DNA from: Prevotella amnii DSM 23384 = JCM 14753
GTDB lineage: Bacteria > Bacteroidota > Bacteroidia > Bacteroidales > Bacteroidaceae
DNA length: 64,000 nt
Direction of reading: 5' to 3'
Assembly: GCF_000378745.1 (NCBI RefSeq)
Contig: NZ_KB905266.1
Location: 1 to 64,000, forward strand
Numbering within the stretch: position 1 is the first letter of the stretch; the number at the start of each line of letters is the position of its first letter. The position numbers and the translations under genes were made by a program. This document shows, piece by piece, positions 1 to 64,000 of this stretch. Below the pieces are notes generated by a model, which saw nothing but the letters and a program-made list of their open reading frames with translations, did not search any database and had not been told where the DNA came from.

Positions 1-33
1 GAACCGCAAGCGGTTCATTTCTGGGTTTTTCTT
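1..33 (+). terminator. Probable terminator hairpin cut by the window edge
   Basis: GAACCGC and GCGGTTC form a 7-bp stem around a 2-nt loop at positions 1-16. The following bases, ATTTCTGGGTTTTTCTT, contain a short T run, and the stem may continue to the left of the window. It could end a plus-strand transcript from outside the window or be a structure inside a mobile element. Confidence 0.35.
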
Positions 34-261
34 GGCATTAGCAGAATCTCTAAGTATGAAAAAGCAGGAGCCGCGTTGATAGCAACTCCTGCCCATACTT
101 GTCAATCTGCGCAGTTCTATTCCTTATGAAGTTGCTCCCCAGCAGAGCTTCACTACGCTTCAAACTGCAAACCAAAGGTACAATATGTAAGCTGCTTCAA
201 CGAAGAAACATCGGAAAAAATCATCCTGCAATTTGAGCTATAGGATACATACTTCTCAAAA
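34..261. other. Structured non-coding segment, possible end of a mobile element
   Basis: No open reading frame could be supported here. GCAGGAG (65-71) can pair with CTCCTGC (88-94), with an inner GTTG/CAAC stem. On the minus strand TACCTTTG (173-180) matches the Bacteroidota -7 box and would drive transcription leftward out of the window. The base composition looks richer in GC than the neighbouring genes. Because the adjacent gene is cut off at a repeat on its edge, an insertion sequence with its leader and transposase to the left is a plausible reading. No known family was recognised. Confidence 0.35.
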
Positions 262-283
262 TCATCCTGCAAAATGAGCTATA
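217..283. repeat. Two 26-bp direct repeats at the end of a truncated gene
   Basis: Copies at 217-242 and 258-283 match at 24 of 26 bases; the centre reads CTGCAATTTGAGC in one and CTGCAAAATGAGC in the other. Their period is 41 bp. The second copy supplies the last codons and the stop of the ATP-grasp gene to its right. Paired, slightly different motifs like this are typical of transposase-binding ends, but that role is inferred. Confidence 0.5.
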
Positions 284-1038
284 CGCCTAATATTATCATT
301 ATATATATGCCCCCAACCTTTTGAACAAACTATACCTGTTTTTAAATCTACCTCGTAAGCACAACCACCATTGTGACTATTATCAACAATGCTTTCTCCT
401 ATGCCTATACGCAAAGTAGCCTTAAAAATATGAGCTTTTTTACTATTTTTCCCACAAGCTGTATAAATACGTATTGTATTAACAGACTTATTATTAAATA
501 TCATCTCCTCTTTCTGCACTATTTTCTGTTCAAAAAGTAGATCTTTATCTTGATATTCACTATAAAGTTGTTTTACCTTATTATGATTTTCTATTTTTAA
601 AACTCTTACCCCAATACCTTCCCAGTTATCTAATGGTTTTATTATAACTTCCTGTTTGCCTCGCATAAAGTTATTGAAAGTTTCATAATTAGCTTCTTTA
701 ATACTTATCCAATCACGTTTAATAAAATCTTTAAAATATTTATTAAATTCTACTTTATTCTGTAATATTTTTACGTCATCACTATTATTATAGTGTTTAA
801 TAATACCACACCAACGCTTATAGGTTAAGATATCCTTCCTTTCAAAATATTTACGTTTATAAAAACAGCCATCTATAAACTGATTAAGTACACAGCCATA
901 TCTAATAAAACTCCAAATACAATCTAATATAGTATAAGTAGAATTAAGATGTTTATCTTTTGAAAAATCATTAAGAACCCGTATGTACTTTTTTAAACCT
1001 TTGTAATAACTTTCAAAAATATATTTCATCATCTTCAC
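262..1038 (-). CDS. ATP-grasp sugar-transfer-type protein, C-terminally truncated
   Basis: This 258-residue protein resembles its upstream neighbour along its length and matches the ATP-grasp family associated with sugar transfer in capsule and exopolysaccharide loci. Visible blocks are EVIIKPLDNWEGIGV near residues 130-145 (ATP-grasp core), SVNTIRI, and NGGCAYEVDLKTG near the end. It lacks about 70-75 C-terminal residues, including the ExN metal-binding segment, so it is probably inactive. The last codons (IAHFAG and stop) come from the 26-bp repeat, which suggests truncation by an insertion rather than a natural end. Its start lies 9 bp after the restored stop of the upstream gene, so the pair form one operon. 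The family is clear, but the exact substrate is not known. Confidence 0.7.
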   Translation of the reverse strand: MKMMKYIFESYYKGLKKYIRVLNDFSKDKHLNSTYTILDCIWSFIRYGCVLNQFIDGCFYKRKYFERKDILTYKRWCGIIKHYNNSDDVKILQNKVEFNKYFKDFIKRDWISIKEANYETFNNFMRGKQEVIIKPLDNWEGIGVRVLKIENHNKVKQLYSEYQDKDLLFEQKIVQKEEMIFNNKSVNTIRIYTACGKNSKKAHIFKATLRIGIGESIVDNSHNGGCAYEVDLKTGIVCSKGWGHIYNDNIRRIAHFAG

Positions 1039-1047
1039 TCTTGAAAA

Positions 1048-2038
1048 TTAATACATATAAGGTTTTATCTTTTCCCAATAACGATACGTGCCTTTAAACT
1101 CTAAAAATTCATATTCGGGGTTATGATTGCCCTCTATTAATTCTACTCCCCCCCCCATAGAGAACAGCTACATCCCAACCAATAAGACCGCATGTAGGCA
1201 ACTTTTCTTGAGCATGATTACACACTTTTACCACTTCTTCCCAATGGGGTATCTTAAAGCCAAGCATACAAGTATTTGTTTTTGGGTGAAAAATAGCATT
1301 ATTATTAACCTTTGAAAGTGCTGAAGAGATAATACGTCCTGTAGATAAATCCACTTCATAAACACACCCTCCTTGTGCATAATTATCTATATCAGTATGT
1401 CCAACACCTGCTCTAAACAAAGCTTTCACTATATGCGACTTTTTTGTCTTCTTATCTAATAACGTTTCCACCCGTAATGTATTAACACTCGTACTGCCAA
1501 GGCTAAGCATAGGCTCCTGTAGAACACATTCCTCTATCATATATTTGCTTGTTTTAAGCTTATTATAAATATTTTTTGCCCCTTCTTCTCCTAATTTTTC
1601 AAAATATATTTTATAAACACCTTCTCCTTCACAGGTGTTATAAGGTTTTACTATTAGCTCCTTTTTATCCTTAAATAAACATAAGAAATCTTCATATGAC
1701 ATTTCTGGAGAATAAAGCCACTTACGATGTACATACTCAGAAAAAAAACTATTAAACTCATGCTTGTTTTCCAAAATATGTATACTCTCCTTTTTATTAA
1801 AATAATTCAGAGCTTTGAGATAACGCCTATACGTTAAAATTCGTCTCCGTTCAAATTCACGCCGCTTATAAAAATTCCCTATTACATAATGTCTTATTAA
1901 GCACCCATGTCTTATTAAGCACCACGCATAATCTATAAAAAGACTACATATAGAAAGTTTTTCTTCTTTATGTAGTTGCCAAAGCATCTTAAAACATTTT
2001 TTAATATACCTTACATAAACAGAACATTTTACTTTCAT
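1048..2038 (-). pseudogene. ATP-grasp sugar-transfer-type protein, frameshifted at a G9 tract
   Basis: The open frame covers 1121-2038 (305 residues) and ends with an out-of-family tail after GWDVAVLYGGG. The run of nine C at 1148-1156 (nine G on the coding strand) shifts the frame. With eight or eleven G the reading continues as VELIEGNHNPEYEF and stops at 1048, giving about 329 residues and restoring the conserved ATP-grasp C-terminus with its ExN metal ligands. The core KPYNTCEGEGVYK and the SVNTLRVET block are intact. The family acts in surface polysaccharide loci. A TTTG-N21-TATCTTTG promoter lies 37 bp upstream. The defect may be a reversible phase-variation state, a fixed mutation or a sequencing error. 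Confidence 0.75.
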
Positions 2039-2053
2039 TTTACTTTCATTTTA
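2030..2053 (-). repeat. 11-bp tandem duplication over the start codon
   Basis: The coding strand carries ATGAAAGTAAA twice in tandem, followed by ATG-like sequence. The outer ATG (2049) reads only MKVK and stops at TGA, overlapping the inner ATG (2038) that starts the ATP-grasp frame. This makes a 4-codon mini-ORF that could couple or modulate translation. Confidence 0.5.
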
Positions 2054-2074
2054 CAAATATTAATATTACACATA

Positions 2075-2107
2075 CAAAGATAATAATAAATATTTATTTC
2101 TGGCAAA
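2075..2107 (-). promoter_or_regulatory. Promoter of the ATP-grasp operon
   Basis: On the minus strand TTTG (2104-2107) is followed after 21 bp by TATCTTTG (2075-2082). This is a full match to the Bacteroidota -33/-7 consensus and leaves a leader of about 30 nt before the start at 2038. Confidence 0.65.
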
Positions 2108-2153
2108 TATGACTATATAAAAACGTCATCATACTTGTCATTATTTTTAGGTA

Positions 2154-2184
2154 TTGCCGCTTCCAAGCTATTTATATATCTTTG
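2154..2184 (+). promoter_or_regulatory. Promoter of the TonB-dependent receptor
   Basis: TTG at 2154-2156 and TATCTTTG at 2177-2184 are separated by 20 bp, matching the Bacteroidota consensus. The leader to the ATG at 2259 would be about 70 nt. It is divergent from the promoter at 2075-2107. Confidence 0.65.
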
Positions 2185-2258
2185 CAAAAGATTTTTAGCG
2201 TTCGTTAAATAATTTAAAGCTGAACGCTTCCTTTTAGTATTAACAAATATAATTTAAC

Positions 2259-4394
2259 ATGACAAAAAAGAATTATTTGCTTCTTGGTATGGCTGCATTA
2301 GCATACACTAACAGCTATGCTAATGATGTTACCAAGGTCGATTCTACACTTCTTTTAAAAGAGGTAGTTATTAGTACAACGCGCATTCCTGAAATAAAGT
2401 CTAATGCTGCTACAACTGTTACTATTATAGATCAAAAACAAATAGCACAAATGAGCAAAGCAGAATCTGATATATCTCATTTATTAGGTTTGCTTACTCC
2501 GGGTATGGCTTTAGCAAGCAACACTACAAGCTCACGAACTCAGTCTCTTAGAGGTAGAAGTGCCCTTGTTTTAATAGATGGAATACCACAATCTACCCCT
2601 TTAAGATCTACCGATAGAGACATTCGCTCTTTAGATGTTTCTGCCATTGACCATATAGAAATAATAAAGGGTGCTACCTCTTTATACGGTAATGGTGCTA
2701 TAGGTGGTGTAATAAACATCATTACAAAAAAGAACACAACAAAGAAAACATTTGCAGGTCAGTCGTCTTTATCTGGTTCTACATATAATTTCTACCATGG
2801 TAGCGATGGTATGGGCTATCGTTTTAACCAGCAGTTTTATGGTTCTATCAATAAGCTTAGCTATTTAGTTAGTGGGACTCTTTCTAAAACAGGTAGCAGC
2901 ATAGATGGAGATGGAGAATATATATCGCCACGTTATGGGCTTGGAGATACTTATACATCAAATGCTCTTGTGAAATTAGGTTATGCCTTTTCACCTAAAA
3001 ACAGTATAGAGTTTATGTATAATTTTTATAGAAGTTTGCAACATACTTCTTTAATTCAGAAAAAAGGAGAATATCTCAAAACTCCTGCAATAGGTGTTTT
3101 TGGCGATAAAGATCCTCAAGCATCTGATGAAGGTACACGATATAACCATAATGCATATTTAAAGTTTACCTCTCGAAAACTGTTTGCAAACACCGACTTT
3201 GAGGCTTCTCTTTACGGCACAAGTCTATACACTATATTCGATTTTAGAAAGCATAACCCTAAAAAACCACGCTGGGAAGAAACAAGCGGTCAGGCTACTA
3301 TAAAGGATCAAAAGTTTGGGTTCCGTTCTCAATTTAACACCTTACTAACCTTCTCTGACAACTCCTTTACACGTCTTGTATATGGGTTTGATTATCTTTT
3401 AGATAAGACTTCACAACCTCTTGTTGATGGGCGTTACTGGGTACCTAACCTTACAAGTAATAACGAAGCAATATTCTTGCAAACAAAAACTACTCTTTCT
3501 AAAGATCTTAACATCAAGGTAGGTGCTCGTTATGATATTATAGATGTTAATGTTCCTAACTACGACATATTACGCACAAAGAAAAGTGCTCCAGAGGTAC
3601 ATGTAAAAGGCGGAAATCTCAAGTATAACAACTTATCATTTAATGCTGGTATATCTTACAATAAATATCGTGCGTTCCAACCTTTCATAGCTTATTCTCA
3701 AGGTTTCTCTATTTTCGATTTAGGTCGTACACTACGTGCTGCTAAAGAAGATGTTTTATCTAAAATCTTAACAGAACCTGTAAAGACCGATAACTATGAA
3801 ATTGGAGCTTATTCTGATATCAATCGTTGGCTACAGCTAAATGGTGCATTCTTCTACACATACTCAAAATTAGGTAGCGACCTTAAGATTAATGAAGCAG
3901 GTTTTTGGGAAGTAAACCGCACTCCTCAAAAGGTATATGGTATAGAACTCAACGCAGATGCACAGCTTCTTAATAACCTAAAAGCTGGGGCTAACTTTAC
4001 ATGGTTTGAAGGTAAGATAAAAGATACTTATGGTCAATGGAGAAGTTATATGTCTAATATTTCTATACCTGCTGCTAAATTCGCAATGTATATAGATTAT
4101 TCTCCTGTGAAAAATGCTTATTTACAGCTACATTATATCCACTCAGGAAACCGCGACCGCTTTCAACCTATTGATGACGGAAAATATAATGAAGGTGAAG
4201 GTAAGATCAGCAGCTTTAATCTGCTCAACTTTACAGCAGGGTACAAGCTAAACTCTTGGGATATTAATTTGGGTATCTCTAACTTACTTAACAATACTTA
4301 CTACACCACCACCTCTATGCTTATGGCAAGAGATGCAGAATACGCACACGCTGATGGACGTAAAATATCATTGACTGTAACATTTAAGTATTAA
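2259..4394 (+). CDS. TonB-dependent outer membrane receptor
   Basis: A 711-residue outer membrane receptor with a signal peptide ending near SYAND (residue 22). A TonB-box-like stretch (LLKEVVISTTR) follows, then a plug domain at about 38-160 with LRGRSALVLIDGIPQ and IEIIKGATSLYGNGAIGGVINI. A 22-strand barrel runs to the C-terminal aromatic residue (VTFKY). It has no carboxypeptidase-like N-terminal domain, so it is not SusC type but looks like siderophore, haem or vitamin receptors. It stands alone with its own promoter and terminator and has no SusD partner. The ligand cannot be told from sequence, and no Fur-like box was identified. Confidence 0.85.
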   Translation: MTKKNYLLLGMAALAYTNSYANDVTKVDSTLLLKEVVISTTRIPEIKSNAATTVTIIDQKQIAQMSKAESDISHLLGLLTPGMALASNTTSSRTQSLRGRSALVLIDGIPQSTPLRSTDRDIRSLDVSAIDHIEIIKGATSLYGNGAIGGVINIITKKNTTKKTFAGQSSLSGSTYNFYHGSDGMGYRFNQQFYGSINKLSYLVSGTLSKTGSSIDGDGEYISPRYGLGDTYTSNALVKLGYAFSPKNSIEFMYNFYRSLQHTSLIQKKGEYLKTPAIGVFGDKDPQASDEGTRYNHNAYLKFTSRKLFANTDFEASLYGTSLYTIFDFRKHNPKKPRWEETSGQATIKDQKFGFRSQFNTLLTFSDNSFTRLVYGFDYLLDKTSQPLVDGRYWVPNLTSNNEAIFLQTKTTLSKDLNIKVGARYDIIDVNVPNYDILRTKKSAPEVHVKGGNLKYNNLSFNAGISYNKYRAFQPFIAYSQGFSIFDLGRTLRAAKEDVLSKILTEPVKTDNYEIGAYSDINRWLQLNGAFFYTYSKLGSDLKINEAGFWEVNRTPQKVYGIELNADAQLLNNLKAGANFTWFEGKIKDTYGQWRSYMSNISIPAAKFAMYIDYSPVKNAYLQLHYIHSGNRDRFQPIDDGKYNEGEGKISSFNLLNFTAGYKLNSWDINLGISNLLNNTYYTTTSMLMARDAEYAHADGRKISLTVTFKY

Positions 4395-4438
4395 AAAACT
4401 TTTCATTAAACATAAAACAATTAATTGATTCAGTAAAG

Positions 4439-4478
4439 GGCTGAACCCGTTTATATATGGGGTTCAGCCTTTTTTTTA
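4439..4478 (+). terminator. Rho-independent terminator of the TonB receptor
   Basis: GGCTGAACCC (4439-4448) pairs with GGGTTCAGCC (4460-4469), a 10-bp stem, followed by eight T. Confidence 0.85.
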
Positions 4479-4922
4479 TTGATTCTTACTTTTATTTATA
4501 GGGCATAAAAAATATATGTGCTAAAAGATAAAAGCAAAATACTTCCTTTATCATATTAGAAAGATAAACACTTTTGATACTAAAATCTTATCTTTAAAAC
4601 ATTTAAAAGCAACGTCTATAAAAGAAAAATAAATTATTTTACTTTCATTTTTAATCTATTTTTAGTGTAAAAATAGATTATTTTTATATTCTATACATCT
4701 TCTTTTTCTCTATAAAATATTAGCATTACTTACTTAGAAGGTAATGCTCTTTTGCTATGTAAAGATACTTTTTATATGCTTTTCATAGCTATTCTTTTTA
4801 TATAATCACTCTTTTATGCTGCAATAATATAATTGCTACACTTCATAATGTGTTAATAGTATGAATAACAATAAATAAAATATACTAACATACTCCTAAC
4901 ATAGCAACATCTTCTAAAGACA
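4479..4922. other. AT-rich intergenic region with a dispersed repeat
   Basis: No gene was found. Bases 4624-4672 carry an AT-rich segment (AATAAATTATTTT and TTTTTAATCTATTTTTA) that recurs almost unchanged at 51734-51783. Just after it AATCTATTTT and AAAATAGATT (about 4650-4680) can form a hairpin. Further on, TTACTTAGAAGGTAATGC resembles another recurring intergenic motif near 51820. The function is unknown. Confidence 0.4.
4624..4672. repeat. Dispersed AT-rich repeat, copy 1
   Basis: About 44 of 50 aligned positions match the segment at 51734-51783. Both copies sit in long intergenic regions and contain no coding potential. Confidence 0.4.
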
Positions 4923-5567
4923 TTAAATAGAATAATCTGTAATGTCTAATAATCCTGCCCTTAAAGCATAGCGTGTAGCTTCATGGGCTGTATTTACACT
5001 AAGCTTACGAAAAATGTTTTTACGATGTGTGTTTATAGTATGAAAAGAAGAGTAACGCTTATTTGCTATTTCCTTAGTAGTAAGCCCTTGTGCTATATCT
5101 ATAAGTATTTCTGTTTCAGTCTTAGTTAATCTTTTTTGCTCAACACACATAGAAGACTCTTTTTCTATAAGCATCTCTTTAGCCTGCTTACAAACAAACA
5201 GACTACCTTTGACGGCTTTTTTTATACATTCTTGTATTTCGCTTTTTGTAGAATCTTTAAAAAGTATGCTCACCTTAATACCTACATTAACAACTTTCCT
5301 TAAAAGCCTAAGGCTAAGCTCTTCGCTCCAAAGTATAAAAATCACGTCAGCAAAACGCAGCCCCATAACATATAAATCGTTAAAACTCGGAATATCAAAA
5401 AGCGTGTAATCTATAATAACAACACTTTTAGGGCTGTCTTTAAGCATATTAATAAGCTCTGTTTTGTTTTGCACAATAACATTTTTTGTATATCCCATTT
5501 TAGAAAGAATATACATCATTCCTGCCTGTGTTATGTCCTGATTGTCTGCTAAAATAATATTTACCAT
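4923..5567 (-). CDS. LuxR/NarL-type response regulator
   Basis: A 214-residue regulator with an N-terminal receiver domain (about 1-120) and a C-terminal LuxR helix-turn-helix (about 145-207). Receiver residues visible are D8 (the usual second acidic residue is N9), phospho-acceptor D53 in VVIIDYT, S81 and K104. The DNA-binding part shows LTKTETEIL and HTINTHRKNIFRKL, the family hallmark. No histidine kinase is next to it, so it is an orphan or is paired with a distant kinase. On the minus strand the -7 box TAACTTTG (5572-5579) ends only 4 nt before the ATG, so the mRNA is probably leaderless. Targets are unknown. Confidence 0.88.
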   Translation of the reverse strand: MVNIILADNQDITQAGMMYILSKMGYTKNVIVQNKTELINMLKDSPKSVVIIDYTLFDIPSFNDLYVMGLRFADVIFILWSEELSLRLLRKVVNVGIKVSILFKDSTKSEIQECIKKAVKGSLFVCKQAKEMLIEKESSMCVEQKRLTKTETEILIDIAQGLTTKEIANKRYSSFHTINTHRKNIFRKLSVNTAHEATRYALRAGLLDITDYSI

Positions 5568-5571
5568 AGCC

Positions 5572-5579
5572 CAAAGTTA
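5572..5579 (-). promoter_or_regulatory. -7 box of the response regulator gene, leaderless type
   Basis: The minus strand reads TAACTTTG, then GGCT, then ATG. A TTTG lies 23 bp further upstream (5603-5606), slightly beyond the usual spacing. Confidence 0.5.
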
Positions 5580-5603
5580 TAAATTAAAAATAGTATATAT
5601 AGC

Positions 5604-5698
5604 AAAAAAAGAAGAATATAATAAAAAAAAATAAGAACCATATTACACAAAAAAAAAGAAGAATATAATAAAAAAAAATAAGAACCATATTACACAAA
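5604..5698. repeat. Tandem repeat of a 47-bp unit, two copies
   Basis: GAAGAATATAATAAAAAAAA starts at 5611 and again at 5658, and TATTACAC at 5641 and 5688, giving a period of 47 bp. A partial third start follows. The block lies between the RNA operon terminator and the response regulator promoter. It is A-rich on the plus strand and may act as upstream promoter DNA. Confidence 0.75.
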
Positions 5699-5703
5699 AA
5701 AAA

Positions 5704-5739
5704 ATAAGAAGCACACCTATAAAAGTGTGCTTCTTATGA
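5704..5739 (-). terminator. Terminator of the SRP RNA-tRNA operon
   Basis: ATAAGAAGCACAC pairs with GTGTGCTTCTTAT across a loop of about 8 nt. On the minus strand it lies directly after the tRNA and is followed by TTATTTTTTTT. Confidence 0.8.
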
Positions 5740-5740
5740 G

Positions 5741-5814
5741 AGCCTCTTGTCGGATTCGAACCAACGACCCCGAGATTACAAATCACGTGCTCTGGCCAAC
5801 TGAGCTAAAGAGGC
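5741..5814 (-). tRNA. tRNA-Thr (anticodon TGT)
   Basis: The minus strand gives a 74-nt cloverleaf with acceptor arms GCCTCTT and AAGAGGC plus discriminator T, a D arm TAGCTCAGTTGG, an anticodon loop TTTGTAA with anticodon TGT (decoding ACA), and a T arm with GGTTCGAATCC. CCA is not encoded. It begins 3 nt after the SRP RNA, so its 5' end is likely to be made by RNase P from a joint transcript. Confidence 0.93.
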
Positions 5815-5817
5815 GGG

Positions 5818-5915
5818 TGAGCAAGCTATTCTTATCGCACCGCTACAACCTCCTACCCTTGCTATGTTCCCATCCTGGGGGATTTAAAGGGAGCTGGTCG
5901 TAAGAGACTTGCTCA
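5818..5915 (-). ncRNA. ffs: Signal recognition particle RNA (4.5S, small bacterial type)
   Basis: The minus-strand RNA of about 98 nt has pairing ends (TGAGCAAG with CTTGCTCA) and the hallmark SRP apical hairpin: CCCCAGG, ATG-GGAA-CAT tetraloop stem, then AGCAAGGG. This is the Ffh-binding domain that directs signal-peptide-bearing ribosomes to the membrane. A promoter lies about 30 bp upstream, and tRNA-Thr follows after only 3 nt. The exact ends are estimated from the pairing. Confidence 0.88.
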
Positions 5916-5948
5916 TTTTTACAAAAAGCGTTTTAGCTTTTGCGAGTG

Positions 5949-5978
5949 CAAAGTTAAACATTTTGTTTGAATTAACAA
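5949..5978 (-). promoter_or_regulatory. Promoter of the SRP RNA-tRNA operon
   Basis: On the minus strand TTG (5976-5978) is followed after 19 bp by TAACTTTG (5949-5956). The start of transcription would fall near 5944, leaving a leader of about 30 nt before the mature SRP RNA. Confidence 0.6.
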
Positions 5979-6062
5979 GACATATATTTATACTTTTTTT
6001 CATTTTAACAAAAATGCTCATTTTAAATGAAGCAATACCTTCCAAGTATGACAATTAAATTG

Positions 6063-6070
6063 TAAATTTG
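6063..6070 (+). promoter_or_regulatory. -7 box of the DUF4199 operon, leaderless type
   Basis: TAAATTTG is followed by CACAC and then the ATG at 6076. Transcription would start at or next to the A of the start codon. No clear -33 box is visible. Confidence 0.5.
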
Positions 6071-6075
6071 CACAC

Positions 6076-6615
6076 ATGAAATTAGAAGATTATAAGATTT
6101 TAAACACCTATGCTTTATATGATGGTATATACTTAGGTGTAATATGGACAGGTGCTTTTGTTTGCTTCTTAGGTGCAGCATATTTTGCTTTCCTTGCACA
6201 ATTTAACACAATGCTAATATTGTGTACCCCTTTCTTTGTAGCTTATCGTATGCGTTTGATGCGTGATAAAAGTTTGGAAGGTCTCATCAGTTTTAAGCAA
6301 GGTATGCTATATTGTTTTAGAGTATATTTCACTGGAGCACTAATATTAGGAATAATACAATACCTATTTTTTAAGTTTTTAGATAATGGCAGAATGCTAC
6401 AGAGCATGATAGCTGTAATACAATCTAAAGAAGGTGGTGAAATTATAAAAAGCTATGGCTACAAAATAGAAGAAGCTATAAGCATATTGCCACAGGTTTT
6501 TACGCCTCAAAACATTGTTTTTGGAAGTTTTATATATGAAATGATATTAGGTTTTTTCCTAAGCATTATCACTTGCTTAATCTTAAAACGCTCTATACCT
6601 AAGAATAAAGTTTAG
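6076..6615 (+). CDS. DUF4199 family membrane protein
   Basis: A 179-residue membrane protein with four hydrophobic helices: about 18-40, 43-58, 85-103 and 148-170. It matches the DUF4199 family that is widespread in Bacteroidota and of unknown function. It is the first gene of a plus-strand run: the GT2 glycosyltransferase starts 19 bp downstream, an arrangement often seen in this phylum. The role may relate to that enzyme's lipid-linked sugar transfer, which is only context inference. The start is supported by the family length and by a -7 box 5 nt upstream. Confidence 0.78.
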   Translation: MKLEDYKILNTYALYDGIYLGVIWTGAFVCFLGAAYFAFLAQFNTMLILCTPFFVAYRMRLMRDKSLEGLISFKQGMLYCFRVYFTGALILGIIQYLFFKFLDNGRMLQSMIAVIQSKEGGEIIKSYGYKIEEAISILPQVFTPQNIVFGSFIYEMILGFFLSIITCLILKRSIPKNKV

Positions 6616-6634
6616 AAAATAAAAAGATAAAAAT

Positions 6635-7591
6635 ATGGATATTTCAGTTGTTATTCCACTATATAACGAAGCCGAGAGCCTCTCTGAGCTGCACGCATGG
6701 ATTAGTAAGGTAATGAAAGAACACCATTACTCTTACGAGATAATCTTTATCAATGATGGTTCTACTGATAATAGTTGGGACATTATAGAAAGTCTACGCC
6801 TTAAAGACAGCCATGTTAAAGGTATAAAGTTTAGAAGAAACTACGGAAAGAGCCCTGCTCTTTTTTGCGGTTTCAAAGCTGCTCAAGGCGATGTTGTTAT
6901 TACAATGGATGCCGACTTGCAAGACTCTCCCGACGAGATTCCAGCCTTATACGATATGATAGTAAAAGACGGCAACGACCTCGTCAGTGGATATAAACAA
7001 AAGCGTTATGACCCTATAACAAAAACAGTGCCTACCAAGCTGTTCAATGCCACTGCGCGAAAGATTAGCGGAGTGCATAATCTACATGATTTTAATTGTG
7101 GTTTAAAAGCATATCGCTTTGATGTTGTGAAAAACATAGAGGTATATGGCGAGATGCATCGTTACATTCCTTACCTTGCCAAAGAAGCCGGATTTACAAA
7201 AATAAAAGAAAAGATAGTACATCATCAGGCTCGTAAGTATGGCGTATCTAAGTTTGGTATAAACCGTTTCTTTAATGGTTACCTCGATTTGCTTACACTT
7301 TGGTTTTTAACTAACTTTGGTAAGAAGCCCATGCATGTCTTTGGGCTTATGGGGTCCTTTGTTTTCCTTATAGGCTTTATAGCTTTTCTTTGTCTTATCT
7401 TAGACAAATGTTATATGCTTATAAATGGAGAGTATGGCGACTTGCTCGTTAATCATGCTTCTTTTTTCATAGCGTTAATAGCTATGGTTATAGGTACACA
7501 ACTGTTTTTAGCAGGTTTCATAGGCGACTTAATTAGTCGTAGTAACCCTCATCGTAACGATTACCAGATAGAAAAAGAATTAGGTTTATAA
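6635..7591 (+). CDS. Family 2 glycosyltransferase, GtrB/DPM1-like, with two membrane helices
   Basis: A 318-residue enzyme with a GT-A fold domain at about 1-225: VVIPLYNEAESL at 5-16, NDGSTDNS at 40-47, and the metal-binding DAD at 92-94 followed by LQDSPDEI. Two transmembrane helices follow at about 232-262 and 272-300, then a short basic tail. This is the layout of enzymes that move a sugar from a nucleotide donor to undecaprenyl phosphate at the inner face of the membrane for later glycan modification. The sugar is unknown. It lies in the DUF4199 operon, 8 bp ahead of a DUF6452 lipoprotein. Confidence 0.88.
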   Translation: MDISVVIPLYNEAESLSELHAWISKVMKEHHYSYEIIFINDGSTDNSWDIIESLRLKDSHVKGIKFRRNYGKSPALFCGFKAAQGDVVITMDADLQDSPDEIPALYDMIVKDGNDLVSGYKQKRYDPITKTVPTKLFNATARKISGVHNLHDFNCGLKAYRFDVVKNIEVYGEMHRYIPYLAKEAGFTKIKEKIVHHQARKYGVSKFGINRFFNGYLDLLTLWFLTNFGKKPMHVFGLMGSFVFLIGFIAFLCLILDKCYMLINGEYGDLLVNHASFFIALIAMVIGTQLFLAGFIGDLISRSNPHRNDYQIEKELGL

Positions 7592-7599
7592 AAAAAGAC

Positions 7600-8088
7600 A
7601 TGTGGAAAAAGAATTTTACATTAGCAACATCTTCCTTTTTGCTTTTATCTTATATTATCTTAACATCTTGCTCGGAAGCAGATTGCTCTATGCTTAATGG
7701 GGTTAGAAGTAAATATGTAGCTAAAGGTGAGCCTACTACCGACACTCTCACTGTGTTAGCCGTAAGAGAAGGTTTGGCAGATACCACTATATTATATAAG
7801 CTGCAAGACATTAAAACATTTTCTTTACCTTTAAGCTATAATAATGAGCAGGACAAGCTAAAATTTGTTTTTAACACAAAATCGGGTAAGAAAATAACGG
7901 ATATAGTGAAAATAACAAAGACTAATGTAAGCTATTTTGAAAACATAAGCTGCCCTGCTTATTTCTTACATAAGATTACTAAAGTAGAAAACACTACTAA
8001 TCGTATAGACCACATTGATATTAATAATGCTAATGTAAATTTAGATGGAAAAGAGAACCTTTACATTTATTTTAAGTCTGATAATTAG
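7600..8088 (+). CDS. DUF6452 family lipoprotein
   Basis: A 162-residue protein with a lipobox ending at C24 (LTSC) after a hydrophobic signal. It then has a conserved-looking DCSMLNGVRSKY segment and a beta-rich body, matching the DUF6452 family of Bacteroidota, which has no known function. Its 3' end overlaps the next gene by 44 bp in another frame, so the two are translationally linked. Pairing of this family with a DUF6048 protein supports a joint envelope role. Confidence 0.75.
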   Translation: MWKKNFTLATSSFLLLSYIILTSCSEADCSMLNGVRSKYVAKGEPTTDTLTVLAVREGLADTTILYKLQDIKTFSLPLSYNNEQDKLKFVFNTKSGKKITDIVKITKTNVSYFENISCPAYFLHKITKVENTTNRIDHIDINNANVNLDGKENLYIYFKSDN

Positions 8089-8731
8089 TTTTCTCACACT
8101 TTTCACCTCATCACTTTATGCACAGAGAAAGGTTGTTGTAACAAAAGACCAGCCTGATACTATACCTTTTTATAGAGGAATAGCATTGGGTACAGATATA
8201 GTAGGCCCTGCTATGATGTTTATAAAAGATTATGGGCAATATGAGGGCATAGCGAGGCTAAACTTAAAAGACAAATATTTCCCTGTTTTAGAGTTAGGTT
8301 TTGGAAAATCTAATAAAACAGATGAAACTACTAATATCCATTACAGCACTAAAGCTCCATATTTTAGGGTAGGTATAGATATTAACGTGTTAAAAAACAA
8401 GCATGATGATTATAGGGCTTTGGTGGGAGGACGATTAGCTTATACATCGTTTAAATATAGCTTTTATAATAAAACAGCTATTGACCCTATATGGAAAAGC
8501 CAAAGTTTATGTTATGCTTCTAATGTTAGCAGCAAGCTGCTATGGGCAGAACTCGTGGCAGGATTAGACGCAAAAATATGGGGTCCTATAAGAATGGGTT
8601 GGACTATTAGATATAAAAAGCAACTTCACAAAAAAACTGGAGAAAACGGCTCTGCATGGTATGTACCAGGATATGGAGAAGGAGCAGAGTCGCTCATAAG
8701 TGCTACCTTTCAGATATTAGCAGAGTTTTAA
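8045..8731 (+). CDS. DUF6048 family outer membrane-type protein
   Basis: A 228-residue exported protein with a signal peptide (cleavage near LYAQ, residue 26). The body has repeated beta strands such as FRVGIDINVLK and YRALVGGRLAYTSFKYSF and ends in LAEF, which fits a small beta-barrel. It matches the DUF6048 family, whose function is unknown. The start overlaps the DUF6452 gene by 44 bp; the signal peptide leaves no good later start, so the overlap is real. ApbE starts 18 bp after it. Confidence 0.75.
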   Translation: MEKRTFTFILSLIISFLTLFTSSLYAQRKVVVTKDQPDTIPFYRGIALGTDIVGPAMMFIKDYGQYEGIARLNLKDKYFPVLELGFGKSNKTDETTNIHYSTKAPYFRVGIDINVLKNKHDDYRALVGGRLAYTSFKYSFYNKTAIDPIWKSQSLCYASNVSSKLLWAELVAGLDAKIWGPIRMGWTIRYKKQLHKKTGENGSAWYVPGYGEGAESLISATFQILAEF

Positions 8732-8749
8732 ATAAAAAAAATAATAAAG

Positions 8750-9766
8750 ATGAACAAGAAAAAACTATACTGGCAAATACCCTTCCTACTAATACTTATA
8801 ATAGGTAGCATCTATATTATCATACAACAGAGGTCTGCCCCTTATCATCAAGATGAAGGTTTCATTTTTGGCACAGTGTACCATATTACTTATCAGAACG
8901 ATAAAGACATACAAAACGAAATAGAAACAGAGCTTAACAAAGTAAACAAAACTTTCTCTACCTTTGATAGCACGTCTGTAATATCTTTAATCAATCAGAA
9001 TAAGCCTGTAAAAGTTAATGATATGTTTGCTGAAGTCTTCGACCTTTCTGAACAAGTTTCAAAAGAGACCGATGGAGCTTTCGATATAACCGTAGCTCCT
9101 ATAGTAAACCTATGGGGGTTTGGCTTTAAAAGCGAACAGAAACCTACAAAGGAAAAGATAGACCGCCTACGTCCACTCATAGGCTATAACAAGGTAGAGC
9201 TTGATGGAGATGTAGTAAAGAAAAAAAATAAAAACATAATGCTCGACTGCTCTGGCATAGCAAAAGGATACGGAGTAGATGTCGTTGCACGTTATCTTCG
9301 TGAGCAGGGCATTAAAAACTTTATGATAGAAATAGGTGGAGAAATAGTTACAAGCGGAGTAAATGAAAACAGATTACCTTGGAAGATAGGAGTAACTAAA
9401 CCTTTAAATAATAAAACAAGTGTCAATCAAGAAATAGAGGTAATATTAAACATTACTGATAAGGCACTTGCTACAAGTGGGAATTATCGTAACTTTTATT
9501 ACAAAAACGGTAAAAAATACGCTCACACTATAGACCCTAAAACAGGCTATCCTGTGCAACATTCACTTTTATCATCTACTGTTATAACTAAAAAATGTGC
9601 CATAGCCGATGCCTACGCTACGTCTTTTATGGTAATGGGAATAGAAAAAGCTAAAGTTTTATTAGAAAAACACCCCGAGCTAATGGCATATTTTATATAT
9701 TCTGATGAAAACGGAAAATTAAAAACATGGTATAGCCCTTCGTTAAAAGATAAAATAGTAAAATAA
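8750..9766 (+). CDS. apbE: FAD:protein FMN transferase (ApbE)
   Basis: A 338-residue enzyme with one N-terminal membrane anchor (about 5-26) and no lipobox, facing the periplasm. Family signatures are GTVYHITY, DGAFDITVAPIVNLWGFG, LDCSGIAKGYGVD, EIGGEIVTSG, a TIDPKTGYP block and the ADAYATSFMVMG metal/FAD segment. It attaches FMN from FAD to a threonine of exported flavoproteins such as the NqrB/C and RnfG/D subunits of ion-pumping complexes. It lies in the DUF4199 operon, 2 bp before a Crp/Fnr regulator. Confidence 0.92.
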   Translation: MNKKKLYWQIPFLLILIIGSIYIIIQQRSAPYHQDEGFIFGTVYHITYQNDKDIQNEIETELNKVNKTFSTFDSTSVISLINQNKPVKVNDMFAEVFDLSEQVSKETDGAFDITVAPIVNLWGFGFKSEQKPTKEKIDRLRPLIGYNKVELDGDVVKKKNKNIMLDCSGIAKGYGVDVVARYLREQGIKNFMIEIGGEIVTSGVNENRLPWKIGVTKPLNNKTSVNQEIEVILNITDKALATSGNYRNFYYKNGKKYAHTIDPKTGYPVQHSLLSSTVITKKCAIADAYATSFMVMGIEKAKVLLEKHPELMAYFIYSDENGKLKTWYSPSLKDKIVK

Positions 9767-9768
9767 AC

Positions 9769-10431
9769 ATGCTAAATATATATGATAAACTTATCACATT
9801 ACCTCTTTTTATAGGTATTGGCAACGAGGAGTTATCTCAAATTATAGCACATATAAGAATTGGATTTCATAAGATAGAAGCAGGAAAATATATATGCAAA
9901 GAAAATCATAAGTGCGACAAGCTCTTAATAGTAACTAATGGATCTTTTTCTGTTACTTCCTATTCTAATGATCATCATTATAGCATAGAAGAAGAAGTTA
10001 ACACTCCTATGATACTACAACCTTCTCACCTTTTTGGCTTAACAGCTCATTATACAAAAGATTTTAAGACTATTACAAAATGTAACCTAATATCTTTAGA
10101 TAAAGTAGAGGTGCTAAAGCTATTAGAAAAATCTTTAATCTTTCGCCTTAATTTTATTAATTTGATTTCTATAAAAGCGCAACATTCAGGTAAATTGCCT
10201 TGGGGACGTAAACCTGAAACGATAGAAAAAGCCTTTATACAGTTTGTGAGAAACCGTTGTATCATACAGTCAGGGCATAAGGTTATACACATTAAAATGA
10301 CAGATTTAGCTTGTGAAATACACGAAAGCAGACTAAACATATCAAAAATGCTTAGTCGGCTTAAAGCAAAAGGCTTATTAAACAACACACGTGGCGTGAT
10401 AAGTATACCTTTATTAGAAAAATTGCGTTAA
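9769..10431 (+). CDS. Crp/Fnr family transcriptional regulator
   Basis: A 220-residue protein with an N-terminal cyclic-nucleotide-like sensor domain (about 1-115: FHKIEAGKYI and LLIVTNGSFSV) and a C-terminal winged helix (about 150-220: IKMTDLACEIHESRLNISKMLSRLKAKGLL). The domain order is that of Crp/Fnr regulators. The cysteines (residues 46 and 51, and scattered later) do not form the Fnr iron-sulphur pattern, so the ligand is open. It begins 2 bp after apbE, as the last gene of the operon, which suggests co-expression or autoregulation. Confidence 0.82.
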   Translation: MLNIYDKLITLPLFIGIGNEELSQIIAHIRIGFHKIEAGKYICKENHKCDKLLIVTNGSFSVTSYSNDHHYSIEEEVNTPMILQPSHLFGLTAHYTKDFKTITKCNLISLDKVEVLKLLEKSLIFRLNFINLISIKAQHSGKLPWGRKPETIEKAFIQFVRNRCIIQSGHKVIHIKMTDLACEIHESRLNISKMLSRLKAKGLLNNTRGVISIPLLEKLR

Positions 10432-10470
10432 AAACAAACCATTATATTAAGGTGTTTCTCTTTTTCTTTT

Positions 10471-10478
10471 TAACTTTG
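10471..10478 (+). promoter_or_regulatory. -7 box of the M3 peptidase gene
   Basis: TAACTTTG lies 29 bp before the ATG at 10508. No convincing -33 box is seen. Confidence 0.45.
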
Positions 10479-10507
10479 TAGAAATAATAATATAAAAAGA
10501 AGAGAAT

Positions 10508-12598
10508 ATGAATAATAATATAAAAGAGAAAGGAAAACACGTAAATCCTTTCTTTTTACCCTATGGTACTCCACACGAAACAGCACCTTTCGATAAGATA
10601 ACAATTGACGACTATGAAGAAGCCATTATAGAAGGCATAAGAAGAGATAATGAGCAGATAGAAAAAATGCTTAATAACCCAGAAGAACCTACCTTCTATA
10701 ACACTATAGTGCATGAAGATGAAGACGAACAGCGCAAACACTACTACGACTTATTAGACAGAGTAACAAGTGTGTTTTTTAATCTTTTAAGCGCAGAAAC
10801 CAATGACGAGATGGACGCTTTAGCACAAAAGATAAGTCCGATGCTTACTAAGCACTCTAACGATATTAGCCTTAATCCTAAAATATTTGAACGTATAAAA
10901 TACGTTTACGACCATCATGGAACACTTACCTCTGAAGAACAGAGAGTATTAGAAAACAGCTATGACGGGCTTGTAAGAAGTGGTGCTTTGTTAAATGATA
11001 AAGACAAAGAAACCCTTCGTAAGCTAACAGAAAAAGCCAGCATGCTATCATTGCAGTTTTCACAAAACGTCTTAAAGGAAAACAAAGCTTACTCCTTGCA
11101 TATTACAGATAAAAACAAGCTGCATGGACTTCCTGAAACAGCCTTAGAAACAGCCTTAGAAGCAGCTAAAGAGCGCAACCTTGATGGCTGGGTGTTTACC
11201 TTAGATATGCCAAGTTATAGCCCTTTTATAACATATTGCAAAGATAGAGAGCTTAGAAAAGAAATATACATGGCACGAAATACCATTTGTACTAAAGATA
11301 ATAAAGAAAACAACTTTGACGTCTGCAAACAATTGGTAAACGTGCGTAGAGAGATGGCACAGCTTTTAGGTTATAAAACTTATGCCGACTATGTCATGAA
11401 ATATCGCATGGCAGCAAAAGTAGAAAACGTTTATAAAATGCTTAACGACTTAATAGAGGCTTATAAGCCTACGGCTATTAAAGAAGAAGCTGAAATTACA
11501 GCGCTTGCAAAAGAAAAAGAAGGGCAATCCTTTGAAATGCAGCCATGGGACGTTGCTTACTATTCTCATCAGCTACAGCTGAAAAAATACAACTTTGACC
11601 CTGAAGAGCTTAGACCATATTTCGAGATAAATAACGTTATCAAAGGAGTTTTTAATCTTGCTACTAAGCTTTACGGCATAACCTTTAAAGAAAACAAAGA
11701 CATACCTGTTTATCACCCCGATGTTAAGCCATATGAAGTTTATGATGAAGATGGGTCTTATCTTGCCGTTCTTTATGTAGACTTCTTTCCTCGCAAAGGA
11801 AAACGCGATGGTGCTTGGATGACAGAATATCAAGGACAGTGGATAGATAAAAACGGAAAAAATCATCGCCCACACGCCTCTTTGGTAATGAATCTTAGCA
11901 AACCTACTAAAGAAAAGCCTGCTCTTCTTCGCCTAAGTGAGGTGGAAACGTTCCTACACGAGTTTGGGCATTCGCTTCACGGAATGTTTGCTAATACCCG
12001 TTTTGAAAGCTTATCAGGCACTAATGTTTGGTGGGACTTTGTAGAATTGCCATCACAATTTATGGAAAACTTTGCTGTTGAAAAAGATTTTCTTCGCACT
12101 TTTGCCTTCCATTACCAAACAGGTGAACCTATACCTGACAGCTTAATAGAAAAGATAACAGCAAGCCGCAATTATAATATTGCCTCTGCTTGCCTTAGAC
12201 AAGTTAGCTTTGGGCTTTTAGATATGGCTTACTACACCCAAGAAGAGCCTTTCTGTGAGGACATTATCCCCTTTGAAAAGAAAGCTTGGGAAAAAGCTAT
12301 TATCGGTAAACAGCTACCTGAAACTTGTATGACCGTACAGTTTTCTCATATCATGGCAGGTGGTTATTCTGCTGGATATTATAGCTATAAGTGGGCAGAG
12401 GTATTAGATGCTGATGCTTTTAGTATGTTTAAAGAACATGGGATATTTAATAAAGATGTAGCAAAAAGCTTTAGAGATAATATTCTCTCAAAAGGAGGAA
12501 CAGAACACCCCATGACTCTTTATAAAAGATTTCGTGGGCAAGAGCCTACAATAAAAGCTCTTCTAAAGCGCAATGGCATTAAGATAAATAATGTATAA
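10508..12598 (+). CDS. M3 family metallopeptidase (peptidyl-dipeptidase Dcp-like)
   Basis: A 696-residue zinc peptidase of the thimet/Dcp family. The zinc motif HEFGH is at residues 484-488, and the third ligand is E513 in VELPSQ. The N-terminal half is the usual helical lid with NPFFLPYGTPHETAPFDKI. No signal peptide is visible, so it is probably cytoplasmic and trims peptides by removing dipeptides from the C-terminus. The length is that of a complete family member. It has its own -7 box and is followed after 46 bp by the dCMP deaminase. Confidence 0.9.
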   Translation: MNNNIKEKGKHVNPFFLPYGTPHETAPFDKITIDDYEEAIIEGIRRDNEQIEKMLNNPEEPTFYNTIVHEDEDEQRKHYYDLLDRVTSVFFNLLSAETNDEMDALAQKISPMLTKHSNDISLNPKIFERIKYVYDHHGTLTSEEQRVLENSYDGLVRSGALLNDKDKETLRKLTEKASMLSLQFSQNVLKENKAYSLHITDKNKLHGLPETALETALEAAKERNLDGWVFTLDMPSYSPFITYCKDRELRKEIYMARNTICTKDNKENNFDVCKQLVNVRREMAQLLGYKTYADYVMKYRMAAKVENVYKMLNDLIEAYKPTAIKEEAEITALAKEKEGQSFEMQPWDVAYYSHQLQLKKYNFDPEELRPYFEINNVIKGVFNLATKLYGITFKENKDIPVYHPDVKPYEVYDEDGSYLAVLYVDFFPRKGKRDGAWMTEYQGQWIDKNGKNHRPHASLVMNLSKPTKEKPALLRLSEVETFLHEFGHSLHGMFANTRFESLSGTNVWWDFVELPSQFMENFAVEKDFLRTFAFHYQTGEPIPDSLIEKITASRNYNIASACLRQVSFGLLDMAYYTQEEPFCEDIIPFEKKAWEKAIIGKQLPETCMTVQFSHIMAGGYSAGYYSYKWAEVLDADAFSMFKEHGIFNKDVAKSFRDNILSKGGTEHPMTLYKRFRGQEPTIKALLKRNGIKINNV

Positions 12599-12644
12599 CT
12601 AAAATATTATTTACACTTCTTATAAAAGCTATATCACAAAAAAT

Positions 12645-13082
12645 ATGGATAAAAAACAACATAGTCTTGACTGCAGATATTTACGCATGGCTCGCATTTG
12701 GGCAGAAAACTCGTATTGTCAACGTCGCAAAGTGGGTACGTTAGTAGTTAAAAACAAGATGATTATCAGCGATGGATACAATGGCACACCAAGTGGGTTT
12801 GAAAACGTATGTGAGGATAACAACAATGTTACAAAGCCTTATGTGTTACACGCTGAAGCTAATGCTATTACAAAGTTAGCACGAAGTGGTAATAACAGCG
12901 AAGGAGCTACTATTTATGTTACAGATGCCCCATGCATAGAGTGTGCTAAGCTCATTATTCAGGCAGGAATAAAACGAATAGTGTACGCTGAAAAATATCG
13001 TCTTACTGACGGTATAGACCTTTTACAACGTGCAAATATAGAGGTCGTAAAAATAGATTTTGAGAAAAATAAAGAAGAATAA
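12645..13082 (+). CDS. dCMP deaminase / ComE-type cytidine deaminase
   Basis: A 145-residue zinc deaminase. The active site is HAEANAI (zinc His and catalytic Glu at about residues 68-70) with the second zinc motif PCIECAKLI (two Cys near 97 and 100). NGTPSGFENVCED is the substrate-side loop of dCMP deaminases. The reaction turns dCMP to dUMP for dTMP synthesis. It sits between the M3 peptidase and the S41 protease, 29 bp before the latter, a gene pair often seen in Bacteroidota. Confidence 0.88.
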   Translation: MDKKQHSLDCRYLRMARIWAENSYCQRRKVGTLVVKNKMIISDGYNGTPSGFENVCEDNNNVTKPYVLHAEANAITKLARSGNNSEGATIYVTDAPCIECAKLIIQAGIKRIVYAEKYRLTDGIDLLQRANIEVVKIDFEKNKEE

Positions 13083-13111
13083 CAACATTATATATATCAT
13101 TAGTATTAGTT

Positions 13112-14752
13112 ATGGGGCAACACAAAAACAACCGATTTATGCCACTTTGGCTGGCACTTTGTGTAGTAATAGGAATACTTATTGGAACTTTTTACACAAA
13201 TCACTTTGCTGGTAATCGTCTTAATATAATAAACAGTGGTAGCAATCGATTGAACAACCTACTACATATTATAGACGATCAGTATGTAGACTCTGTAAAT
13301 ATAAATGACCTTGTGGACAAGGCCATACCACAAATACTTGCAGAGCTTGACCCTCATTCCGTATACATAAGTGCAAAAGACGTACAAACAGCCACAGACG
13401 ACTTAAAAGGATCGTTTTCAGGCGTAGGTATAGAGTTTACTATTCGACAAGATACCATTCGTGTCCAAAATGTAATAAAAGATGGTCCTGCTGACAAAGC
13501 AGGTGTTCTCTCTGGCGATAAAATAGTTAATATCGACGGAAAAAGTTTTGTGGGAAAAGTTGTTACCAATGAAGAAGCTATGCATCGCTTAAAGGGTCCT
13601 AAAAACTCTAAAGTGAGATTAGGAATAAAGCGTTATGGTAGTAATAATATAAAATATATTACCGTAACGCGTGGAGATATTTCAGTGAAAAGCGTTTCTT
13701 CCTTTTATATGCTTAACGACTCTATAGGTTATCTTCGTATAAAAAGCTTTGGCGAACGCACTTACGCCGAGATGCTTGCAGCTTTACAAAACTTATATAT
13801 TATGGGCGCAAAAAACATTGTTATAGATCTGCGCGATAATGGTGGAGGATTGTTAGAAACTGCTGTACAAATGGCAAATGAGTTTCTACCTAAAAACCGC
13901 TTAATAGTATATACACAAGGTAGGAAAAGCCCACGACAGGAATATAGAAGTAATGGTAAGGGAGCATATCAAAAAACGCCAATGGTTGTGCTTATTAACG
14001 AAGGTACAGCCTCTGCTGCAGAAATTTTTGCCGGAGCTATGCAAGATAATGACCGCGCAACAATCGTGGGACGTCGCTCGTTTGGAAAAGGCTTAGTACA
14101 ACAACAAATCCAATTCCCTGATGGAAGCATGATTCGTCTGACCATAGCTCGATACTATTCACCATCTGGAAGATGCATTCAAAAGCCATTTAAGCCGGGA
14201 GATAATGCCGATTACCAGCAGGATATACTTTCACGTTACCTACATGGAGAATTCTTTTCACAAGATAGCATAAAGCATGTTGGGCCAGTATATCACACTT
14301 TCCTTGGCAGAAAAGTGTATGGAGGTGGAGGAATAACACCCGATATTTTTGTGCCTGAAGATACTCTTAATTTTACATCTTATTATAAAGAGGCTGCTAC
14401 AAGCGGATTAATACTTCAGTATACTTTCAAATATACAGATAAATATCGCCCTATACTGGCTAAATATAATAATATGCATTCACTCGCTAACTATCTTAAC
14501 AAACAAAACTTAGTAGAGGATTTTGCTTCATACGCTAACAAGAATGGGTTAAAGCGTAGAAATCGTATGATAAAAAAATCGCATTCGCTATTAGAAAACT
14601 ATATCAATAGTCGCATAATATATAATATGTTAGACGAAACAGCGTGGATACAGTTTATCAACTTAAATGATCCTACTATAAAAAGATCGTTAGAAGTTTT
14701 TAAAAAAGGACATCTGTTTCCAACAAAAAAATACATGCAAAAACCTAAATGA
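13112..14752 (+). CDS. S41 family carboxyl-terminal processing protease
   Basis: A 546-residue exported protease anchored by one N-terminal helix (about 11-31). A PDZ domain covers about 105-190 (GSFSGVGIEF and GPADKAGVLSGDKIV). The S41 core then has DLRDNGGG, GTASAAEIFAG with catalytic S301, and SFGKG with general base K326; the spacing of 25 residues is that of tail-specific proteases. A C-terminal helical extension of about 150 residues follows. It cleaves envelope proteins at their C-terminus in the periplasm. It is the last gene of the run and ends before a shared terminator. Confidence 0.92.
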   Translation: MGQHKNNRFMPLWLALCVVIGILIGTFYTNHFAGNRLNIINSGSNRLNNLLHIIDDQYVDSVNINDLVDKAIPQILAELDPHSVYISAKDVQTATDDLKGSFSGVGIEFTIRQDTIRVQNVIKDGPADKAGVLSGDKIVNIDGKSFVGKVVTNEEAMHRLKGPKNSKVRLGIKRYGSNNIKYITVTRGDISVKSVSSFYMLNDSIGYLRIKSFGERTYAEMLAALQNLYIMGAKNIVIDLRDNGGGLLETAVQMANEFLPKNRLIVYTQGRKSPRQEYRSNGKGAYQKTPMVVLINEGTASAAEIFAGAMQDNDRATIVGRRSFGKGLVQQQIQFPDGSMIRLTIARYYSPSGRCIQKPFKPGDNADYQQDILSRYLHGEFFSQDSIKHVGPVYHTFLGRKVYGGGGITPDIFVPEDTLNFTSYYKEAATSGLILQYTFKYTDKYRPILAKYNNMHSLANYLNKQNLVEDFASYANKNGLKRRNRMIKKSHSLLENYINSRIIYNMLDETAWIQFINLNDPTIKRSLEVFKKGHLFPTKKYMQKPK

Positions 14753-14811
14753 GATATATAAAATATCTCTATAACATGTTAGCATAAGTTTTATTATATA
14801 TAAAGAGAAAA

Positions 14812-14860
14812 GAAAAGTGTCAAACTTGAGAATAACAAACAAGCTTGACACTTTTCTTTT
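14812..14860. terminator. Bidirectional terminator between S41 protease and serine dehydratase
   Basis: GAAAAGTGTCAAACTTG pairs with CAAGCTTGACACTTTTC, flanked by T and A runs, so it can end both converging transcripts. Confidence 0.8.
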
Positions 14861-14886
14861 ACTACTTATTAAGCTTTTTGCTTAAA

Positions 14887-16095
14887 CTAATATTCATAAT
14901 TTTTAGCTAACCCTCCTGTACTTGTTTCTTTATATAAAGATGGTATATCATGACCTGTCTGCTTCATGACCTCTATTACACGGTCGTATGACACATGATG
15001 CATTCCATCACTAAAGGTAGCATATAGCTGAGCATCTAAAGCACGACAAGCAGCAAAGGCATTACGCTCTATACAAGGTATTTGCACCAATCCACACACA
15101 GGGTCGCAGGTCATTCCTAAATGATGTTCTAACCCCATTTCTGCTGCATACTCTATCTGTGCCGGACTTCCTCCAAAAAGCTGACACGATGCTGCCGATG
15201 CCATGGCACAAGCTACACCTACCTCGCCTTGACAACCCACCTCTGCACCTGAGATAGAAGCATTATATTTGGCAACATTACCAAATATTCCCGCAGTGGC
15301 TAAAGCATGTAATATCTTAGTTTCTGTAAAATTATGACCATTTGATAAATGGTACAATACTGCAGGAAGCACACCTGAAGCACCACAAGTGGGAGCTGTA
15401 ACAATAGTGCCTCCACTCGCATTTTCCTCACTGACAGCTAATGCATAAGAATACACCAATCCCCTACTCTGCAATGATGCTTTATAAGAGCGAGCTTTAA
15501 CATAATAAGTAGATGCTTTACGTGCTAATTTTAATGGACCGGGTAAAGCTCCTTCTGTATCCAACCCCCTTTCCACAGAATCTTTCATAGCTGCCCAAAC
15601 CTCACGTAAATAATCCCAAAAGCCTTCATCCTCACATTGGTCTACATATTCCCAATATCCTCTACCGGTAGATTCACACCATCGCTGAATTTCCTTTATA
15701 GTATTGAGCTTGTAAACAGGACTGTTTTTAAACATATCATTCTCGCCCTTACCTTCCGAAAGAGCTCCTCCCCCTACACTATACACCGTCCATTCATCGG
15801 TAATATTATCGTTCTCGTCATATGAACGAAATAACAGGCCATTAGGGTGATAAGGTAAAAATGTCTTAGGAAGCCATTTAAGGTCTACAGGGGCTATAAC
15901 CTCTAAAGGCTTTATAACAGCAATATCCGTCATATGCCCTTTACCTGTTGCAGCCAAACTCCCATATAATGTTACTTCAAAACGATGCGCATCAGTATGT
16001 TTTTTACTAAAAATCTTAGCAGCACGTCTTGGCCCCATCGTGTGACTACTTGATGGACCAATACCTATTCTGAAAATTCTTCTTAATGAATCCAC
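14887..16095 (-). CDS. sdaA: L-serine ammonia-lyase, single-chain iron-sulphur type
   Basis: A 402-residue enzyme that turns L-serine into pyruvate and ammonia. The N-terminal beta domain begins with [18 protein letters not shown]. The alpha domain holds the [4Fe-4S] cysteines in [19 protein letters not shown] and nearby segments, with the conserved [13 protein letters not shown]. Both halves are fused as in one-chain dehydratases, and the length is complete. A -7 box TAATTTTG lies about 60 bp upstream on the minus strand. Both flanking genes face it from other operons, so it is a single-gene unit. Confidence 0.93.
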
Positions 16096-16453
16096 TCTTT
16101 TATATATATTAAGCCTTCTAAAAAATATTTATCCCAAATGAAAATCTATGAATGCAAAATTACGCTATTTTTTTTAAATATAGCACTTTTATAGTTCTAA
16201 AACTAAAGCCGTAGATTCAACCGTCAGTCGTAAGTTCAATTAAGAAATGCAACTTTTGGAAATAAACAAAAGGAGAGAAAAATTAAGCTTTTCTACACCT
16301 AAGTGCTAATTCTTTAAACACATTTTGTAATTTTACCTTGCTGGCTGACTACGCGCTATATATCTCATATTCTTTTTATTTGTATAATCGGGAAAGCTTT
16401 TGTATTTTTGCATGAAGTAAAGATTATTTTAAACTTTTAATTAAGGTATATTT
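16096..16453. other. Divergent intergenic region between serine dehydratase and gmd
   Basis: The 358 bp hold a minus-strand -7 box TAATTTTG (16155-16162) for sdaA and a plus-strand promoter at 16379-16410 for gmd. No gene or clear repeat was found between them. Confidence 0.5.
16379..16410 (+). promoter_or_regulatory. Promoter of the GDP-fucose operon
   Basis: TTTG at 16379-16382 is followed after 20 bp by TATTTTTG at 16403-16410, a close match to the Bacteroidota consensus. The leader before the ATG at 16454 is about 38 nt. Confidence 0.65.
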
Positions 16454-17545
16454 ATGGATAAAGTAGCTCTCATAGCTGGTATAACAGGACAAGATGGATC
16501 ATATTTAGCTGAATTGTTATTATCTAAAGGTTATGATGTTCATGGCACAATCCGCAGATCGTCTGTCGATTTTCGAGAAAGAATTGCCCATTTAGAAGGT
16601 AAACCTCATTTTCATCTACATTATGCAGACCTTAGCGACTCAATGAGTATATTAATGGTTATAGGTAAGGTTAAGCCTACCGAAATATATAATTTGGCTG
16701 CCCAAAGTCATGTCCAGGTTAGTTTTGATTCACCAGAGTTTACCGCAGATGTGGATGCTGTTGGCGTTTTAAGAATATTAGAAGCTGTTCGTCAATTAGG
16801 ACTTACACAACGATGTAAAATTTATCAAGCTTCTACGTCTGAGCTTTATGGTAAAGTTGAGGAAATACCACAAAATGAAAATACTCCATTCCATCCTTAT
16901 AGCCCATATGCAGTAGCTAAGTTGTATGGTTTTTGGATAGTAAGAGAATATCGTGAAGCTTATAATATGTATTGCTGTTCTGGTATTTTATTTAATCATG
17001 AAAGTGAACGTAGAGGTGAAACTTTTGTAACAAGAAAGATAACACTTGCTGCAGCTAGAATAAAACAAGGCAAACAAGATAAGCTGCTTTTAGGGAATCT
17101 TAGTTCTCTTCGCGATTGGGGATATGCTAGAGATTATGTTGAGTGTATGTGGCTAATATTACAACAAAAGCAGCCAGAAGACTTTGTTATAGCAACGGGT
17201 GTTCAGCATAGTGTACGAGAGTTTTGTTATTATGCTTTTAAACGTGTTGGCATAGAATTAAAATTTGAAGGTAAAGGTTTAGAAGAGAAAGGAATAGATA
17301 AAAATACGGGTAAAGTATTAGTAGAAGTTAGTCCAGATTTTTATCGTCCTACAGACGTTGTTAATCTTTTAGGAGATCCAACTAAAGCAAAAAACAGATT
17401 GGGTTGGAATCCTAATAGTACTTCTTTTGAGGAGCTTGTAAATATTATGGTAGATAGCGATATGGCAAAAGTAGCTTCAGAAGGAGTAGCAGAAAGAGTG
17501 CGTACGAATTTAGAGGAATATTTGGAAAAGGGAATTGTAAAGTAA
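16454..17545 (+). CDS. gmd: GDP-mannose 4,6-dehydratase
   Basis: A 363-residue short-chain dehydrogenase/reductase that turns GDP-D-mannose into GDP-4-keto-6-deoxymannose, the first step of GDP-L-fucose synthesis. The NADP-binding loop is [16 protein letters not shown] at 8-23. The catalytic set shows as STSELYGK and YSPYAVAK (YxxxK). [20 protein letters not shown] is the substrate-binding block typical of Gmd. The length is normal. fcl follows after 10 bp, which completes the pathway. GDP-fucose feeds capsule or O-glycan fucosylation of surface proteins. Confidence 0.95.
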
Positions 17546-17555
17546 GATATAATAA

Positions 17556-18767
17556 ATGTCAGAGTTGGATAAAAGTGCAAAAATCTATATTGCTGGGCAC
17601 AAAGGCTTAGTAGGATCAGCAATATGGAAAAATCTCAAAGCACGTGGATATAATAATCTTATAGGGCGAAGTCATAAAGAGCTTGATCTAACAAATCAAT
17701 CAGCAGTAGCTCAATTTTTTGAAAAAGAAAAGCCTGATGCTGTAGTTCTTGCTGCAGCTTTTGTTGGCGGTATTATTGCAAATTCATTGTATAGAGCTGA
17801 TTTCATCATGCAAAACATGAAGATACAATGTAATGTTATAGAAAGTTCCTATATTAACAAAGTTAAGAAATTATTATTTCTAGGTAGCACATGTATATAT
17901 CCTAAAAATGCTCCACAGCCTATTAAAGAGGAAAGTCTGCTTACCTCTCCATTAGAATATACTAATGAAGAATATGCTATTGCTAAAATAGCAGGACTAA
18001 AAATGTGTGAAAGCTATAATTTGCAATATGGAACTAATTATATAGCAGTAATGCCAACTAATTTATATGGTCCTAATGACAATTTTCATCTTGAAAATTC
18101 ACATGTCATTCCAGGAATTATACGTAAAATATATTTAGCAAAATTACTTTATGATAATAACTGGGAAGCCATTCGTAAAGATATGGATAAACGTCCTATC
18201 ACACCTGTTAATAGCTTAGAAAATATTATAGGTAAAGAAAATATAGATGGAAATAATTCTGAAGAGCGTATAATAAAAGCATTATCTTTTTATGGTATAG
18301 AAAATAATAAAGTAACACTTTGGGGAGATGGCAGTCCGCTGCGTGAATTTCTTTGGAGCGAGGATATGGCAGATGCCAGTGTACATATATTATTAAATGT
18401 AGATTTTAAAGATATTATAGGAATAGAAAAATATTCAAGTACTTTTTATGGGACAAAAACAAATGGAGCTATAGATAGAAACAATAGTTCTAATCGTGGA
18501 GGTGCTATTCTTTCTCTTGGTGAAATTAGAAATTGCCATATAAATGTAGGTACAGGTAAAGAAATATCTATTAAGTCTTTAGCTTATCTTATTAAAAAGG
18601 TTATTAAGTTTGAAGGAGATATAGTTTGGGATATAAAAAAGCCAAATGGGACTCCACGAAAACTTATAGATGTAACGAAATTGCATAGTTTGGGGTGGAC
18701 TCATAAAATAGAAATAGAACAAGGCATAAATAATATTTTTAAATGGTATAAAGAAAGTATATTATGA
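17556..18767 (+). CDS. fcl: GDP-L-fucose synthase, enlarged form
   Basis: A 403-residue epimerase/reductase that makes GDP-L-fucose from the product of Gmd. The cofactor loop is AGHKGLVGSAIW near residue 13, with LGSTCIYPKNAPQP and the YAIAK catalytic pair. It is 60-80 residues longer than classic family members. The extra parts are the acidic stretch around DMDKRPITPVNSLENIIG (about 208-240) and the loop near EKYSSTFYGTKTNG (about 288-315). The stop overlaps the start of the next gene by 4 bp (ATGA), so translation is coupled. Confidence 0.93.
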   Translation: MSELDKSAKIYIAGHKGLVGSAIWKNLKARGYNNLIGRSHKELDLTNQSAVAQFFEKEKPDAVVLAAAFVGGIIANSLYRADFIMQNMKIQCNVIESSYINKVKKLLFLGSTCIYPKNAPQPIKEESLLTSPLEYTNEEYAIAKIAGLKMCESYNLQYGTNYIAVMPTNLYGPNDNFHLENSHVIPGIIRKIYLAKLLYDNNWEAIRKDMDKRPITPVNSLENIIGKENIDGNNSEERIIKALSFYGIENNKVTLWGDGSPLREFLWSEDMADASVHILLNVDFKDIIGIEKYSSTFYGTKTNGAIDRNNSSNRGGAILSLGEIRNCHINVGTGKEISIKSLAYLIKKVIKFEGDIVWDIKKPNGTPRKLIDVTKLHSLGWTHKIEIEQGINNIFKWYKESIL

Positions 18768-20881
18768 AAAAACAAATAATCATAGGTATGATAGCATTAA
18801 TATCACCTACTTTTCTTATGGCTCAGAAGATTAATTATCCTACACCTCCATCTGATAAAACTATGGATAAATATTTTGGCATCGAAGTATTAGATCCTTA
18901 TCGTCCATTAGAGAATGATACTGCTAAAGCTACTATTAATTGGGTAAAGGCTGAAAATAGTATAACATCAAGATATCTGTCTAAGATACCATTTCGTGGA
19001 AAAATATTAAAAAGGATGAAAGAACTTGCTAATTATGAGAAACATTCCTTTCCATGGTATAATAAACATACAAAAAAATGGTACTTTTATCTTAATAATG
19101 GGCTACAAAATCAAAGCGTATTATACGTTATGGATAAGTTAGGTGATGAAAAAAAAGCTCAAGTATTTATTGATCCAAATAAATTTTCTACAGATGGTAC
19201 TATTGCTTTAAAAAGCGTCAACTTTTCCAATAATGGAAAATATGTAGCATATGCTATTTCTCGTAATGGCAGTGATTGGCAAGAATTTTATGTTATAGAT
19301 GCTAATACAGGTAAACTTCTTAAGGATCATATAAAGTGGTCAAAGTTTTCTAATGCTTCATGGCTTGGTGATGGGTTTTATTATTCTGCTTATGATAGTC
19401 CAAAACAAGGTAATGGTTTAAGCAATATAAATTCTGTTCAAAAGATTTTTTATCACAAAATAGGTACTCCACAATCTGATGATGTTTTGTTTTATCAAAA
19501 TCCAGAACATCCAATGCGTTTTTATACAGTAAGTATTAATGAAGATGAAACGATGATGTTTTTAACAGAGAGTGGTGCTGGACAGGGAAATGGGCTCTAT
19601 GTACGTGATCTTAAACAAAAAGATAGTCAATTTATTCAGATTAATGCTAATTTAGATGTGCAATGTAATCCTATTAAAACAATTGGAGATAATATATATA
19701 TACTAACAGATGAAAAAGCTCCAACTAACAAATTGGTTGTTACTGATATTCATCATCTTAGTAAAACGGAGTGGAAAACTATTATCCCTGCAAGTAAGAA
19801 TGTTTTAGAAGATGTTACTTTTGCAGATAAACAATTAATTATCACATATATACAAGATGCCTGTAGTCATTCATATTTATATTCAATCGATGGAAAGCTG
19901 CTTAGAGAAATAAAATTTCCTAGTTTAGGAAGTGTTAGTTTTAGTGGCGATTTTTATCGACCAGAGATATTTTATTCTTTTACATCTTTTACAGAGCCTA
20001 CAAGTATTTACAAATACGATATTAATAAAAATACAAGCAAAATATATACTGCACCTAATATAAAGTTTAATAAGACTAAATTTATTACAGAACAAATATA
20101 TATTACAAGTAAGGATGGGACAAAAATACCCGTTTTTTTAACTTATAAAAAAGGATTAAAACGCAATGCTAAAAATCCTCTTCTTCTTTATGCATATGGT
20201 GGTTTTGGCATTTCTTTGACTCCTTCATTTTCTTTTGTTCGACTGCCTTTTATTGAGAATGGAGGGATATATGCTATGGCATGTTTACGTGGTGGAAATG
20301 AATTTGGCGAAGCATGGCACCTTGCAGGCACAAAGATGAATAAACAAAATGTCTTTAATGATTTTATATCTGCAGCAGAATATCTTATTAAAGCTAAATA
20401 TACTAATAAGGATTTACTTGCTATTCAAGGAGGCTCTAATGGAGGATTACTCATAGGTGCTTGTATGACACAACGTCCAGAGCTTTATAAAGTATGTATC
20501 CCACAAGTAGGTGTAATGGATATGCTTAGATATCATAAATTTACTATAGGTTGGAATTGGGCTTCCGATTATGGAACAAGTGCAGACTCCAAAGAAATGT
20601 TTTTATACCTAAAATCATACTCTCCTCTTCATAATATTAAAAAAGGTACATCATATCCAGCTACTCTTATAACTACAGCTGATCATGACGATCGTGTTGT
20701 ACCAGCTCATTCTTTCAAGTTTGCTGCAGCTTTACAGGCTGCAAATGCTGGTAGAACCCCTACTCTTATACGTATAGATACAAATGCAGGTCATGGAGGC
20801 GGTAAACCTTTGTCAAAACAATTAGAAGAACAAGCAGATATTTATAGCTTTATACTTTATAATATGGGACTAAAATACTGA
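18764..20881 (+). CDS. Prolyl oligopeptidase family serine peptidase (S9)
   Basis: A 705-residue exported peptidase with a signal peptide ending near LMAQ (residue 21). A seven-bladed propeller spans about 80-430, and the alpha/beta hydrolase domain is C-terminal. The nucleophile is S558 in GGSNGGLL, the acid lies in the ADHDDRVV block (640-643), and the histidine is H677 in NAGHGGG. The spacing fits porcine prolyl oligopeptidase. It cleaves short peptides after proline, probably in the periplasm. The start overlaps fcl by 4 bp, and yaaA follows 7 bp later. Confidence 0.92.
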   Translation: MKKQIIIGMIALISPTFLMAQKINYPTPPSDKTMDKYFGIEVLDPYRPLENDTAKATINWVKAENSITSRYLSKIPFRGKILKRMKELANYEKHSFPWYNKHTKKWYFYLNNGLQNQSVLYVMDKLGDEKKAQVFIDPNKFSTDGTIALKSVNFSNNGKYVAYAISRNGSDWQEFYVIDANTGKLLKDHIKWSKFSNASWLGDGFYYSAYDSPKQGNGLSNINSVQKIFYHKIGTPQSDDVLFYQNPEHPMRFYTVSINEDETMMFLTESGAGQGNGLYVRDLKQKDSQFIQINANLDVQCNPIKTIGDNIYILTDEKAPTNKLVVTDIHHLSKTEWKTIIPASKNVLEDVTFADKQLIITYIQDACSHSYLYSIDGKLLREIKFPSLGSVSFSGDFYRPEIFYSFTSFTEPTSIYKYDINKNTSKIYTAPNIKFNKTKFITEQIYITSKDGTKIPVFLTYKKGLKRNAKNPLLLYAYGGFGISLTPSFSFVRLPFIENGGIYAMACLRGGNEFGEAWHLAGTKMNKQNVFNDFISAAEYLIKAKYTNKDLLAIQGGSNGGLLIGACMTQRPELYKVCIPQVGVMDMLRYHKFTIGWNWASDYGTSADSKEMFLYLKSYSPLHNIKKGTSYPATLITTADHDDRVVPAHSFKFAAALQAANAGRTPTLIRIDTNAGHGGGKPLSKQLEEQADIYSFILYNMGLKY

Positions 20882-20888
20882 AAATTTT

Positions 20889-21671
20889 ATGCAAATACTA
20901 TTAGCTTCAGCTAAAATTATGAAGAGTGAAACATCTTTAGCCGCTTCAATAAATTCTATTCCTATATTTTTAAAGGAGGCTCAAACTTTTGCTAGAGAAT
21001 TGAGTGAATATACTATAGAAGAATTAACAAATTTGTTAAAATGCAGTGTAAATATAGCTTTAGAAAACAAATTGCGTTATCAAGACTTTATGAACCAAGA
21101 TGCATGTCTCCCAGCAATTTTTGCTTATTATGGACAGGTATATAAATGTCTTAAGGTTGACTCTCTAACTACAGATAACTTGATATATGCACAGAAGCAC
21201 CTATTGATATTAAGTTTTTTATATGGTATACTACGCCCTTTAGATAATATTCATCCTTATCGTTTAGAGGGTAATGTTGTTTTAAAATCAACTAATTTTT
21301 CTAATATTTTTGCATATTGGAAACCTTTACTTACAGACGTATTAATAGATAAAGTAAAAAAAGATGATGGCATTCTCTTACATTTGGCCACAGAAGAATT
21401 CCAACATCTTTTTGATTGGAAACGAATATTAAGCGAAGTGCATGTAATTAAGCCTTTATTTATGATAAATAAAGGCTCTAAACTTAAAATAATAAGTATG
21501 TATGCTAAAAGTTGTCGTGGTGCTATGACTAATTATATTATTAAAAATAAAATAAATACAATCTCTCAACTTTTAAAATTCGAATACAATGGATTTGTTT
21601 ATGAAAGACATTATGGTGACAAAGGTAATCCACATTTTATATTAGATTCACCAATTAAAACGTATATATGA
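20889..21671 (+). CDS. yaaA: YaaA family peroxide stress protein
   Basis: A 260-residue protein of the YaaA/DUF328 family (MQILLASAKIMKSE at the start, QKHLLILSFLYGILRPLD in the middle, a basic SCRGAMTNYIIKNK segment). Escherichia coli YaaA limits intracellular iron during hydrogen peroxide stress and binds DNA. The fold is that of a whole family member. It ends the gmd-fcl-S9 run, 7 bp after the peptidase, and a terminator shared with the opposing dnaJ gene follows. Confidence 0.85.
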   Translation: MQILLASAKIMKSETSLAASINSIPIFLKEAQTFARELSEYTIEELTNLLKCSVNIALENKLRYQDFMNQDACLPAIFAYYGQVYKCLKVDSLTTDNLIYAQKHLLILSFLYGILRPLDNIHPYRLEGNVVLKSTNFSNIFAYWKPLLTDVLIDKVKKDDGILLHLATEEFQHLFDWKRILSEVHVIKPLFMINKGSKLKIISMYAKSCRGAMTNYIIKNKINTISQLLKFEYNGFVYERHYGDKGNPHFILDSPIKTYI

Positions 21672-21745
21672 TATATAAAAAGTTGAGAAATATAATTTTA
21701 TTACTTAAATAAAGATAAACAATTTATACTTCTCTCTAATAAAAT

Positions 21746-21823
21746 CTCTTTTACATAAATGAAATAGTTATTATTAATCTATTATTAAATATATTGTATA
21801 ATAACTATTTTGTTTCAAAAGAG
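21746..21823. terminator. AT-rich bidirectional terminator between yaaA and the dnaJ-like gene
   Basis: AAATAGTTATTAT (21762-21774) pairs with ATAATAACTATTT (21798-21810). An outer CTCTTTT/AAAAGAG pair extends the stem. Confidence 0.5.
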
Positions 21824-21829
21824 AATTTA

Positions 21830-22534
21830 TTATTTTTCATTTTTAGCGCGCAAAAATAATTCTTTCTGATGTTCTGTAAGATTTTCAGGCAACTTAACGT
21901 GGTAAGTTATAATAAAATCTCCTATAATTCCATTACCTATATTTTTTCCTTTTCCACGTAGTCGTACTTTAGTCCCATTCTGTGTACCTTCTTTTATCTT
22001 TAGTTTAGCCTTCCTACCATTTGGTAACCTGATAATAACATCACCTCCTAAAAGAGCAGTAAATAAATCAATGTTAACTTGTTGTTCTATATTTCCATTA
22101 ATTGGTTTTGCCATATTTTCATTAAACATAGAAGAGCTATAGTTTTCTTGCTTAATTCGTCCACTGCCAAATAGATCTTGAAAGAAGCTACTAAAGCCCC
22201 CTCCCCTACTAGTGTTAAAGGTGCTAAAATCAAAGTTAGCAAAAGGATTACTATAATCTTTGCTAGACTCATTAAATCCAGAATCTTTACTATTTGAAAA
22301 TCCGCCGACATCTTTCCATTGTTCTCCATATTTATCGTATTGTGCTCTTTTTTGTGGATCTCCAATTACTTCATATGCCTCATTTAAGGCTTGAAATTTA
22401 GCTTTAGCCTTTGGATCGTTGGGGTGTAGATCAGGATGAAATTGTTTAGCACGTTTACGATAAGCAGCTCTAACATCTTGTTGTGGTATATTTTTATCTA
22501 CACCAAGTATTTTGTAATAATCTATAAATGCCAT
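21830..22534 (-). CDS. DnaJ-domain co-chaperone, CbpA-like, short form
   Basis: A 234-residue protein with an N-terminal J domain (about 4-69) including HPD at 34-36, which stimulates DnaK. A Gly/Phe/Ser-rich linker (75-130) follows, then one C-terminal substrate-binding beta domain (about 145-228: [35 protein letters not shown]). It has no zinc-finger region, unlike DnaJ, and is shorter than the 306 residues of E. coli CbpA because one beta domain is missing or reduced. It lies 58 bp after nspC on the same strand and may be cotranscribed. Confidence 0.85.
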
Positions 22535-22592
22535 AATAATCTATATTTGTATATTAATATTCTCATATCATATTATAGCAAAAGATATGCCA

Positions 22593-23759
22593 TTAATCCA
22601 TTCTGTCTCTATAATCTTCATAGCTATATGTACGAAGTATTTCTAAATCTTTATTACTGTGAAGTAAGGCTATTGCTGGGTGTGAAATTCCATTAAATGT
22701 ATTTGTTTTTACAGTAGTATAATGAAGCATATCTTCAAAAATAATATTTTCTCCGATTTGTAGTTTATGATCAAATTTCCAATTACCCATCCAATCACCA
22801 CTAAGGCAGCTATTTCCACCTAATCTATAAGTAAAAGGATCTGTTGTCTTTCCGCTATTAGGTTGCGTCTCTGCACCACGCACAATAGGATTATAAGGCA
22901 TTTCTAAGCAATCAGGCATATGGGCAGTAAAACTAACATTAAGAATTGCAGTACGATATCCTCTATCTTCTATAATATCTACTACTTGCGATACAAGTGT
23001 ACCTACTTGCCAACCAAAAGCACTACCAGGCTCTAAAATTACTTTTAACCATGGATAACGATTATGAAAGCCTTGTAATATGTCTATCAGCTTATCTATA
23101 TCGTAATTTGCGCGTGTCATAAGATGTCCACCACCAAAATTTATCCATTTTAATTGTGAAAACCAAATAGCAAATTTTTCTTCTATGTGTGCTAATGTTC
23201 GTTCAAAAACATCACTTCCATTTTCACAATGACAATGAATGTGAAATCCTTCTATATCTGAAGGCAATTTTTCAGGAATATTTTTTGCTAATATTCCAAA
23301 TCTTGTACCAGGAGCGCAAGGGTTATATAATAATGTCTTTATTTCAGAATATTCAGGATTAACTCGAATCCCAAGACTGATTTTTTTATTATAAACTCTT
23401 GCTTTTAAATGATAGCGTTCATACTGCTGAAAAGAATTAAAAGTAAGATGAGAGGAGCATTTTACAATGTCTTTTATCTCATAATCTGTGTACGCAGGAG
23501 AAAAAGTATGACAAGGGGTTCCAAATTCTTCTAAACCTAAACGAGCCTCGTTTAAAGATGAAGCTGTTGTAGCATTAATATATTCTCTGAAAATAGGAAA
23601 AGTTTTCCATAAAGCGTATGCTTTAAAAGCTAAAATAATTTCCACAGATGCTTTATTTGCAATATTTGCAATAAGTGATAAATTCTTGCGTAATTTATCT
23701 TCTTCGAGCACATACATAGGTTTAGTCAGCTCTTTAAAAGTAGTTGAGTTTATCTTCAT
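22593..23759 (-). CDS. nspC: Carboxynorspermidine decarboxylase
   Basis: A fold-III PLP enzyme of 388 residues for the last step of the carboxyspermidine route to spermidine. The PLP lysine lies in ILAFKAYALWKTFPIF, and LEPGSAFGWQVG, GGHLMT and NSCLSGDW are family blocks. The frame is open to an ATG at 23777. The start at 23759 is chosen because the -7 box TATTTTTG (23765-23772) lies inside the longer version; it then sits 5 nt before the ATG, as for the other leaderless genes in the window. The partner carboxyspermidine dehydrogenase is not in this window. Confidence 0.9.
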   Translation of the reverse strand: MKINSTTFKELTKPMYVLEEDKLRKNLSLIANIANKASVEIILAFKAYALWKTFPIFREYINATTASSLNEARLGLEEFGTPCHTFSPAYTDYEIKDIVKCSSHLTFNSFQQYERYHLKARVYNKKISLGIRVNPEYSEIKTLLYNPCAPGTRFGILAKNIPEKLPSDIEGFHIHCHCENGSDVFERTLAHIEEKFAIWFSQLKWINFGGGHLMTRANYDIDKLIDILQGFHNRYPWLKVILEPGSAFGWQVGTLVSQVVDIIEDRGYRTAILNVSFTAHMPDCLEMPYNPIVRGAETQPNSGKTTDPFTYRLGGNSCLSGDWMGNWKFDHKLQIGENIIFEDMLHYTTVKTNTFNGISHPAIALLHSNKDLEILRTYSYEDYRDRMD

Positions 23760-23764
23760 GCTTG

Positions 23765-23772
23765 CAAAAATA
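23765..23772 (-). promoter_or_regulatory. -7 box of nspC, leaderless type
   Basis: The minus strand reads TATTTTTG, CAAGC, ATG. The box overlaps codons 3-5 of the longer reading frame and so decides the start. Confidence 0.5.
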
Positions 23773-23780
23773 CTCATTTA

Positions 23781-23812
23781 TTTGTAATTTCAGGAAAATA
23801 TATTTACCTTTG
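23781..23812 (+). promoter_or_regulatory. Promoter for the prs transcript
   Basis: TTTG (23781-23784) and TACCTTTG (23805-23812) are separated by 20 bp. The leader to the prs ATG at 24095 would be about 275 nt, unusually long for this window. Confidence 0.6.
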
Positions 23813-23884
23813 CATTATAAAAATAGTTTTTAGTAAATATATATTGCTATTGTTTATATTTTTAGTATAATAAATTATCAAGGT

Positions 23885-24037
23885 ATGAAGCTAGTCGTAA
23901 TGACTATATCCACATATTATATTGAGAAAAAATGGGGAATTATTTTTCCTTTGATGAGATTTATGAATATATTCTTTTCTCAAAACATATCATTCCTTTT
24001 CTTTATATTATTATATTTTTTGTTTAACTTTTTATGA
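23885..24037 (+). CDS. Possible small membrane protein in the prs leader
   Basis: A 50-codon frame starts with MKLVVMTISTYYIEKKWG and ends in a very hydrophobic stretch rich in Phe, Leu and Ile, which would be one membrane helix. It lies wholly inside the long prs leader, after the promoter. AAGG precedes the ATG by a few bases. In AT-rich DNA such frames can arise by chance, and no family was recognised. Confidence 0.25.
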   Translation: MKLVVMTISTYYIEKKWGIIFPLMRFMNIFFSQNISFLFFILLYFLFNFL

Positions 24038-24094
24038 GTATATAAAGAAATCACATATAGAACAAATCTTTTACATTTATATAATATAAATAAA

Positions 24095-25033
24095 ATGAGT
24101 AAAAATAACTCTTTTTTGGTCTTCTCTGGTACAAAAACGAGATATCTCGCAGAGAAAATATGCACAAGTTTAGGTTGTCCATTAGGAAACTTAGTTATGA
24201 CTCGCTTCTCTGATGGTGAGTTTGTTGTTTCGTATGAGCAAAGCATTCGTGGTAAGGATGTTTTTTTAGTACAAAGCACTTTTCCGAATTCTGATAATCT
24301 TATGGAACTCTTGTTAATGATAGATGCAGCTAAGCGTGCTTCTGCCCGTCAGATTATAGCAGTAATACCTTATTTTGGTTGGGCTCGTCAAGATAGGAAG
24401 GATAAGCCACGTGTAAGTATTGGTGCAAAGTTAATAGCTGATCTTCTAAGTGTTTCAGGTATTGATCGTTTAATAACTATGGATCTTCATGCAGATCAAA
24501 TTCAAGGTTTCTTTAACGTTCCTGTAGATCATCTCTATGCTAGTGGAGTATTATTGCCTTATGTACAAAGTTTAAAGCTTGATAATTTGGTTATAGCAAG
24601 CCCTGATGTGGGTGGTTCTAAACGTGCTAATACTTATGCTAAATATTTAGGTTGCCCACTAGTGTTATGCAACAAAACACGAGCACGAGCAAATGTTATT
24701 GCTACTATGCAAATAATTGGTGATGTTAAGGATAAAAATGTAGTTATTGTTGATGATATGGTAGATACTGCTGGTACCATTACTAAAGCTGCAGATATAA
24801 TGAAAGAAGCTGGTGCTACGAGCGTTCGTGCTCTTGCCTCTCATTGTGTAATGTCAGGACCTGCTACTGAGCGTGTAGAAGCATCTTCTCTAGACGAAAT
24901 AGTTTTTACAGATTCTATACCTTATACTGATCGCTGTTCCAAGGTAAAGCAGATTTCTGTTGCAGATATGTTTGCTGAGACAATACGCCGTGTAGTAAAT
25001 AATGAAAGTATTTCAAATCAATATCTTATATAA
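24095..25033 (+). CDS. prs: Ribose-phosphate pyrophosphokinase (PRPP synthetase)
   Basis: A 312-residue enzyme making PRPP from ribose 5-phosphate and ATP, which feeds purine, pyrimidine, histidine and NAD synthesis. Visible are FSGTKTRYLAEKI at the N-terminus, the flexible ATP loop WARQDRKDKPR, DLHADQIQGFF, SPDVGGSKRA and the PRPP loop VVIVDDMVDTAGTI. The length is normal. A long leader with a possible small frame precedes it, and a terminator follows about 120 bp later. It forms its own transcription unit. Confidence 0.96.
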   Translation: MSKNNSFLVFSGTKTRYLAEKICTSLGCPLGNLVMTRFSDGEFVVSYEQSIRGKDVFLVQSTFPNSDNLMELLLMIDAAKRASARQIIAVIPYFGWARQDRKDKPRVSIGAKLIADLLSVSGIDRLITMDLHADQIQGFFNVPVDHLYASGVLLPYVQSLKLDNLVIASPDVGGSKRANTYAKYLGCPLVLCNKTRARANVIATMQIIGDVKDKNVVIVDDMVDTAGTITKAADIMKEAGATSVRALASHCVMSGPATERVEASSLDEIVFTDSIPYTDRCSKVKQISVADMFAETIRRVVNNESISNQYLI

Positions 25034-25154
25034 AATATATTATCATATATAATTTTGGCTTAAGTGGTATTGGGATAAGTATTTTAAGTTCTACTTTTAT
25101 TTTTATTGCCTTTATTTTAAGTTAAGCTAAGGTCTTTACTATTTTATAAGAAAT

Positions 25155-25195
25155 AGAACTGTATTCTTAATATATAGGAATATGGTTCTTTTTTT
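25155..25195 (+). terminator. Terminator after prs
   Basis: AGAACTGTATTC pairs imperfectly (with G-U pairs) with GAATATGGTTCT, followed by a run of seven T. Confidence 0.65.
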
Positions 25196-25294
25196 AATTT
25201 ATTCTATATTCTAAAAAAAACTATATATGGAAGGTACATATTAATAAAGAATGCTATTTTTTATAGTTCTGATTAAATTTTCATTTATTTTTTA

Positions 25295-25302
25295 TACTTT
25301 TG
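25295..25302 (+). promoter_or_regulatory. -7 box of the zinc-ribbon gene
   Basis: TACTTTTG lies 8 bp before the ATG at 25311. It overlaps the longer frame that opens at 25251, so the shorter start is preferred. Confidence 0.5.
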
Positions 25303-25310
25303 TAAGTATT

Positions 25311-25868
25311 ATGAAATGTAAAGTAAAATGCTCAACATGTGGCAATATATTTGCTGCAGAAACCCAAAAATATGGTAAAAATAAATTTCGATGTCCATAT
25401 TGTGGGGCTATCTTAGAATGTAGTTTCGACAAGCCTGCTCCTTTTTATACAACAGCAAGAGAGGTCGTTCCATTGGTAAATATTACTAAAATAGAATCTC
25501 AAAAAGAAAACATCCCAGAAGTAAAAAGTAAATTACTTGCTATGGCTTCTAAAGATTTATCACAAACTAAGCAAGATAAATCAATTTACATTTCTAAACA
25601 AATGTCCAATACATCTTCTCAAACTAGTTTGATAATAAAAGAAGCAGCTAAAACTACATCAAAAATTGTAGCTAGATCCTCTTTCTTTTTAATTAAGATA
25701 CAAGAAAAATATAAGAATGGAGATTTGTGGATTTTTTTTATTTTTAGTTTTATATTTATTATTTTGACTATAGCTTTCCTTTTAATTTTTGCTGAACTTA
25801 CAAATTTTTTAGCAAAAGGTCACTCATGGATCTTTAAGCATTATATAGAATTAAGAAATATGATTTGA
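25311..25868 (+). CDS. Zinc-ribbon domain membrane protein
   Basis: A 185-residue protein of unknown role. The N-terminus is a zinc ribbon with CSTCG near residue 7 and CPYCG near residue 28, similar to MJ0042-type ribbons. A polar, Ser/Thr/Lys-rich linker follows, and one transmembrane helix lies near the C-terminus (WIFFIFSFIFIILTIAF). The ribbon would face the cytoplasm. The frame extends upstream to 25251, but a -7 box falls inside that extension. It is a single gene with no clear partner. Confidence 0.7.
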   Translation: MKCKVKCSTCGNIFAAETQKYGKNKFRCPYCGAILECSFDKPAPFYTTAREVVPLVNITKIESQKENIPEVKSKLLAMASKDLSQTKQDKSIYISKQMSNTSSQTSLIIKEAAKTTSKIVARSSFFLIKIQEKYKNGDLWIFFIFSFIFIILTIAFLLIFAELTNFLAKGHSWIFKHYIELRNMI

Positions 25869-26072
25869 ATATATTGTATATATATAGTTTAAGGAACTGT
25901 TATTTAATATTTTGAGTACTTCTTATGAATATAATAGTAGTAACATTTATAATAATAAAATAGAATTATATCACAAAAAAAGTTGACTTTGGACGACTAT
26001 ATTCTTAATTCTATTTCTAAGAAAAATAATGAAATATTATTTATGTTATCAATGATTTTAATAAAATTTATC

Positions 26073-26080
26073 TATCTTTG
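26073..26080 (+). promoter_or_regulatory. -7 box of the lpx operon
   Basis: TATCTTTG is placed 26 bp before the lpxD ATG. The -33 box is not clear. Confidence 0.5.
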
Positions 26081-26106
26081 CATTATAAATAATTATAATA
26101 TATAGC

Positions 26107-27147
26107 ATGGAATTTTCTGCAAAACAAATAGCACAGTTTATTCAAGGACAGGTTGAAGGAGATGAAAATGTTATCATCAATGATTTCTGCAAAATAGAAG
26201 AAGGTAAAAAGGGAAGTATTTCTTTTTTATCTAATCCAAAATATACTCATTATCTTTATACAACAAAGGCATCTGTAGTTTTAATAGATAAATCTATTGA
26301 AATAAATAGGCCATTTGATGTTACATTAATAAAAGTAGATAATGCCCGTGATTGCATAGCAAAGCTTTTACAACTATATGATAAGATGAAGCCTAAAAAG
26401 AAAGGTATTGATCCTTTGGCATTTGTATCTTCTACAGCAAAAGTTGGTAAAAATGTATACATAGGTGCTTTTGCTTATATTGGTGATAATGTTGTGTTAG
26501 GGGATAATACAATGATATATCCACATGTAACAATAATGGATGAAACATCTTTGGGTGATAATTGTATTATATATCCTAATGTTACTATTTACAATAATTG
26601 TAAATTAAGTAATAATATTATTATTCATTCTGGGAGCGTTATAGGAGCTGATGGGTTTGGTTTTGCTCCTAATTTTGATAATAATTGCTATGATAAGATA
26701 CCACAAATAGGTATAGTAACTATTGAAGATAATGTAGAAATAGGTGCAAATACTTGTATAGATAGAGCAACCATGGGAAGTACGTATATTCATAAAGGTG
26801 TAAAGCTTGATAATCTTATACAAATAGCTCATAATAATGATATAGGTGCAAATACTGTAATGAGTGCGCAGGTAGGTATTGCTGGTTCTACAAAAGTAGG
26901 AGAATGGTGTATGTTTGGTGGACAGGTAGGTATCTCTGGACATATAACTATAGGAAATAAAGTCTTTTTAGGAGCACAATCAGGAGTACCTGGCAAATTA
27001 AAAGATAATCAACAATTAATAGGCACTCCACCTATGCCACAACGTAATTACTTTAAGTCTCAAGCTATTTTTAAACAGTTACCTGAAATGTATAAGCAAT
27101 TAAGTGCTTTACAAAAGGAAATAGAAAAATTAAAAAAACAGAAATAA
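26107..27147 (+). CDS. lpxD: UDP-3-O-acyl-glucosamine N-acyltransferase
   Basis: A 346-residue left-handed beta-helix acyltransferase. An N-terminal uridine-binding domain (about 1-100) is followed by hexapeptide repeats from about 110 to 310 (for example [18 protein letters not shown]) and a C-terminal coiled helix. The catalytic histidine lies in the [10 protein letters not shown] block. It adds the N-linked 3-hydroxyacyl chain in the third step of lipid A synthesis. lpxC-fabZ and lpxA follow within 11 and 20 bp, so the operon covers the first acylation steps. Confidence 0.95.
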
Positions 27148-27158
27148 CACACTAATAA

Positions 27159-28544
27159 ATGGAAACAGTAAAGCAGAAAACTCTTAAAGGCAGTTTTTCC
27201 TTATTTGGAAAGGGGCTTCATACAGGTTTAAATCTTACAGTAACATTCAATCCTGCTCCTGAAAATACTGGATATAAAATACAACGTATTGATTTAGAAG
27301 GTCATCCTATTATTAATGCAGTCGCAGAATATGTAGAAGAAACTCAACGTGGTACTGTTCTAGTTAAAGGAAATATGCGTATTAGTACAATAGAACATGC
27401 TATGGCTGCTATATATGCAATGGGTGTTGATAACTGCTTAATACAAGTTAATGGTCCTGAGTTTCCTATACTTGATGGTTCTGCGGCTATGTATGTTCAG
27501 AAAATTAAGGAAGTTGGCTTAAGTGAACAAAATGCAGCAAAAGACTATTATATTATTCGTAAGAAAATAGAGATAAAAGATGGTGATTCTATTATCACTA
27601 TTCTTCCAGACAACGACTTCTCTATAACAACAATGTGTTCATTTAAATCGAAATTTATTAGTAGCCAATTTGCTACACTGGATAGTATTTCCCAGTTTGA
27701 AGAAGAAATATCATCGGCTCGTACTTTTGTATTTGTACGTGATATTTTACCTTTACTTCAAGCTAATCTAATAAAAGGAGGAGATTTAGATAATGCTATT
27801 GTTATATACGAACAACATTTGGAACAGGAAAAATTGGACCAGTTAGCTGATTTGCTTCATGTTCCTCATATCGATGCTAATAATATTGGTTATATTCAAC
27901 ATAAACCTTTAAAATGGGATAATGAATGTACTCGTCATAAATTACTTGATATAATAGGAGATTTGGCTTTAATAGGCAAACCACTTAAAGGTAGGATAAT
28001 AGCAACGCGTCCAGGTCATACTGTAAACAATAAGTTTGCTCGTCTCATGCGTAAAGAGCTTAGAAAGCATGATATTCAAGCCCCTGATTATGACCAAACT
28101 AAAGAGCCGTTAATGGATAATATACGTATAAAAGAGTTACTGCCTCATAGATATCCAATGCAGCTTATAGATAAAATCATTTCAATGGGGTCCACTACTA
28201 TTGTTGGATTAAAGAATATATCAAGTGATGAACCTTTCTTTCAAGGTCATTTCCCAAGTGAACCTGTTATGCCTGGAGTTTTACAGGTCGAAGCTATGGC
28301 GCAATGTGGTGGACTATTGGTTCTTTCACAATTAGAAGAGCCTGAACGTTGGTCTACATATTTCTTAAGAATAAATGATGTTAAATTCCGTCAAAAAGTA
28401 GTTCCTGGAGATACTTTACTTTTTAAAGTTGAACTTTTAGCACCAGTTAGACATGGTATAAGTTCTATGAAAGGATATGCCTTTGTTGGAGATAATGTCG
28501 TAACAGAGGCATCTTTTACAGCTCAAATTATAAAAAACAAGTAA
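27159..28544 (+). CDS. Bifunctional LpxC deacetylase / FabZ dehydratase
   Basis: A 461-residue fusion typical of Bacteroidota. The first 300 residues are LpxC, the zinc deacetylase that commits lipid A synthesis; STIEHAMAA and HKLLDIIGDLAL hold metal histidines and aspartate. The last 145 residues are FabZ, the 3-hydroxyacyl-ACP dehydratase, with LPHRYPMQLIDKI and GHFPSEPVMPGVLQVEAMAQ. Joining the two could balance the use of hydroxyacyl-ACP between lipid A and phospholipid. It lies in the operon between lpxD and lpxA. Confidence 0.95.
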   Translation: METVKQKTLKGSFSLFGKGLHTGLNLTVTFNPAPENTGYKIQRIDLEGHPIINAVAEYVEETQRGTVLVKGNMRISTIEHAMAAIYAMGVDNCLIQVNGPEFPILDGSAAMYVQKIKEVGLSEQNAAKDYYIIRKKIEIKDGDSIITILPDNDFSITTMCSFKSKFISSQFATLDSISQFEEEISSARTFVFVRDILPLLQANLIKGGDLDNAIVIYEQHLEQEKLDQLADLLHVPHIDANNIGYIQHKPLKWDNECTRHKLLDIIGDLALIGKPLKGRIIATRPGHTVNNKFARLMRKELRKHDIQAPDYDQTKEPLMDNIRIKELLPHRYPMQLIDKIISMGSTTIVGLKNISSDEPFFQGHFPSEPVMPGVLQVEAMAQCGGLLVLSQLEEPERWSTYFLRINDVKFRQKVVPGDTLLFKVELLAPVRHGISSMKGYAFVGDNVVTEASFTAQIIKNK

Positions 28545-28564
28545 TTAAATTTTATATACTTACT

Positions 28565-29338
28565 ATGAATCAAATTAGTCCATTAGCTTTTATACACCCA
28601 GATGCAAAACTTGGTGATAACAATATAATTGGTCCGTTTTGTTATATTGATAGTAATACAATAATTGGTAATAATAACAATTTACAAAACAATGTAACTA
28701 TTAATTATGGAGCACGTATAGGCAATGGTAATGAAATACTTGCCGGAGCAAGTATTTCAACTAAGCCACAAGATTTAAAGTTTAATGGTGAAGACACCAT
28801 TTGTGAAATAGGGGATAATAATTCTATACGCGAAAATGTAACTATTTCAAGAGGAACAGCTTCTAAAGGAACTACAATTGTTGGTAGTAATAATCTTTTA
28901 ATGGAAAATATGCATATTGCCCATGATTGTCAGATAGGATCTAATTGTATAATAGGAAATTCCACTAAATTTGCAGGAGAAGTTACTATTGATGATGGTG
29001 CAATAATTTCGGCTGCTGTTCTTTGTCATCAATTTTGTCATATTGGTGGAGGGGTAATGGTGCAAGGAGGTAGCCGTTTTTCTAAAGATATTCCCCCTTT
29101 TATTATTGCAGGTAAAGACCCTGTAAGATATTGTGGTATCAATCTCGTAGGGTTACGTCGTAGGGGGTATAGTAATGATGAAATAACAGCCATTCATAAT
29201 GCTTATCGCTTAATATATAGTACTGGTACCAAAGATGAAAATATTCAAAAAATAAAGGATACGATGGATATAACAGATGAGATACAGTATATTATCGATT
29301 TTGTAATTAATTCAGAACGTGGAATAATTCGGCAATAG
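28565..29338 (+). CDS. lpxA: UDP-N-acetylglucosamine O-acyltransferase
   Basis: A 257-residue hexapeptide-repeat enzyme that adds 3-hydroxyacyl to UDP-GlcNAc in the first lipid A step. The repeats run to about residue 190, with the catalytic HDCQIGSN block (MENMHIAHDCQIG) and CHQFCHIGGG. The C-terminal helical domain (YRLIYSTG) is present, and the length is normal. miaA starts 4 bp after its stop. Confidence 0.95.
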   Translation: MNQISPLAFIHPDAKLGDNNIIGPFCYIDSNTIIGNNNNLQNNVTINYGARIGNGNEILAGASISTKPQDLKFNGEDTICEIGDNNSIRENVTISRGTASKGTTIVGSNNLLMENMHIAHDCQIGSNCIIGNSTKFAGEVTIDDGAIISAAVLCHQFCHIGGGVMVQGGSRFSKDIPPFIIAGKDPVRYCGINLVGLRRRGYSNDEITAIHNAYRLIYSTGTKDENIQKIKDTMDITDEIQYIIDFVINSERGIIRQ

Positions 29339-29342
29339 AAAC

Positions 29343-30251
29343 TTGAAAAAAAAGACATTAATAGTAATTACTGGTCCCACAGGAGTTGGTAAAACAGAAA
29401 CAACTATTCAGATAGCAGAATATTTTAAAGCTATCATTCTTAATGCTGATTCTCGTCAACTATTTTCCGAAATACCAATAGGTACAGCGGCTCCTACTCC
29501 TATTCAGCAAGCAAGAGTTAAACATCTCTTTGTAGGAAACTTAAAACTAACAGATTATTATTCTGCAAGTAAATATGAACATGATGTTATTCAACATATG
29601 AAGCAAACATTAGACCCTATTACTATTTTATCAGGAGGGTCTATGATGTATATAGATGCTGTATGTAAAGGAATAGATGAAATCCCTACAGTATTACCAC
29701 AAATACGTAAATCCTTAACTGTTCGTTTAGCTCAAGAAGGACTTGATAATCTTTGTAAAGAATTATATTATTTAGACCCAGAATATTATTCTATTGTTGA
29801 TAAAAAAAATCAACGTCGCGTACTTCATGCTTTAGAAATATGTTTTCAAACAGGTAAACCTTATTCTTCATTTCGTACAAATGTTATAAAAAAAAGATCT
29901 TTTAATATTATTAAGATAGGATTAAAAAGAGAGCGTGAAGAACTTTACAACCGTATTAATCAACGTGTTTTAAAGATGATAGATGATGGATTAGAAAAAG
30001 AAGTATTAAGAGTTTATCCTTATCGATATTTAAATTCGCTCAATACTGTTGGATATAAAGAAATGTTTCAATATGTAGATGGATTAACAACACTTGATGA
30101 AACTATATTTAAAATACAAAGTAATAGTCGGCGATATGCACGAAAACAACTAACATGGCTTAATAAAGATAATGAAATACAATGGTTTACTCCATATAAT
30201 ATTGAAGGAATCTTAAATTATATTACCCAAAAACTAAATACACTAAGATAA
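29343..30251 (+). CDS. miaA: tRNA dimethylallyltransferase
   Basis: A 302-residue enzyme that adds a dimethylallyl group to A37 of tRNAs reading U-starting codons. The P-loop GPTGVGKTE is at about 10-18, followed by NADSRQLFSEIPIGT and the RRYARKQLTW segment near the C-terminus. The start codon is TTG, which lies 4 bp after the lpxA stop; no ATG is available before the P-loop. It rides at the end of the lpx operon. A second -7 box just after it starts the PBP gene. Confidence 0.92.
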   Translation: MKKKTLIVITGPTGVGKTETTIQIAEYFKAIILNADSRQLFSEIPIGTAAPTPIQQARVKHLFVGNLKLTDYYSASKYEHDVIQHMKQTLDPITILSGGSMMYIDAVCKGIDEIPTVLPQIRKSLTVRLAQEGLDNLCKELYYLDPEYYSIVDKKNQRRVLHALEICFQTGKPYSSFRTNVIKKRSFNIIKIGLKREREELYNRINQRVLKMIDDGLEKEVLRVYPYRYLNSLNTVGYKEMFQYVDGLTTLDETIFKIQSNSRRYARKQLTWLNKDNEIQWFTPYNIEGILNYITQKLNTLR

Positions 30252-30255
30252 TAAT

Positions 30256-30263
30256 TACCTTTG
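30256..30263 (+). promoter_or_regulatory. -7 box of the class A PBP gene
   Basis: TACCTTTG lies in the 46-bp gap after miaA, 34 bp before the ATG. It would allow expression apart from the lpx operon. Confidence 0.5.
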
Positions 30264-30297
30264 TAATTAATAAACTTATAGTGTTACACTTTATAAT

Positions 30298-32826
30298 ATG
30301 AAGAGATTTTTTATTTTTATAAAAAAAACTATCAGAGGATTTTTGATCTTTTTTTCATGGTATGTACACCTATATAAAGATAGGGCTTGGTATACAAAAA
30401 TTGCATTAGTTTTTATGTCATTAATTGTCTCCATTTTCTTATTTTTAGGAATGGTAGATATAAATTTCTTAGGTTTATTTGGAAAATCTCCGGGTTTTTT
30501 TGAAATAAGAACTCCACCTACATATGCTGCTTCAGAAATATATAGTTCCGACTCTGTACTAATAGGTAAATATTTTAAAGAAAACAGAACCCCTGTTAAA
30601 TATAAAGATGTTAATCCTATTTTTTGGAAAGCACTTATAAGTACTGAAGATGAACGTTTTTATAGCCATCATGGTATTGATTTTATGGGTATTGGTGGTG
30701 CTTTAAAAGATGCCATTACTCGTAGTGATGCACGTGGTGCTTCTACCATTACGCAACAATTAGCTAAGAATATGTTTCGCGTACGTACACAATATTCTAC
30801 AGGATTTTTAGGACATATACCTGGTATTCGTATGCTCATAATGAAGAGCAAGGAGTGGATAATAGCGATTAAGCTTGAAATGATATATTCCAAGAAAGAG
30901 ATTCTTACAATGTACGCTAATACTGTTGATTTTGGTAATAATGCTTATGGTATCAAAACTGCTGCACGCACTTATTATGATACTAATCCTGCTAATCTTA
31001 CTACAGACCAAGTGGCTACATTAGTAGGAATGCTAAAGGCTACTACATATTATAGCCCACTACTCCATCCTAAAAAATCGTTAAAGCGACGCAACACTGT
31101 TTTATATAACATGGTTACACATAATGTGTTGAGTCGTGATAAATATGCTGCACTTATAAAACTTCCTATAAAACTTAACATACATGTAGAAGAAAATTAT
31201 GCTGGAAAAGCACAGTATTTTAGAGGATATGTAGCCCATTATCTCGAAAATTGGTGTAAAGATAATGGTTATGATCTATATAGTAGTGGGTTAAAAATAT
31301 ATACAACTATTGATACGCGTATGCAAAAAATGGCAGAAGATGCTGTTCGTAAGCAGATGAAACGTATTCAAAAAGAGTTTGAACAGCATTGGGGAAATCA
31401 AGATCCATGGAGAGATGAGAAAGGAAATGTCATTCCAGGGTTTATAGAAAGTATTGCAGAGCGACAGCCTTTTTATAAACATCTTGTTCAAAAATATCCT
31501 AATAATAGGGATAGTGTCTTATATTACCTCAATAAGCCTCATAATGTAAAATTATTTGATTATGATAAAGGTATAATAGAAAAACGAATGTCTTCAATGG
31601 ATTCTATCAGATATATGGTTCGTTTTATGCATTGTTCTATGGTAGCAATGGAACCAGATACAAGAGCTGTTCGAGCATGGGTTGGTGATGTTGACTTTAA
31701 TACATGGAAGTATGATAAAGTGATAGCAGAGCGACAACCTGGTTCTACTTTTAAATTATTTGTTTATTCTGAAGCTATGAACCAAGGATTAACTCCTTGT
31801 GATAAACGTCGGGATGAGTATATATCAATGCAAGTAATAGATAAGAAAACAGGGTTGATGCAAACGTGGAGGCCTTCAAATGCTAATGGACGTTTTTCGG
31901 GTGATTCAATACCGCTTCATCTTGCTTTTGCTAAAAGCATTAATTCCATAGCAGTTCGTCTTGGACAAGAAATGGGTATAAAGAATATTATTCATACTGC
32001 TCAGGATATGGGTATTAAGAGTCCTTTAGATGACGAGCCTTCATTAGCTTTAGGAGCAAGTGATGTTAACTTATTAGAGATGACAGATGCTTATAGTACT
32101 GTAGCTAATTATGGTGAACATAGAGATCCTATTGTCATTACACGTATTTTAGATAAAGATGGTAATGAAGTTTATGTAGCTCCGCGCAATCATACTCAGG
32201 CTATTCCATATAAAAGTGCCTATTTAATGCAATTAATGCTTAAGGCTACTTTAACTGATCCTAATGGAACAAGTCGGACGCTTAAGAATTATATTTTTAA
32301 TGATACAGACTGGGGAGGTAAAACTGGAACAACTAATAATCACTCTGATGCCTGGTATATGGCAGTAAGTCCGAAACTCGTAATAGGTGCTTGGGTAGGA
32401 GGAGAATATCGTAGTATACATTTCCGCACAGGTGCACTTGGACAAGGATCAAAAACAGCATTACCTATTTGTGGAGAATTTATTTATAGCCTTATGCGTG
32501 ATAGACGTTTCCTAAAGTATCATACAAAATGGCACCTTGATCCCGATGAGGGAATTGATTCTACCGCATATTTTTGTACCCGTTATATTCCAAAGCGTAA
32601 AAAAGTAGATTATGATAGCCTTAGAACTACTCGTTTGCAACGGCAAAATCAAGACGAAGAAGATGAGGATAATATAGATAAAATAGAAGATAATCCTAAT
32701 ACTTCAGAGTCGCCCACTTCTTCTAAAGGTGAACAACATAACTCATCACCAGAAAGGCAAAATTCATCAACAATAGATGAATCGAATATAAAACAACTTA
32801 AAAAACCAAAAGTAGAGAAACTTTAA
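30298..32826 (+). CDS. Class A penicillin-binding protein (PBP1A type)
   Basis: An 842-residue bifunctional peptidoglycan synthase with one N-terminal membrane helix (about 37-60). The GT51 glycosyltransferase domain (about 85-265) has STEDERFYSHHGID with its catalytic Glu and GASTITQQLAKNM. The transpeptidase domain (about 440-740) has STFK (nucleophile Ser), SINS (SxN) and KTGTTN (KTG). The C-terminal tail is acidic and Ser/Gln-rich with low complexity. It polymerises and crosslinks the wall from lipid II in the periplasm. It lies downstream of the lpx genes with a promoter of its own. Confidence 0.93.
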   Translation: MKRFFIFIKKTIRGFLIFFSWYVHLYKDRAWYTKIALVFMSLIVSIFLFLGMVDINFLGLFGKSPGFFEIRTPPTYAASEIYSSDSVLIGKYFKENRTPVKYKDVNPIFWKALISTEDERFYSHHGIDFMGIGGALKDAITRSDARGASTITQQLAKNMFRVRTQYSTGFLGHIPGIRMLIMKSKEWIIAIKLEMIYSKKEILTMYANTVDFGNNAYGIKTAARTYYDTNPANLTTDQVATLVGMLKATTYYSPLLHPKKSLKRRNTVLYNMVTHNVLSRDKYAALIKLPIKLNIHVEENYAGKAQYFRGYVAHYLENWCKDNGYDLYSSGLKIYTTIDTRMQKMAEDAVRKQMKRIQKEFEQHWGNQDPWRDEKGNVIPGFIESIAERQPFYKHLVQKYPNNRDSVLYYLNKPHNVKLFDYDKGIIEKRMSSMDSIRYMVRFMHCSMVAMEPDTRAVRAWVGDVDFNTWKYDKVIAERQPGSTFKLFVYSEAMNQGLTPCDKRRDEYISMQVIDKKTGLMQTWRPSNANGRFSGDSIPLHLAFAKSINSIAVRLGQEMGIKNIIHTAQDMGIKSPLDDEPSLALGASDVNLLEMTDAYSTVANYGEHRDPIVITRILDKDGNEVYVAPRNHTQAIPYKSAYLMQLMLKATLTDPNGTSRTLKNYIFNDTDWGGKTGTTNNHSDAWYMAVSPKLVIGAWVGGEYRSIHFRTGALGQGSKTALPICGEFIYSLMRDRRFLKYHTKWHLDPDEGIDSTAYFCTRYIPKRKKVDYDSLRTTRLQRQNQDEEDEDNIDKIEDNPNTSESPTSSKGEQHNSSPERQNSSTIDESNIKQLKKPKVEKL

Positions 32827-32854
32827 CTTTGATAATAACAATATATATTACTAT

Positions 32855-32862
32855 TATCTTTG
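32855..32862 (+). promoter_or_regulatory. Possible -7 box of the helicase gene
   Basis: TATCTTTG is located 138 bp before the helicase ATG. If used, the leader would be over 120 nt. Confidence 0.35.
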
Positions 32863-33000
32863 TTTTAAAAGTCAATTTATCTACTGCAAACAATTAACAA
32901 ATATTATATGAGTTGGGAAAATAAATGGTAAGACGATAAAAAGAAATATATCTGTTTATTTTACTTTTTCTTTATGACCTAATAATTATATAAAAAGAAA

Positions 33001-34770
33001 ATGGGTAAAGAACATTTAAAAAGCAAAACAATGTTGGATATTGATTTGGATAATCCTGAACTGCAAAATGCTCTTCAAATTATTCAATTCACGCATAACT
33101 CTTTATTTTTAACAGGAAGAGCAGGTACTGGTAAATCCACATTCTTACGCTATATTGCTCAAACTACTAAAAAAAAATGTATTATACTTGCGCCTACAGG
33201 CATTGCGGCTATAAATGTTGGTGGGAGTACTTTACATAGCTTTTTTAAATTACCTTTTCACCCTCTTCTTCCTAACGATCAGCGTTATTCTGTTAGTCAG
33301 CTGCGTAATACTTTAAAATATAATAGTGATAAAGTAAAACTTCTGCGTGAGATGGAACTGATTATTATTGATGAAATAAGTATGGTACGTGCAGATATAA
33401 TAGATTTTATTGATAAAGTGCTTCGTGTATATACACATAATATGCGTGAACCTTTTGGAGGTAAGCAACTTCTTCTAGTGGGTGATATTTATCAACTTGA
33501 GCCTGTTGTTAAAGAAGAAGATCGTCGCCTTTTGCAATCTTATTACTCAAATAATTTCTTTTTCAACGCTAAGATTTTTCGTGAATATCCTCTAATAAGT
33601 ATCGAACTTAATAAGGTGTATCGTCAATCAGATCCGAAGTTTATATCTATTCTTGATCATTTTCGAACAAATAATGCCACAGAAAACGATTTTAAAATAA
33701 TTAATTCAAGGGTTAAAACTTTCTCGTTTTCACATTCTTCTAAAGATAAATCTTCTTTTACCATCACTCTTTCTTCTAAAAGAGATACAGTAGATTGGAT
33801 TAACAAAGAGGAATTAAATAAGCTTTCTGGTTTACCTACAAGTTTTATTGGTGAAATAAAAGGAGAGTTTCCTGATAATAGTCTTCCAACTCCTATAGAG
33901 CTTAATATTAAAGAGGGAGCTCATATTATGTTTATAAAAAATGATATAGAGCATCAATGGGTTAATGGTACATTAGGCATAATAAGTGGCATTAATGAGG
34001 AAGAAGGGTTAATATATGTTATAGTTGAAGAAGGAAAAGAAGTACAAGTTCAACGTGAGCTATGGGAAAATGTACATTATACGTTTAATGAGAAAGAGAG
34101 AAAAATAGAAGAAGAGCAAATAGGCACTTATAAACAGTTCCCTATTAAATTAGCTTGGGCTATAACTATTCATAAAAGTCAAGGACTCACCTTTAATAAC
34201 GTTAATATTGATTTTAGTGATGGAGTATTTGCTGGCGGACAAGCATATGTTGCCCTTTCACGTTGTACTTCTTTAGAAGGTATTACTCTTAAAACGCCAC
34301 TTAGTCGTAATGAAGTTTTTGTATGTAACGAAGTTTCCAATTTTGCAAGTCATTTCAATAATAACAAAATTATATCACAGGTTTTAAAGCAAAGTAAAGC
34401 TGATCGTGAATATGTTGATGCTATAAAAGATTTTAATAAAAGGGATTTTGATAGCTTTCTTAAAAATTTTTTTAAGGCTATTCATAGTAGATATGATATA
34501 GAGCGTCCTAATATCCAAAGATATATACGAAGAAAATTAAATATAATAAACCTTTTGCACAATGAGCTTGAATTGTTAAAGAAAGAGCGTCAGAATAAGG
34601 AAATACTGCTTAAAAAGCTTTCTATGGAATATGTACTTATGGGGAAAGATTGTGAGTATGAGGGTGTTAAAGAAGCTGCTATAAACAATTATAAAAAAGC
34701 ACTTGAATTATATCCAGATAACCCTGAGGCTAAAAGAAAACTTTATGAATTGACTAAAAAACTTAGATAA
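33001..34770 (+). CDS. Pif1-like helicase with a C-terminal coiled-coil and TPR-like tail
   Basis: A 589-residue superfamily 1 helicase of the Pif1/RecD-like group. Motif I is LTGRAGTGKST near 37-47, motif II IIDEISMV near 121-128, and further motifs are GDIYQLEPV and a UvrD-like C-terminal AITIHKSQGLTF with YVALSRCTS. About 170 residues follow the helicase core, including a charged helix (LELLKKERQNKEILLKKL) and a final TPR-like helix pair (NYKKALELYPDNPEAKRKL). It probably unwinds DNA, for instance at stalled forks. The tail suggests a protein partner. Two small genes follow. Confidence 0.85.
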   Translation: MGKEHLKSKTMLDIDLDNPELQNALQIIQFTHNSLFLTGRAGTGKSTFLRYIAQTTKKKCIILAPTGIAAINVGGSTLHSFFKLPFHPLLPNDQRYSVSQLRNTLKYNSDKVKLLREMELIIIDEISMVRADIIDFIDKVLRVYTHNMREPFGGKQLLLVGDIYQLEPVVKEEDRRLLQSYYSNNFFFNAKIFREYPLISIELNKVYRQSDPKFISILDHFRTNNATENDFKIINSRVKTFSFSHSSKDKSSFTITLSSKRDTVDWINKEELNKLSGLPTSFIGEIKGEFPDNSLPTPIELNIKEGAHIMFIKNDIEHQWVNGTLGIISGINEEEGLIYVIVEEGKEVQVQRELWENVHYTFNEKERKIEEEQIGTYKQFPIKLAWAITIHKSQGLTFNNVNIDFSDGVFAGGQAYVALSRCTSLEGITLKTPLSRNEVFVCNEVSNFASHFNNNKIISQVLKQSKADREYVDAIKDFNKRDFDSFLKNFFKAIHSRYDIERPNIQRYIRRKLNIINLLHNELELLKKERQNKEILLKKLSMEYVLMGKDCEYEGVKEAAINNYKKALELYPDNPEAKRKLYELTKKLR

Positions 34771-34819
34771 AAATATCTATTTCATCTATCATTAAATATT
34801 TCAAATATACAATTATGAC

Positions 34820-35296
34820 ATGAAGAAAAAATCTATAAGTTCATCACTACTTATTTTAGTTATTTTTATATTACTTATTATTATATTTAATCGTAAAAAA
34901 ATAACTTCATCTATACCTCTGTCTGATACCGTAGAAGCTTCAAAATTTATTCCTATTAAAACGAAAAATCATATTAATATAAATTTAAAAAATATTACTT
35001 CATTGGATTTTCCCAAATATAGTATTACTAAAGAGAATGTTTTTATACCTGATACTCTAAGTCTTGCTGAAGATGAAGAAAATATTGCTAGTGGTAATTA
35101 TACAGCAATACTTACTCTTGATACTATATTAAATAAAAAATTTATAGCTCAACTACAAAAAAATGCACTAAAAGATACTTGTTGGAAAATAAAAGATGAT
35201 AATATCTCATATATTCACAGAGATAAAAATGGAGGAAAATATAACATTAGTTTTTCTACTAAAGGTAGGCAGATTACAGTAACTCACATAGAATGA
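34820..35296 (+). CDS. Hypothetical membrane-anchored protein
   Basis: A 158-residue protein with a strong N-terminal hydrophobic helix (about 7-25) and no lipobox, then a basic turn and a polar body that should face the periplasm. The rest is rich in Asn, Lys and Ile with short beta segments such as YNISFSTKGRQITVTHIE. No family was recognised. It lies 49 bp after the helicase and 22 bp before an aminotransferase-like gene. Confidence 0.6.
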   Translation: MKKKSISSSLLILVIFILLIIIFNRKKITSSIPLSDTVEASKFIPIKTKNHININLKNITSLDFPKYSITKENVFIPDTLSLAEDEENIASGNYTAILTLDTILNKKFIAQLQKNALKDTCWKIKDDNISYIHRDKNGGKYNISFSTKGRQITVTHIE

Positions 35297-35318
35297 AAGT
35301 ATAACATTTTACAATCAT

Positions 35319-35906
35319 ATGATACAATTCTTAGAAACAATACGTCTTGTTAATGGGGTTTTACAACATATAGATTTACATCAACAACGTGTAAATAATA
35401 CTTTAAGAGCATATTATAATGAAAAAATAGATCTTTCTTCTATAAAAATACCATATCCTTATAAAGAAGGTGTTTTCAAATGCAGGATAGTATATGATAA
35501 AAAGATACAAGAAATTAAATTCTTACCATATACTATTAAGATTCGCAAAACTATAAAATTAATTATTAATAATAATATAAATTACCAATATAAGTATGCT
35601 AATCGTACAGAACTGGATTCATTATTGCACAATGCAAATACTGATGATATTATTATAATAAAGAATGGGTTTCTTACAGATAGTGCTTATGCTAATATAA
35701 TATTGCAAAACAGTAATGGACTTTTTACACCAGCTCATCCGCTTTTATATGGCACAATGCGTCAATATCTACTTAATAATAATTTTATTATTAGTAAAGA
35801 TATTCATATAAATAATCTATCATATTTTCAATATATTTATTTTATAAATGCTATGCAGCCTTTTGGAATCCAACCGCCTATATACGTTAAAGATATTATA
35901 CTATAG
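35319..35906 (+). CDS. Class IV aminotransferase-like protein (PabC-like)
   Basis: A 195-residue PLP-fold IV protein similar to 4-amino-4-deoxychorismate lyase, the step giving p-aminobenzoate for folate. Visible blocks are the N-terminal QRVNNTL, the possible PLP-related FKCRIVYDKKIQEIKF segment, NGFLTDSAYANI, and the TPAHPLLYGTMRQYLL substrate-loop region. It is much shorter than a full PabC (about 270 residues), but Bacteroidota members of about 200 residues are common. Activity is therefore likely but not proven from sequence. Confidence 0.72.
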   Translation: MIQFLETIRLVNGVLQHIDLHQQRVNNTLRAYYNEKIDLSSIKIPYPYKEGVFKCRIVYDKKIQEIKFLPYTIKIRKTIKLIINNNINYQYKYANRTELDSLLHNANTDDIIIIKNGFLTDSAYANIILQNSNGLFTPAHPLLYGTMRQYLLNNNFIISKDIHINNLSYFQYIYFINAMQPFGIQPPIYVKDIIL

Positions 35907-35947
35907 AATGAAAATATGATTTTATATTAATTAAAATATTGATATTC

Positions 35948-35978
35948 TTGTTTATTCAGCTAAATTATTGTAATTTTG
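35948..35978 (+). promoter_or_regulatory. Promoter of rpsP
   Basis: TTG (35948-35950) and TAATTTTG (35971-35978) are 20 bp apart. The transcript would begin at about 35983, at the base of the hairpin described next. Confidence 0.65.
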
Positions 35979-35982
35979 CAAA

Positions 35983-36001
35983 GCTATTACGGGCTAATAG
36001 C
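35983..36001 (+). promoter_or_regulatory. Hairpin at the 5' end of the rpsP mRNA
   Basis: GCTATTA pairs with TAATAGC around CGGGC, a 7-bp stem at the predicted transcription start. It could protect the mRNA or take part in ribosomal protein feedback; neither is shown. Confidence 0.5.
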
Positions 36002-36034
36002 ATTAAAAATTCAAACCTTTAAAATAAAAATTAA

Positions 36035-36550
36035 ATGGCAACAAAAATCAGATTGCAACGTGGCGGTCGTAAAAGCTATGCTTTTTATAGTATTGTTATC
36101 GCTGACGTTCGTGCACCACGTGATGGTAAATTTACTGAAAAGATTGGTACTTATAATCCTAACACCAATCCTGCTACTGTAGATTTGAATTTCGAACGGG
36201 CTCTTTATTGGGTAGAAACAGGTGCTCAGCCTACAGACACTGTTCGTAACATTCTCAAAGGAGAAGGTGTTTATTTAATGAAACATTTGCGCGGTGGAGT
36301 AAAGAAAGGTGCTTTTGATGAAGCTACTGCTGAAAAGAAGTTTGATGCTTGGAAGCAAGCTAAGACTAATGCTACTGAAGCTGCAGAAAAGAAAGCAGCT
36401 GAAGAGAAAAAGGCTGCTGCAGCAAAGAACCTTGAAGAAGAAAAGAAAGTCAAAGAAGCAATTGCTAAAAAGGTAGCAGAGAAAAAGGCTCAAGCTGCAC
36501 AAGCTGCAGCTGAAGAGTCAGCTCCCACAGAGGAGCAAGCTGCTGAATAA
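36035..36550 (+). CDS. rpsP: Ribosomal protein S16 with a long C-terminal extension
   Basis: A 171-residue protein. The first 80-85 residues are S16 ([42 protein letters not shown]), part of the 30S body. The remaining 85 residues are mostly Ala, Lys and Glu ([17 protein letters not shown]) and look like a charged helix, as is common for S16 in Bacteroidota. It has its own promoter and terminator. A different frame over 35976-36182 is a shadow. Confidence 0.95.
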
Positions 36551-36582
36551 AAAGCATAAAGCTTAGGCTTACTATTAAAAGT

Positions 36583-36625
36583 AGGAGGTAAACACTAATA
36601 ATAGATGTTTACCTCCTTTTTTTTT
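36583..36625 (+). terminator. Rho-independent terminator of rpsP
   Basis: AGGAGGTAAACA pairs with TGTTTACCTCCT, a 12-bp stem, followed by nine T. Confidence 0.9.
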
Positions 36626-36674
36626 ACATACTTATTATACCAACTCCCTTAGAAATAGTACAATTAGTAAAATA

Positions 36675-36712
36675 TATAACAAAATAGGCTGGTAAAATAG
36701 CCAGCCTATCAA
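36675..36712 (-). terminator. Terminator of the carB operon
   Basis: ATAGGCTGG pairs with CCAGCCTAT. On the minus strand it follows carB and is trailed by TTTTGTTAT. Confidence 0.6.
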
Positions 36713-36789
36713 TTTGTCTATTATAAATGTTTGGAGCTTTTTCTGCTTACCAAATTATCCATTACACTTAAACAAGTTAAAATTAATAT

Positions 36790-39700
36790 TTAATACTCTC
36801 CCCATGCTTTTATATCTATATCTTCAAGTTTTACAGTGCAAAAAGCTTGAATAAATGCACTTGCAAGACGACTATTTGTTATAAGTGGAACATTAAGATC
36901 AATAGCTGCACGTCGTATTTTATATCCATTTGTAAGTTCTCGAGGAGTTAGATCCTTGGGGATATTAACTACCATATCTATTTTCTTTTCATGCAAAAGG
37001 TCTAGAGCTTGCGGATGTGCTCCCTTATCAGAAGGCCAATACACAAGGGTGTTAGGTATATTATTTTCTGTAAGATACTTGGAAGTACCACTGGTAGCAT
37101 ATAATTTATACCCATTTTGAATTAAAATTTTCGCAGCATCAAGCATTTCAGCTTTTTGTTTAGCTCCACCTGTAGATAACAATACAGTCTTTTTAGGTAT
37201 ACGATGACCTACGGAAAGCATACTCTTAAGAAGAGCTGTAGATGTATCTTCTCCAATGCAGCCAACCTCTCCTGTAGAACTCATATCAACGCCTAATACA
37301 GGATCTGCCTTCTGAAGTCTGTTAAACGAGAATTGTGAGGCTTTAATACCTACGTAATCGAGATCGAAAAGATTTTTATTTGGTTTCTCAACTGGAACTC
37401 CAAGCATTACTTTTGTAGCAAGATCTATGAGATTTATTTTTAAAACCTTACTTACAAAAGGAAAAGAACGACTTGCTCGCAAGTTACATTCAATAACTAA
37501 TATATCATTATCACGTGCCATAAACTGAATATTAAATGGCCCATTGATATGTAAAGCTTTAGCTATTTGCCTACTTACGCGTTTTATGCGTCGCACTGTT
37601 TCTACATATAGCTTCTGAGGAGGGAATTGTATAGTAGCATCACCAGAGTGAACTCCAGCAAACTCAATATGTTCTGAAATAGCATAGGCTAAAATTTCAC
37701 CATCTTTAGCCACAGCATCCATTTCTATTTCTTTTGCATTTTCTATAAACTTACTAACCACCACTGGGTGATCTTCACTAACATTCGCTGCTAATTGTAA
37801 AAAGCGTACAAGTTCATCATTATTTGAACATATATTCATAGCTGCACCCGATAACACATACGATGGACGAACAAGTACAGGAAAACCTACACGATCTACA
37901 AACTTCTGAATATCATCCATACTGTTAAGTGCACTCCATTCTGGCTGATTTATACCATAGTTAGTAAGCATAGATGAAAACTTTGCACGATCTTCTGCAT
38001 TATCAATGTCATGAGCAGAAGTTCCAAGAATAGGAACATTTTCCTCATCTAAATACATTGCAAGATTATTAGGTATCTGTCCACCTGTAGATACGATAAT
38101 TCCAGAAGGCATTTCCATATCTATGATATCCATAACACGTTCAAATGTTAGCTCATCGAAATAAAGACGATCGCACATATCATAATCAGTAGATACTGTT
38201 TCTGGATTATAATTGATCATTATAGAGCGATAGTTTTGTTTACGAATAGTATTTAGAGCTTGTACTCCACACCAATCAAATTCTACAGAACTACCTATAC
38301 GATAAGCCCCTGAGCCAAGTACAATGATACTTTTACGTTTATCGTCAAAAGTTATATCAGAAGCTACACCAGAATAAGTTACATAAAGATAATTGGTTTG
38401 AGCAGGATATTCTGCAGCTAAAGTATCAATTTGTTTTACTACAGGTATTATTCCAAGAGCTTTTCTATGACGACGTACTAGCATCATAGCTTTATGCATA
38501 TTTGGACTATCATTCTCTAAACCAATAGCTCGAGCTATTTGAAAATCGGTAAATCCATTTATTTTTGCCTCTAAAAGTAGTTCTTTGCCAATAGTATTGA
38601 TATTACACTTTTTAAGTTTTTCATCAATATCTATAATATGCTTTAATTTGTAAAGAAACCATTTATCTATTTTAGTAAGATCATGTATTTTATCTACAGT
38701 ATACCCCTTATGAAAGGCTTTTGATATAACAAATATACGTTTATCTGTAGGTTCATGAAGAGCTGCAGCTATATCATCTATCTGTAATTCTTTATTTTCT
38801 ACAAAGCCATGCATACCCTGTCCTATCATACGGAGACCTTTTTGAATAGCTTCTTCAAAGTTGCGCCCTATAGACATAACCTCACCTACCGACTTCATAC
38901 TCGAGCCTAATTCCTTATCTACTCCTCGGAATTTACTTAAATCCCATCGTGGAATTTTACATACTACATAGTCAAGCGCTGGTTCAAAGAAAGCTGATGT
39001 TGTCTTAGTAACAGAGTTTTTAAGTTCGAACAAACCATATCCTAAACCTAATTTTGCTGCTACAAAAGCTAACGGATAACCTGTAGCTTTACTTGCAAGG
39101 GCTGATGAACGAGAAAGGCGCGCATTAACCTCGATAACTCTGTAATCTTCACTTTCTGGATCAAAAGCATATTGCACATTACACTCTCCCACTATACCTA
39201 TATGACGAACTATCTTAATAGATAAGGCACGAAGTTTATGATATTCCGTATTGGTAAGAGTTTGCGAAGGAGCTACTACAATAGATTCTCCTGTATGAAT
39301 ACCAAGCGGATCAAAATTTTCCATATTGCAAACAGTAATACAGTTATCATAGCGATCTCGTACCACTTCATATTCTATCTCTTTCCAGCCTTTTAAGCTT
39401 TTTTCTACTAAAACCTGAGGAGAAAAAGAAAAAGCCTTTTCGCATAATTTATTGAGTTCTTGCTCATTATCAGCAAAACCACTACCTAAGCCTCCTAAGG
39501 CATATGCTGCACGCACTATAACAGGATAACCTAATATCGTAGCAGCATGACGCGCCTGATTGATATTTTCGCAAGCTTCACTTTTAATAGTTTTTACTTC
39601 TATCTCATCAAGTCGTTCTACAAAAAGCTCACGATCTTCTGTGTTCATTATTGCACCTACTGGTGTACCTAAGACACGTACATTATGTTTTTTAAGAATG

Positions 39701-40014
39701 CCAGAACGCTCTAATTCTACACCACAATTCAGAGCTGTTTGCCCTCCGAATGACAAAAGTATCCCATCAGGCTTTTCCTTTTCTATTACACGCTCTACAA
39801 AATAAGGCTGAACAGGTAGATAATAAATCTGGTCGGCAACACCTTCTGATGTTTGCACTGTTGCTATATTAGGATTTATAAGCACTGTAGAAATACCTTC
39901 TTCACGCAATGCTTTTAATGCTTGTGAGCCAGAATAGTCAAACTCTCCAGCCTCACCTATCTTTAATGCGCCTGAGCCAAGTAGCAGGACTTTTTTTATT
40001 GATTCGTCTTTCAT
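36790..40014 (-). CDS. carB: Carbamoyl phosphate synthase, large subunit
   Basis: A 1074-residue enzyme making carbamoyl phosphate for pyrimidines and arginine from ammonia delivered by CarA. Two ATP-grasp halves are visible: the first begins LLLGSGALKIGEAGEFDYSG, the second IIVLGSGAYRIGSSVEFDW (about residue 555). The C-terminal regulatory MGS domain covers about the last 135 residues (VLLSTGGAKQKAEM). The length matches the family. The start codon overlaps carA's stop by 1 bp. It ends a minus-strand operon. Confidence 0.96.
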   Translation of the reverse strand: MKDESIKKVLLLGSGALKIGEAGEFDYSGSQALKALREEGISTVLINPNIATVQTSEGVADQIYYLPVQPYFVERVIEKEKPDGILLSFGGQTALNCGVELERSGILKKHNVRVLGTPVGAIMNTEDRELFVERLDEIEVKTIKSEACENINQARHAATILGYPVIVRAAYALGGLGSGFADNEQELNKLCEKAFSFSPQVLVEKSLKGWKEIEYEVVRDRYDNCITVCNMENFDPLGIHTGESIVVAPSQTLTNTEYHKLRALSIKIVRHIGIVGECNVQYAFDPESEDYRVIEVNARLSRSSALASKATGYPLAFVAAKLGLGYGLFELKNSVTKTTSAFFEPALDYVVCKIPRWDLSKFRGVDKELGSSMKSVGEVMSIGRNFEEAIQKGLRMIGQGMHGFVENKELQIDDIAAALHEPTDKRIFVISKAFHKGYTVDKIHDLTKIDKWFLYKLKHIIDIDEKLKKCNINTIGKELLLEAKINGFTDFQIARAIGLENDSPNMHKAMMLVRRHRKALGIIPVVKQIDTLAAEYPAQTNYLYVTYSGVASDITFDDKRKSIIVLGSGAYRIGSSVEFDWCGVQALNTIRKQNYRSIMINYNPETVSTDYDMCDRLYFDELTFERVMDIIDMEMPSGIIVSTGGQIPNNLAMYLDEENVPILGTSAHDIDNAEDRAKFSSMLTNYGINQPEWSALNSMDDIQKFVDRVGFPVLVRPSYVLSGAAMNICSNNDELVRFLQLAANVSEDHPVVVSKFIENAKEIEMDAVAKDGEILAYAISEHIEFAGVHSGDATIQFPPQKLYVETVRRIKRVSRQIAKALHINGPFNIQFMARDNDILVIECNLRASRSFPFVSKVLKINLIDLATKVMLGVPVEKPNKNLFDLDYVGIKASQFSFNRLQKADPVLGVDMSSTGEVGCIGEDTSTALLKSMLSVGHRIPKKTVLLSTGGAKQKAEMLDAAKILIQNGYKLYATSGTSKYLTENNIPNTLVYWPSDKGAHPQALDLLHEKKIDMVVNIPKDLTPRELTNGYKIRRAAIDLNVPLITNSRLASAFIQAFCTVKLEDIDIKAWGEY

Positions 40015-41090
40015 TACTTCAAAGTTTCTACAAATTTATCAAACATAAAATAAGTATCTACAGGGCCAGAACAAGCCTCTGGGTGAAATTGTGCTGTGAA
40101 CCATGGGTTTTTAGTATGACGTATACCTTCATTACTACCATCATTCATATTTACAAATAGTTCTTCCCATTCTTTATCAAGAGTAGATGCATCTACAGCA
40201 TAACCATGATTTTGAGAAGTTATATAACACTTGTTTGTACCAACCATTCTTACAGGTTGGTTATGACCACGATGCCCATATTTTAATTTATAAATAGTTG
40301 CTCCTGCAGCCTTAGAAAGTAACTGGTTACCCATACAGATACCACAAATAGGTTTTGTACTATTATTAATATGCTTGCGAATTATATTCACTGCATCATT
40401 ACACATGTCAGGATCACCAGGACCATTACCTAAGAAAAGACCATCATATTCCATATTACTATAATCATAATTCCAAGGTACTCGTATAACTTCTACGCCA
40501 CGATTAATAAGACTTCTAATAATATTTGCTTTTACACCACAATCTACTAAAACTACTTTCTTGCCAGCTCCTTCATTATAATGAATTATCTTTTTAGTAG
40601 ACACACGATCTACAAAATTTACTCCTTCATAATCGGCTTCTGGAATATTATTAGGCTCGTCATCAAACAAAATTTTTCCCATCATAACTCCATGCTCACG
40701 CAATACTTTTGTAAGTTCACGAGTATCTATTCCTGTTATACCTGGCACTTTCTCACGCTTTAACCAATCTGAAAGGCTTTCAGATGAGTTCCAGTGTGAT
40801 GGCTGCTCACTATAATTAGAAACTATAATAGCGGATACATATATTTTATTACTCTCCATAAAAGTGGGTAAACCATTCTTTTCAAAAGTAAAAGCAGGTA
40901 CACCATAATTACCTACAAGTGGGAACGTCATAGTTAATAACTGTCCTGCATAAGATGGATCTGTCAAACTTTCAGGATACCCCATCATAGCTGTATTGAA
41001 AACAACCTCACCAGCTACAGGAGCTTCATAACCAAAAGACTCTCCGTGAAATTTAGAGCCATCATTTAAAACTAAAGTTACTTTCCTCAT
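40014..41090 (-). CDS. carA: Carbamoyl phosphate synthase, small (glutaminase) subunit
   Basis: A 358-residue subunit that hydrolyses glutamine and passes ammonia to CarB. The N-terminal domain starts VTLVLNDGSKFHGESFGYE. The class I amidotransferase domain carries the nucleophile in PICGICMGNQLL and the His/Glu pair in TAQFHPEACSGP. It touches carB by 1 bp, and the purF-like gene lies 29 bp upstream. Confidence 0.96.
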   Translation of the reverse strand: MRKVTLVLNDGSKFHGESFGYEAPVAGEVVFNTAMMGYPESLTDPSYAGQLLTMTFPLVGNYGVPAFTFEKNGLPTFMESNKIYVSAIIVSNYSEQPSHWNSSESLSDWLKREKVPGITGIDTRELTKVLREHGVMMGKILFDDEPNNIPEADYEGVNFVDRVSTKKIIHYNEGAGKKVVLVDCGVKANIIRSLINRGVEVIRVPWNYDYSNMEYDGLFLGNGPGDPDMCNDAVNIIRKHINNSTKPICGICMGNQLLSKAAGATIYKLKYGHRGHNQPVRMVGTNKCYITSQNHGYAVDASTLDKEWEELFVNMNDGSNEGIRHTKNPWFTAQFHPEACSGPVDTYFMFDKFVETLK

Positions 41091-41119
41091 TATTATTATA
41101 GTATATATTTTTTATAGTT

Positions 41120-43033
41120 TTATAACAACTTATTGTCTTCTTTACTTATAGAATAATTATTCTCATAAAATTTAATGAAAGAATGGTTTACTAACCGCAT
41201 TCCACCTGATGTAGGATAATTACCAGTAAAATACCAATCGCCTTTATGATTAGGTATTGCTTTATGTAATCCCTCTATACTTTGAAAAATAAGTTCTACA
41301 GGAGTTGTCATACCTTCAGGTCGAAGCATTTCTACAAGTTTTTGATTAATCTCTTCTACTGTAAAAGGAGCATAGATAGCACGAACAGGATTTTGTATTT
41401 CGTCGGTAAGTTCTTTTTTTACTTCTACTTTACAAGCCTCATATACTTCTTTTAATATATGCTCCATTTTTTGCTCTTTTATAAGTTTTATTGTTGCCTG
41501 AAACACACAAAACTCTTCTAAATGTGGCATATCTATACCATAATAGTCAGGGTATCGTATCTGTGGAGCACTCGATACTATTACTATCTTCTTTGGATGA
41601 ATACGATCTAACATCCTTAGAATACTTTCTTTAAGAGTAGTGCCTCGCACAATAGAATCGTCTATTACTACTAAGTTGTCAATATACGGTACTATACACG
41701 AATAGGTAACATCATAAACATGAGAAGCAAGATCTTTACGAGAATTACCTTCTGTAATAAAGGTACGCAACTTAATATCTTTCCAAGCTACTTTCTCGGT
41801 ACGTATATCTTGATTTACTATTTTTATATAATCCTCTAATGGGGCATAAGGCTTCATGTTAGCTAATTGCTTTACTTTTTCCTTATTTAACCATTGCTTA
41901 CATCCATGTAATAACCCATAGAAAGCTACTTCTGCAGTATTAGGAATATATGAAAGAACTGCATGTTCATAGTCATAATCTACTTTTTCTAACACTTTAG
42001 GAGCTAATTGCTGACCTAATTTTTCACGTTCGTTATAAATATCTCTATCTGATCCACGAGAAAAATATATGCGTTCAAAAGAACATGCTGAAATATTCTT
42101 TGGTTCAATAATTTGTTGTAAAGAACACTCTCCTACCCTATTTACTATTAAAGCTTGTCCGGGCATTAATTCTTTTATATTCTCACATTCTAAGTCGAAG
42201 GTTGTTTGGAGCACAGGACGCTCACTTGCAAGTACTACTATCTCGTCGTTTTTATAATAGAAAGCAGGTCGTATTCCCCACGGATCGCGCATAGAGAACA
42301 TCTCACCAGAACCTGTCATACCGCAAATAACATAACCTCCATCAAAATGTTTCATTGTAGTTTTAAGGACATTGCTTACATCTAAGTTGTCTTCTATATA
42401 ATTAGTAATATCCTGTCCTTCTAAACCGTTCTCTTTAGCTATAACAAAATTTCGCTCTACTTCCCTGTCTAATCTATGCCCCATCAGCTCTAAAAGAATA
42501 TAAGTATCGCTATAAATGCGTGGACATTGCCCCTGAGCTGTAAGTTTTTGAAAAACCTCTTCAATATTGGTCATATTGAAATTACCACACATACTTAAAT
42601 TCTTTGCTTTCCAATTATTTCTACGCAAAAAAGGATGAACATAAGAAAGCCCACTCTTACCTGTAGTAGAATATCTAAGATGACCCATATACAATTCACC
42701 TGCAAAGGGAATATTCTTTTCAACAAAGGAAATATCATTTAGTTCATCATGAGAATAGTCCTTATAAAGATTATGTAAATTCTTAAAAATATTGCTTACA
42801 GCGTTTTTCCCCTCTGCCCTCTCTCTAAACATATATTCACTACCCGGAAGAGATGAAAGCTTTACAGAAGCAATACCTGCTCCTTCTTGTCCACGATTAT
42901 GCTGCTTTTCCATCATTAGGTAAAGCTTGTTAAGCGCATACATCCATGTACCATATTTCTTTTGATAGTACTTTAGAGGTTTAAGCAGCCGTATTACCGC
43001 AACACCACAGTCTTCATGAATGTTTTTGTCCAT
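41120..43033 (-). CDS. purF: Amidophosphoribosyltransferase, long Bacteroidota form
   Basis: A 637-residue enzyme for the first step of purine synthesis: glutamine and PRPP give phosphoribosylamine. The N-terminal nucleophile amidotransferase domain has the catalytic Cys in EDCGVAV (residue 9, after a short leader that would be cleaved) and KQHNRGQEGAGIA. The phosphoribosyltransferase domain has the PRPP loop VVIDDSIVRGTTL. It is about 130 residues longer than the usual PurF, and a second standard PurF may exist elsewhere. The C-terminal part past residue 560 is extra. glmS lies 57 bp upstream. Confidence 0.85.
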   Translation of the reverse strand: MDKNIHEDCGVAVIRLLKPLKYYQKKYGTWMYALNKLYLMMEKQHNRGQEGAGIASVKLSSLPGSEYMFRERAEGKNAVSNIFKNLHNLYKDYSHDELNDISFVEKNIPFAGELYMGHLRYSTTGKSGLSYVHPFLRRNNWKAKNLSMCGNFNMTNIEEVFQKLTAQGQCPRIYSDTYILLELMGHRLDREVERNFVIAKENGLEGQDITNYIEDNLDVSNVLKTTMKHFDGGYVICGMTGSGEMFSMRDPWGIRPAFYYKNDEIVVLASERPVLQTTFDLECENIKELMPGQALIVNRVGECSLQQIIEPKNISACSFERIYFSRGSDRDIYNEREKLGQQLAPKVLEKVDYDYEHAVLSYIPNTAEVAFYGLLHGCKQWLNKEKVKQLANMKPYAPLEDYIKIVNQDIRTEKVAWKDIKLRTFITEGNSRKDLASHVYDVTYSCIVPYIDNLVVIDDSIVRGTTLKESILRMLDRIHPKKIVIVSSAPQIRYPDYYGIDMPHLEEFCVFQATIKLIKEQKMEHILKEVYEACKVEVKKELTDEIQNPVRAIYAPFTVEEINQKLVEMLRPEGMTTPVELIFQSIEGLHKAIPNHKGDWYFTGNYPTSGGMRLVNHSFIKFYENNYSISKEDNKLL

Positions 43034-43090
43034 CTAAAAAAATAATATTCTTTATTTATAATTATATATAAAATAAAAGTCAGTAAACCG

Positions 43091-44938
43091 TTATTCAACG
43101 GTAACCGACTTTGCTAAGTTTCTTGGCTGATCTACATCCTTTCCTTTACAGACTGCTATGTGATAAGCTAACAACTGTAAGGGTATTGTTGCCACTAAAG
43201 GCTCTAAACACTCTAAAGTATCAGGAAGCTCTATAACAGCGTCAGCTATCTTAGATATAGTAGTATCTCCTTTAGAGACCAAAGCTATAACATAACCCTG
43301 CCGCGCTTTTATTTCTTGGATATTGCTGCGAACTTTTTCATACATTACATTATGAGTAGCAATGGTAACTACAGGCATGTCAGAATCTATTAAAGCTATA
43401 GGGCCATGTTTCATTTCTGCAGCAGGATACCCCTCTGCATGAATGTATGAAATTTCCTTCAACTTCAAAGCTCCTTCTAAGGCTACAGGATAAGTAAAAC
43501 CTCGCCCAAGGTAAAGAAAATTTCTTGCATAAGTGAAGATGCGTGCTAAATCAGCCACCTGATCATTTACTTTTAATACTTCTTCTATTTTTGAAGGTAT
43601 ATTAGATAGCTCTTCAACTATCTTTACATATTCAGTACATTTCATAGACCCTTTTATATAAGCCAATGATAGTGCAAACATTGTTAACACTGTTACCTGC
43701 CCTGTAAAAGCCTTTGTAGAGGCTACCCCTATCTCAGGGCCTACATGTATATAAGTACCGGTATCAGTTGCACGCGCTATACTTGAACCTATAGCATTAC
43801 AAATGCCATATATAAAAGCTCCTTTCGACTTTGCTAATTCTACAGCTGCTAACGTATCAGCTGTTTCTCCACTTTGTGAAAGGGCTATGACAACATCATC
43901 AGAAGTAACAACAGGATTACGATAACGAAACTCACTTGCATATTCCACATCAACAGGAATTCTGCAAAATGTTTCTATAGTTTGTTTACCTATCAGACCT
44001 GCGTGCCAACTTGTACCACAAGCAACTATTATTATCCTCTTTGCACTGAGCAACTGCTCTCGATGATCTATCAAAGCACTTAAAGTAACATTATTATGCT
44101 CAATATTTATGCGACCACGCATACAGTTAGTCAAGCATGCAGGTTGCTCAAAAATCTCTTTAAGCATAAAATGTGGATAGCCACCCTTTTCTATTTGACC
44201 TAACTCTATATCTACTGTCTTAATCTCTGGTGAAAGCTTTTCATTAAGAATACTTACTACTTTTAAAGGTTCACCAAGCTTCATCACTGCTATGTTCTCA
44301 TCATCAAGGTAGACAACCTTGTCGGTATACTCTATTATAGGACTGGCATCAGAACCTAAAAAGAACTCGTCTTCACCCATTCCTATTACTAAAGGACTTT
44401 GTTTGCGAGCAGCTATAATAACATCTGGATGCGATTTGTCTATAATAGCTATAGCATATGCGCCTATTACCTGACGTAAAGCTATTTGTACTGAAGTAAG
44501 AAGATCTAACTTCTTTTTTATCTGAATGTACTCTATAAGCTGTATAAGCACTTCCGTATCAGTATCTGAGCGAAACTTTACACCTTTATCTTGAAGATTG
44601 TGCTTTATCTCTGCATAATTTTCAATGATTCCATTATGAATAATAGCCAAATTTTTCGATTGGGAATAATGTGGGTGTGCATTTGTAGAAGACGGCTCGC
44701 CATGAGTAGCCCAACGAGTATGAGCAATACCTATAGAACCTGAAATATCCTTATCCTCACAAAACGCTTCAAGATCAGATACCTTTCCTTTTGTTTTAAA
44801 AACATTAAGATCATCATGACTGTTTATCAAAGCTACACCTGCACTATCATATCCTCTATATTCTAACCTTTTTAAACCCTTTATAAGGATAGGATATGCC
44901 TCGCGTTTTTTCCCTAAGTATCCTACAATACCACACAT
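43091..44938 (-). CDS. glmS: Glutamine-fructose-6-phosphate aminotransferase (isomerizing)
   Basis: A 615-residue enzyme making glucosamine 6-phosphate, the entry to UDP-GlcNAc for peptidoglycan and lipid A. The N-terminal amidotransferase starts at MCGIVGYLG, with Cys2 as nucleophile. Two SIS domains follow (IIVACGTSWHAGLIGK and FLYLGRGFTYPVALEGALK), ending in KDVDQPRNLAKSVTVE, as in other GlmS. The length is complete. It lies between the Wza-like lipoprotein (24 bp upstream) and purF. No glmS ribozyme was seen, as expected outside Firmicutes. Confidence 0.96.
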   Translation of the reverse strand: MCGIVGYLGKKREAYPILIKGLKRLEYRGYDSAGVALINSHDDLNVFKTKGKVSDLEAFCEDKDISGSIGIAHTRWATHGEPSSTNAHPHYSQSKNLAIIHNGIIENYAEIKHNLQDKGVKFRSDTDTEVLIQLIEYIQIKKKLDLLTSVQIALRQVIGAYAIAIIDKSHPDVIIAARKQSPLVIGMGEDEFFLGSDASPIIEYTDKVVYLDDENIAVMKLGEPLKVVSILNEKLSPEIKTVDIELGQIEKGGYPHFMLKEIFEQPACLTNCMRGRINIEHNNVTLSALIDHREQLLSAKRIIIVACGTSWHAGLIGKQTIETFCRIPVDVEYASEFRYRNPVVTSDDVVIALSQSGETADTLAAVELAKSKGAFIYGICNAIGSSIARATDTGTYIHVGPEIGVASTKAFTGQVTVLTMFALSLAYIKGSMKCTEYVKIVEELSNIPSKIEEVLKVNDQVADLARIFTYARNFLYLGRGFTYPVALEGALKLKEISYIHAEGYPAAEMKHGPIALIDSDMPVVTIATHNVMYEKVRSNIQEIKARQGYVIALVSKGDTTISKIADAVIELPDTLECLEPLVATIPLQLLAYHIAVCKGKDVDQPRNLAKSVTVE

Positions 44939-44961
44939 AAAATTATTCTAAATATAATTAT

Positions 44962-45747
44962 TTATTTTAGTAAAGCTATAACCGTTGTTAGCAGACCTAA
45001 ACCAAAACCCGTATATGTCATCCATTCCTTTGATGTAGGACCTTGGTTAGACCCCTTAGCCTTAGCCTTATTTGGCTCTACATAAACAATATCATTTTGC
45101 TGAAGATAATAATAAGGAGAGTTTATAATATTAGCATCATTCAAATTTAAACGTACTACATGCTTTTCACCAGTAGCGTCTTCGCGAATAAGCATAATAT
45201 TATCGCGCTTGCCATATAATGTTAAATCGCCAGCTTGAGCCAATGCTTCCATTATATTTATCTTTTCTGTTGCAACAGGAATAACACCCGGACTACCAAC
45301 TTCTCCTGTTACTGTAACATGATAGCTTGCCATCATTACCGTAACTACAGGATTCTCTGTACGAGCTAAATAAGGCTGTATCTTGCTTTTAAGAAGATCT
45401 TCACACTCCGTCTTGGTGAGCCCTGAAACATGTACTTTACCTATAATAGGAAAATTAATAAAGCCTTCATTACTTACCAAATAAGAACCCTTATTAGAAG
45501 AAGAGCTTAAACTACCCGTACCCTGCTGTCCACTTATATTAAAAGGAGCTGAAGCCGCAGGATTTATAGTAAATACTCCTATAGATAATAAGTCTTTTGG
45601 CATTATCTTTGCATCATAAAGACCTCTTGATGGTGTCAAACTTATAGAATCTATATTAGTTAAATATATTACACCTTTACTCGATCCGCAACTATACATA
45701 ATTGCAATAACAGCAACAATTACTAAAGTATAAATAATTTTTTTCAT
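44962..45747 (-). CDS. Wza-like polysaccharide export lipoprotein
   Basis: A 261-residue outer membrane lipoprotein (lipobox ending at C20, IMYSC). The polysaccharide export domain covers about 40-135 (YDAKIMPKDLLSIGVF; NEGFINFPIIGKVHVSGLT), then one SLBB domain (about 140-220: VTVTGEVGSPGVIPV) and a C-terminal hydrophobic helix (240-259). It would form the exit channel for capsule or exopolysaccharide. A matching Wzc kinase is not adjacent; instead glmS follows after 24 bp. The promoter has a minus-strand -7 box at 45791-45798. Confidence 0.88.
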   Translation of the reverse strand: MKKIIYTLVIVAVIAIMYSCGSSKGVIYLTNIDSISLTPSRGLYDAKIMPKDLLSIGVFTINPAASAPFNISGQQGTGSLSSSSNKGSYLVSNEGFINFPIIGKVHVSGLTKTECEDLLKSKIQPYLARTENPVVTVMMASYHVTVTGEVGSPGVIPVATEKINIMEALAQAGDLTLYGKRDNIMLIREDATGEKHVVRLNLNDANIINSPYYYLQQNDIVYVEPNKAKAKGSNQGPTSKEWMTYTGFGLGLLTTVIALLK

Positions 45748-45790
45748 ATTAATAGTAGTACAAAATCTAATATCAAATCATAATTCGTTG

Positions 45791-45798
45791 CAAAAATA
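45791..45798 (-). promoter_or_regulatory. -7 box of the wza-like/glmS/purF/carAB operon
   Basis: On the minus strand TATTTTTG lies about 43 bp before the ATG at 45747. No good -33 box at 19-21 bp was found. Confidence 0.45.
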
Positions 45799-45872
45799 CT
45801 ATTAATTTTCCATAACCACAAGCTAACAAAGTACTTTTATACTTCTCATCATGTTATTATAGAATAAATTAT

Positions 45873-45880
45873 TACTTTTG
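45873..45880 (+). promoter_or_regulatory. -7 box of the asparaginase gene
   Basis: TACTTTTG lies 20 bp before the ATG at 45901. Confidence 0.5.
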
Positions 45881-45900
45881 CAGAAACAAACTATAAGATT

Positions 45901-46938
45901 ATGCAAAGGACAAATAAAGTATTACTAATCTACACTGGTGGAACGATAGGAATGGGAATGAACCCAAAAACTGGAGCTTTAGAGCCACTTGACTTTAACC
46001 ATCTGGTAGAAAACTTACCTGAATTTGAGCAAATATCTACTGACATTGATACCTATCAATTTGTCCCCGTCATAGACTCTTCTGATATGAATCCTGCTTT
46101 TTGGGGGAAATTGGTAAGTATTATTGCTACAAAATATGAAAAGTATGATGGCTTTGTTATCTTACATGGTACAGACACAATGTCATACACAGCATCTGCA
46201 CTTTCATATATGTTTGAAAATCTTACTAAACCTATCATTCTAACAGGCTCACAATTGCCTATAGGACAATTAAGAACTGATGGAAAAGAAAACCTCATGA
46301 CAAGTATAGAGCTTGCATCTTCTTATTATCCTAATGGCAGGCCTATAGTGCCAGAGGTAGCTATATATTTTAGCGGGCATCTTCTTCGTGGCAACAGATC
46401 TACCAAGCAAAATGCTGAAGAATTTAATGCTTTCAATTCTTTTAATTATCCACACCTATGTGAAGCAGGAGTAAAATTTAAATTCAACACACATAATATT
46501 CTTACCCCTGATTACGACTTACCTATGTCGCCACATACCACATTAGATAATAATGTTATTATTCTGTCTTTATTCCCTGGTATAAAAGAAGGTATTTTCG
46601 ATCATATTCTTGACTTACCTTGCCTTCATGGTATAGTAATGAGATCTTATGGAAGTGGTAATGCTCCACAACAACCATGGTTAATAAAACTTTTAAAAAA
46701 AGCTACAGCAAGAGGCGTTACTATAGTTAACATCAGTCAATGTATTAGCGGACAGGTAGAGATGAGTCGTTATGATACTGGCTATCAGCTAAAAGATGCA
46801 GGCGTAATAAGTGGTTATGATAGTACTGTGGAAGCAGCTTTGACAAAACTAATGTTTTTATATGCAACATGTACCGATACAGAAACAATAAGAGCATATA
46901 TGAACAAGTCGATAGCAGGAGAAATTACTATACCTTAA
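45901..46938 (+). CDS. ansA: Type I L-asparaginase
   Basis: A 345-residue cytoplasmic asparaginase that gives aspartate and ammonia. The first threonine motif is YTGGTIGM near 15-22, and the second is VILHGTDTMSYTASAL near 85-100. There is no signal peptide, which fits type I rather than the exported type II. It stands between two minus-strand operons and shares a terminator with the EF-G paralogue. Confidence 0.93.
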   Translation: MQRTNKVLLIYTGGTIGMGMNPKTGALEPLDFNHLVENLPEFEQISTDIDTYQFVPVIDSSDMNPAFWGKLVSIIATKYEKYDGFVILHGTDTMSYTASALSYMFENLTKPIILTGSQLPIGQLRTDGKENLMTSIELASSYYPNGRPIVPEVAIYFSGHLLRGNRSTKQNAEEFNAFNSFNYPHLCEAGVKFKFNTHNILTPDYDLPMSPHTTLDNNVIILSLFPGIKEGIFDHILDLPCLHGIVMRSYGSGNAPQQPWLIKLLKKATARGVTIVNISQCISGQVEMSRYDTGYQLKDAGVISGYDSTVEAALTKLMFLYATCTDTETIRAYMNKSIAGEITIP

Positions 46939-46973
46939 CTTTAAGAATAAAATATTCTTTTCCATTTTTATAT

Positions 46974-47012
46974 AAGGGTTGGATTACCATTAAAAGAATC
47001 CAACCCTTTTTA
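46974..47012. terminator. Bidirectional terminator between ansA and the EF-G paralogue
   Basis: AAGGGTTGGATT pairs with AATCCAACCCTT around an 11-nt loop, with TTTTT on the right-hand side. Confidence 0.85.
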
Positions 47013-47050
47013 TAATTATTTTTTAAGTTATAATATTAATGATATTTGTC

Positions 47051-49207
47051 TTATTCTTCCGACTCTTCTTTTGCATGAGCTGAAATTAAACGTTCCTGAA
47101 TGTCATTAGGAACAAGCTCGTAACTGGAGAATTTTGTAATAAAACTTGCACGCCCTCCTGTAATAGAACTTAACGTGGTGCTATAAGAAGACAACTCCTT
47201 TAAAGGTATCTTTGCTTGCAATTTCTGATAGCCAGCCTCCGAATCCATTCCCATAATGAGAGCACGGCGACTTTGAAGATCGCTCATAACATCACCAAGA
47301 TAATCGTCAGGAACAAACACTTCTAAATCGTTTATAGGCTCTAAGATCTTAGGTCCTGCACATTTAAAGGCATCTGAAAAGGCATGTTTAGCAGCTAATG
47401 TAAATGAAAGCTCATTAGAATCAACTGGGTGCATCTTGCCATCATATACTACAACGCGAACATCGCGCGCATAGCTACCTGTTAAAGGACCTTTTTCCAT
47501 ACAGTCCATAACACCTTTTAATATCGCAGGCATAAAGCGAGTATCAATAGCACCACCTACAACAGAATTGATAAAGACAAGTTTTCCTCCCCAAGGTAAA
47601 GTCTTTTCTTCTTTACTTTTTATATTAAGCTTAAACTCTTGCCCGTCAAACTTATAACCCGTTGGCTCTGGCATACCTTCAGCATAAGGCTCTATTATTA
47701 AATGAACCTCACCAAACTGCCCTGCTCCACCACTTTGCTTCTTGTGCCTATATTCAGCCTTAGCCTGCTTAGTTATCGTTTCACGATAAGGAATGCGTGG
47801 CTCCTTATAATCGACATGCAGCTTCTCATTATTTTCTAATCGCCACTTTAACGTGCGTAGATGAAATTCTCCTTGCCCATGTACTATAACCTGTCGTAGC
47901 TCCTTGCTCTGCTCTACTACCCATGTAGGATCTTCTTGATGCATCTTTACCAAAGCTGCCATAAGCTTCTCTGTGTCGGAAGAGTTTTTAGCTTCTATGG
48001 CACGAGAGTATTTAGAGTTAGGATACTTAATAAAATCGAAACGATAATCACAGCCCTTACCATTTAAGGTGTTACCTGTCTTAACATCTTTCAGCTTTAC
48101 AGTACAACCTATATCTCCAGCATTTAGCTTATCTACCGCAATACGATTAGCTCCTGCACAAACATATATCTGACCTAAACGCTCTTTAGAACCACGATCA
48201 GCATTTATTAAATCGTCGCCAGCTTTAACACTTCCACTCATAACTTTAAAATAAGACACCTCGCCGATATGAGGCTCCATACCTGTTTTAAAGAAATAAA
48301 TAGAGGTGGCATTAGCTGAATTAGGCTGCACTTCCTCGCCTCGTGTGTTGTGAATCTTAGGCATCTCATCTACAAAAGGTACCACGTTGCCTAAAAACTC
48401 CATAAGTCTTCTTACACCCATATCCTTACCTGCACATACACAAAAAACAGGGAAGATAGAACGTGTTACCAGCCCCTTGCGAATACCTGTACGAAGATCG
48501 TCCTCTGAAAGCTGTTCTTCTTCAAAGAATTTTTCCATTAAATGTTCATCATTCTCTGCAGCTGCTTCTACTAAGATCTTGTGCAGTTCTAATGCCTTGT
48601 CCAGCTCCTCTTTAGGAATATCATCTATAGTAGGTTCGCCACCTTCAGCCTTCCAAGTATATCTCTTCATAGTAAGCACATCAATAAGACTATTAAAATT
48701 ATCTCCAGTCTCTATTGGATACTGTATTTGTACACACTTTGAGCCATAAATATCACGCATAGTAGTAATAATATTATCAAAGTTGCACTTATCAGAATCT
48801 AAGTGATTAATCAAAAATATTACGGGCTTTTTTAGCTTCTCTGTATAACGGAAGATGTTTTGCGTACCCACCTCAGGGCCATACTGCCCATTAATGAGAA
48901 TAACAGCTTCGTCGGTTACGTTTAAAGCTGTTATAGCACCACCAATAAAATCGTCGCTACCCGGACAGTCTATTATATTTAGCTTCTTATTATTCCATTC
49001 TGCATGAAGTATCGTAGGAAACACAGAGTATCCATACTCCTGCTCTACAGGAAAATAATCGCTAACAGTATTTTTGCCCTCTATAGTGCCACGACGCTTA
49101 ATAATAGAAGCCTCAAATAACATACTCTCGGCAAGTGTAGTCTTGCCGCTACCCGCACTGCCAACAAGAGCAATGTTTTTAATTTCGTTTGTTTGATAAA
49201 TACGCAT
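47051..49207 (-). CDS. Elongation factor G paralogue (EF-G2 type), without the catalytic histidine
   Basis: A 718-residue translational GTPase-like protein with the five-domain plan of EF-G. The P-loop is GSAGSGKTT (16-24). Switch II reads DCPGSDDF (80-87), where canonical EF-G has DTPGHVDF; the histidine that activates water is replaced by S84. NHLD takes the place of NKxD. Domain IV/V segments are present. Bacteroides EF-G2 is reported to promote translocation without GTP hydrolysis and to help during carbon starvation, and this protein may do the same. The main fusA is not in this window. Confidence 0.9.
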   Translation of the reverse strand: MRIYQTNEIKNIALVGSAGSGKTTLAESMLFEASIIKRRGTIEGKNTVSDYFPVEQEYGYSVFPTILHAEWNNKKLNIIDCPGSDDFIGGAITALNVTDEAVILINGQYGPEVGTQNIFRYTEKLKKPVIFLINHLDSDKCNFDNIITTMRDIYGSKCVQIQYPIETGDNFNSLIDVLTMKRYTWKAEGGEPTIDDIPKEELDKALELHKILVEAAAENDEHLMEKFFEEEQLSEDDLRTGIRKGLVTRSIFPVFCVCAGKDMGVRRLMEFLGNVVPFVDEMPKIHNTRGEEVQPNSANATSIYFFKTGMEPHIGEVSYFKVMSGSVKAGDDLINADRGSKERLGQIYVCAGANRIAVDKLNAGDIGCTVKLKDVKTGNTLNGKGCDYRFDFIKYPNSKYSRAIEAKNSSDTEKLMAALVKMHQEDPTWVVEQSKELRQVIVHGQGEFHLRTLKWRLENNEKLHVDYKEPRIPYRETITKQAKAEYRHKKQSGGAGQFGEVHLIIEPYAEGMPEPTGYKFDGQEFKLNIKSKEEKTLPWGGKLVFINSVVGGAIDTRFMPAILKGVMDCMEKGPLTGSYARDVRVVVYDGKMHPVDSNELSFTLAAKHAFSDAFKCAGPKILEPINDLEVFVPDDYLGDVMSDLQSRRALIMGMDSEAGYQKLQAKIPLKELSSYSTTLSSITGGRASFITKFSSYELVPNDIQERLISAHAKEESEE

Positions 49208-49370
49208 AAAAGATTGGTTTAAGTAGTTAGTAAAATGTTAAATTATCAGGTTTTATATATAAAATCTACATATTGTAAATCTAAAATATACCCGCCGTCT
49301 AAATTATACATTTTACATGAAAGAACCAAAAAATAAAAGAAATAAATAATAAAAATTTAATGCAATTTAG

Positions 49371-49378
49371 TAAATTTG
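49371..49378 (+). promoter_or_regulatory. -7 box of hemW
   Basis: TAAATTTG lies 45 bp before the ATG at 49424. Confidence 0.5.
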
Positions 49379-49423
49379 CAAAAACACTTACTTTATTACA
49401 TATTATATATAGAAAAGAAATAA

Positions 49424-50569
49424 ATGACAGGGCTTTATATCCATATACCTTTTTGTGAGAGCAGATGTATATATTGTGGCTTCTATTCCTCACTTACACA
49501 GAATGTCAACAAGATAGAACATGGTAAAACAATAAGGCAAAGATATATTAATGCTGTATGTAAAGAAATGAGTAAGCACAAGGCAATACTAAATACTATT
49601 TATTTAGGTGGTGGCACACCATCGCAACTATCACCTGAAGAGCTTAATCAGATATTTAACCAAATAAATAAAACTTTCTTACAACAACCAGAAGTACGCC
49701 CCTCGCTGCCAAAAGAAATTACCATAGAATGTAATCCTGAAGATGTTACCCCGAATTTTGTACAGACTCTTAGCACCTTGCCTGTAAACAGAATATCTAT
49801 GGGAGTGCAAACTTTTAATGATGAAAGGTTAAAATTTATTCACCGAAGGCATAGTTCTAACAAAATATTAGAAGCTGTCAGGTTGTTAAGAAATATAGGA
49901 ATAAATAATATCTCTATAGATCTTATGTTTGGATTTCCTAAGCAAACGCAAGAAGAATGGATAGATGATATTAAGAAAGCTATATCTCTTAACGTAGAAC
50001 ATATATCGGCTTATAGCTTGATGTACGAAGAAGGTACGCCGCTTTATGCTATGCTGAAACACCATAAGATAACACAAATAGGAGAAGAACAATATAGAAA
50101 TATGTACGAAGAGCTTATAGACAGGTTAGAAATAGCTGGGTACGAGCAATATGAAATAAGCAACTTTGCAAAACATGGTTTTCGCTCTCTACACAATAGC
50201 TCTTATTGGCATAATGTACCATATATTGGTGTTGGAGCTGCTGCCCACTCATATAACCTTAGATGCCGGCGCTGGAACTATGCCGACATTAATAAATATG
50301 TTAATGCCATAGAGCATGACAATCATGCTTATGAAGAGGAAATTATAGATGATAATACTCATTATAACGACTCTATCGTAACTGCTTTACGTACTAAAGA
50401 GGGACTAAATATAGATGGCTTTGATGAAAAATATAAAACATATTTCTTAACAAACGCTGCTCCATATATAGAAAATGGTAATATGGGAAAACATGATAAT
50501 AACTATTTTATAACTCGAAAAGGATTATATATAAGTGATGCTATAATGACCGACCTTATTATGATATGA
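49424..50569 (+). CDS. hemW: Radical SAM haem chaperone HemW
   Basis: A 381-residue radical SAM protein once called an oxygen-independent coproporphyrinogen oxidase. The cluster motif CESRCIYCGF (Cys11, 15 and 18, CX3CX2C) binds the [4Fe-4S] cluster. YLGGGTPSQL, RISMGVQTF and SIDLMFGFP are family blocks, and the C-terminal HemN-type domain is present. HemW carries haem to respiratory enzymes in other bacteria. The fourth Cys motif position of true HemN is absent. A small membrane protein follows 34 bp later. Confidence 0.9.
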   Translation: MTGLYIHIPFCESRCIYCGFYSSLTQNVNKIEHGKTIRQRYINAVCKEMSKHKAILNTIYLGGGTPSQLSPEELNQIFNQINKTFLQQPEVRPSLPKEITIECNPEDVTPNFVQTLSTLPVNRISMGVQTFNDERLKFIHRRHSSNKILEAVRLLRNIGINNISIDLMFGFPKQTQEEWIDDIKKAISLNVEHISAYSLMYEEGTPLYAMLKHHKITQIGEEQYRNMYEELIDRLEIAGYEQYEISNFAKHGFRSLHNSSYWHNVPYIGVGAAAHSYNLRCRRWNYADINKYVNAIEHDNHAYEEEIIDDNTHYNDSIVTALRTKEGLNIDGFDEKYKTYFLTNAAPYIENGNMGKHDNNYFITRKGLYISDAIMTDLIMI

Positions 50570-50603
50570 GATAAGAGAATACTACCTTTAAAAAATAAAG
50601 ATA

Positions 50604-50936
50604 ATGACAAGAGAAGAATTTGAAAAGCTTTGGGAAGAAAACAAAGAGCATATACGCCTAAATAGTGAAGAGTATCAGGCTGTTAAGAAGTCTTATTATA
50701 GCTGGGGTTTAATAGATTACGCCTTGCTTATTGGAGGTTTTGTAATATGCGAAACACTATTTAATAAAATAATAAAATCCATTATATTACAATATCTGCT
50801 TGCTATAATAGGAATGATAATTATCTGGGTATTATGGAGGTTTTTAAAATCGAGATTTACTAATAGCAAAACATTAGAAGATATAGATGCAGAGCTAAAA
50901 GAAAGATATAAAAAGACTTTGCATTATAGCGACTAA
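50604..50936 (+). CDS. Small hypothetical membrane protein
   Basis: A 110-residue protein with a charged N-terminal helix (TREEFEKLWEENKEHIRL), two membrane helices (about 36-55 and 61-80) and a charged C-terminal tail (EDIDAELKERYKKT). Both ends should be in the cytoplasm. No family was recognised. It lies 34 bp after hemW and is probably in the same transcript. Confidence 0.55.
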   Translation: MTREEFEKLWEENKEHIRLNSEEYQAVKKSYYSWGLIDYALLIGGFVICETLFNKIIKSIILQYLLAIIGMIIIWVLWRFLKSRFTNSKTLEDIDAELKERYKKTLHYSD

Positions 50937-51063
50937 TATAAACAGATATAATAATTTTATTATCAGTATGTTTAATAATTAAAAATAAGTAAAGGCTTAA
51001 GTCTTTAATTGCACATTTCTACTAATTAATGTAAAAATATTGCAGAGAACTAAACTTTATATA

Positions 51064-51071
51064 TACTTTTG
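51064..51071 (+). promoter_or_regulatory. -7 box of the DUF1573 gene
   Basis: TACTTTTG lies about 60 bp before the ATG at 51132. Confidence 0.45.
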
Positions 51072-51131
51072 TATCATATTAAGAAGTAAAAGAGAGAAGT
51101 TTTATCAATCTATTAAGAAAGGAAAATAGAA

Positions 51132-51518
51132 ATGAAGAAAATTGTCCTTATGATGCTATTTGCTGTCTTAGGTATCTCCGCAGCTATGGCACAACAAAAT
51201 CAAGCTGAAATAAAGTTTGAAGAGCTTTCACATAACTTTGGAACTTTTGCTACAAGTGTTCCTATTCATAAAACCACTTTTAGGTTTACTAACGTAGGTA
51301 CAGCTCCTTTAGTTATTAATCAGGTTGTTGCAAGCTGTGGTTGCACTATACCTAAATATGACAAACGCCCTATAGCTCCAGGTCAGAAAGGTACTATAGA
51401 TGTTATTTATAATGGTAAAGACAGGTTCCCGGGTAAGTTTAAAAAGAGTATCACTGTACGTACCAATGGTAAAACTGAAATGGTTCGCCTTTATATAGAA
51501 GGCGTTATGAGAGACTAA
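51132..51518 (+). CDS. DUF1573 domain secreted protein
   Basis: A 128-residue exported protein with a signal peptide ending near AMAQ (residue 21). The rest is one DUF1573 immunoglobulin-like domain (FEELSHNFGTF, RFTNVGTAPLVINQVVASCGCTIP) with the CGC pair. The family is common in Bacteroidota as a periplasmic beta-sandwich of unclear role. It has its own promoter and terminator. Confidence 0.85.
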   Translation: MKKIVLMMLFAVLGISAAMAQQNQAEIKFEELSHNFGTFATSVPIHKTTFRFTNVGTAPLVINQVVASCGCTIPKYDKRPIAPGQKGTIDVIYNGKDRFPGKFKKSITVRTNGKTEMVRLYIEGVMRD

Positions 51519-51551
51519 TATTTAAAGATTTGTTTAAGAATTACATTTTTA

Positions 51552-51583
51552 GGGCATAGCTTTTTTTAGCTGTGTCCTTTTTT
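51552..51583 (+). terminator. Terminator after the DUF1573 gene
   Basis: GGGCATAGCT pairs (with G-U pairs) with AGCTGTGTCC and is followed by TTTTTT. Confidence 0.7.
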
Positions 51584-52062
51584 GTAGCTAATAAAGTATA
51601 ATAGCTTTAATAACTTTTTTAAAAAGATGCACGCTAAAAAAGCTAACCTAAGCTGTTATTTTAAGAAGTAATATATTATTTTTATGTTTATAAAAGGCTG
51701 CTCTTTATATGTAAAAAGATTAGGCAACAGGAGGAAAAATAAATTATTTTTGTTTTATTTTTAATTTATTTTTATGAGTAAAATAACTTAAAAATGTTTT
51801 TCGTTCCATGTTTTTTATTTATTAAGAAGTAAGGTATTAATCTTTAAAGCGTGTTGTTGTATATGCAAAAGCTCATGTTTACTCGAGCTTTAACTATCTA
51901 ATGCTAAAGAGCAAGTTTGCATAAGATGAATATACTTTTATTTATTCTATACGCTCTATATATAAATAGGTAGAAGTATATGTTAGAGATTAAAAAACAT
52001 TTATTTTTGTTATATTTTGAATTTTCTTTTTAATATCATTTCTACAAACAAAAAATATGTAT
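51584..52062. other. Long AT-rich intergenic region before the PUL
   Basis: No gene was found. A copy of the dispersed AT-rich repeat lies at 51734-51783. TTAAGAAGTAA-like motifs recur here (near 51661 and 51818) and near 51081. The region may contain upstream control sites for the susC promoter, but none could be named. Confidence 0.4.
51734..51783. repeat. Dispersed AT-rich repeat, copy 2
   Basis: It is the partner of 4624-4672: AAAAATAAATTATTTT, TTTTTAAT and TATTTTTA in the same order and spacing, with about 44 of 50 bases alike. Confidence 0.4.
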
Positions 52063-52070
52063 TAAATTTG
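52063..52070 (+). promoter_or_regulatory. -7 box of the PUL operon
   Basis: TAAATTTG lies 142 bp before the susC-like ATG. A -33 box is weak, which is usual for promoters that need an activator. Confidence 0.5.
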
Positions 52071-52094
52071 CCACTGAAATAATAACTAAAAATC

Positions 52095-52175
52095 TCCCAT
52101 AAGAAGGAGGCTTAATTACTAAGATGGTATCAGAGGGCTGTCTTAATGAAAAAAGTAAAACGGCCTGAAATATCA
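52095..52175 (+). promoter_or_regulatory. Structured leader of the susC-like mRNA
   Basis: Two hairpins can be drawn in the roughly 140-nt leader: CTCC with GGAG around 52095-52111, and GGCTGT with ACGGCC (one G-U pair) at about 52136-52166. Leaders of this length can host small-RNA or attenuation control of PULs. No T run follows either hairpin, so a simple terminator is unlikely. Confidence 0.35.
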
Positions 52176-52212
52176 TAACGTAAATAATTCTATTAATAAA
52201 ATTTTTATACTA

Positions 52213-55200
52213 ATGCAAAAAGGTAAGATCCTTCCAGTTAGTGTGTTTCTATCATGTTGTAGCTTAACAGCGTTTGCAAGTAATGTTGTGGGTGTATCCA
52301 GCGTTGCTAAAGCAAATTATGTTAGTACGGTTATAAATGGTAGAGGTTCACATGTTTCAGAAAGCCTAAAGGCTCTTGGTGTTAACACTAAAGTAAAAGT
52401 TGCTGGTAGTGTAGTTGATGAGAAAGGCGATCCTATTATAGGCGCCTCTATCCGCGTGAAAGGTACTCAGACAGGTACTCAAACCGACATTGACGGTAAG
52501 TATGTTCTCCACATTCCAGCCAATTCTACGCTGATAGTTAGCTATATTGGGTATAAGACTCAGGAGATAGCTGTTAATGGTGCTACTACGCTTAACATAA
52601 AGCTTGCTCCTGAAGCAACAGCTATAGATGAGGTAGTAGTAACTGCTCTTGGTATTAAGCGTTCGGAAAAAGCTCTTTCGTACAATGTGCAGAAAGTGGG
52701 TGGTGATAAGGTTACCAATGTAAAGAGTACTAACTTTATGAACTCTCTTTCAGGAAAGGTAGCAGGTGTTAATATCAATGCTTCTTCTGCTGGTATGGGT
52801 GGTGCTACTCGTGTGGTAATGCGTGGTCCTAAGAGTATTACTAAAAGCAATCAGGCTTTATATGTAATAGATGGTGTGCCTGTTACTAACACAAGCAATG
52901 GTGCTATAGATGGTGGTTTCTATGCTTCACAGCCTGGTAGCGAGGGTATAGCAGACATCAACCCTGAAGATATCGAATCGATAAGCGTTCTTTCTGGTCC
53001 TGCTGCTGCTGCTCTATATGGTTCTGCTGCTGCTCAAGGTGTTATCATGATTACTACTAAAAAAGGTAAGAAAGGAAAGGTTAAGGTTACTATAAGTAAC
53101 AGCTCTCAGTTTGCTAATCCTTTCGTAATGCCAGAGTTCCAAAACAAGTATATCAATGCTCCTGAAGATAACAGGTCATGGGGTGCTGCTACAGGTTCTC
53201 CTTATGGCAATTACGAGCCTAAAAAGTTTTTTAATACAGGTGCTAATATCCAGAACAACGTTTCTTTAACGGCTGGTACTGAAAAGAATCAGACATACCT
53301 TTCTCTTGGTACGACAAATGCTAAAGGTATAATCCCTAACAACAAGTACGACCGTTATAACTTTACATTCCGTAATACTACTTCTATGCTGAATGATAAG
53401 TTAAGCGTTGATTTCAATTTTAATTATGTTCGTGAGGTAGACCGCAACTTAATGGCTCAAGGTCAATATTTCAACCCTCTAACCTCTGTTTATCTTTTCC
53501 CACGAGGTGAGAGCTTTGATGCTATTCGCACATTTGAGCTTTACGATCCTTCGCGTGGTATACACGTTCAGAACTGGGGTTATGGTGATGCTTTAAGCAT
53601 GCAGAACCCTTATTGGGTGGCTAACAGAATGGTTAGACAGAACAAGCGCAATCGTTATATGGTAAGCGGTAACGTTAAATATAAGATAACAAACTATTTA
53701 GATGTTACTGGTCGCTTACGTTGGGACGATGCTAAGACTTTCCAAGATGATAAGCGTTATGCTTCTACCACTACTTTGTTTGCTCATTCTAAATATGGCT
53801 ACTATGGCTATGATAACGTAGATGACAACTCTATCTATGGAGACTTAATGCTCAACATTAACAAGACATTGGGCAATTATAGCATTGGTGCTAACATTGG
53901 TACGTCTTTCTCTCGTACAGCTTACTCTGTATCAGGATTTCAAGGAGGACTAAAGGCACCTTCTAATATCTTTACTCCTCATGCTATAGATTATGGCAAA
54001 CCTACAAACGACAACCGTCCTATATATTATGGTAACAAGCATCGTATCAACTCTGTCTTTGCTAACGTAGAGCTTGGCTGGAAGAGTATGCTATATATGA
54101 CGCTTACAGGTAGAAACGATTGGGACTCTGCTTTAGACAATACAGACAATCCTTCTTTCTTCTACCCTTCTGTAGGTATGTCGGCAGTAATATCACAAAT
54201 GGCTAAAATGCCAGAATTTATTAACTATATGAAGGTACGTGCTTCATGGGCATCAGTAGGTTCGGCTATTTCGCCTAATATCACATCTCCTTGGCGATAT
54301 GGCTATAATCCTGCTTCACAGTCGTATGCTACTGTAACTTATAAGTTCCCAAACAACTTTAAGCCAGAGCGAACAAACTCTTGGGAGGCAGGTCTTACAG
54401 CCCGATTCTTTAATAACAACCTTACATTAGACTTAACCTTATACCAGTCTAACACAATGAATCAAACCTTCTTGCGTCCTATTACAGGTGGTGAAGGTTA
54501 TACTAACGAGTATGTGCAGACAGGTAATGTGCGCAATCGTGGTATAGAGCTTTCTTTAGGCTATAACCATAAGTGGGGCAACTTCACTTGGAACTCTAAT
54601 GTTACTTATAGTGCTAACCAAAACAAGATTATCGACTTGCTTGAAGATCCTAAAGAAACTATCAGACAAGGTGGCTTAAAGGGTGCCGAGGTAATACTTA
54701 AAAAAGGTGGTACTATGGGAGATATCTACATGACTACCGACTTTAAGCGCGATGCCGATGGCAACATAGCTGTGCAAGACGGCAATATAGCTCAGGTTAA
54801 CCTTACTAATCCTTCTTACAGAGGGTCAGTGCTTCCAAAGGGTAATATTGGTTTCTCTAACGATTTCACTTACAAAGGGTTTAATCTTGGCTTCGTTATT
54901 ACAGCCCGCTTAGGAGGTATAGTAATGTCTCAAACACAGGCTATAATGGACTCTTACGGTGTTTCTAAACGCACAGAGATAGCAAGAGATAACGGAGGTA
55001 TATCTGTTAATAATGGTGTTATCAGCGCACAAAACTATTATAGCATTGTAGGTGGCGACAACCCTATATGGTCTGAATATATTTATAGTGCTACAAATGC
55101 TCGCATTCAAGAGCTTCATGCTTCTTACACCTTCCCTCGTAAGTGGTTAGGTGGCGCAGAGCTAACTCTTGGTATAAACGCTAATAACCTATTAATGCTT

Positions 55201-55323
55201 TACAATAAAGCTCCTTTCGATCCTGAATCTACAGCCTCTACAGGAACATATTACCAAGGCTTCGACTACTTTATGCAGCCAAGTCTGCGTTCTTTAGGCT
55301 TTAATATTAAACTTCAATTCTAA
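52213..55323 (+). CDS. SusC/RagA family TonB-linked outer membrane transporter
   Basis: A 1036-residue outer membrane transporter. After the signal peptide there is a carboxypeptidase-regulatory-like domain (about 59-135: VAGSVVDEKGDPIIGASIRVKG). A TonB box (DEVVVTALG, near 138-147) and a plug (KSNQALYVIDGVPV, PAAAALYGSAAAQGVIMITTKKGK) follow, then a 22-strand barrel ending in IKLQF. It imports oligosaccharides together with the SusD-like lipoprotein that starts 30 bp downstream. It is the first gene of a five-gene operon. Confidence 0.95.
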   Translation: MQKGKILPVSVFLSCCSLTAFASNVVGVSSVAKANYVSTVINGRGSHVSESLKALGVNTKVKVAGSVVDEKGDPIIGASIRVKGTQTGTQTDIDGKYVLHIPANSTLIVSYIGYKTQEIAVNGATTLNIKLAPEATAIDEVVVTALGIKRSEKALSYNVQKVGGDKVTNVKSTNFMNSLSGKVAGVNINASSAGMGGATRVVMRGPKSITKSNQALYVIDGVPVTNTSNGAIDGGFYASQPGSEGIADINPEDIESISVLSGPAAAALYGSAAAQGVIMITTKKGKKGKVKVTISNSSQFANPFVMPEFQNKYINAPEDNRSWGAATGSPYGNYEPKKFFNTGANIQNNVSLTAGTEKNQTYLSLGTTNAKGIIPNNKYDRYNFTFRNTTSMLNDKLSVDFNFNYVREVDRNLMAQGQYFNPLTSVYLFPRGESFDAIRTFELYDPSRGIHVQNWGYGDALSMQNPYWVANRMVRQNKRNRYMVSGNVKYKITNYLDVTGRLRWDDAKTFQDDKRYASTTTLFAHSKYGYYGYDNVDDNSIYGDLMLNINKTLGNYSIGANIGTSFSRTAYSVSGFQGGLKAPSNIFTPHAIDYGKPTNDNRPIYYGNKHRINSVFANVELGWKSMLYMTLTGRNDWDSALDNTDNPSFFYPSVGMSAVISQMAKMPEFINYMKVRASWASVGSAISPNITSPWRYGYNPASQSYATVTYKFPNNFKPERTNSWEAGLTARFFNNNLTLDLTLYQSNTMNQTFLRPITGGEGYTNEYVQTGNVRNRGIELSLGYNHKWGNFTWNSNVTYSANQNKIIDLLEDPKETIRQGGLKGAEVILKKGGTMGDIYMTTDFKRDADGNIAVQDGNIAQVNLTNPSYRGSVLPKGNIGFSNDFTYKGFNLGFVITARLGGIVMSQTQAIMDSYGVSKRTEIARDNGGISVNNGVISAQNYYSIVGGDNPIWSEYIYSATNARIQELHASYTFPRKWLGGAELTLGINANNLLMLYNKAPFDPESTASTGTYYQGFDYFMQPSLRSLGFNIKLQF

Positions 55324-55353
55324 AACAATCTTGTATCCTAATAAATAATTAAA

Positions 55354-56910
55354 ATGAACAAGAATTACATAAAAAGAAGTATTGTACCATGTATAATGGC
55401 TTCTACTATGATTTATACGTTATCTTCATGCACTGAAGGCTTCCAAGAAGAGAACCGTCCGGGAGAATGTCTATCTTCAGAAGAGCTTAACAGAGATAAC
55501 TATACAACCTCATCTTTTATTGTGCAAATGGAAAACGAGTCGTTCCCAGAACAGGAAAATACCTATCAGATGAATCAAGACTTAATAGGTAACACCTTAG
55601 GACGCTTTTTTACATACGCTAATAACAGTTTTGCAGAGAAAAACTTTGCTAAATTTAATGCTCCTGACGGCTGGGTAAGCTATCCTTATAAAGACTCTCA
55701 ACCTAAAACAGTATCTGCTTTTAAAGCAATAGCACGCCTTACTAACAAGCAAGGGGTAATGTATGCTTTAGCTTTGATTATGCGTGCAGCTAACTTCTTA
55801 CGTCTTACAGATATGTACGGACCTCTTCAGATAGGAGCAGTTAAGGACAATCCTAATGCTTATTCATCTCAAGAAGATGTATACAAATCGCTTGTAAAAG
55901 ACCTTGATGAGGCTACCAGCATTATAAAACCTTTATTACTTATAAATCCTAACCTCACTGTGGCTGAAGAATATGATAAGGTGTATAAAGGCAATTGTGC
56001 TAAGTGGGAAAAATATGCTAACTCTTTAAAGCTACGTATGGCTATACGTATGCGCTTTGTAGCTCCTGATTTAGCAAAACAGATAGGCGAGAAAGCTGTA
56101 CAAGATGGGGTTATTACTAAAAATGAAGACAACTGTACCATAGAATACTCACCTAACGGATTATATAAAACATCTGTAGAATGGGGTGATACACGTGCTG
56201 CTGCCGACATAGAGAGCTATATGACTGGATATAAAGATCCTCGACTTATGAAATATTTTAATGCTACTGCTACACAAGGCGCACGCCCTGTTATAGGCTG
56301 TCGTGTAGGTGCTAAGATAGGTAACAAAGCTGTGGCTGTTAAGCTATACTCTTCTGCTAACGTAACAAAAGATACTCGTGGCGTATGGCTTTCTGCTTCA
56401 GAGATGGCTTTCTGCCGCGCTGAGGGAGCATTGGCTAACTGGACAGGCATGGGAGGCTCTGTAGAGAATCTTTATAACGAAGCTATTCGCCTATCATTTG
56501 AGCAGTGGGGAGCTAAAGGTGCTGACGATTATATCAATAACAACACCTTAAAGCAAGCCGACTATGTAGATGCTGCAGGAGGCTATGGTGCTAATGCCAG
56601 TGCTGTAAGCACTATTACCATTAAATGGGACAATAACGCTACAGAAGAAGAAAAGATGGAGCGCTTAATAACACAGAAGTGGATAGCTCTTTATCCTGAC
56701 GGGCAAGAAGGCTGGTGCGAGCTTCGCAGAACTGGATACCCTAAGGTGTTCCCAGTAGCACAGTCTACAGGCTCTACCCTACAGGTGCCTAACCGCATAC
56801 CTTTTGCACATGATGAAATTACCCAAAACAAAAACAATTACGATAAAGCCGTAAAAATGCTTCGTGGAGGACAAGACAACTATGAAGCTAAAATGTGGTG
56901 GCAAAAATAA
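55354..56910 (+). CDS. SusD/RagB family glycan-binding lipoprotein
   Basis: A 518-residue surface lipoprotein with a lipobox ending at C26 (LSSC). The helical TPR-type SusD fold is indicated by ANFLRLTDMYGPLQIG, KWEKYANSLKLRMAIRMRF and the C-terminal LITQKWIALYPDGQEGWCELRRTGYPK. It looks like the SusD-like_2 branch. It closes over the SusC barrel and captures glycan. It sits 30 bp after susC and 35 bp before the GH18 gene. Confidence 0.95.
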   Translation: MNKNYIKRSIVPCIMASTMIYTLSSCTEGFQEENRPGECLSSEELNRDNYTTSSFIVQMENESFPEQENTYQMNQDLIGNTLGRFFTYANNSFAEKNFAKFNAPDGWVSYPYKDSQPKTVSAFKAIARLTNKQGVMYALALIMRAANFLRLTDMYGPLQIGAVKDNPNAYSSQEDVYKSLVKDLDEATSIIKPLLLINPNLTVAEEYDKVYKGNCAKWEKYANSLKLRMAIRMRFVAPDLAKQIGEKAVQDGVITKNEDNCTIEYSPNGLYKTSVEWGDTRAAADIESYMTGYKDPRLMKYFNATATQGARPVIGCRVGAKIGNKAVAVKLYSSANVTKDTRGVWLSASEMAFCRAEGALANWTGMGGSVENLYNEAIRLSFEQWGAKGADDYINNNTLKQADYVDAAGGYGANASAVSTITIKWDNNATEEEKMERLITQKWIALYPDGQEGWCELRRTGYPKVFPVAQSTGSTLQVPNRIPFAHDEITQNKNNYDKAVKMLRGGQDNYEAKMWWQK

Positions 56911-56945
56911 TATATTGTGAAATTAAATAGATTGAAAATAAAAAG

Positions 56946-58046
56946 ATGAAAAATTTATTCAAGACAATATTACTCACAGCTATAACCACTACAGCCTTTA
57001 CAGCATGTAGTGATTGGACTGAGACAGAACCTAAAAACCCTACTGATCTTACAACTACTAACAGAAGTGAGGCTTATTATGCTCAGCTACGCAAATATAA
57101 AGCTACCGATCATGAGGTGTCTTTTGGGTGGTTTGGTAACTGGACAGGTAGCGGTGCGTCGTTAGAAAATTCGCTTGCAGGACTTCCAGATAGTACAGAC
57201 TTCGTTTCTCTATGGGGTAACTGGAAAAATCCTTCTGCTGCCCAGCTAAAGGATCTTCGTTATGTACAAGAGAAAAAAGGAACAAAGGCTCTTATATGCT
57301 TCTTAGTGTTTGACATTGGCGACCAGATAACGCCAGAAATCCCTGAAGATAAGCGCAAGGCAGGCATGAGCTTTGAGCAGTGGAGGCATGAGTTTTGGGG
57401 CTGGAAAAATGACGAGGCTTCACAGTTAGAAGCTACAAAGAAGTATGCTAACGCTATATGCGACACCATTTATAAATATAACTACGATGGTTTCGATATA
57501 GATGCAGAGCCAGGCTTTAGTCAGCCCTTTTTTACTAGAATGGAGCTTTGGAAGAACCCAAAGGTAATGACTACCTTTGTAGAAACTTTAGCTAAACGCA
57601 TAGGTCCTAAGTCGGGTACAAAGAAGATGTTAGTAGTAGATGGAGAGCCTCACGCATTCCTTGCTTCTTTAGGTAGCTATTTCGACTATTTTATCCTACA
57701 AGCATACGGTAATAGCTCTAATTCGGGATTAGATAGAAGAGTAACAGGACAAATACGGCATTTTAAAGGAACTCTTAAAGTGGAAGAGATTGCTAAAAAA
57801 ATTATAGTATGTGAGAACTTTGAAAGCTATGCAAGCTCAGGTGGTGTGGCTTTTAGAGACCCTCATGGTAAAACAATGCCATCTCTATGGGGCTTTGCAC
57901 AATGGGAGCCTACCTACGATGGTAAGACTTATAGAAAAGGTGGTGTAGGTACTTTCCACATGGAATATGAGTATGGACCTAAAAACTCTATTACTTACCC
58001 ATATTTGCGCAAAGCTATTAATATAATGAACCCTATTATTAAATAA
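56946..58046 (+). CDS. GH18 family lipoprotein, endo-beta-N-acetylglucosaminidase type
   Basis: A 366-residue lipoprotein (lipobox C21, TACS) with a single GH18 barrel. The catalytic motif DxxDxDxE is complete at D181-E188 (DGFDIDAE), so hydrolysis is expected. FGWFGNWTG, VSLWGNW and FILQAYG are other barrel strands. In Bacteroides, GH18 proteins placed next to SusCD release N-glycans from glycoproteins by cutting between the two core GlcNAc residues. Position 3 in the operon and surface anchoring support this role. The exact glycan type is unknown. Confidence 0.88.
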   Translation: MKNLFKTILLTAITTTAFTACSDWTETEPKNPTDLTTTNRSEAYYAQLRKYKATDHEVSFGWFGNWTGSGASLENSLAGLPDSTDFVSLWGNWKNPSAAQLKDLRYVQEKKGTKALICFLVFDIGDQITPEIPEDKRKAGMSFEQWRHEFWGWKNDEASQLEATKKYANAICDTIYKYNYDGFDIDAEPGFSQPFFTRMELWKNPKVMTTFVETLAKRIGPKSGTKKMLVVDGEPHAFLASLGSYFDYFILQAYGNSSNSGLDRRVTGQIRHFKGTLKVEEIAKKIIVCENFESYASSGGVAFRDPHGKTMPSLWGFAQWEPTYDGKTYRKGGVGTFHMEYEYGPKNSITYPYLRKAINIMNPIIK

Positions 58047-58065
58047 CGATTAATAAGAAAAGAAA

Positions 58066-59235
58066 ATGAAAAATTATCTACCAAAATACGTTTTAGGTGG
58101 CTTAATAATGGGCACTGTGGCTTTTTCTTCTTGCAATAATGCAGAATATTCTGAATTGACACATCAAGCATATATAGCACAGACAGCCACAAATGGTAAT
58201 TCTTCTACAAAGATAACATTAGGACAGAAAGCTGTTACACAAAACATCAGTGTGCGCCTTTCAGACATAGCTCAGGAAAACAGCTCTTTCGAGCTAACTC
58301 CTGACCCTGAAGCTCTAAACGCTTTTAACAAGCATAACGAGACAAGCTACACCTTTTTACCAGAAGGTAGTTATAGCTTATCGGCTTCTGAAATTACCGT
58401 GGGCAAAGGGAAAGTTACTTCACAACCAGCTATCCTCACTATAAACCCACTTTCTAAGGCTTTAAAAGATAGCGGAAAGAAGTATGCCATAGCGTTCAAG
58501 CTAAAGGCTAAAGATGCTGAAGAGCAGGTGCTTACATCTGGTAGCACCATGGTATATATTTTAGACCAGGTAGTATATCAGGCTGTTCCTACTATTAACA
58601 GTAGTAGCAACATTAAGCTAAACTTTAGAAAAGAGCTTTCGCTTAAGGAGTGGACTCTCGAGATGAACGTAAACATCAGCATGCTTGGCACTCGTGTAGG
58701 CGAGCTTAACAACCAGACCCTCTTTGGCTGCTGGGCACCAGAAGGTAAAGACGGAGAGATATATACACGCTTTGGAGATGCTCCTATAGAGGGTAATCGC
58801 TTACAGGTAAAGACACAAGGTACACAGATGAATAGCAATATGCTCTTTAAGCCTAACACATGGTACCACTTAGCTTTTGTATGTCAAGGGACAAAGTTAT
58901 ATCTATATGTTAACGGCACATTAGACAACTCTATGGACTTACCCGGTAAGGTGGTAAACCTTAAAGACCATGCACAGTTTGGAAATCAAGATTATCTTAA
59001 AGCAAATGTTATGGTTAGCGAACTTCGTTTATGGACTAAAGCACGTTCTAAATCGGAAATTGCTAATAATATGTACTCTTGCGACCCAACAAGTCCTGGC
59101 TTAGAGGCTTACTGGAAACTAAACGAGGGAGAGGGACAAGAGTTTAAAGATGCTACAGGGCATGGCAAACCTGCTACTGTTCCTACTGCTATAACATGGA
59201 CTAAAGATGTTCGTATAGATGGACATAATAACTAA
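58066..59235 (+). CDS. DUF1735 and LamG domain surface lipoprotein
   Basis: A 389-residue lipoprotein (lipobox C23, FSSC). An N-terminal DUF1735-type beta domain (about 30-145) is followed by a concanavalin-like LamG domain (about 190-380: LSLKEWTLEMNVNIS, NTWYHLAFVCQGTKLYLYVNGTLD, LEAYWKLNEGEG). This is the layout of surface glycan-binding proteins in N-glycan PULs. It would hold the substrate near the GH18 and SusCD. No catalytic residues are expected. Confidence 0.85.
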   Translation: MKNYLPKYVLGGLIMGTVAFSSCNNAEYSELTHQAYIAQTATNGNSSTKITLGQKAVTQNISVRLSDIAQENSSFELTPDPEALNAFNKHNETSYTFLPEGSYSLSASEITVGKGKVTSQPAILTINPLSKALKDSGKKYAIAFKLKAKDAEEQVLTSGSTMVYILDQVVYQAVPTINSSSNIKLNFRKELSLKEWTLEMNVNISMLGTRVGELNNQTLFGCWAPEGKDGEIYTRFGDAPIEGNRLQVKTQGTQMNSNMLFKPNTWYHLAFVCQGTKLYLYVNGTLDNSMDLPGKVVNLKDHAQFGNQDYLKANVMVSELRLWTKARSKSEIANNMYSCDPTSPGLEAYWKLNEGEGQEFKDATGHGKPATVPTAITWTKDVRIDGHNN

Positions 59236-59255
59236 TAACCTATAAAAAATATCTC

Positions 59256-60260
59256 ATGAAACTATTTTCAAAAACAACAATATTAGTAGCCACTGCCCTA
59301 ATGCCTTTCTTGGTATCGTGCCAAAGCGAACCAGAAGTGGGGAGCGGACTATATCCTGAAGAGAAAGAAGACTATTCGGCTATAGCTTTCATAGACAATC
59401 TTGGCAAGGAAAGCTATATCAACTTTACCCAAATAGTAGGTACTAAGATGTTAGAAGTGCCTAAAGATGACCTAAAGTTTAAAGTTCGCCTAACAGCAAC
59501 AGCAGATAAAGACCTTACTTTTAATATTAAGGTAGATAACAGTAAGCTCGCTACAAAGAAAGGTGTTACTTCTTTAGGTGAAGATGCTGTAAACTTCTCA
59601 TCAAAGACCGTTACTATAAAGCAAGGTGAAACCTCGTCTAAAGATGTTGTTATAACACTTAACAAAACATCAAAATCGCTGCTCGACATGCAGAAAGATG
59701 GACGTATAGCATTCACTATAGTGTCAAATGACGGCACAAGGGTAAGTAAGCAATATAGTCATTATGTATGGAACGTTACTAAAAAGCAAAGCTATATCAA
59801 CTCTGCCGGAACTTTAGATGGTAAAACATTAATACCTGTAACTGACTATACCATACCTAACGAATATTCTGGCTCAAACTATATACAAGATGAAAATGGG
59901 TTATTTAAAGGTAGTTTTTTCAACTTCAACCTTAATTATGATGATTCTTTTATCAATATCAATCTAACAAATGAGCAAGAAGTAGCAGGGTTTGAATTTC
60001 TTTTACCTATTAAATATGGATATGATGATGTTTCTAATTTTATCCCTACGCACATTATAGTATATGGTGGCACAGATGAAAATAATATGGAAAAATTAGG
60101 GGAGGCTTCTTTAAAGAAGAAACCTACTACCGAAAACGAAGCTTGGGGTATTGTGTTTTCAAAACCTATAAAATTGAAATATCTTCGAATCAATCCTACA
60201 GAGCGATTTGATAAGTCTACAGGATATTCATTTATTAGCGGTTTCAAACTCTATAAATAA
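59256..60260 (+). CDS. DUF1735-like surface lipoprotein with discoidin-like C-terminus
   Basis: A 334-residue lipoprotein (lipobox C22, LVSC). A DUF1735-like beta domain spans about 40-170 (LKFKVRLTATADKDLTFNIKV). The C-terminal half ends in YLRINPTERFDKSTGYSFISGFKLYK, which is the pattern of an F5/8 type C (discoidin) carbohydrate-binding domain. It is probably the second surface glycan-binding protein of the PUL and the last gene before a strong terminator. Confidence 0.78.
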   Translation: MKLFSKTTILVATALMPFLVSCQSEPEVGSGLYPEEKEDYSAIAFIDNLGKESYINFTQIVGTKMLEVPKDDLKFKVRLTATADKDLTFNIKVDNSKLATKKGVTSLGEDAVNFSSKTVTIKQGETSSKDVVITLNKTSKSLLDMQKDGRIAFTIVSNDGTRVSKQYSHYVWNVTKKQSYINSAGTLDGKTLIPVTDYTIPNEYSGSNYIQDENGLFKGSFFNFNLNYDDSFININLTNEQEVAGFEFLLPIKYGYDDVSNFIPTHIIVYGGTDENNMEKLGEASLKKKPTTENEAWGIVFSKPIKLKYLRINPTERFDKSTGYSFISGFKLYK

Positions 60261-60311
60261 AGTATTATTTGTAAATGAAGAACTTTTTATAGCATAGAGC
60301 TAATATAAAAG

Positions 60312-60358
60312 AAAACCTCCTTAGAGCAAATTTTAGACGACTCTAAGGAGGTTTTTAT
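60312..60358. terminator. Bidirectional terminator between the PUL operon and the fucosidase
   Basis: AAAACCTCCTTAGAG pairs with CTCTAAGGAGGTTTT over 15 bp, with A and T runs on the two sides. Confidence 0.9.
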
Positions 60359-60364
60359 ATAATT

Positions 60365-60388
60365 AAAACTACTATATATAGTAGTTTT
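60365..60388. repeat. 24-bp perfect palindrome
   Basis: AAAACTACTATA is followed directly by its reverse complement. It could act as a second terminator for the minus-strand fucosidase or as a protein-binding site. Confidence 0.5.
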
Positions 60389-60428
60389 GCCACTTACAAA
60401 ATAAATGCGTTTAAGAAAAGATAATGGT

Positions 60429-61955
60429 TTATTCCATATATAAGCCAAACTCTGATAAATATACCTTACCACGTGTTTGCTTGATAACAAGTCGTATTTC
60501 TTGAGCAGTTACGGTATTAAAACGCAAAAGACGCTTATAACCTATAGTAGTGCCTTCTGCCACTTTTTCCCAGCTACCTCCTACTCTTCTTGCCTCAACT
60601 ATAAACGATTCTACACGTTGCCCTTTACTGATATCTTCCTGTAAGGCACAAACATTAAACGTAATAGGCGACTTTAAATAATAGGTAAGCACTTTGTTTT
60701 TAGCCTTATTTTCATTATCAGCTAAAACAGAAGAAGTTTCATAACGTCCATCTATGCTTGGCTTAAGAGCCTTAAAAACCTTTACTCTGTTTTTATCTAT
60801 ATACTTGGTTAACAAATTAGTCTTAAAGATATTATCTATATTTTCCTTAAAAGACTTTAAAGACTTTACGTCTTCAGCAGAAAGGCGTCCTTCCTTATTA
60901 GGAGGAATGTTAAGCAAGAGCACACCATTACGCCCTACCGATGAAAAATAAATGTCGGTTAGCTCTTTTGACGATTTTACCTTATTGTCTTCAGCCTTAT
61001 GATAAAACCAACCAGGACGTATAGATACATCTATTTCAGCAGGATACCACGCCAAAACCTTTGCTTTTAATATCTTACTCCTACTACCTATATCGTCGCC
61101 TACCATATCGCCTTCAGGGGGTAAAAGTTCTGTCTGCTGCGAATGTTTAGCTATTAATGTAGGGTCGAGGTTGTCTTTAGGCACTACGCTCCATTCTGTT
61201 TCACGTCCACGCCCCGTCTCTGTACCTACCCAACGCACATCTGGCCCCATTACGGCAATAACAGCTTGTGGCTGTAGCTTGCGTATAAGCTTATACCAAC
61301 GCACAAAATCGTATTTCTGCTTCTTACCATTAGGACCCTCTCCATTAGCCCCATCAAACCACACTTCGCTAACATGACCATACTGGGTAAGCAGCTCTTC
61401 AAGCTGTTTTATAAAATAATCATTATAGGCTTTGCCCTGCCCATATAGCAGAGAGTTACGATCCCATGGTGAGAGATATACACCAAAACCTACTCCATAC
61501 TTCTTACACGCATTGCTAACCTCGCGCACAACATCGCCCTTTCCTTGTTTCCATGGCGAGCTTTTTACGCTATAATCGGTATAAGCACTTGGCCAAAGAC
61601 AAAAGCCATCATGATGCTTACAGGTAAGAATAACACTCTTAAAACCTGCATCTCGCAAGGTCTTAACCCACTGCTCTGCATCAATCTCAGTGGGACAGAA
61701 CAGGCTCGGACTATCTTTGCCATCTCCCCACTCCTTATTAGTAAATGTATTCATTCCAAAATGAATAAAAGCAGTTAGCTCCTGACGCTGCCATAAATAC
61801 TGCCTCAACGAAGGCACGACATTAGCAGCCTTAGAGATAATAGAAGAAGGTGTGTCTTGAGGCGATATAACTACCATGTTTTGCCCTTTAACATAAACAG
61901 GCAATGATGATAAGCATAAGGGTAACACACCAGAGATAATAGATTTTAATATCAT
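60429..61955 (-). CDS. GH29 alpha-L-fucosidase
   Basis: A 508-residue exported enzyme that removes fucose from glycans. The signal peptide runs to about residue 25 (YVKGQ). Barrel blocks are TAFIHFGMNTF, ILTCKHHDGFCLWPS and YLSPWDRNS; the likely nucleophile is D201 in VWFDGANGEG. The C-terminal 120 residues form a beta-rich domain (FIVEARRVGGSWEKVAEG; EIRLVIKQTRGKVYL). The frame opens at 61982, but the -7 box TACTTTTG (61980-61987) overlaps that start, so the ATG at 61955 is preferred. It lies head to head with the MFS gene. Confidence 0.9.
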   Translation of the reverse strand: MILKSIISGVLPLCLSSLPVYVKGQNMVVISPQDTPSSIISKAANVVPSLRQYLWQRQELTAFIHFGMNTFTNKEWGDGKDSPSLFCPTEIDAEQWVKTLRDAGFKSVILTCKHHDGFCLWPSAYTDYSVKSSPWKQGKGDVVREVSNACKKYGVGFGVYLSPWDRNSLLYGQGKAYNDYFIKQLEELLTQYGHVSEVWFDGANGEGPNGKKQKYDFVRWYKLIRKLQPQAVIAVMGPDVRWVGTETGRGRETEWSVVPKDNLDPTLIAKHSQQTELLPPEGDMVGDDIGSRSKILKAKVLAWYPAEIDVSIRPGWFYHKAEDNKVKSSKELTDIYFSSVGRNGVLLLNIPPNKEGRLSAEDVKSLKSFKENIDNIFKTNLLTKYIDKNRVKVFKALKPSIDGRYETSSVLADNENKAKNKVLTYYLKSPITFNVCALQEDISKGQRVESFIVEARRVGGSWEKVAEGTTIGYKRLLRFNTVTAQEIRLVIKQTRGKVYLSEFGLYME

Positions 61956-61979
61956 AATAGGTTTTATTTTATATATATA

Positions 61980-62010
61980 CAAAAGTAAAAAAAATATCGT
62001 ACCTTTGCAA
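61980..62010 (-). promoter_or_regulatory. Promoter of the fucosidase gene
   Basis: On the minus strand TTG (62008-62010) and TACTTTTG (61980-61987) are 20 bp apart. The -33 element directly abuts the plus-strand -7 box at 62000-62007. Confidence 0.6.
62000..62007 (+). promoter_or_regulatory. -7 box of the MFS/GH20 operon
   Basis: TACCTTTG lies 52 bp before the ATG at 62060 and inside the spacer of the opposing promoter. Confidence 0.5.
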
Positions 62011-62059
62011 CAACTTTTGTAAAAATATAATCAACTAATAACCTAAAAACAAAAAAACA

Positions 62060-63331
62060 ATGGATCAGATCACTTCTGAAAGAAAAAAAACGAGTCCTAT
62101 AACTTGGGTACCTACTCTTTATTTTGCCATGGGTATACCATTTGTTGTACTTAACATGGTATGCACCTTAATGTATAAAGGTATGGGGGTATCTGATACT
62201 AAGATAGCTTATTGGACCTCTTTAATCATGCTTCCATGGACATTAAAGCCCATCTGGAGCCCATTTCTTGAGATTTACAAAACAAAAAAATTTTTTGTTG
62301 TCACTACGCAGCTGCTTTCAGGTATCATGTTTGCATTGATAGCTTTTGCCTTAGGGGCATCTTCTTTTTTTGCTATTACCATTGCCATGCTTGCAGTGGT
62401 AGCATTAAGCGGTGCTACTCATGATATAGCAGCCGATGGCACTTATATCTCTGTGCTTTCAAAAGAGGAACAAGCACGTTGGATAGGCTGGCAAGGAGCA
62501 TTTTATAATATAGCAAAGATAGCAGCCACAGGTGGTTTGGTATATCTTGCAGGCATATTTATTAAGATGTTTGGTGTTGCTAAAGCGTGGATGATAATAA
62601 TGCTCATTATAGGTATTATAATGATAGCTTTAAGCATTTATCACTACGCTTTCTTACCTAAAGAAGAGAAAACAAATAAGAAAATAACTACTTTCAAGCA
62701 AACTTTAAACGAACTGTTATTCTTTTTTAAAGAGTTTTTTCAGAAAAAGCATATATGGTATTATATTATCTTCATTATCCTCTATCGGTTTGCTGAAGGG
62801 TTTGCTATAAAGATAGTTCCTCTTTTTTTAAAAGCATCTACTACTGTAGGTGGATTAGGATTGAGCGAAAAAGAAATAGGCTTATGTTATGGCACTTTTG
62901 GGGCAGCAGCTTTTGTTATAGGAAGTATCCTCGGAGGAAACTATATTGCTAAACGAGGACTTAAAAAAAGTCTTTTCTCTTTAGCATTGATTTTTAACAT
63001 ACCTTTTGTAGCTTATACCTTATTAGCCGTATATCAGCCCTCTGATATTTGGATTATAGGGTGCGGTATAGTTATGGAATACTTCGGTTACGGTTTTGGC
63101 TTTGTAGGTCTTACACTGTTTATGATGCAACAAATAGCTCCGGGTAAACACAAAATGGCACATTATGCCTTTGCAAGTGGTATAATGAACCTTGGCGTGA
63201 TGCTTCCAGGTATGCTTAGTGGTGTAGTAAGTGATGCAATAGGTTATAAACACTTCTTTATCTTTGTGCTATTCTGTACCATTCCTGCACTGCTTATTAC
63301 ATGGTTTGTACCTTTTACTTACGAAGATTAA
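62060..63331 (+). CDS. MFS transporter, AmpG-like sugar importer
   Basis: A 423-residue inner membrane carrier with 12 predicted helices. MFS features are the TPLYFAMGIPF-like first helix (TLYFAMGIPFVVLN), LIMLPWTLKPIWSPFLE and SGATHDIAADG, which resemble AmpG permeases for GlcNAc-containing sugars. It is encoded between a fucosidase and a beta-hexosaminidase, so it probably imports a released mono- or disaccharide. GH20 follows 40 bp later in the same operon. Confidence 0.85.
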   Translation: MDQITSERKKTSPITWVPTLYFAMGIPFVVLNMVCTLMYKGMGVSDTKIAYWTSLIMLPWTLKPIWSPFLEIYKTKKFFVVTTQLLSGIMFALIAFALGASSFFAITIAMLAVVALSGATHDIAADGTYISVLSKEEQARWIGWQGAFYNIAKIAATGGLVYLAGIFIKMFGVAKAWMIIMLIIGIIMIALSIYHYAFLPKEEKTNKKITTFKQTLNELLFFFKEFFQKKHIWYYIIFIILYRFAEGFAIKIVPLFLKASTTVGGLGLSEKEIGLCYGTFGAAAFVIGSILGGNYIAKRGLKKSLFSLALIFNIPFVAYTLLAVYQPSDIWIIGCGIVMEYFGYGFGFVGLTLFMMQQIAPGKHKMAHYAFASGIMNLGVMLPGMLSGVVSDAIGYKHFFIFVLFCTIPALLITWFVPFTYED

Positions 63332-63371
63332 TATCTACTGAAAATCTTTTATATATTTAATTTACAAAAAT

Positions 63372-64000
63372 ATGACAAAAAAAATATTACTATCCTTAGT
63401 ACTAAGCCTTTTTGTGGCAACAGGTTTTGCTACAGATGCGTCTTATGATGTAATACCTCTACCACAAAGTATTGTAATGGTAAAGGGAAAATCCTTTATT
63501 CTAAATAACAACACCACTATTTTTTGCTCTTCTAAAGACGATTTAATGCAAAAAAACGCATGTTTTCTGTCTTGTTATATAGCAGACCTAACAGGATTAA
63601 AACTCAAAGTATCTGACATTAAACCAAAGAAAGGTAACTACATAGAATTATTATTAAACAACAAAAACATAAAAGGCAAAGAGGCGTACACTATAAATAT
63701 TAATAATAAAAATATTAAAATTAGTGGTTTTACATCAGCAGGAGTTTTTTACGGTATACAAACATTAAGGAAATCGCTCCCTATATGCAATGCTACTAAT
63801 AATCCTATCGTATTACCAGCAGCAGAAATTAAAGATGCACCTCGATTTAAATACAGAGGAATGATGTTAGATTGCTCTCGCCATTTCTTCTCTATAGATT
63901 TCATTAAGAAATTTATTGATCTCATAGCCTTACATAACATGAACACCTTTCATTGGCATCTTAACGATGATCAGGGATGGCGCATAGAGATAAAAAAATA
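63372..64000 (+). CDS. GH20 beta-N-acetylhexosaminidase, 5' part only
   Basis: The start at 63372 begins a signal peptide (MTKKILLSLVLSLFVATGFA). A GH20b domain (about 24-150: YDVIPLPQSI; GVFYGIQTLRK) and the first strands of the catalytic barrel follow (FKYRGMMLDCSRHFFS, then NTFHWHLNDDQGWRIEIK). The window ends after about 209 codons, so the catalytic Asp-Glu pair is not visible. The enzyme trims terminal GlcNAc or GalNAc. It is in an operon with the AmpG-like carrier, 40 bp after it. Confidence 0.93.
   Translation, partial: MTKKILLSLVLSLFVATGFATDASYDVIPLPQSIVMVKGKSFILNNNTTIFCSSKDDLMQKNACFLSCYIADLTGLKLKVSDIKPKKGNYIELLLNNKNIKGKEAYTININNKNIKISGFTSAGVFYGIQTLRKSLPICNATNNPIVLPAAEIKDAPRFKYRGMMLDCSRHFFSIDFIKKFIDLIALHNMNTFHWHLNDDQGWRIEIKK

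Follow-up and report, generated by a model that had tools for sequence, protein, structure and literature searches.

The window analysed in this study covers 64 kb at the start of contig C2 in the Prevotella amnii genome (2.39 Mb in 77 contigs), and it has a G+C content of 33.9%. At its start, on the minus strand, lie two genes of the ATPgrasp_ST (sugar-transfer associated ATP-grasp) type, the first of which carries a homopolymer tract of nine G on the coding strand (1148..1156, minus strand), a presumed slippage site. In its current reading, based on ORF and Pfam analysis, gene 1 (1121..2038, minus strand) is a frame of 305 amino acids which terminates shortly past this tract with the C-terminal residues GGGSRINRGQS. 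Its profile score places it within PF14397 (E 1.1e-38, 133.5 bits vs a curated cut-off of 31.4). The match stops at profile position 245 of 278, the intact orthologue of Hoylesella buccalis reaching position 262, and the complete C-terminus with the conserved EGN motif is missing from the frame, its end being found in another one. Translation and homologue alignment identify positions 1048..1146 (minus strand) as the final 32 codons and stop of gene 1 in that different frame, open and conserved; read in their own frame they give VELIEGNHNPEYEFLEFKGTYRYWEKIKPYMY followed by the stop, in agreement with the C-terminus of homologues. In the homologue alignment the tract corresponds to a variable turn between WDVA and ELIEGN. 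The lost segment contains an E-x-N motif whose E and N we take to be ATP-grasp metal ligands. The original prediction that the nine G sit exactly where the protein departs from its family is upheld by both the Pfam match and the alignment, and its frame arithmetic, in which one G fewer or two more would lead to the normal end at 1048, is correct.

A promoter-type tract was considered for gene 1 and rejected, as the tract is coding. At the start codon of gene 1, an 11-bp unit (ACTTTCATTTT, plus strand) occurs twice in tandem (window positions 2031-2052). Structure prediction for the H. buccalis orthologue gave a poor model (mean pLDDT 52.3), which was set aside, the search by sequence for solved relatives gave a single match that is not credible (E 0.51), and the search of viral contigs with the gene 1 tract and its flanks gave 0 matches.

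The operon and its insertion sequence

Gene 1, gene 2 (both of the ATPgrasp_ST type) and an aldo/keto reductase occur in this order in genomes G146 and G308. Gene 1 is called a glycan gene here because of the content of its locus in H. buccalis, where a sugar transferase, a decarboxylase, further ATP-grasps and a reductase are found. In P. amnii, gene 2 (288..1029, minus strand; ORF, Pfam and contig comparison) is interrupted by an insertion sequence, and its C-terminal piece is on contig C33. Sequence matches place the end of the insertion sequence within 1..287, at the very start of contig C2. Sequence comparison shows an 8-bp target duplication, TAATATTA, at 288..295 and again at the start of contig C33, flanking both junctions. 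At the start of contig C33 lies the opposite end of such an element; next come the C-terminal ATP-grasp piece (44% identity to gene 1 residues 234-292) and the reductase, so that C2 and C33 would be adjacent in the genome. A full copy of the insertion sequence with like ends is present on contig C9 with AAAATTTT on either side, and its 318-aa protein matched no family in Pfam. The same ends, as exact matches, are found near the ends of contigs C2, C3, C11, C12, C15, C27, C33, C35, C36, C38, and C41, where, as far as these matches indicate, one element family probably breaks the assembly. The operon thus bears two lesions, the insertion sequence in gene 2 as well as the frame break in gene 1. 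Tract length by itself is therefore unlikely to control the pathway, which is probably off in the sequenced isolate whatever the number of G. This interruption of gene 2 weakens the case for phase variation.

Conservation past the frame break

Gene 1 was compared piecewise with the intact orthologue of H. buccalis ATCC 35310 (L037, 75% identity). The portion before the tract shares 223 of 292 residues with this orthologue and differs from it at 59 first, 33 second, and 153 third codon positions. For the portion past the tract, read in the other frame, identity is 27 of 32 residues, with 5, 2, and 20 differences at the three codon positions. Judged by these differences, the end of gene 1 is constrained at least as strongly as its body, which indicates that the break is recent or reversible and not the result of old decay. 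The openness of the other frame alone means little, since the chance of 32 codons staying open is ~0.11. Gene 1 has one break only, with neither the further lesions nor the relaxed constraint past the break that a decayed pseudogene would have; tract length sets its frame, and the remainder of the gene appears to be under selection. A departure from the family right at the tract, combined with constraint on the other frame, favours phase variation.

The two closest orthologues, those of H. buccalis and Prevotella corporis DSM 18810 (L038), were searched for the tract, and it is absent from both. The P. corporis frame is broken by a one-base gap situated 33 alignment columns upstream of the tract site and away from any long run, and its C-terminal end is conserved (31/32). 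Two closest orthologues without the tract, one of them broken elsewhere, again weaken the case for phase variation. Its principal rival is a recent one-way loss of function in which the G run would be a passive mutation hotspot and the frameshift and insertion sequence would mark the onset of decay of an unneeded operon. The P. corporis break away from long runs fits such a loss, as do the insertion sequence with its 8-bp duplication in gene 2 and three frame breaks, counted by eye, in a second ATP-grasp gene on contig C11. However, constraint on gene 1 does not slacken beyond the break, and the same gene families are repeatedly tract-bearing, at varied positions and in both registers, as described below. 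We therefore regard one-way loss as unlikely, though it deserves to be kept in view.

Long G/C tracts in the P. amnii genome

G/C runs in the window number 418 of length 3, 85 of length 4, 11 of length 5, none of lengths 6-8, and one of length 9. With the genome expectation taken as the extrapolated decay of these window counts by length, nine tracts of at least 9 were observed in the genome vs ~0.3 extrapolated, and 15 separate tracts of at least 8 vs 1.9 extrapolated. The G9 of gene 1 is accordingly a slippage-prone homopolymer within coding sequence beyond what chance would provide, and the excess of tracts of at least 9 favours phase variation. The GGG codon accounts for 95 of the 967 glycine codons in 26 window genes. 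With regard to the genus, P. amnii is unexceptional: G9 is present in 133 of 150 genomes, P. amnii included.

Six of the 15 tracts of at least 8 belong to surface-modification genes, either inside them or at their 5' end, and are found in both open and closed registers, which also favours phase variation. Besides gene 1 on C2, whose register is closed, they concern the second ATP-grasp on C11, with the tract in the gene and a closed register; a GT2 gene at C2:107070 with an in-frame G9 and an open register; two Acyl_transf_3 genes on C4, the first with a tract at its 5' end and closed, the second tract-bearing and open; and a sulfatase-fold gene on C1 with a tract at its 5' end, closed as judged by eye. 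The C11 gene has two further frame breaks, seen by eye at T5 runs; it looks like a pseudogene and counts against phase variation. There are four PF01757 genes in the P. amnii genome, two of them tract-bearing. When homologues of the GT2 gene were searched at E<=1e-70 in 396 genomes, the only match was P. amnii itself, and the tract of the C1 sulfatase-fold gene is not shared, with one tract of at least 8 among 28 comparison loci (123,970 bp). Two more tracts lie upstream of genes. A G14 tract (C3:51933-51946; L014:6934-6947) precedes a TACCTTTG promoter-like element and a fimbrillin-like gene (PF13149), and a G8 tract on C5 (L021:4647-4654), followed by TATCTTTG, is upstream of a beta-lactamase-fold gene (PF13354). 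The remaining seven of the 15 tracts are intergenic or of uncertain position.

We also noted a tract at C13:6290-6299 that has identical flanks in three genomes, and is G10 in P. amnii and G9 in the two others (L093 and L100, near position 2001). The surrounding sequence is a G+C-rich, hairpin-like repeat that separates two genes on the same strand.

An assembly or sequencing error, by which the G run would have another true length and gene 1 would be intact, has in its favour that homopolymers are error-prone with some sequencing methods and that the two further breaks of the C11 ATP-grasp, seen by eye, are at T5 runs. On the other hand, the 46 other ORFs of the window, which contain one A9, seven A8, and one T8, are without split neighbours by eye, and conserved frames break at tracts in other genomes too. 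A general homopolymer error in the assembly is unlikely, and we give an error at the gene 1 tract itself very little weight.

Tracts in homologous genes and in other genomes

Homologues of the C4 acyltransferase (L133-L156) were collected at E<=1e-60, giving 24 from 396 genomes of the genus, P. amnii included, and a G/C tract of at least 8 was counted when inside the gene or at most 90 nt before it. Such a tract is present in 12 of the 24 homologues. These genes hold 12 tracts in 26,867 bp, and the sequence flanking them four in 67,960 bp (Fisher P 1.5e-4, Poisson P 1.2e-7), counts and P values from which shared descent among the homologues is not removed. The tracts are at the 5' end in five genes, near reference residue 210 in four, and at three other places, and the coding strand carries either G or C. 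Scored with ATG starts alone (GTG and TTG left out), seven of the 12 tract-bearing genes read through from ATG and five do not; L153 was scored as closed because the sole ATG in that frame is internal. The frame change coincides with the tract in L153 and L154, while L135 and L140 have an open frame at roughly this position. That half of the homologues are tract-bearing, in frame and out of frame, and that two of them change frame at the tract favours phase variation.

In the ATP-grasp family itself, beside the two closest orthologues, which have no tract, gene 1 of the same operon in G308 has its own G9 starting at L043:2222, in frame and in a different loop; this protein is 41% identical to that of H. 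buccalis. The in-frame tract of G308 favours phase variation. Conversely, G308 is the only one of 19 other ATPgrasp_ST loci with a tract of at least 8 in the ATP-grasp gene, which weakens it. At locus L029, a tract of at least 8 is found in a neighbouring capsule-type gene (PF09587), in open frame. Taken together, relatives with open and with closed registers are found for both the ATP-grasp and the acyltransferase families. Recoding, in which transcription or translation slippage at the tract would yield some full-length protein from unchanged DNA, is hardly credible: homopolymers of at least 8 are reported, in the accessible part of one source, as programmed transcriptional realignment sites (PMC3711429), but such recoding goes with one conserved slippery site in the family, while here the two closest orthologues are without the tract, that of G308 is at another position, and homologue tracts vary in position (5' ends included), in coding-strand base (G or C), and in register.

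In tracts chosen irrespective of gene family, 40 of at least 9, being all those listed for 13 other genomes of the genus picked mostly for few contigs, were assigned to genes. Three of the 40 are in PF01757 genes, two of them open (L091 and L108) and one split at the tract (L107), vs 0.08 expected (P 8e-5), the expectation resting on 78 PF01757 matches in the 13 genomes, fragments included, with 1 kb assumed for each. This enrichment also favours phase variation. One of the 40 is a G10 located mid-gene and in frame in a type I restriction specificity (HsdS) gene (L123:1472-2530, genome G075). Further surveyed tracts are in genes for RnfC, a pseudouridine synthase, an AraC-type regulator, a D-Ala-D-Ala carboxypeptidase, a short-chain dehydrogenase, and a TOTE helicase. 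The presence of tracts in ordinary genes such as RnfC means that not all tracts are switches, and it weakens to some extent the argument for gene 1.

Tracts upstream of promoter-like elements

The G14 tract before the C3 fimbrillin-like gene has counterparts elsewhere: the pattern of G9 followed after 14-30 bases by TAnnTTTG was found in 57 of 398 genomes of the genus, vs 11 matches in nine genomes for the reversed pattern, which is an imperfect control as the reversed element may differ in frequency. Among 71 distinct strings of this kind, the distance is 18-26 in 52, and TAA directly follows the tract in 34. Genes downstream of 12 promoter-type loci, named by eye save for the P. amnii fimbrillin, include fimbrillin-like, DUF3575-like, lipoprotein, and SusC/TonB-type genes. 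At locus L056 no ORF was found downstream, and the tracts with this pattern at L057 and L059 fall inside open frames.

Discussion

We propose that slippage phase variation best explains the G9 of gene 1, with a probability of about two in three, and that its present state is closed. Gene 1 would be the first of two ATP-grasp ligases in a small glycan-type operon with gene 2 and an aldo/keto reductase, and its G9 would act as a simple-sequence contingency site. Replication slippage would add or remove G in the tract, and two of the three registers would cut off the final ~30 residues of the protein while one would read through, the sequenced isolate being in a closed register. The family, the position of the break at the tract, the conservation of the frame beyond it, and the glycan-type setting are as predicted of a phase-variable gene; we infer that tract length varies in populations, that the truncated protein would be inactive, and that a surface phenotype would follow.

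Beyond this locus, the evidence from the genus leans, by a modest degree, towards a genus-wide second layer of phase variation in this Prevotella-type genus, beside invertible promoters. In its coding form, G/C homopolymers would have arisen repeatedly in glycan acyltransferases, ATP-grasp ligases, and an HsdS gene; in its promoter form, a G tract would precede a TAnnTTTG -7-like element, mostly by 18-26 bases, before genes that include those of fimbrillin-like, DUF3575-like, and SusC/TonB-type surface proteins. If slippage does switch surface glycans in Bacteroidales, many seemingly broken genes in Prevotella assemblies would be switches, and tract lengths would have to be scored in work on strains, phages, and immune recognition.

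Homopolymer slippage itself is a mechanism of an already known kind. Our literature search, with most subscription papers outside its coverage, did not turn up any account of phase variation by homopolymers in Prevotella. In the accessible parts of the reports cited here, Bacteroidales phase variation is described mostly via DNA inversion (PMC11868660), and for Prevotella intermedia the events described are inversion of hsdS and deletions that shift the frame, rather than G tracts (PMC5608340). The invertible promoters of Bacteroides capsules likewise bring about reversible switching of Bacteroidales surface glycans; however, they act by recombinase DNA inversion, whereas we propose tract slippage (PMC11868660). 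The polyG/polyC contingency loci of Campylobacter jejuni, as presented in the accessible portion of that work, resemble the present ones in having intragenic G/C tracts of at least 7, in-frame and out-of-frame states, and many loci per genome; length changes were measured in C. jejuni, whereas here there is one genome per species and variation is deduced (PMC4965091). The Gardnerella homopolymeric tracts are similarly long (at least 8) and located both upstream of and inside genes, and their description, in the part available, includes evidence of variation, in a phylum and in genes that differ from those of P. amnii (PMC11287997). The nearest Bacteroidales precedent that we found, according to the available part of the report, is the polysaccharide-locus acetyltransferase of Bacteroides fragilis 638R, in which an extra homopolymer base causes a frameshift and for which the authors propose slippage (PMC3090145). 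It shares with our case the order of bacteria, a glycan acetyltransferase-related gene, and a homopolymer frameshift, but it concerns a run of only 4 C at one locus, detected by comparison of strains, compared with the tracts of 8-11 described here (PMC3090145).
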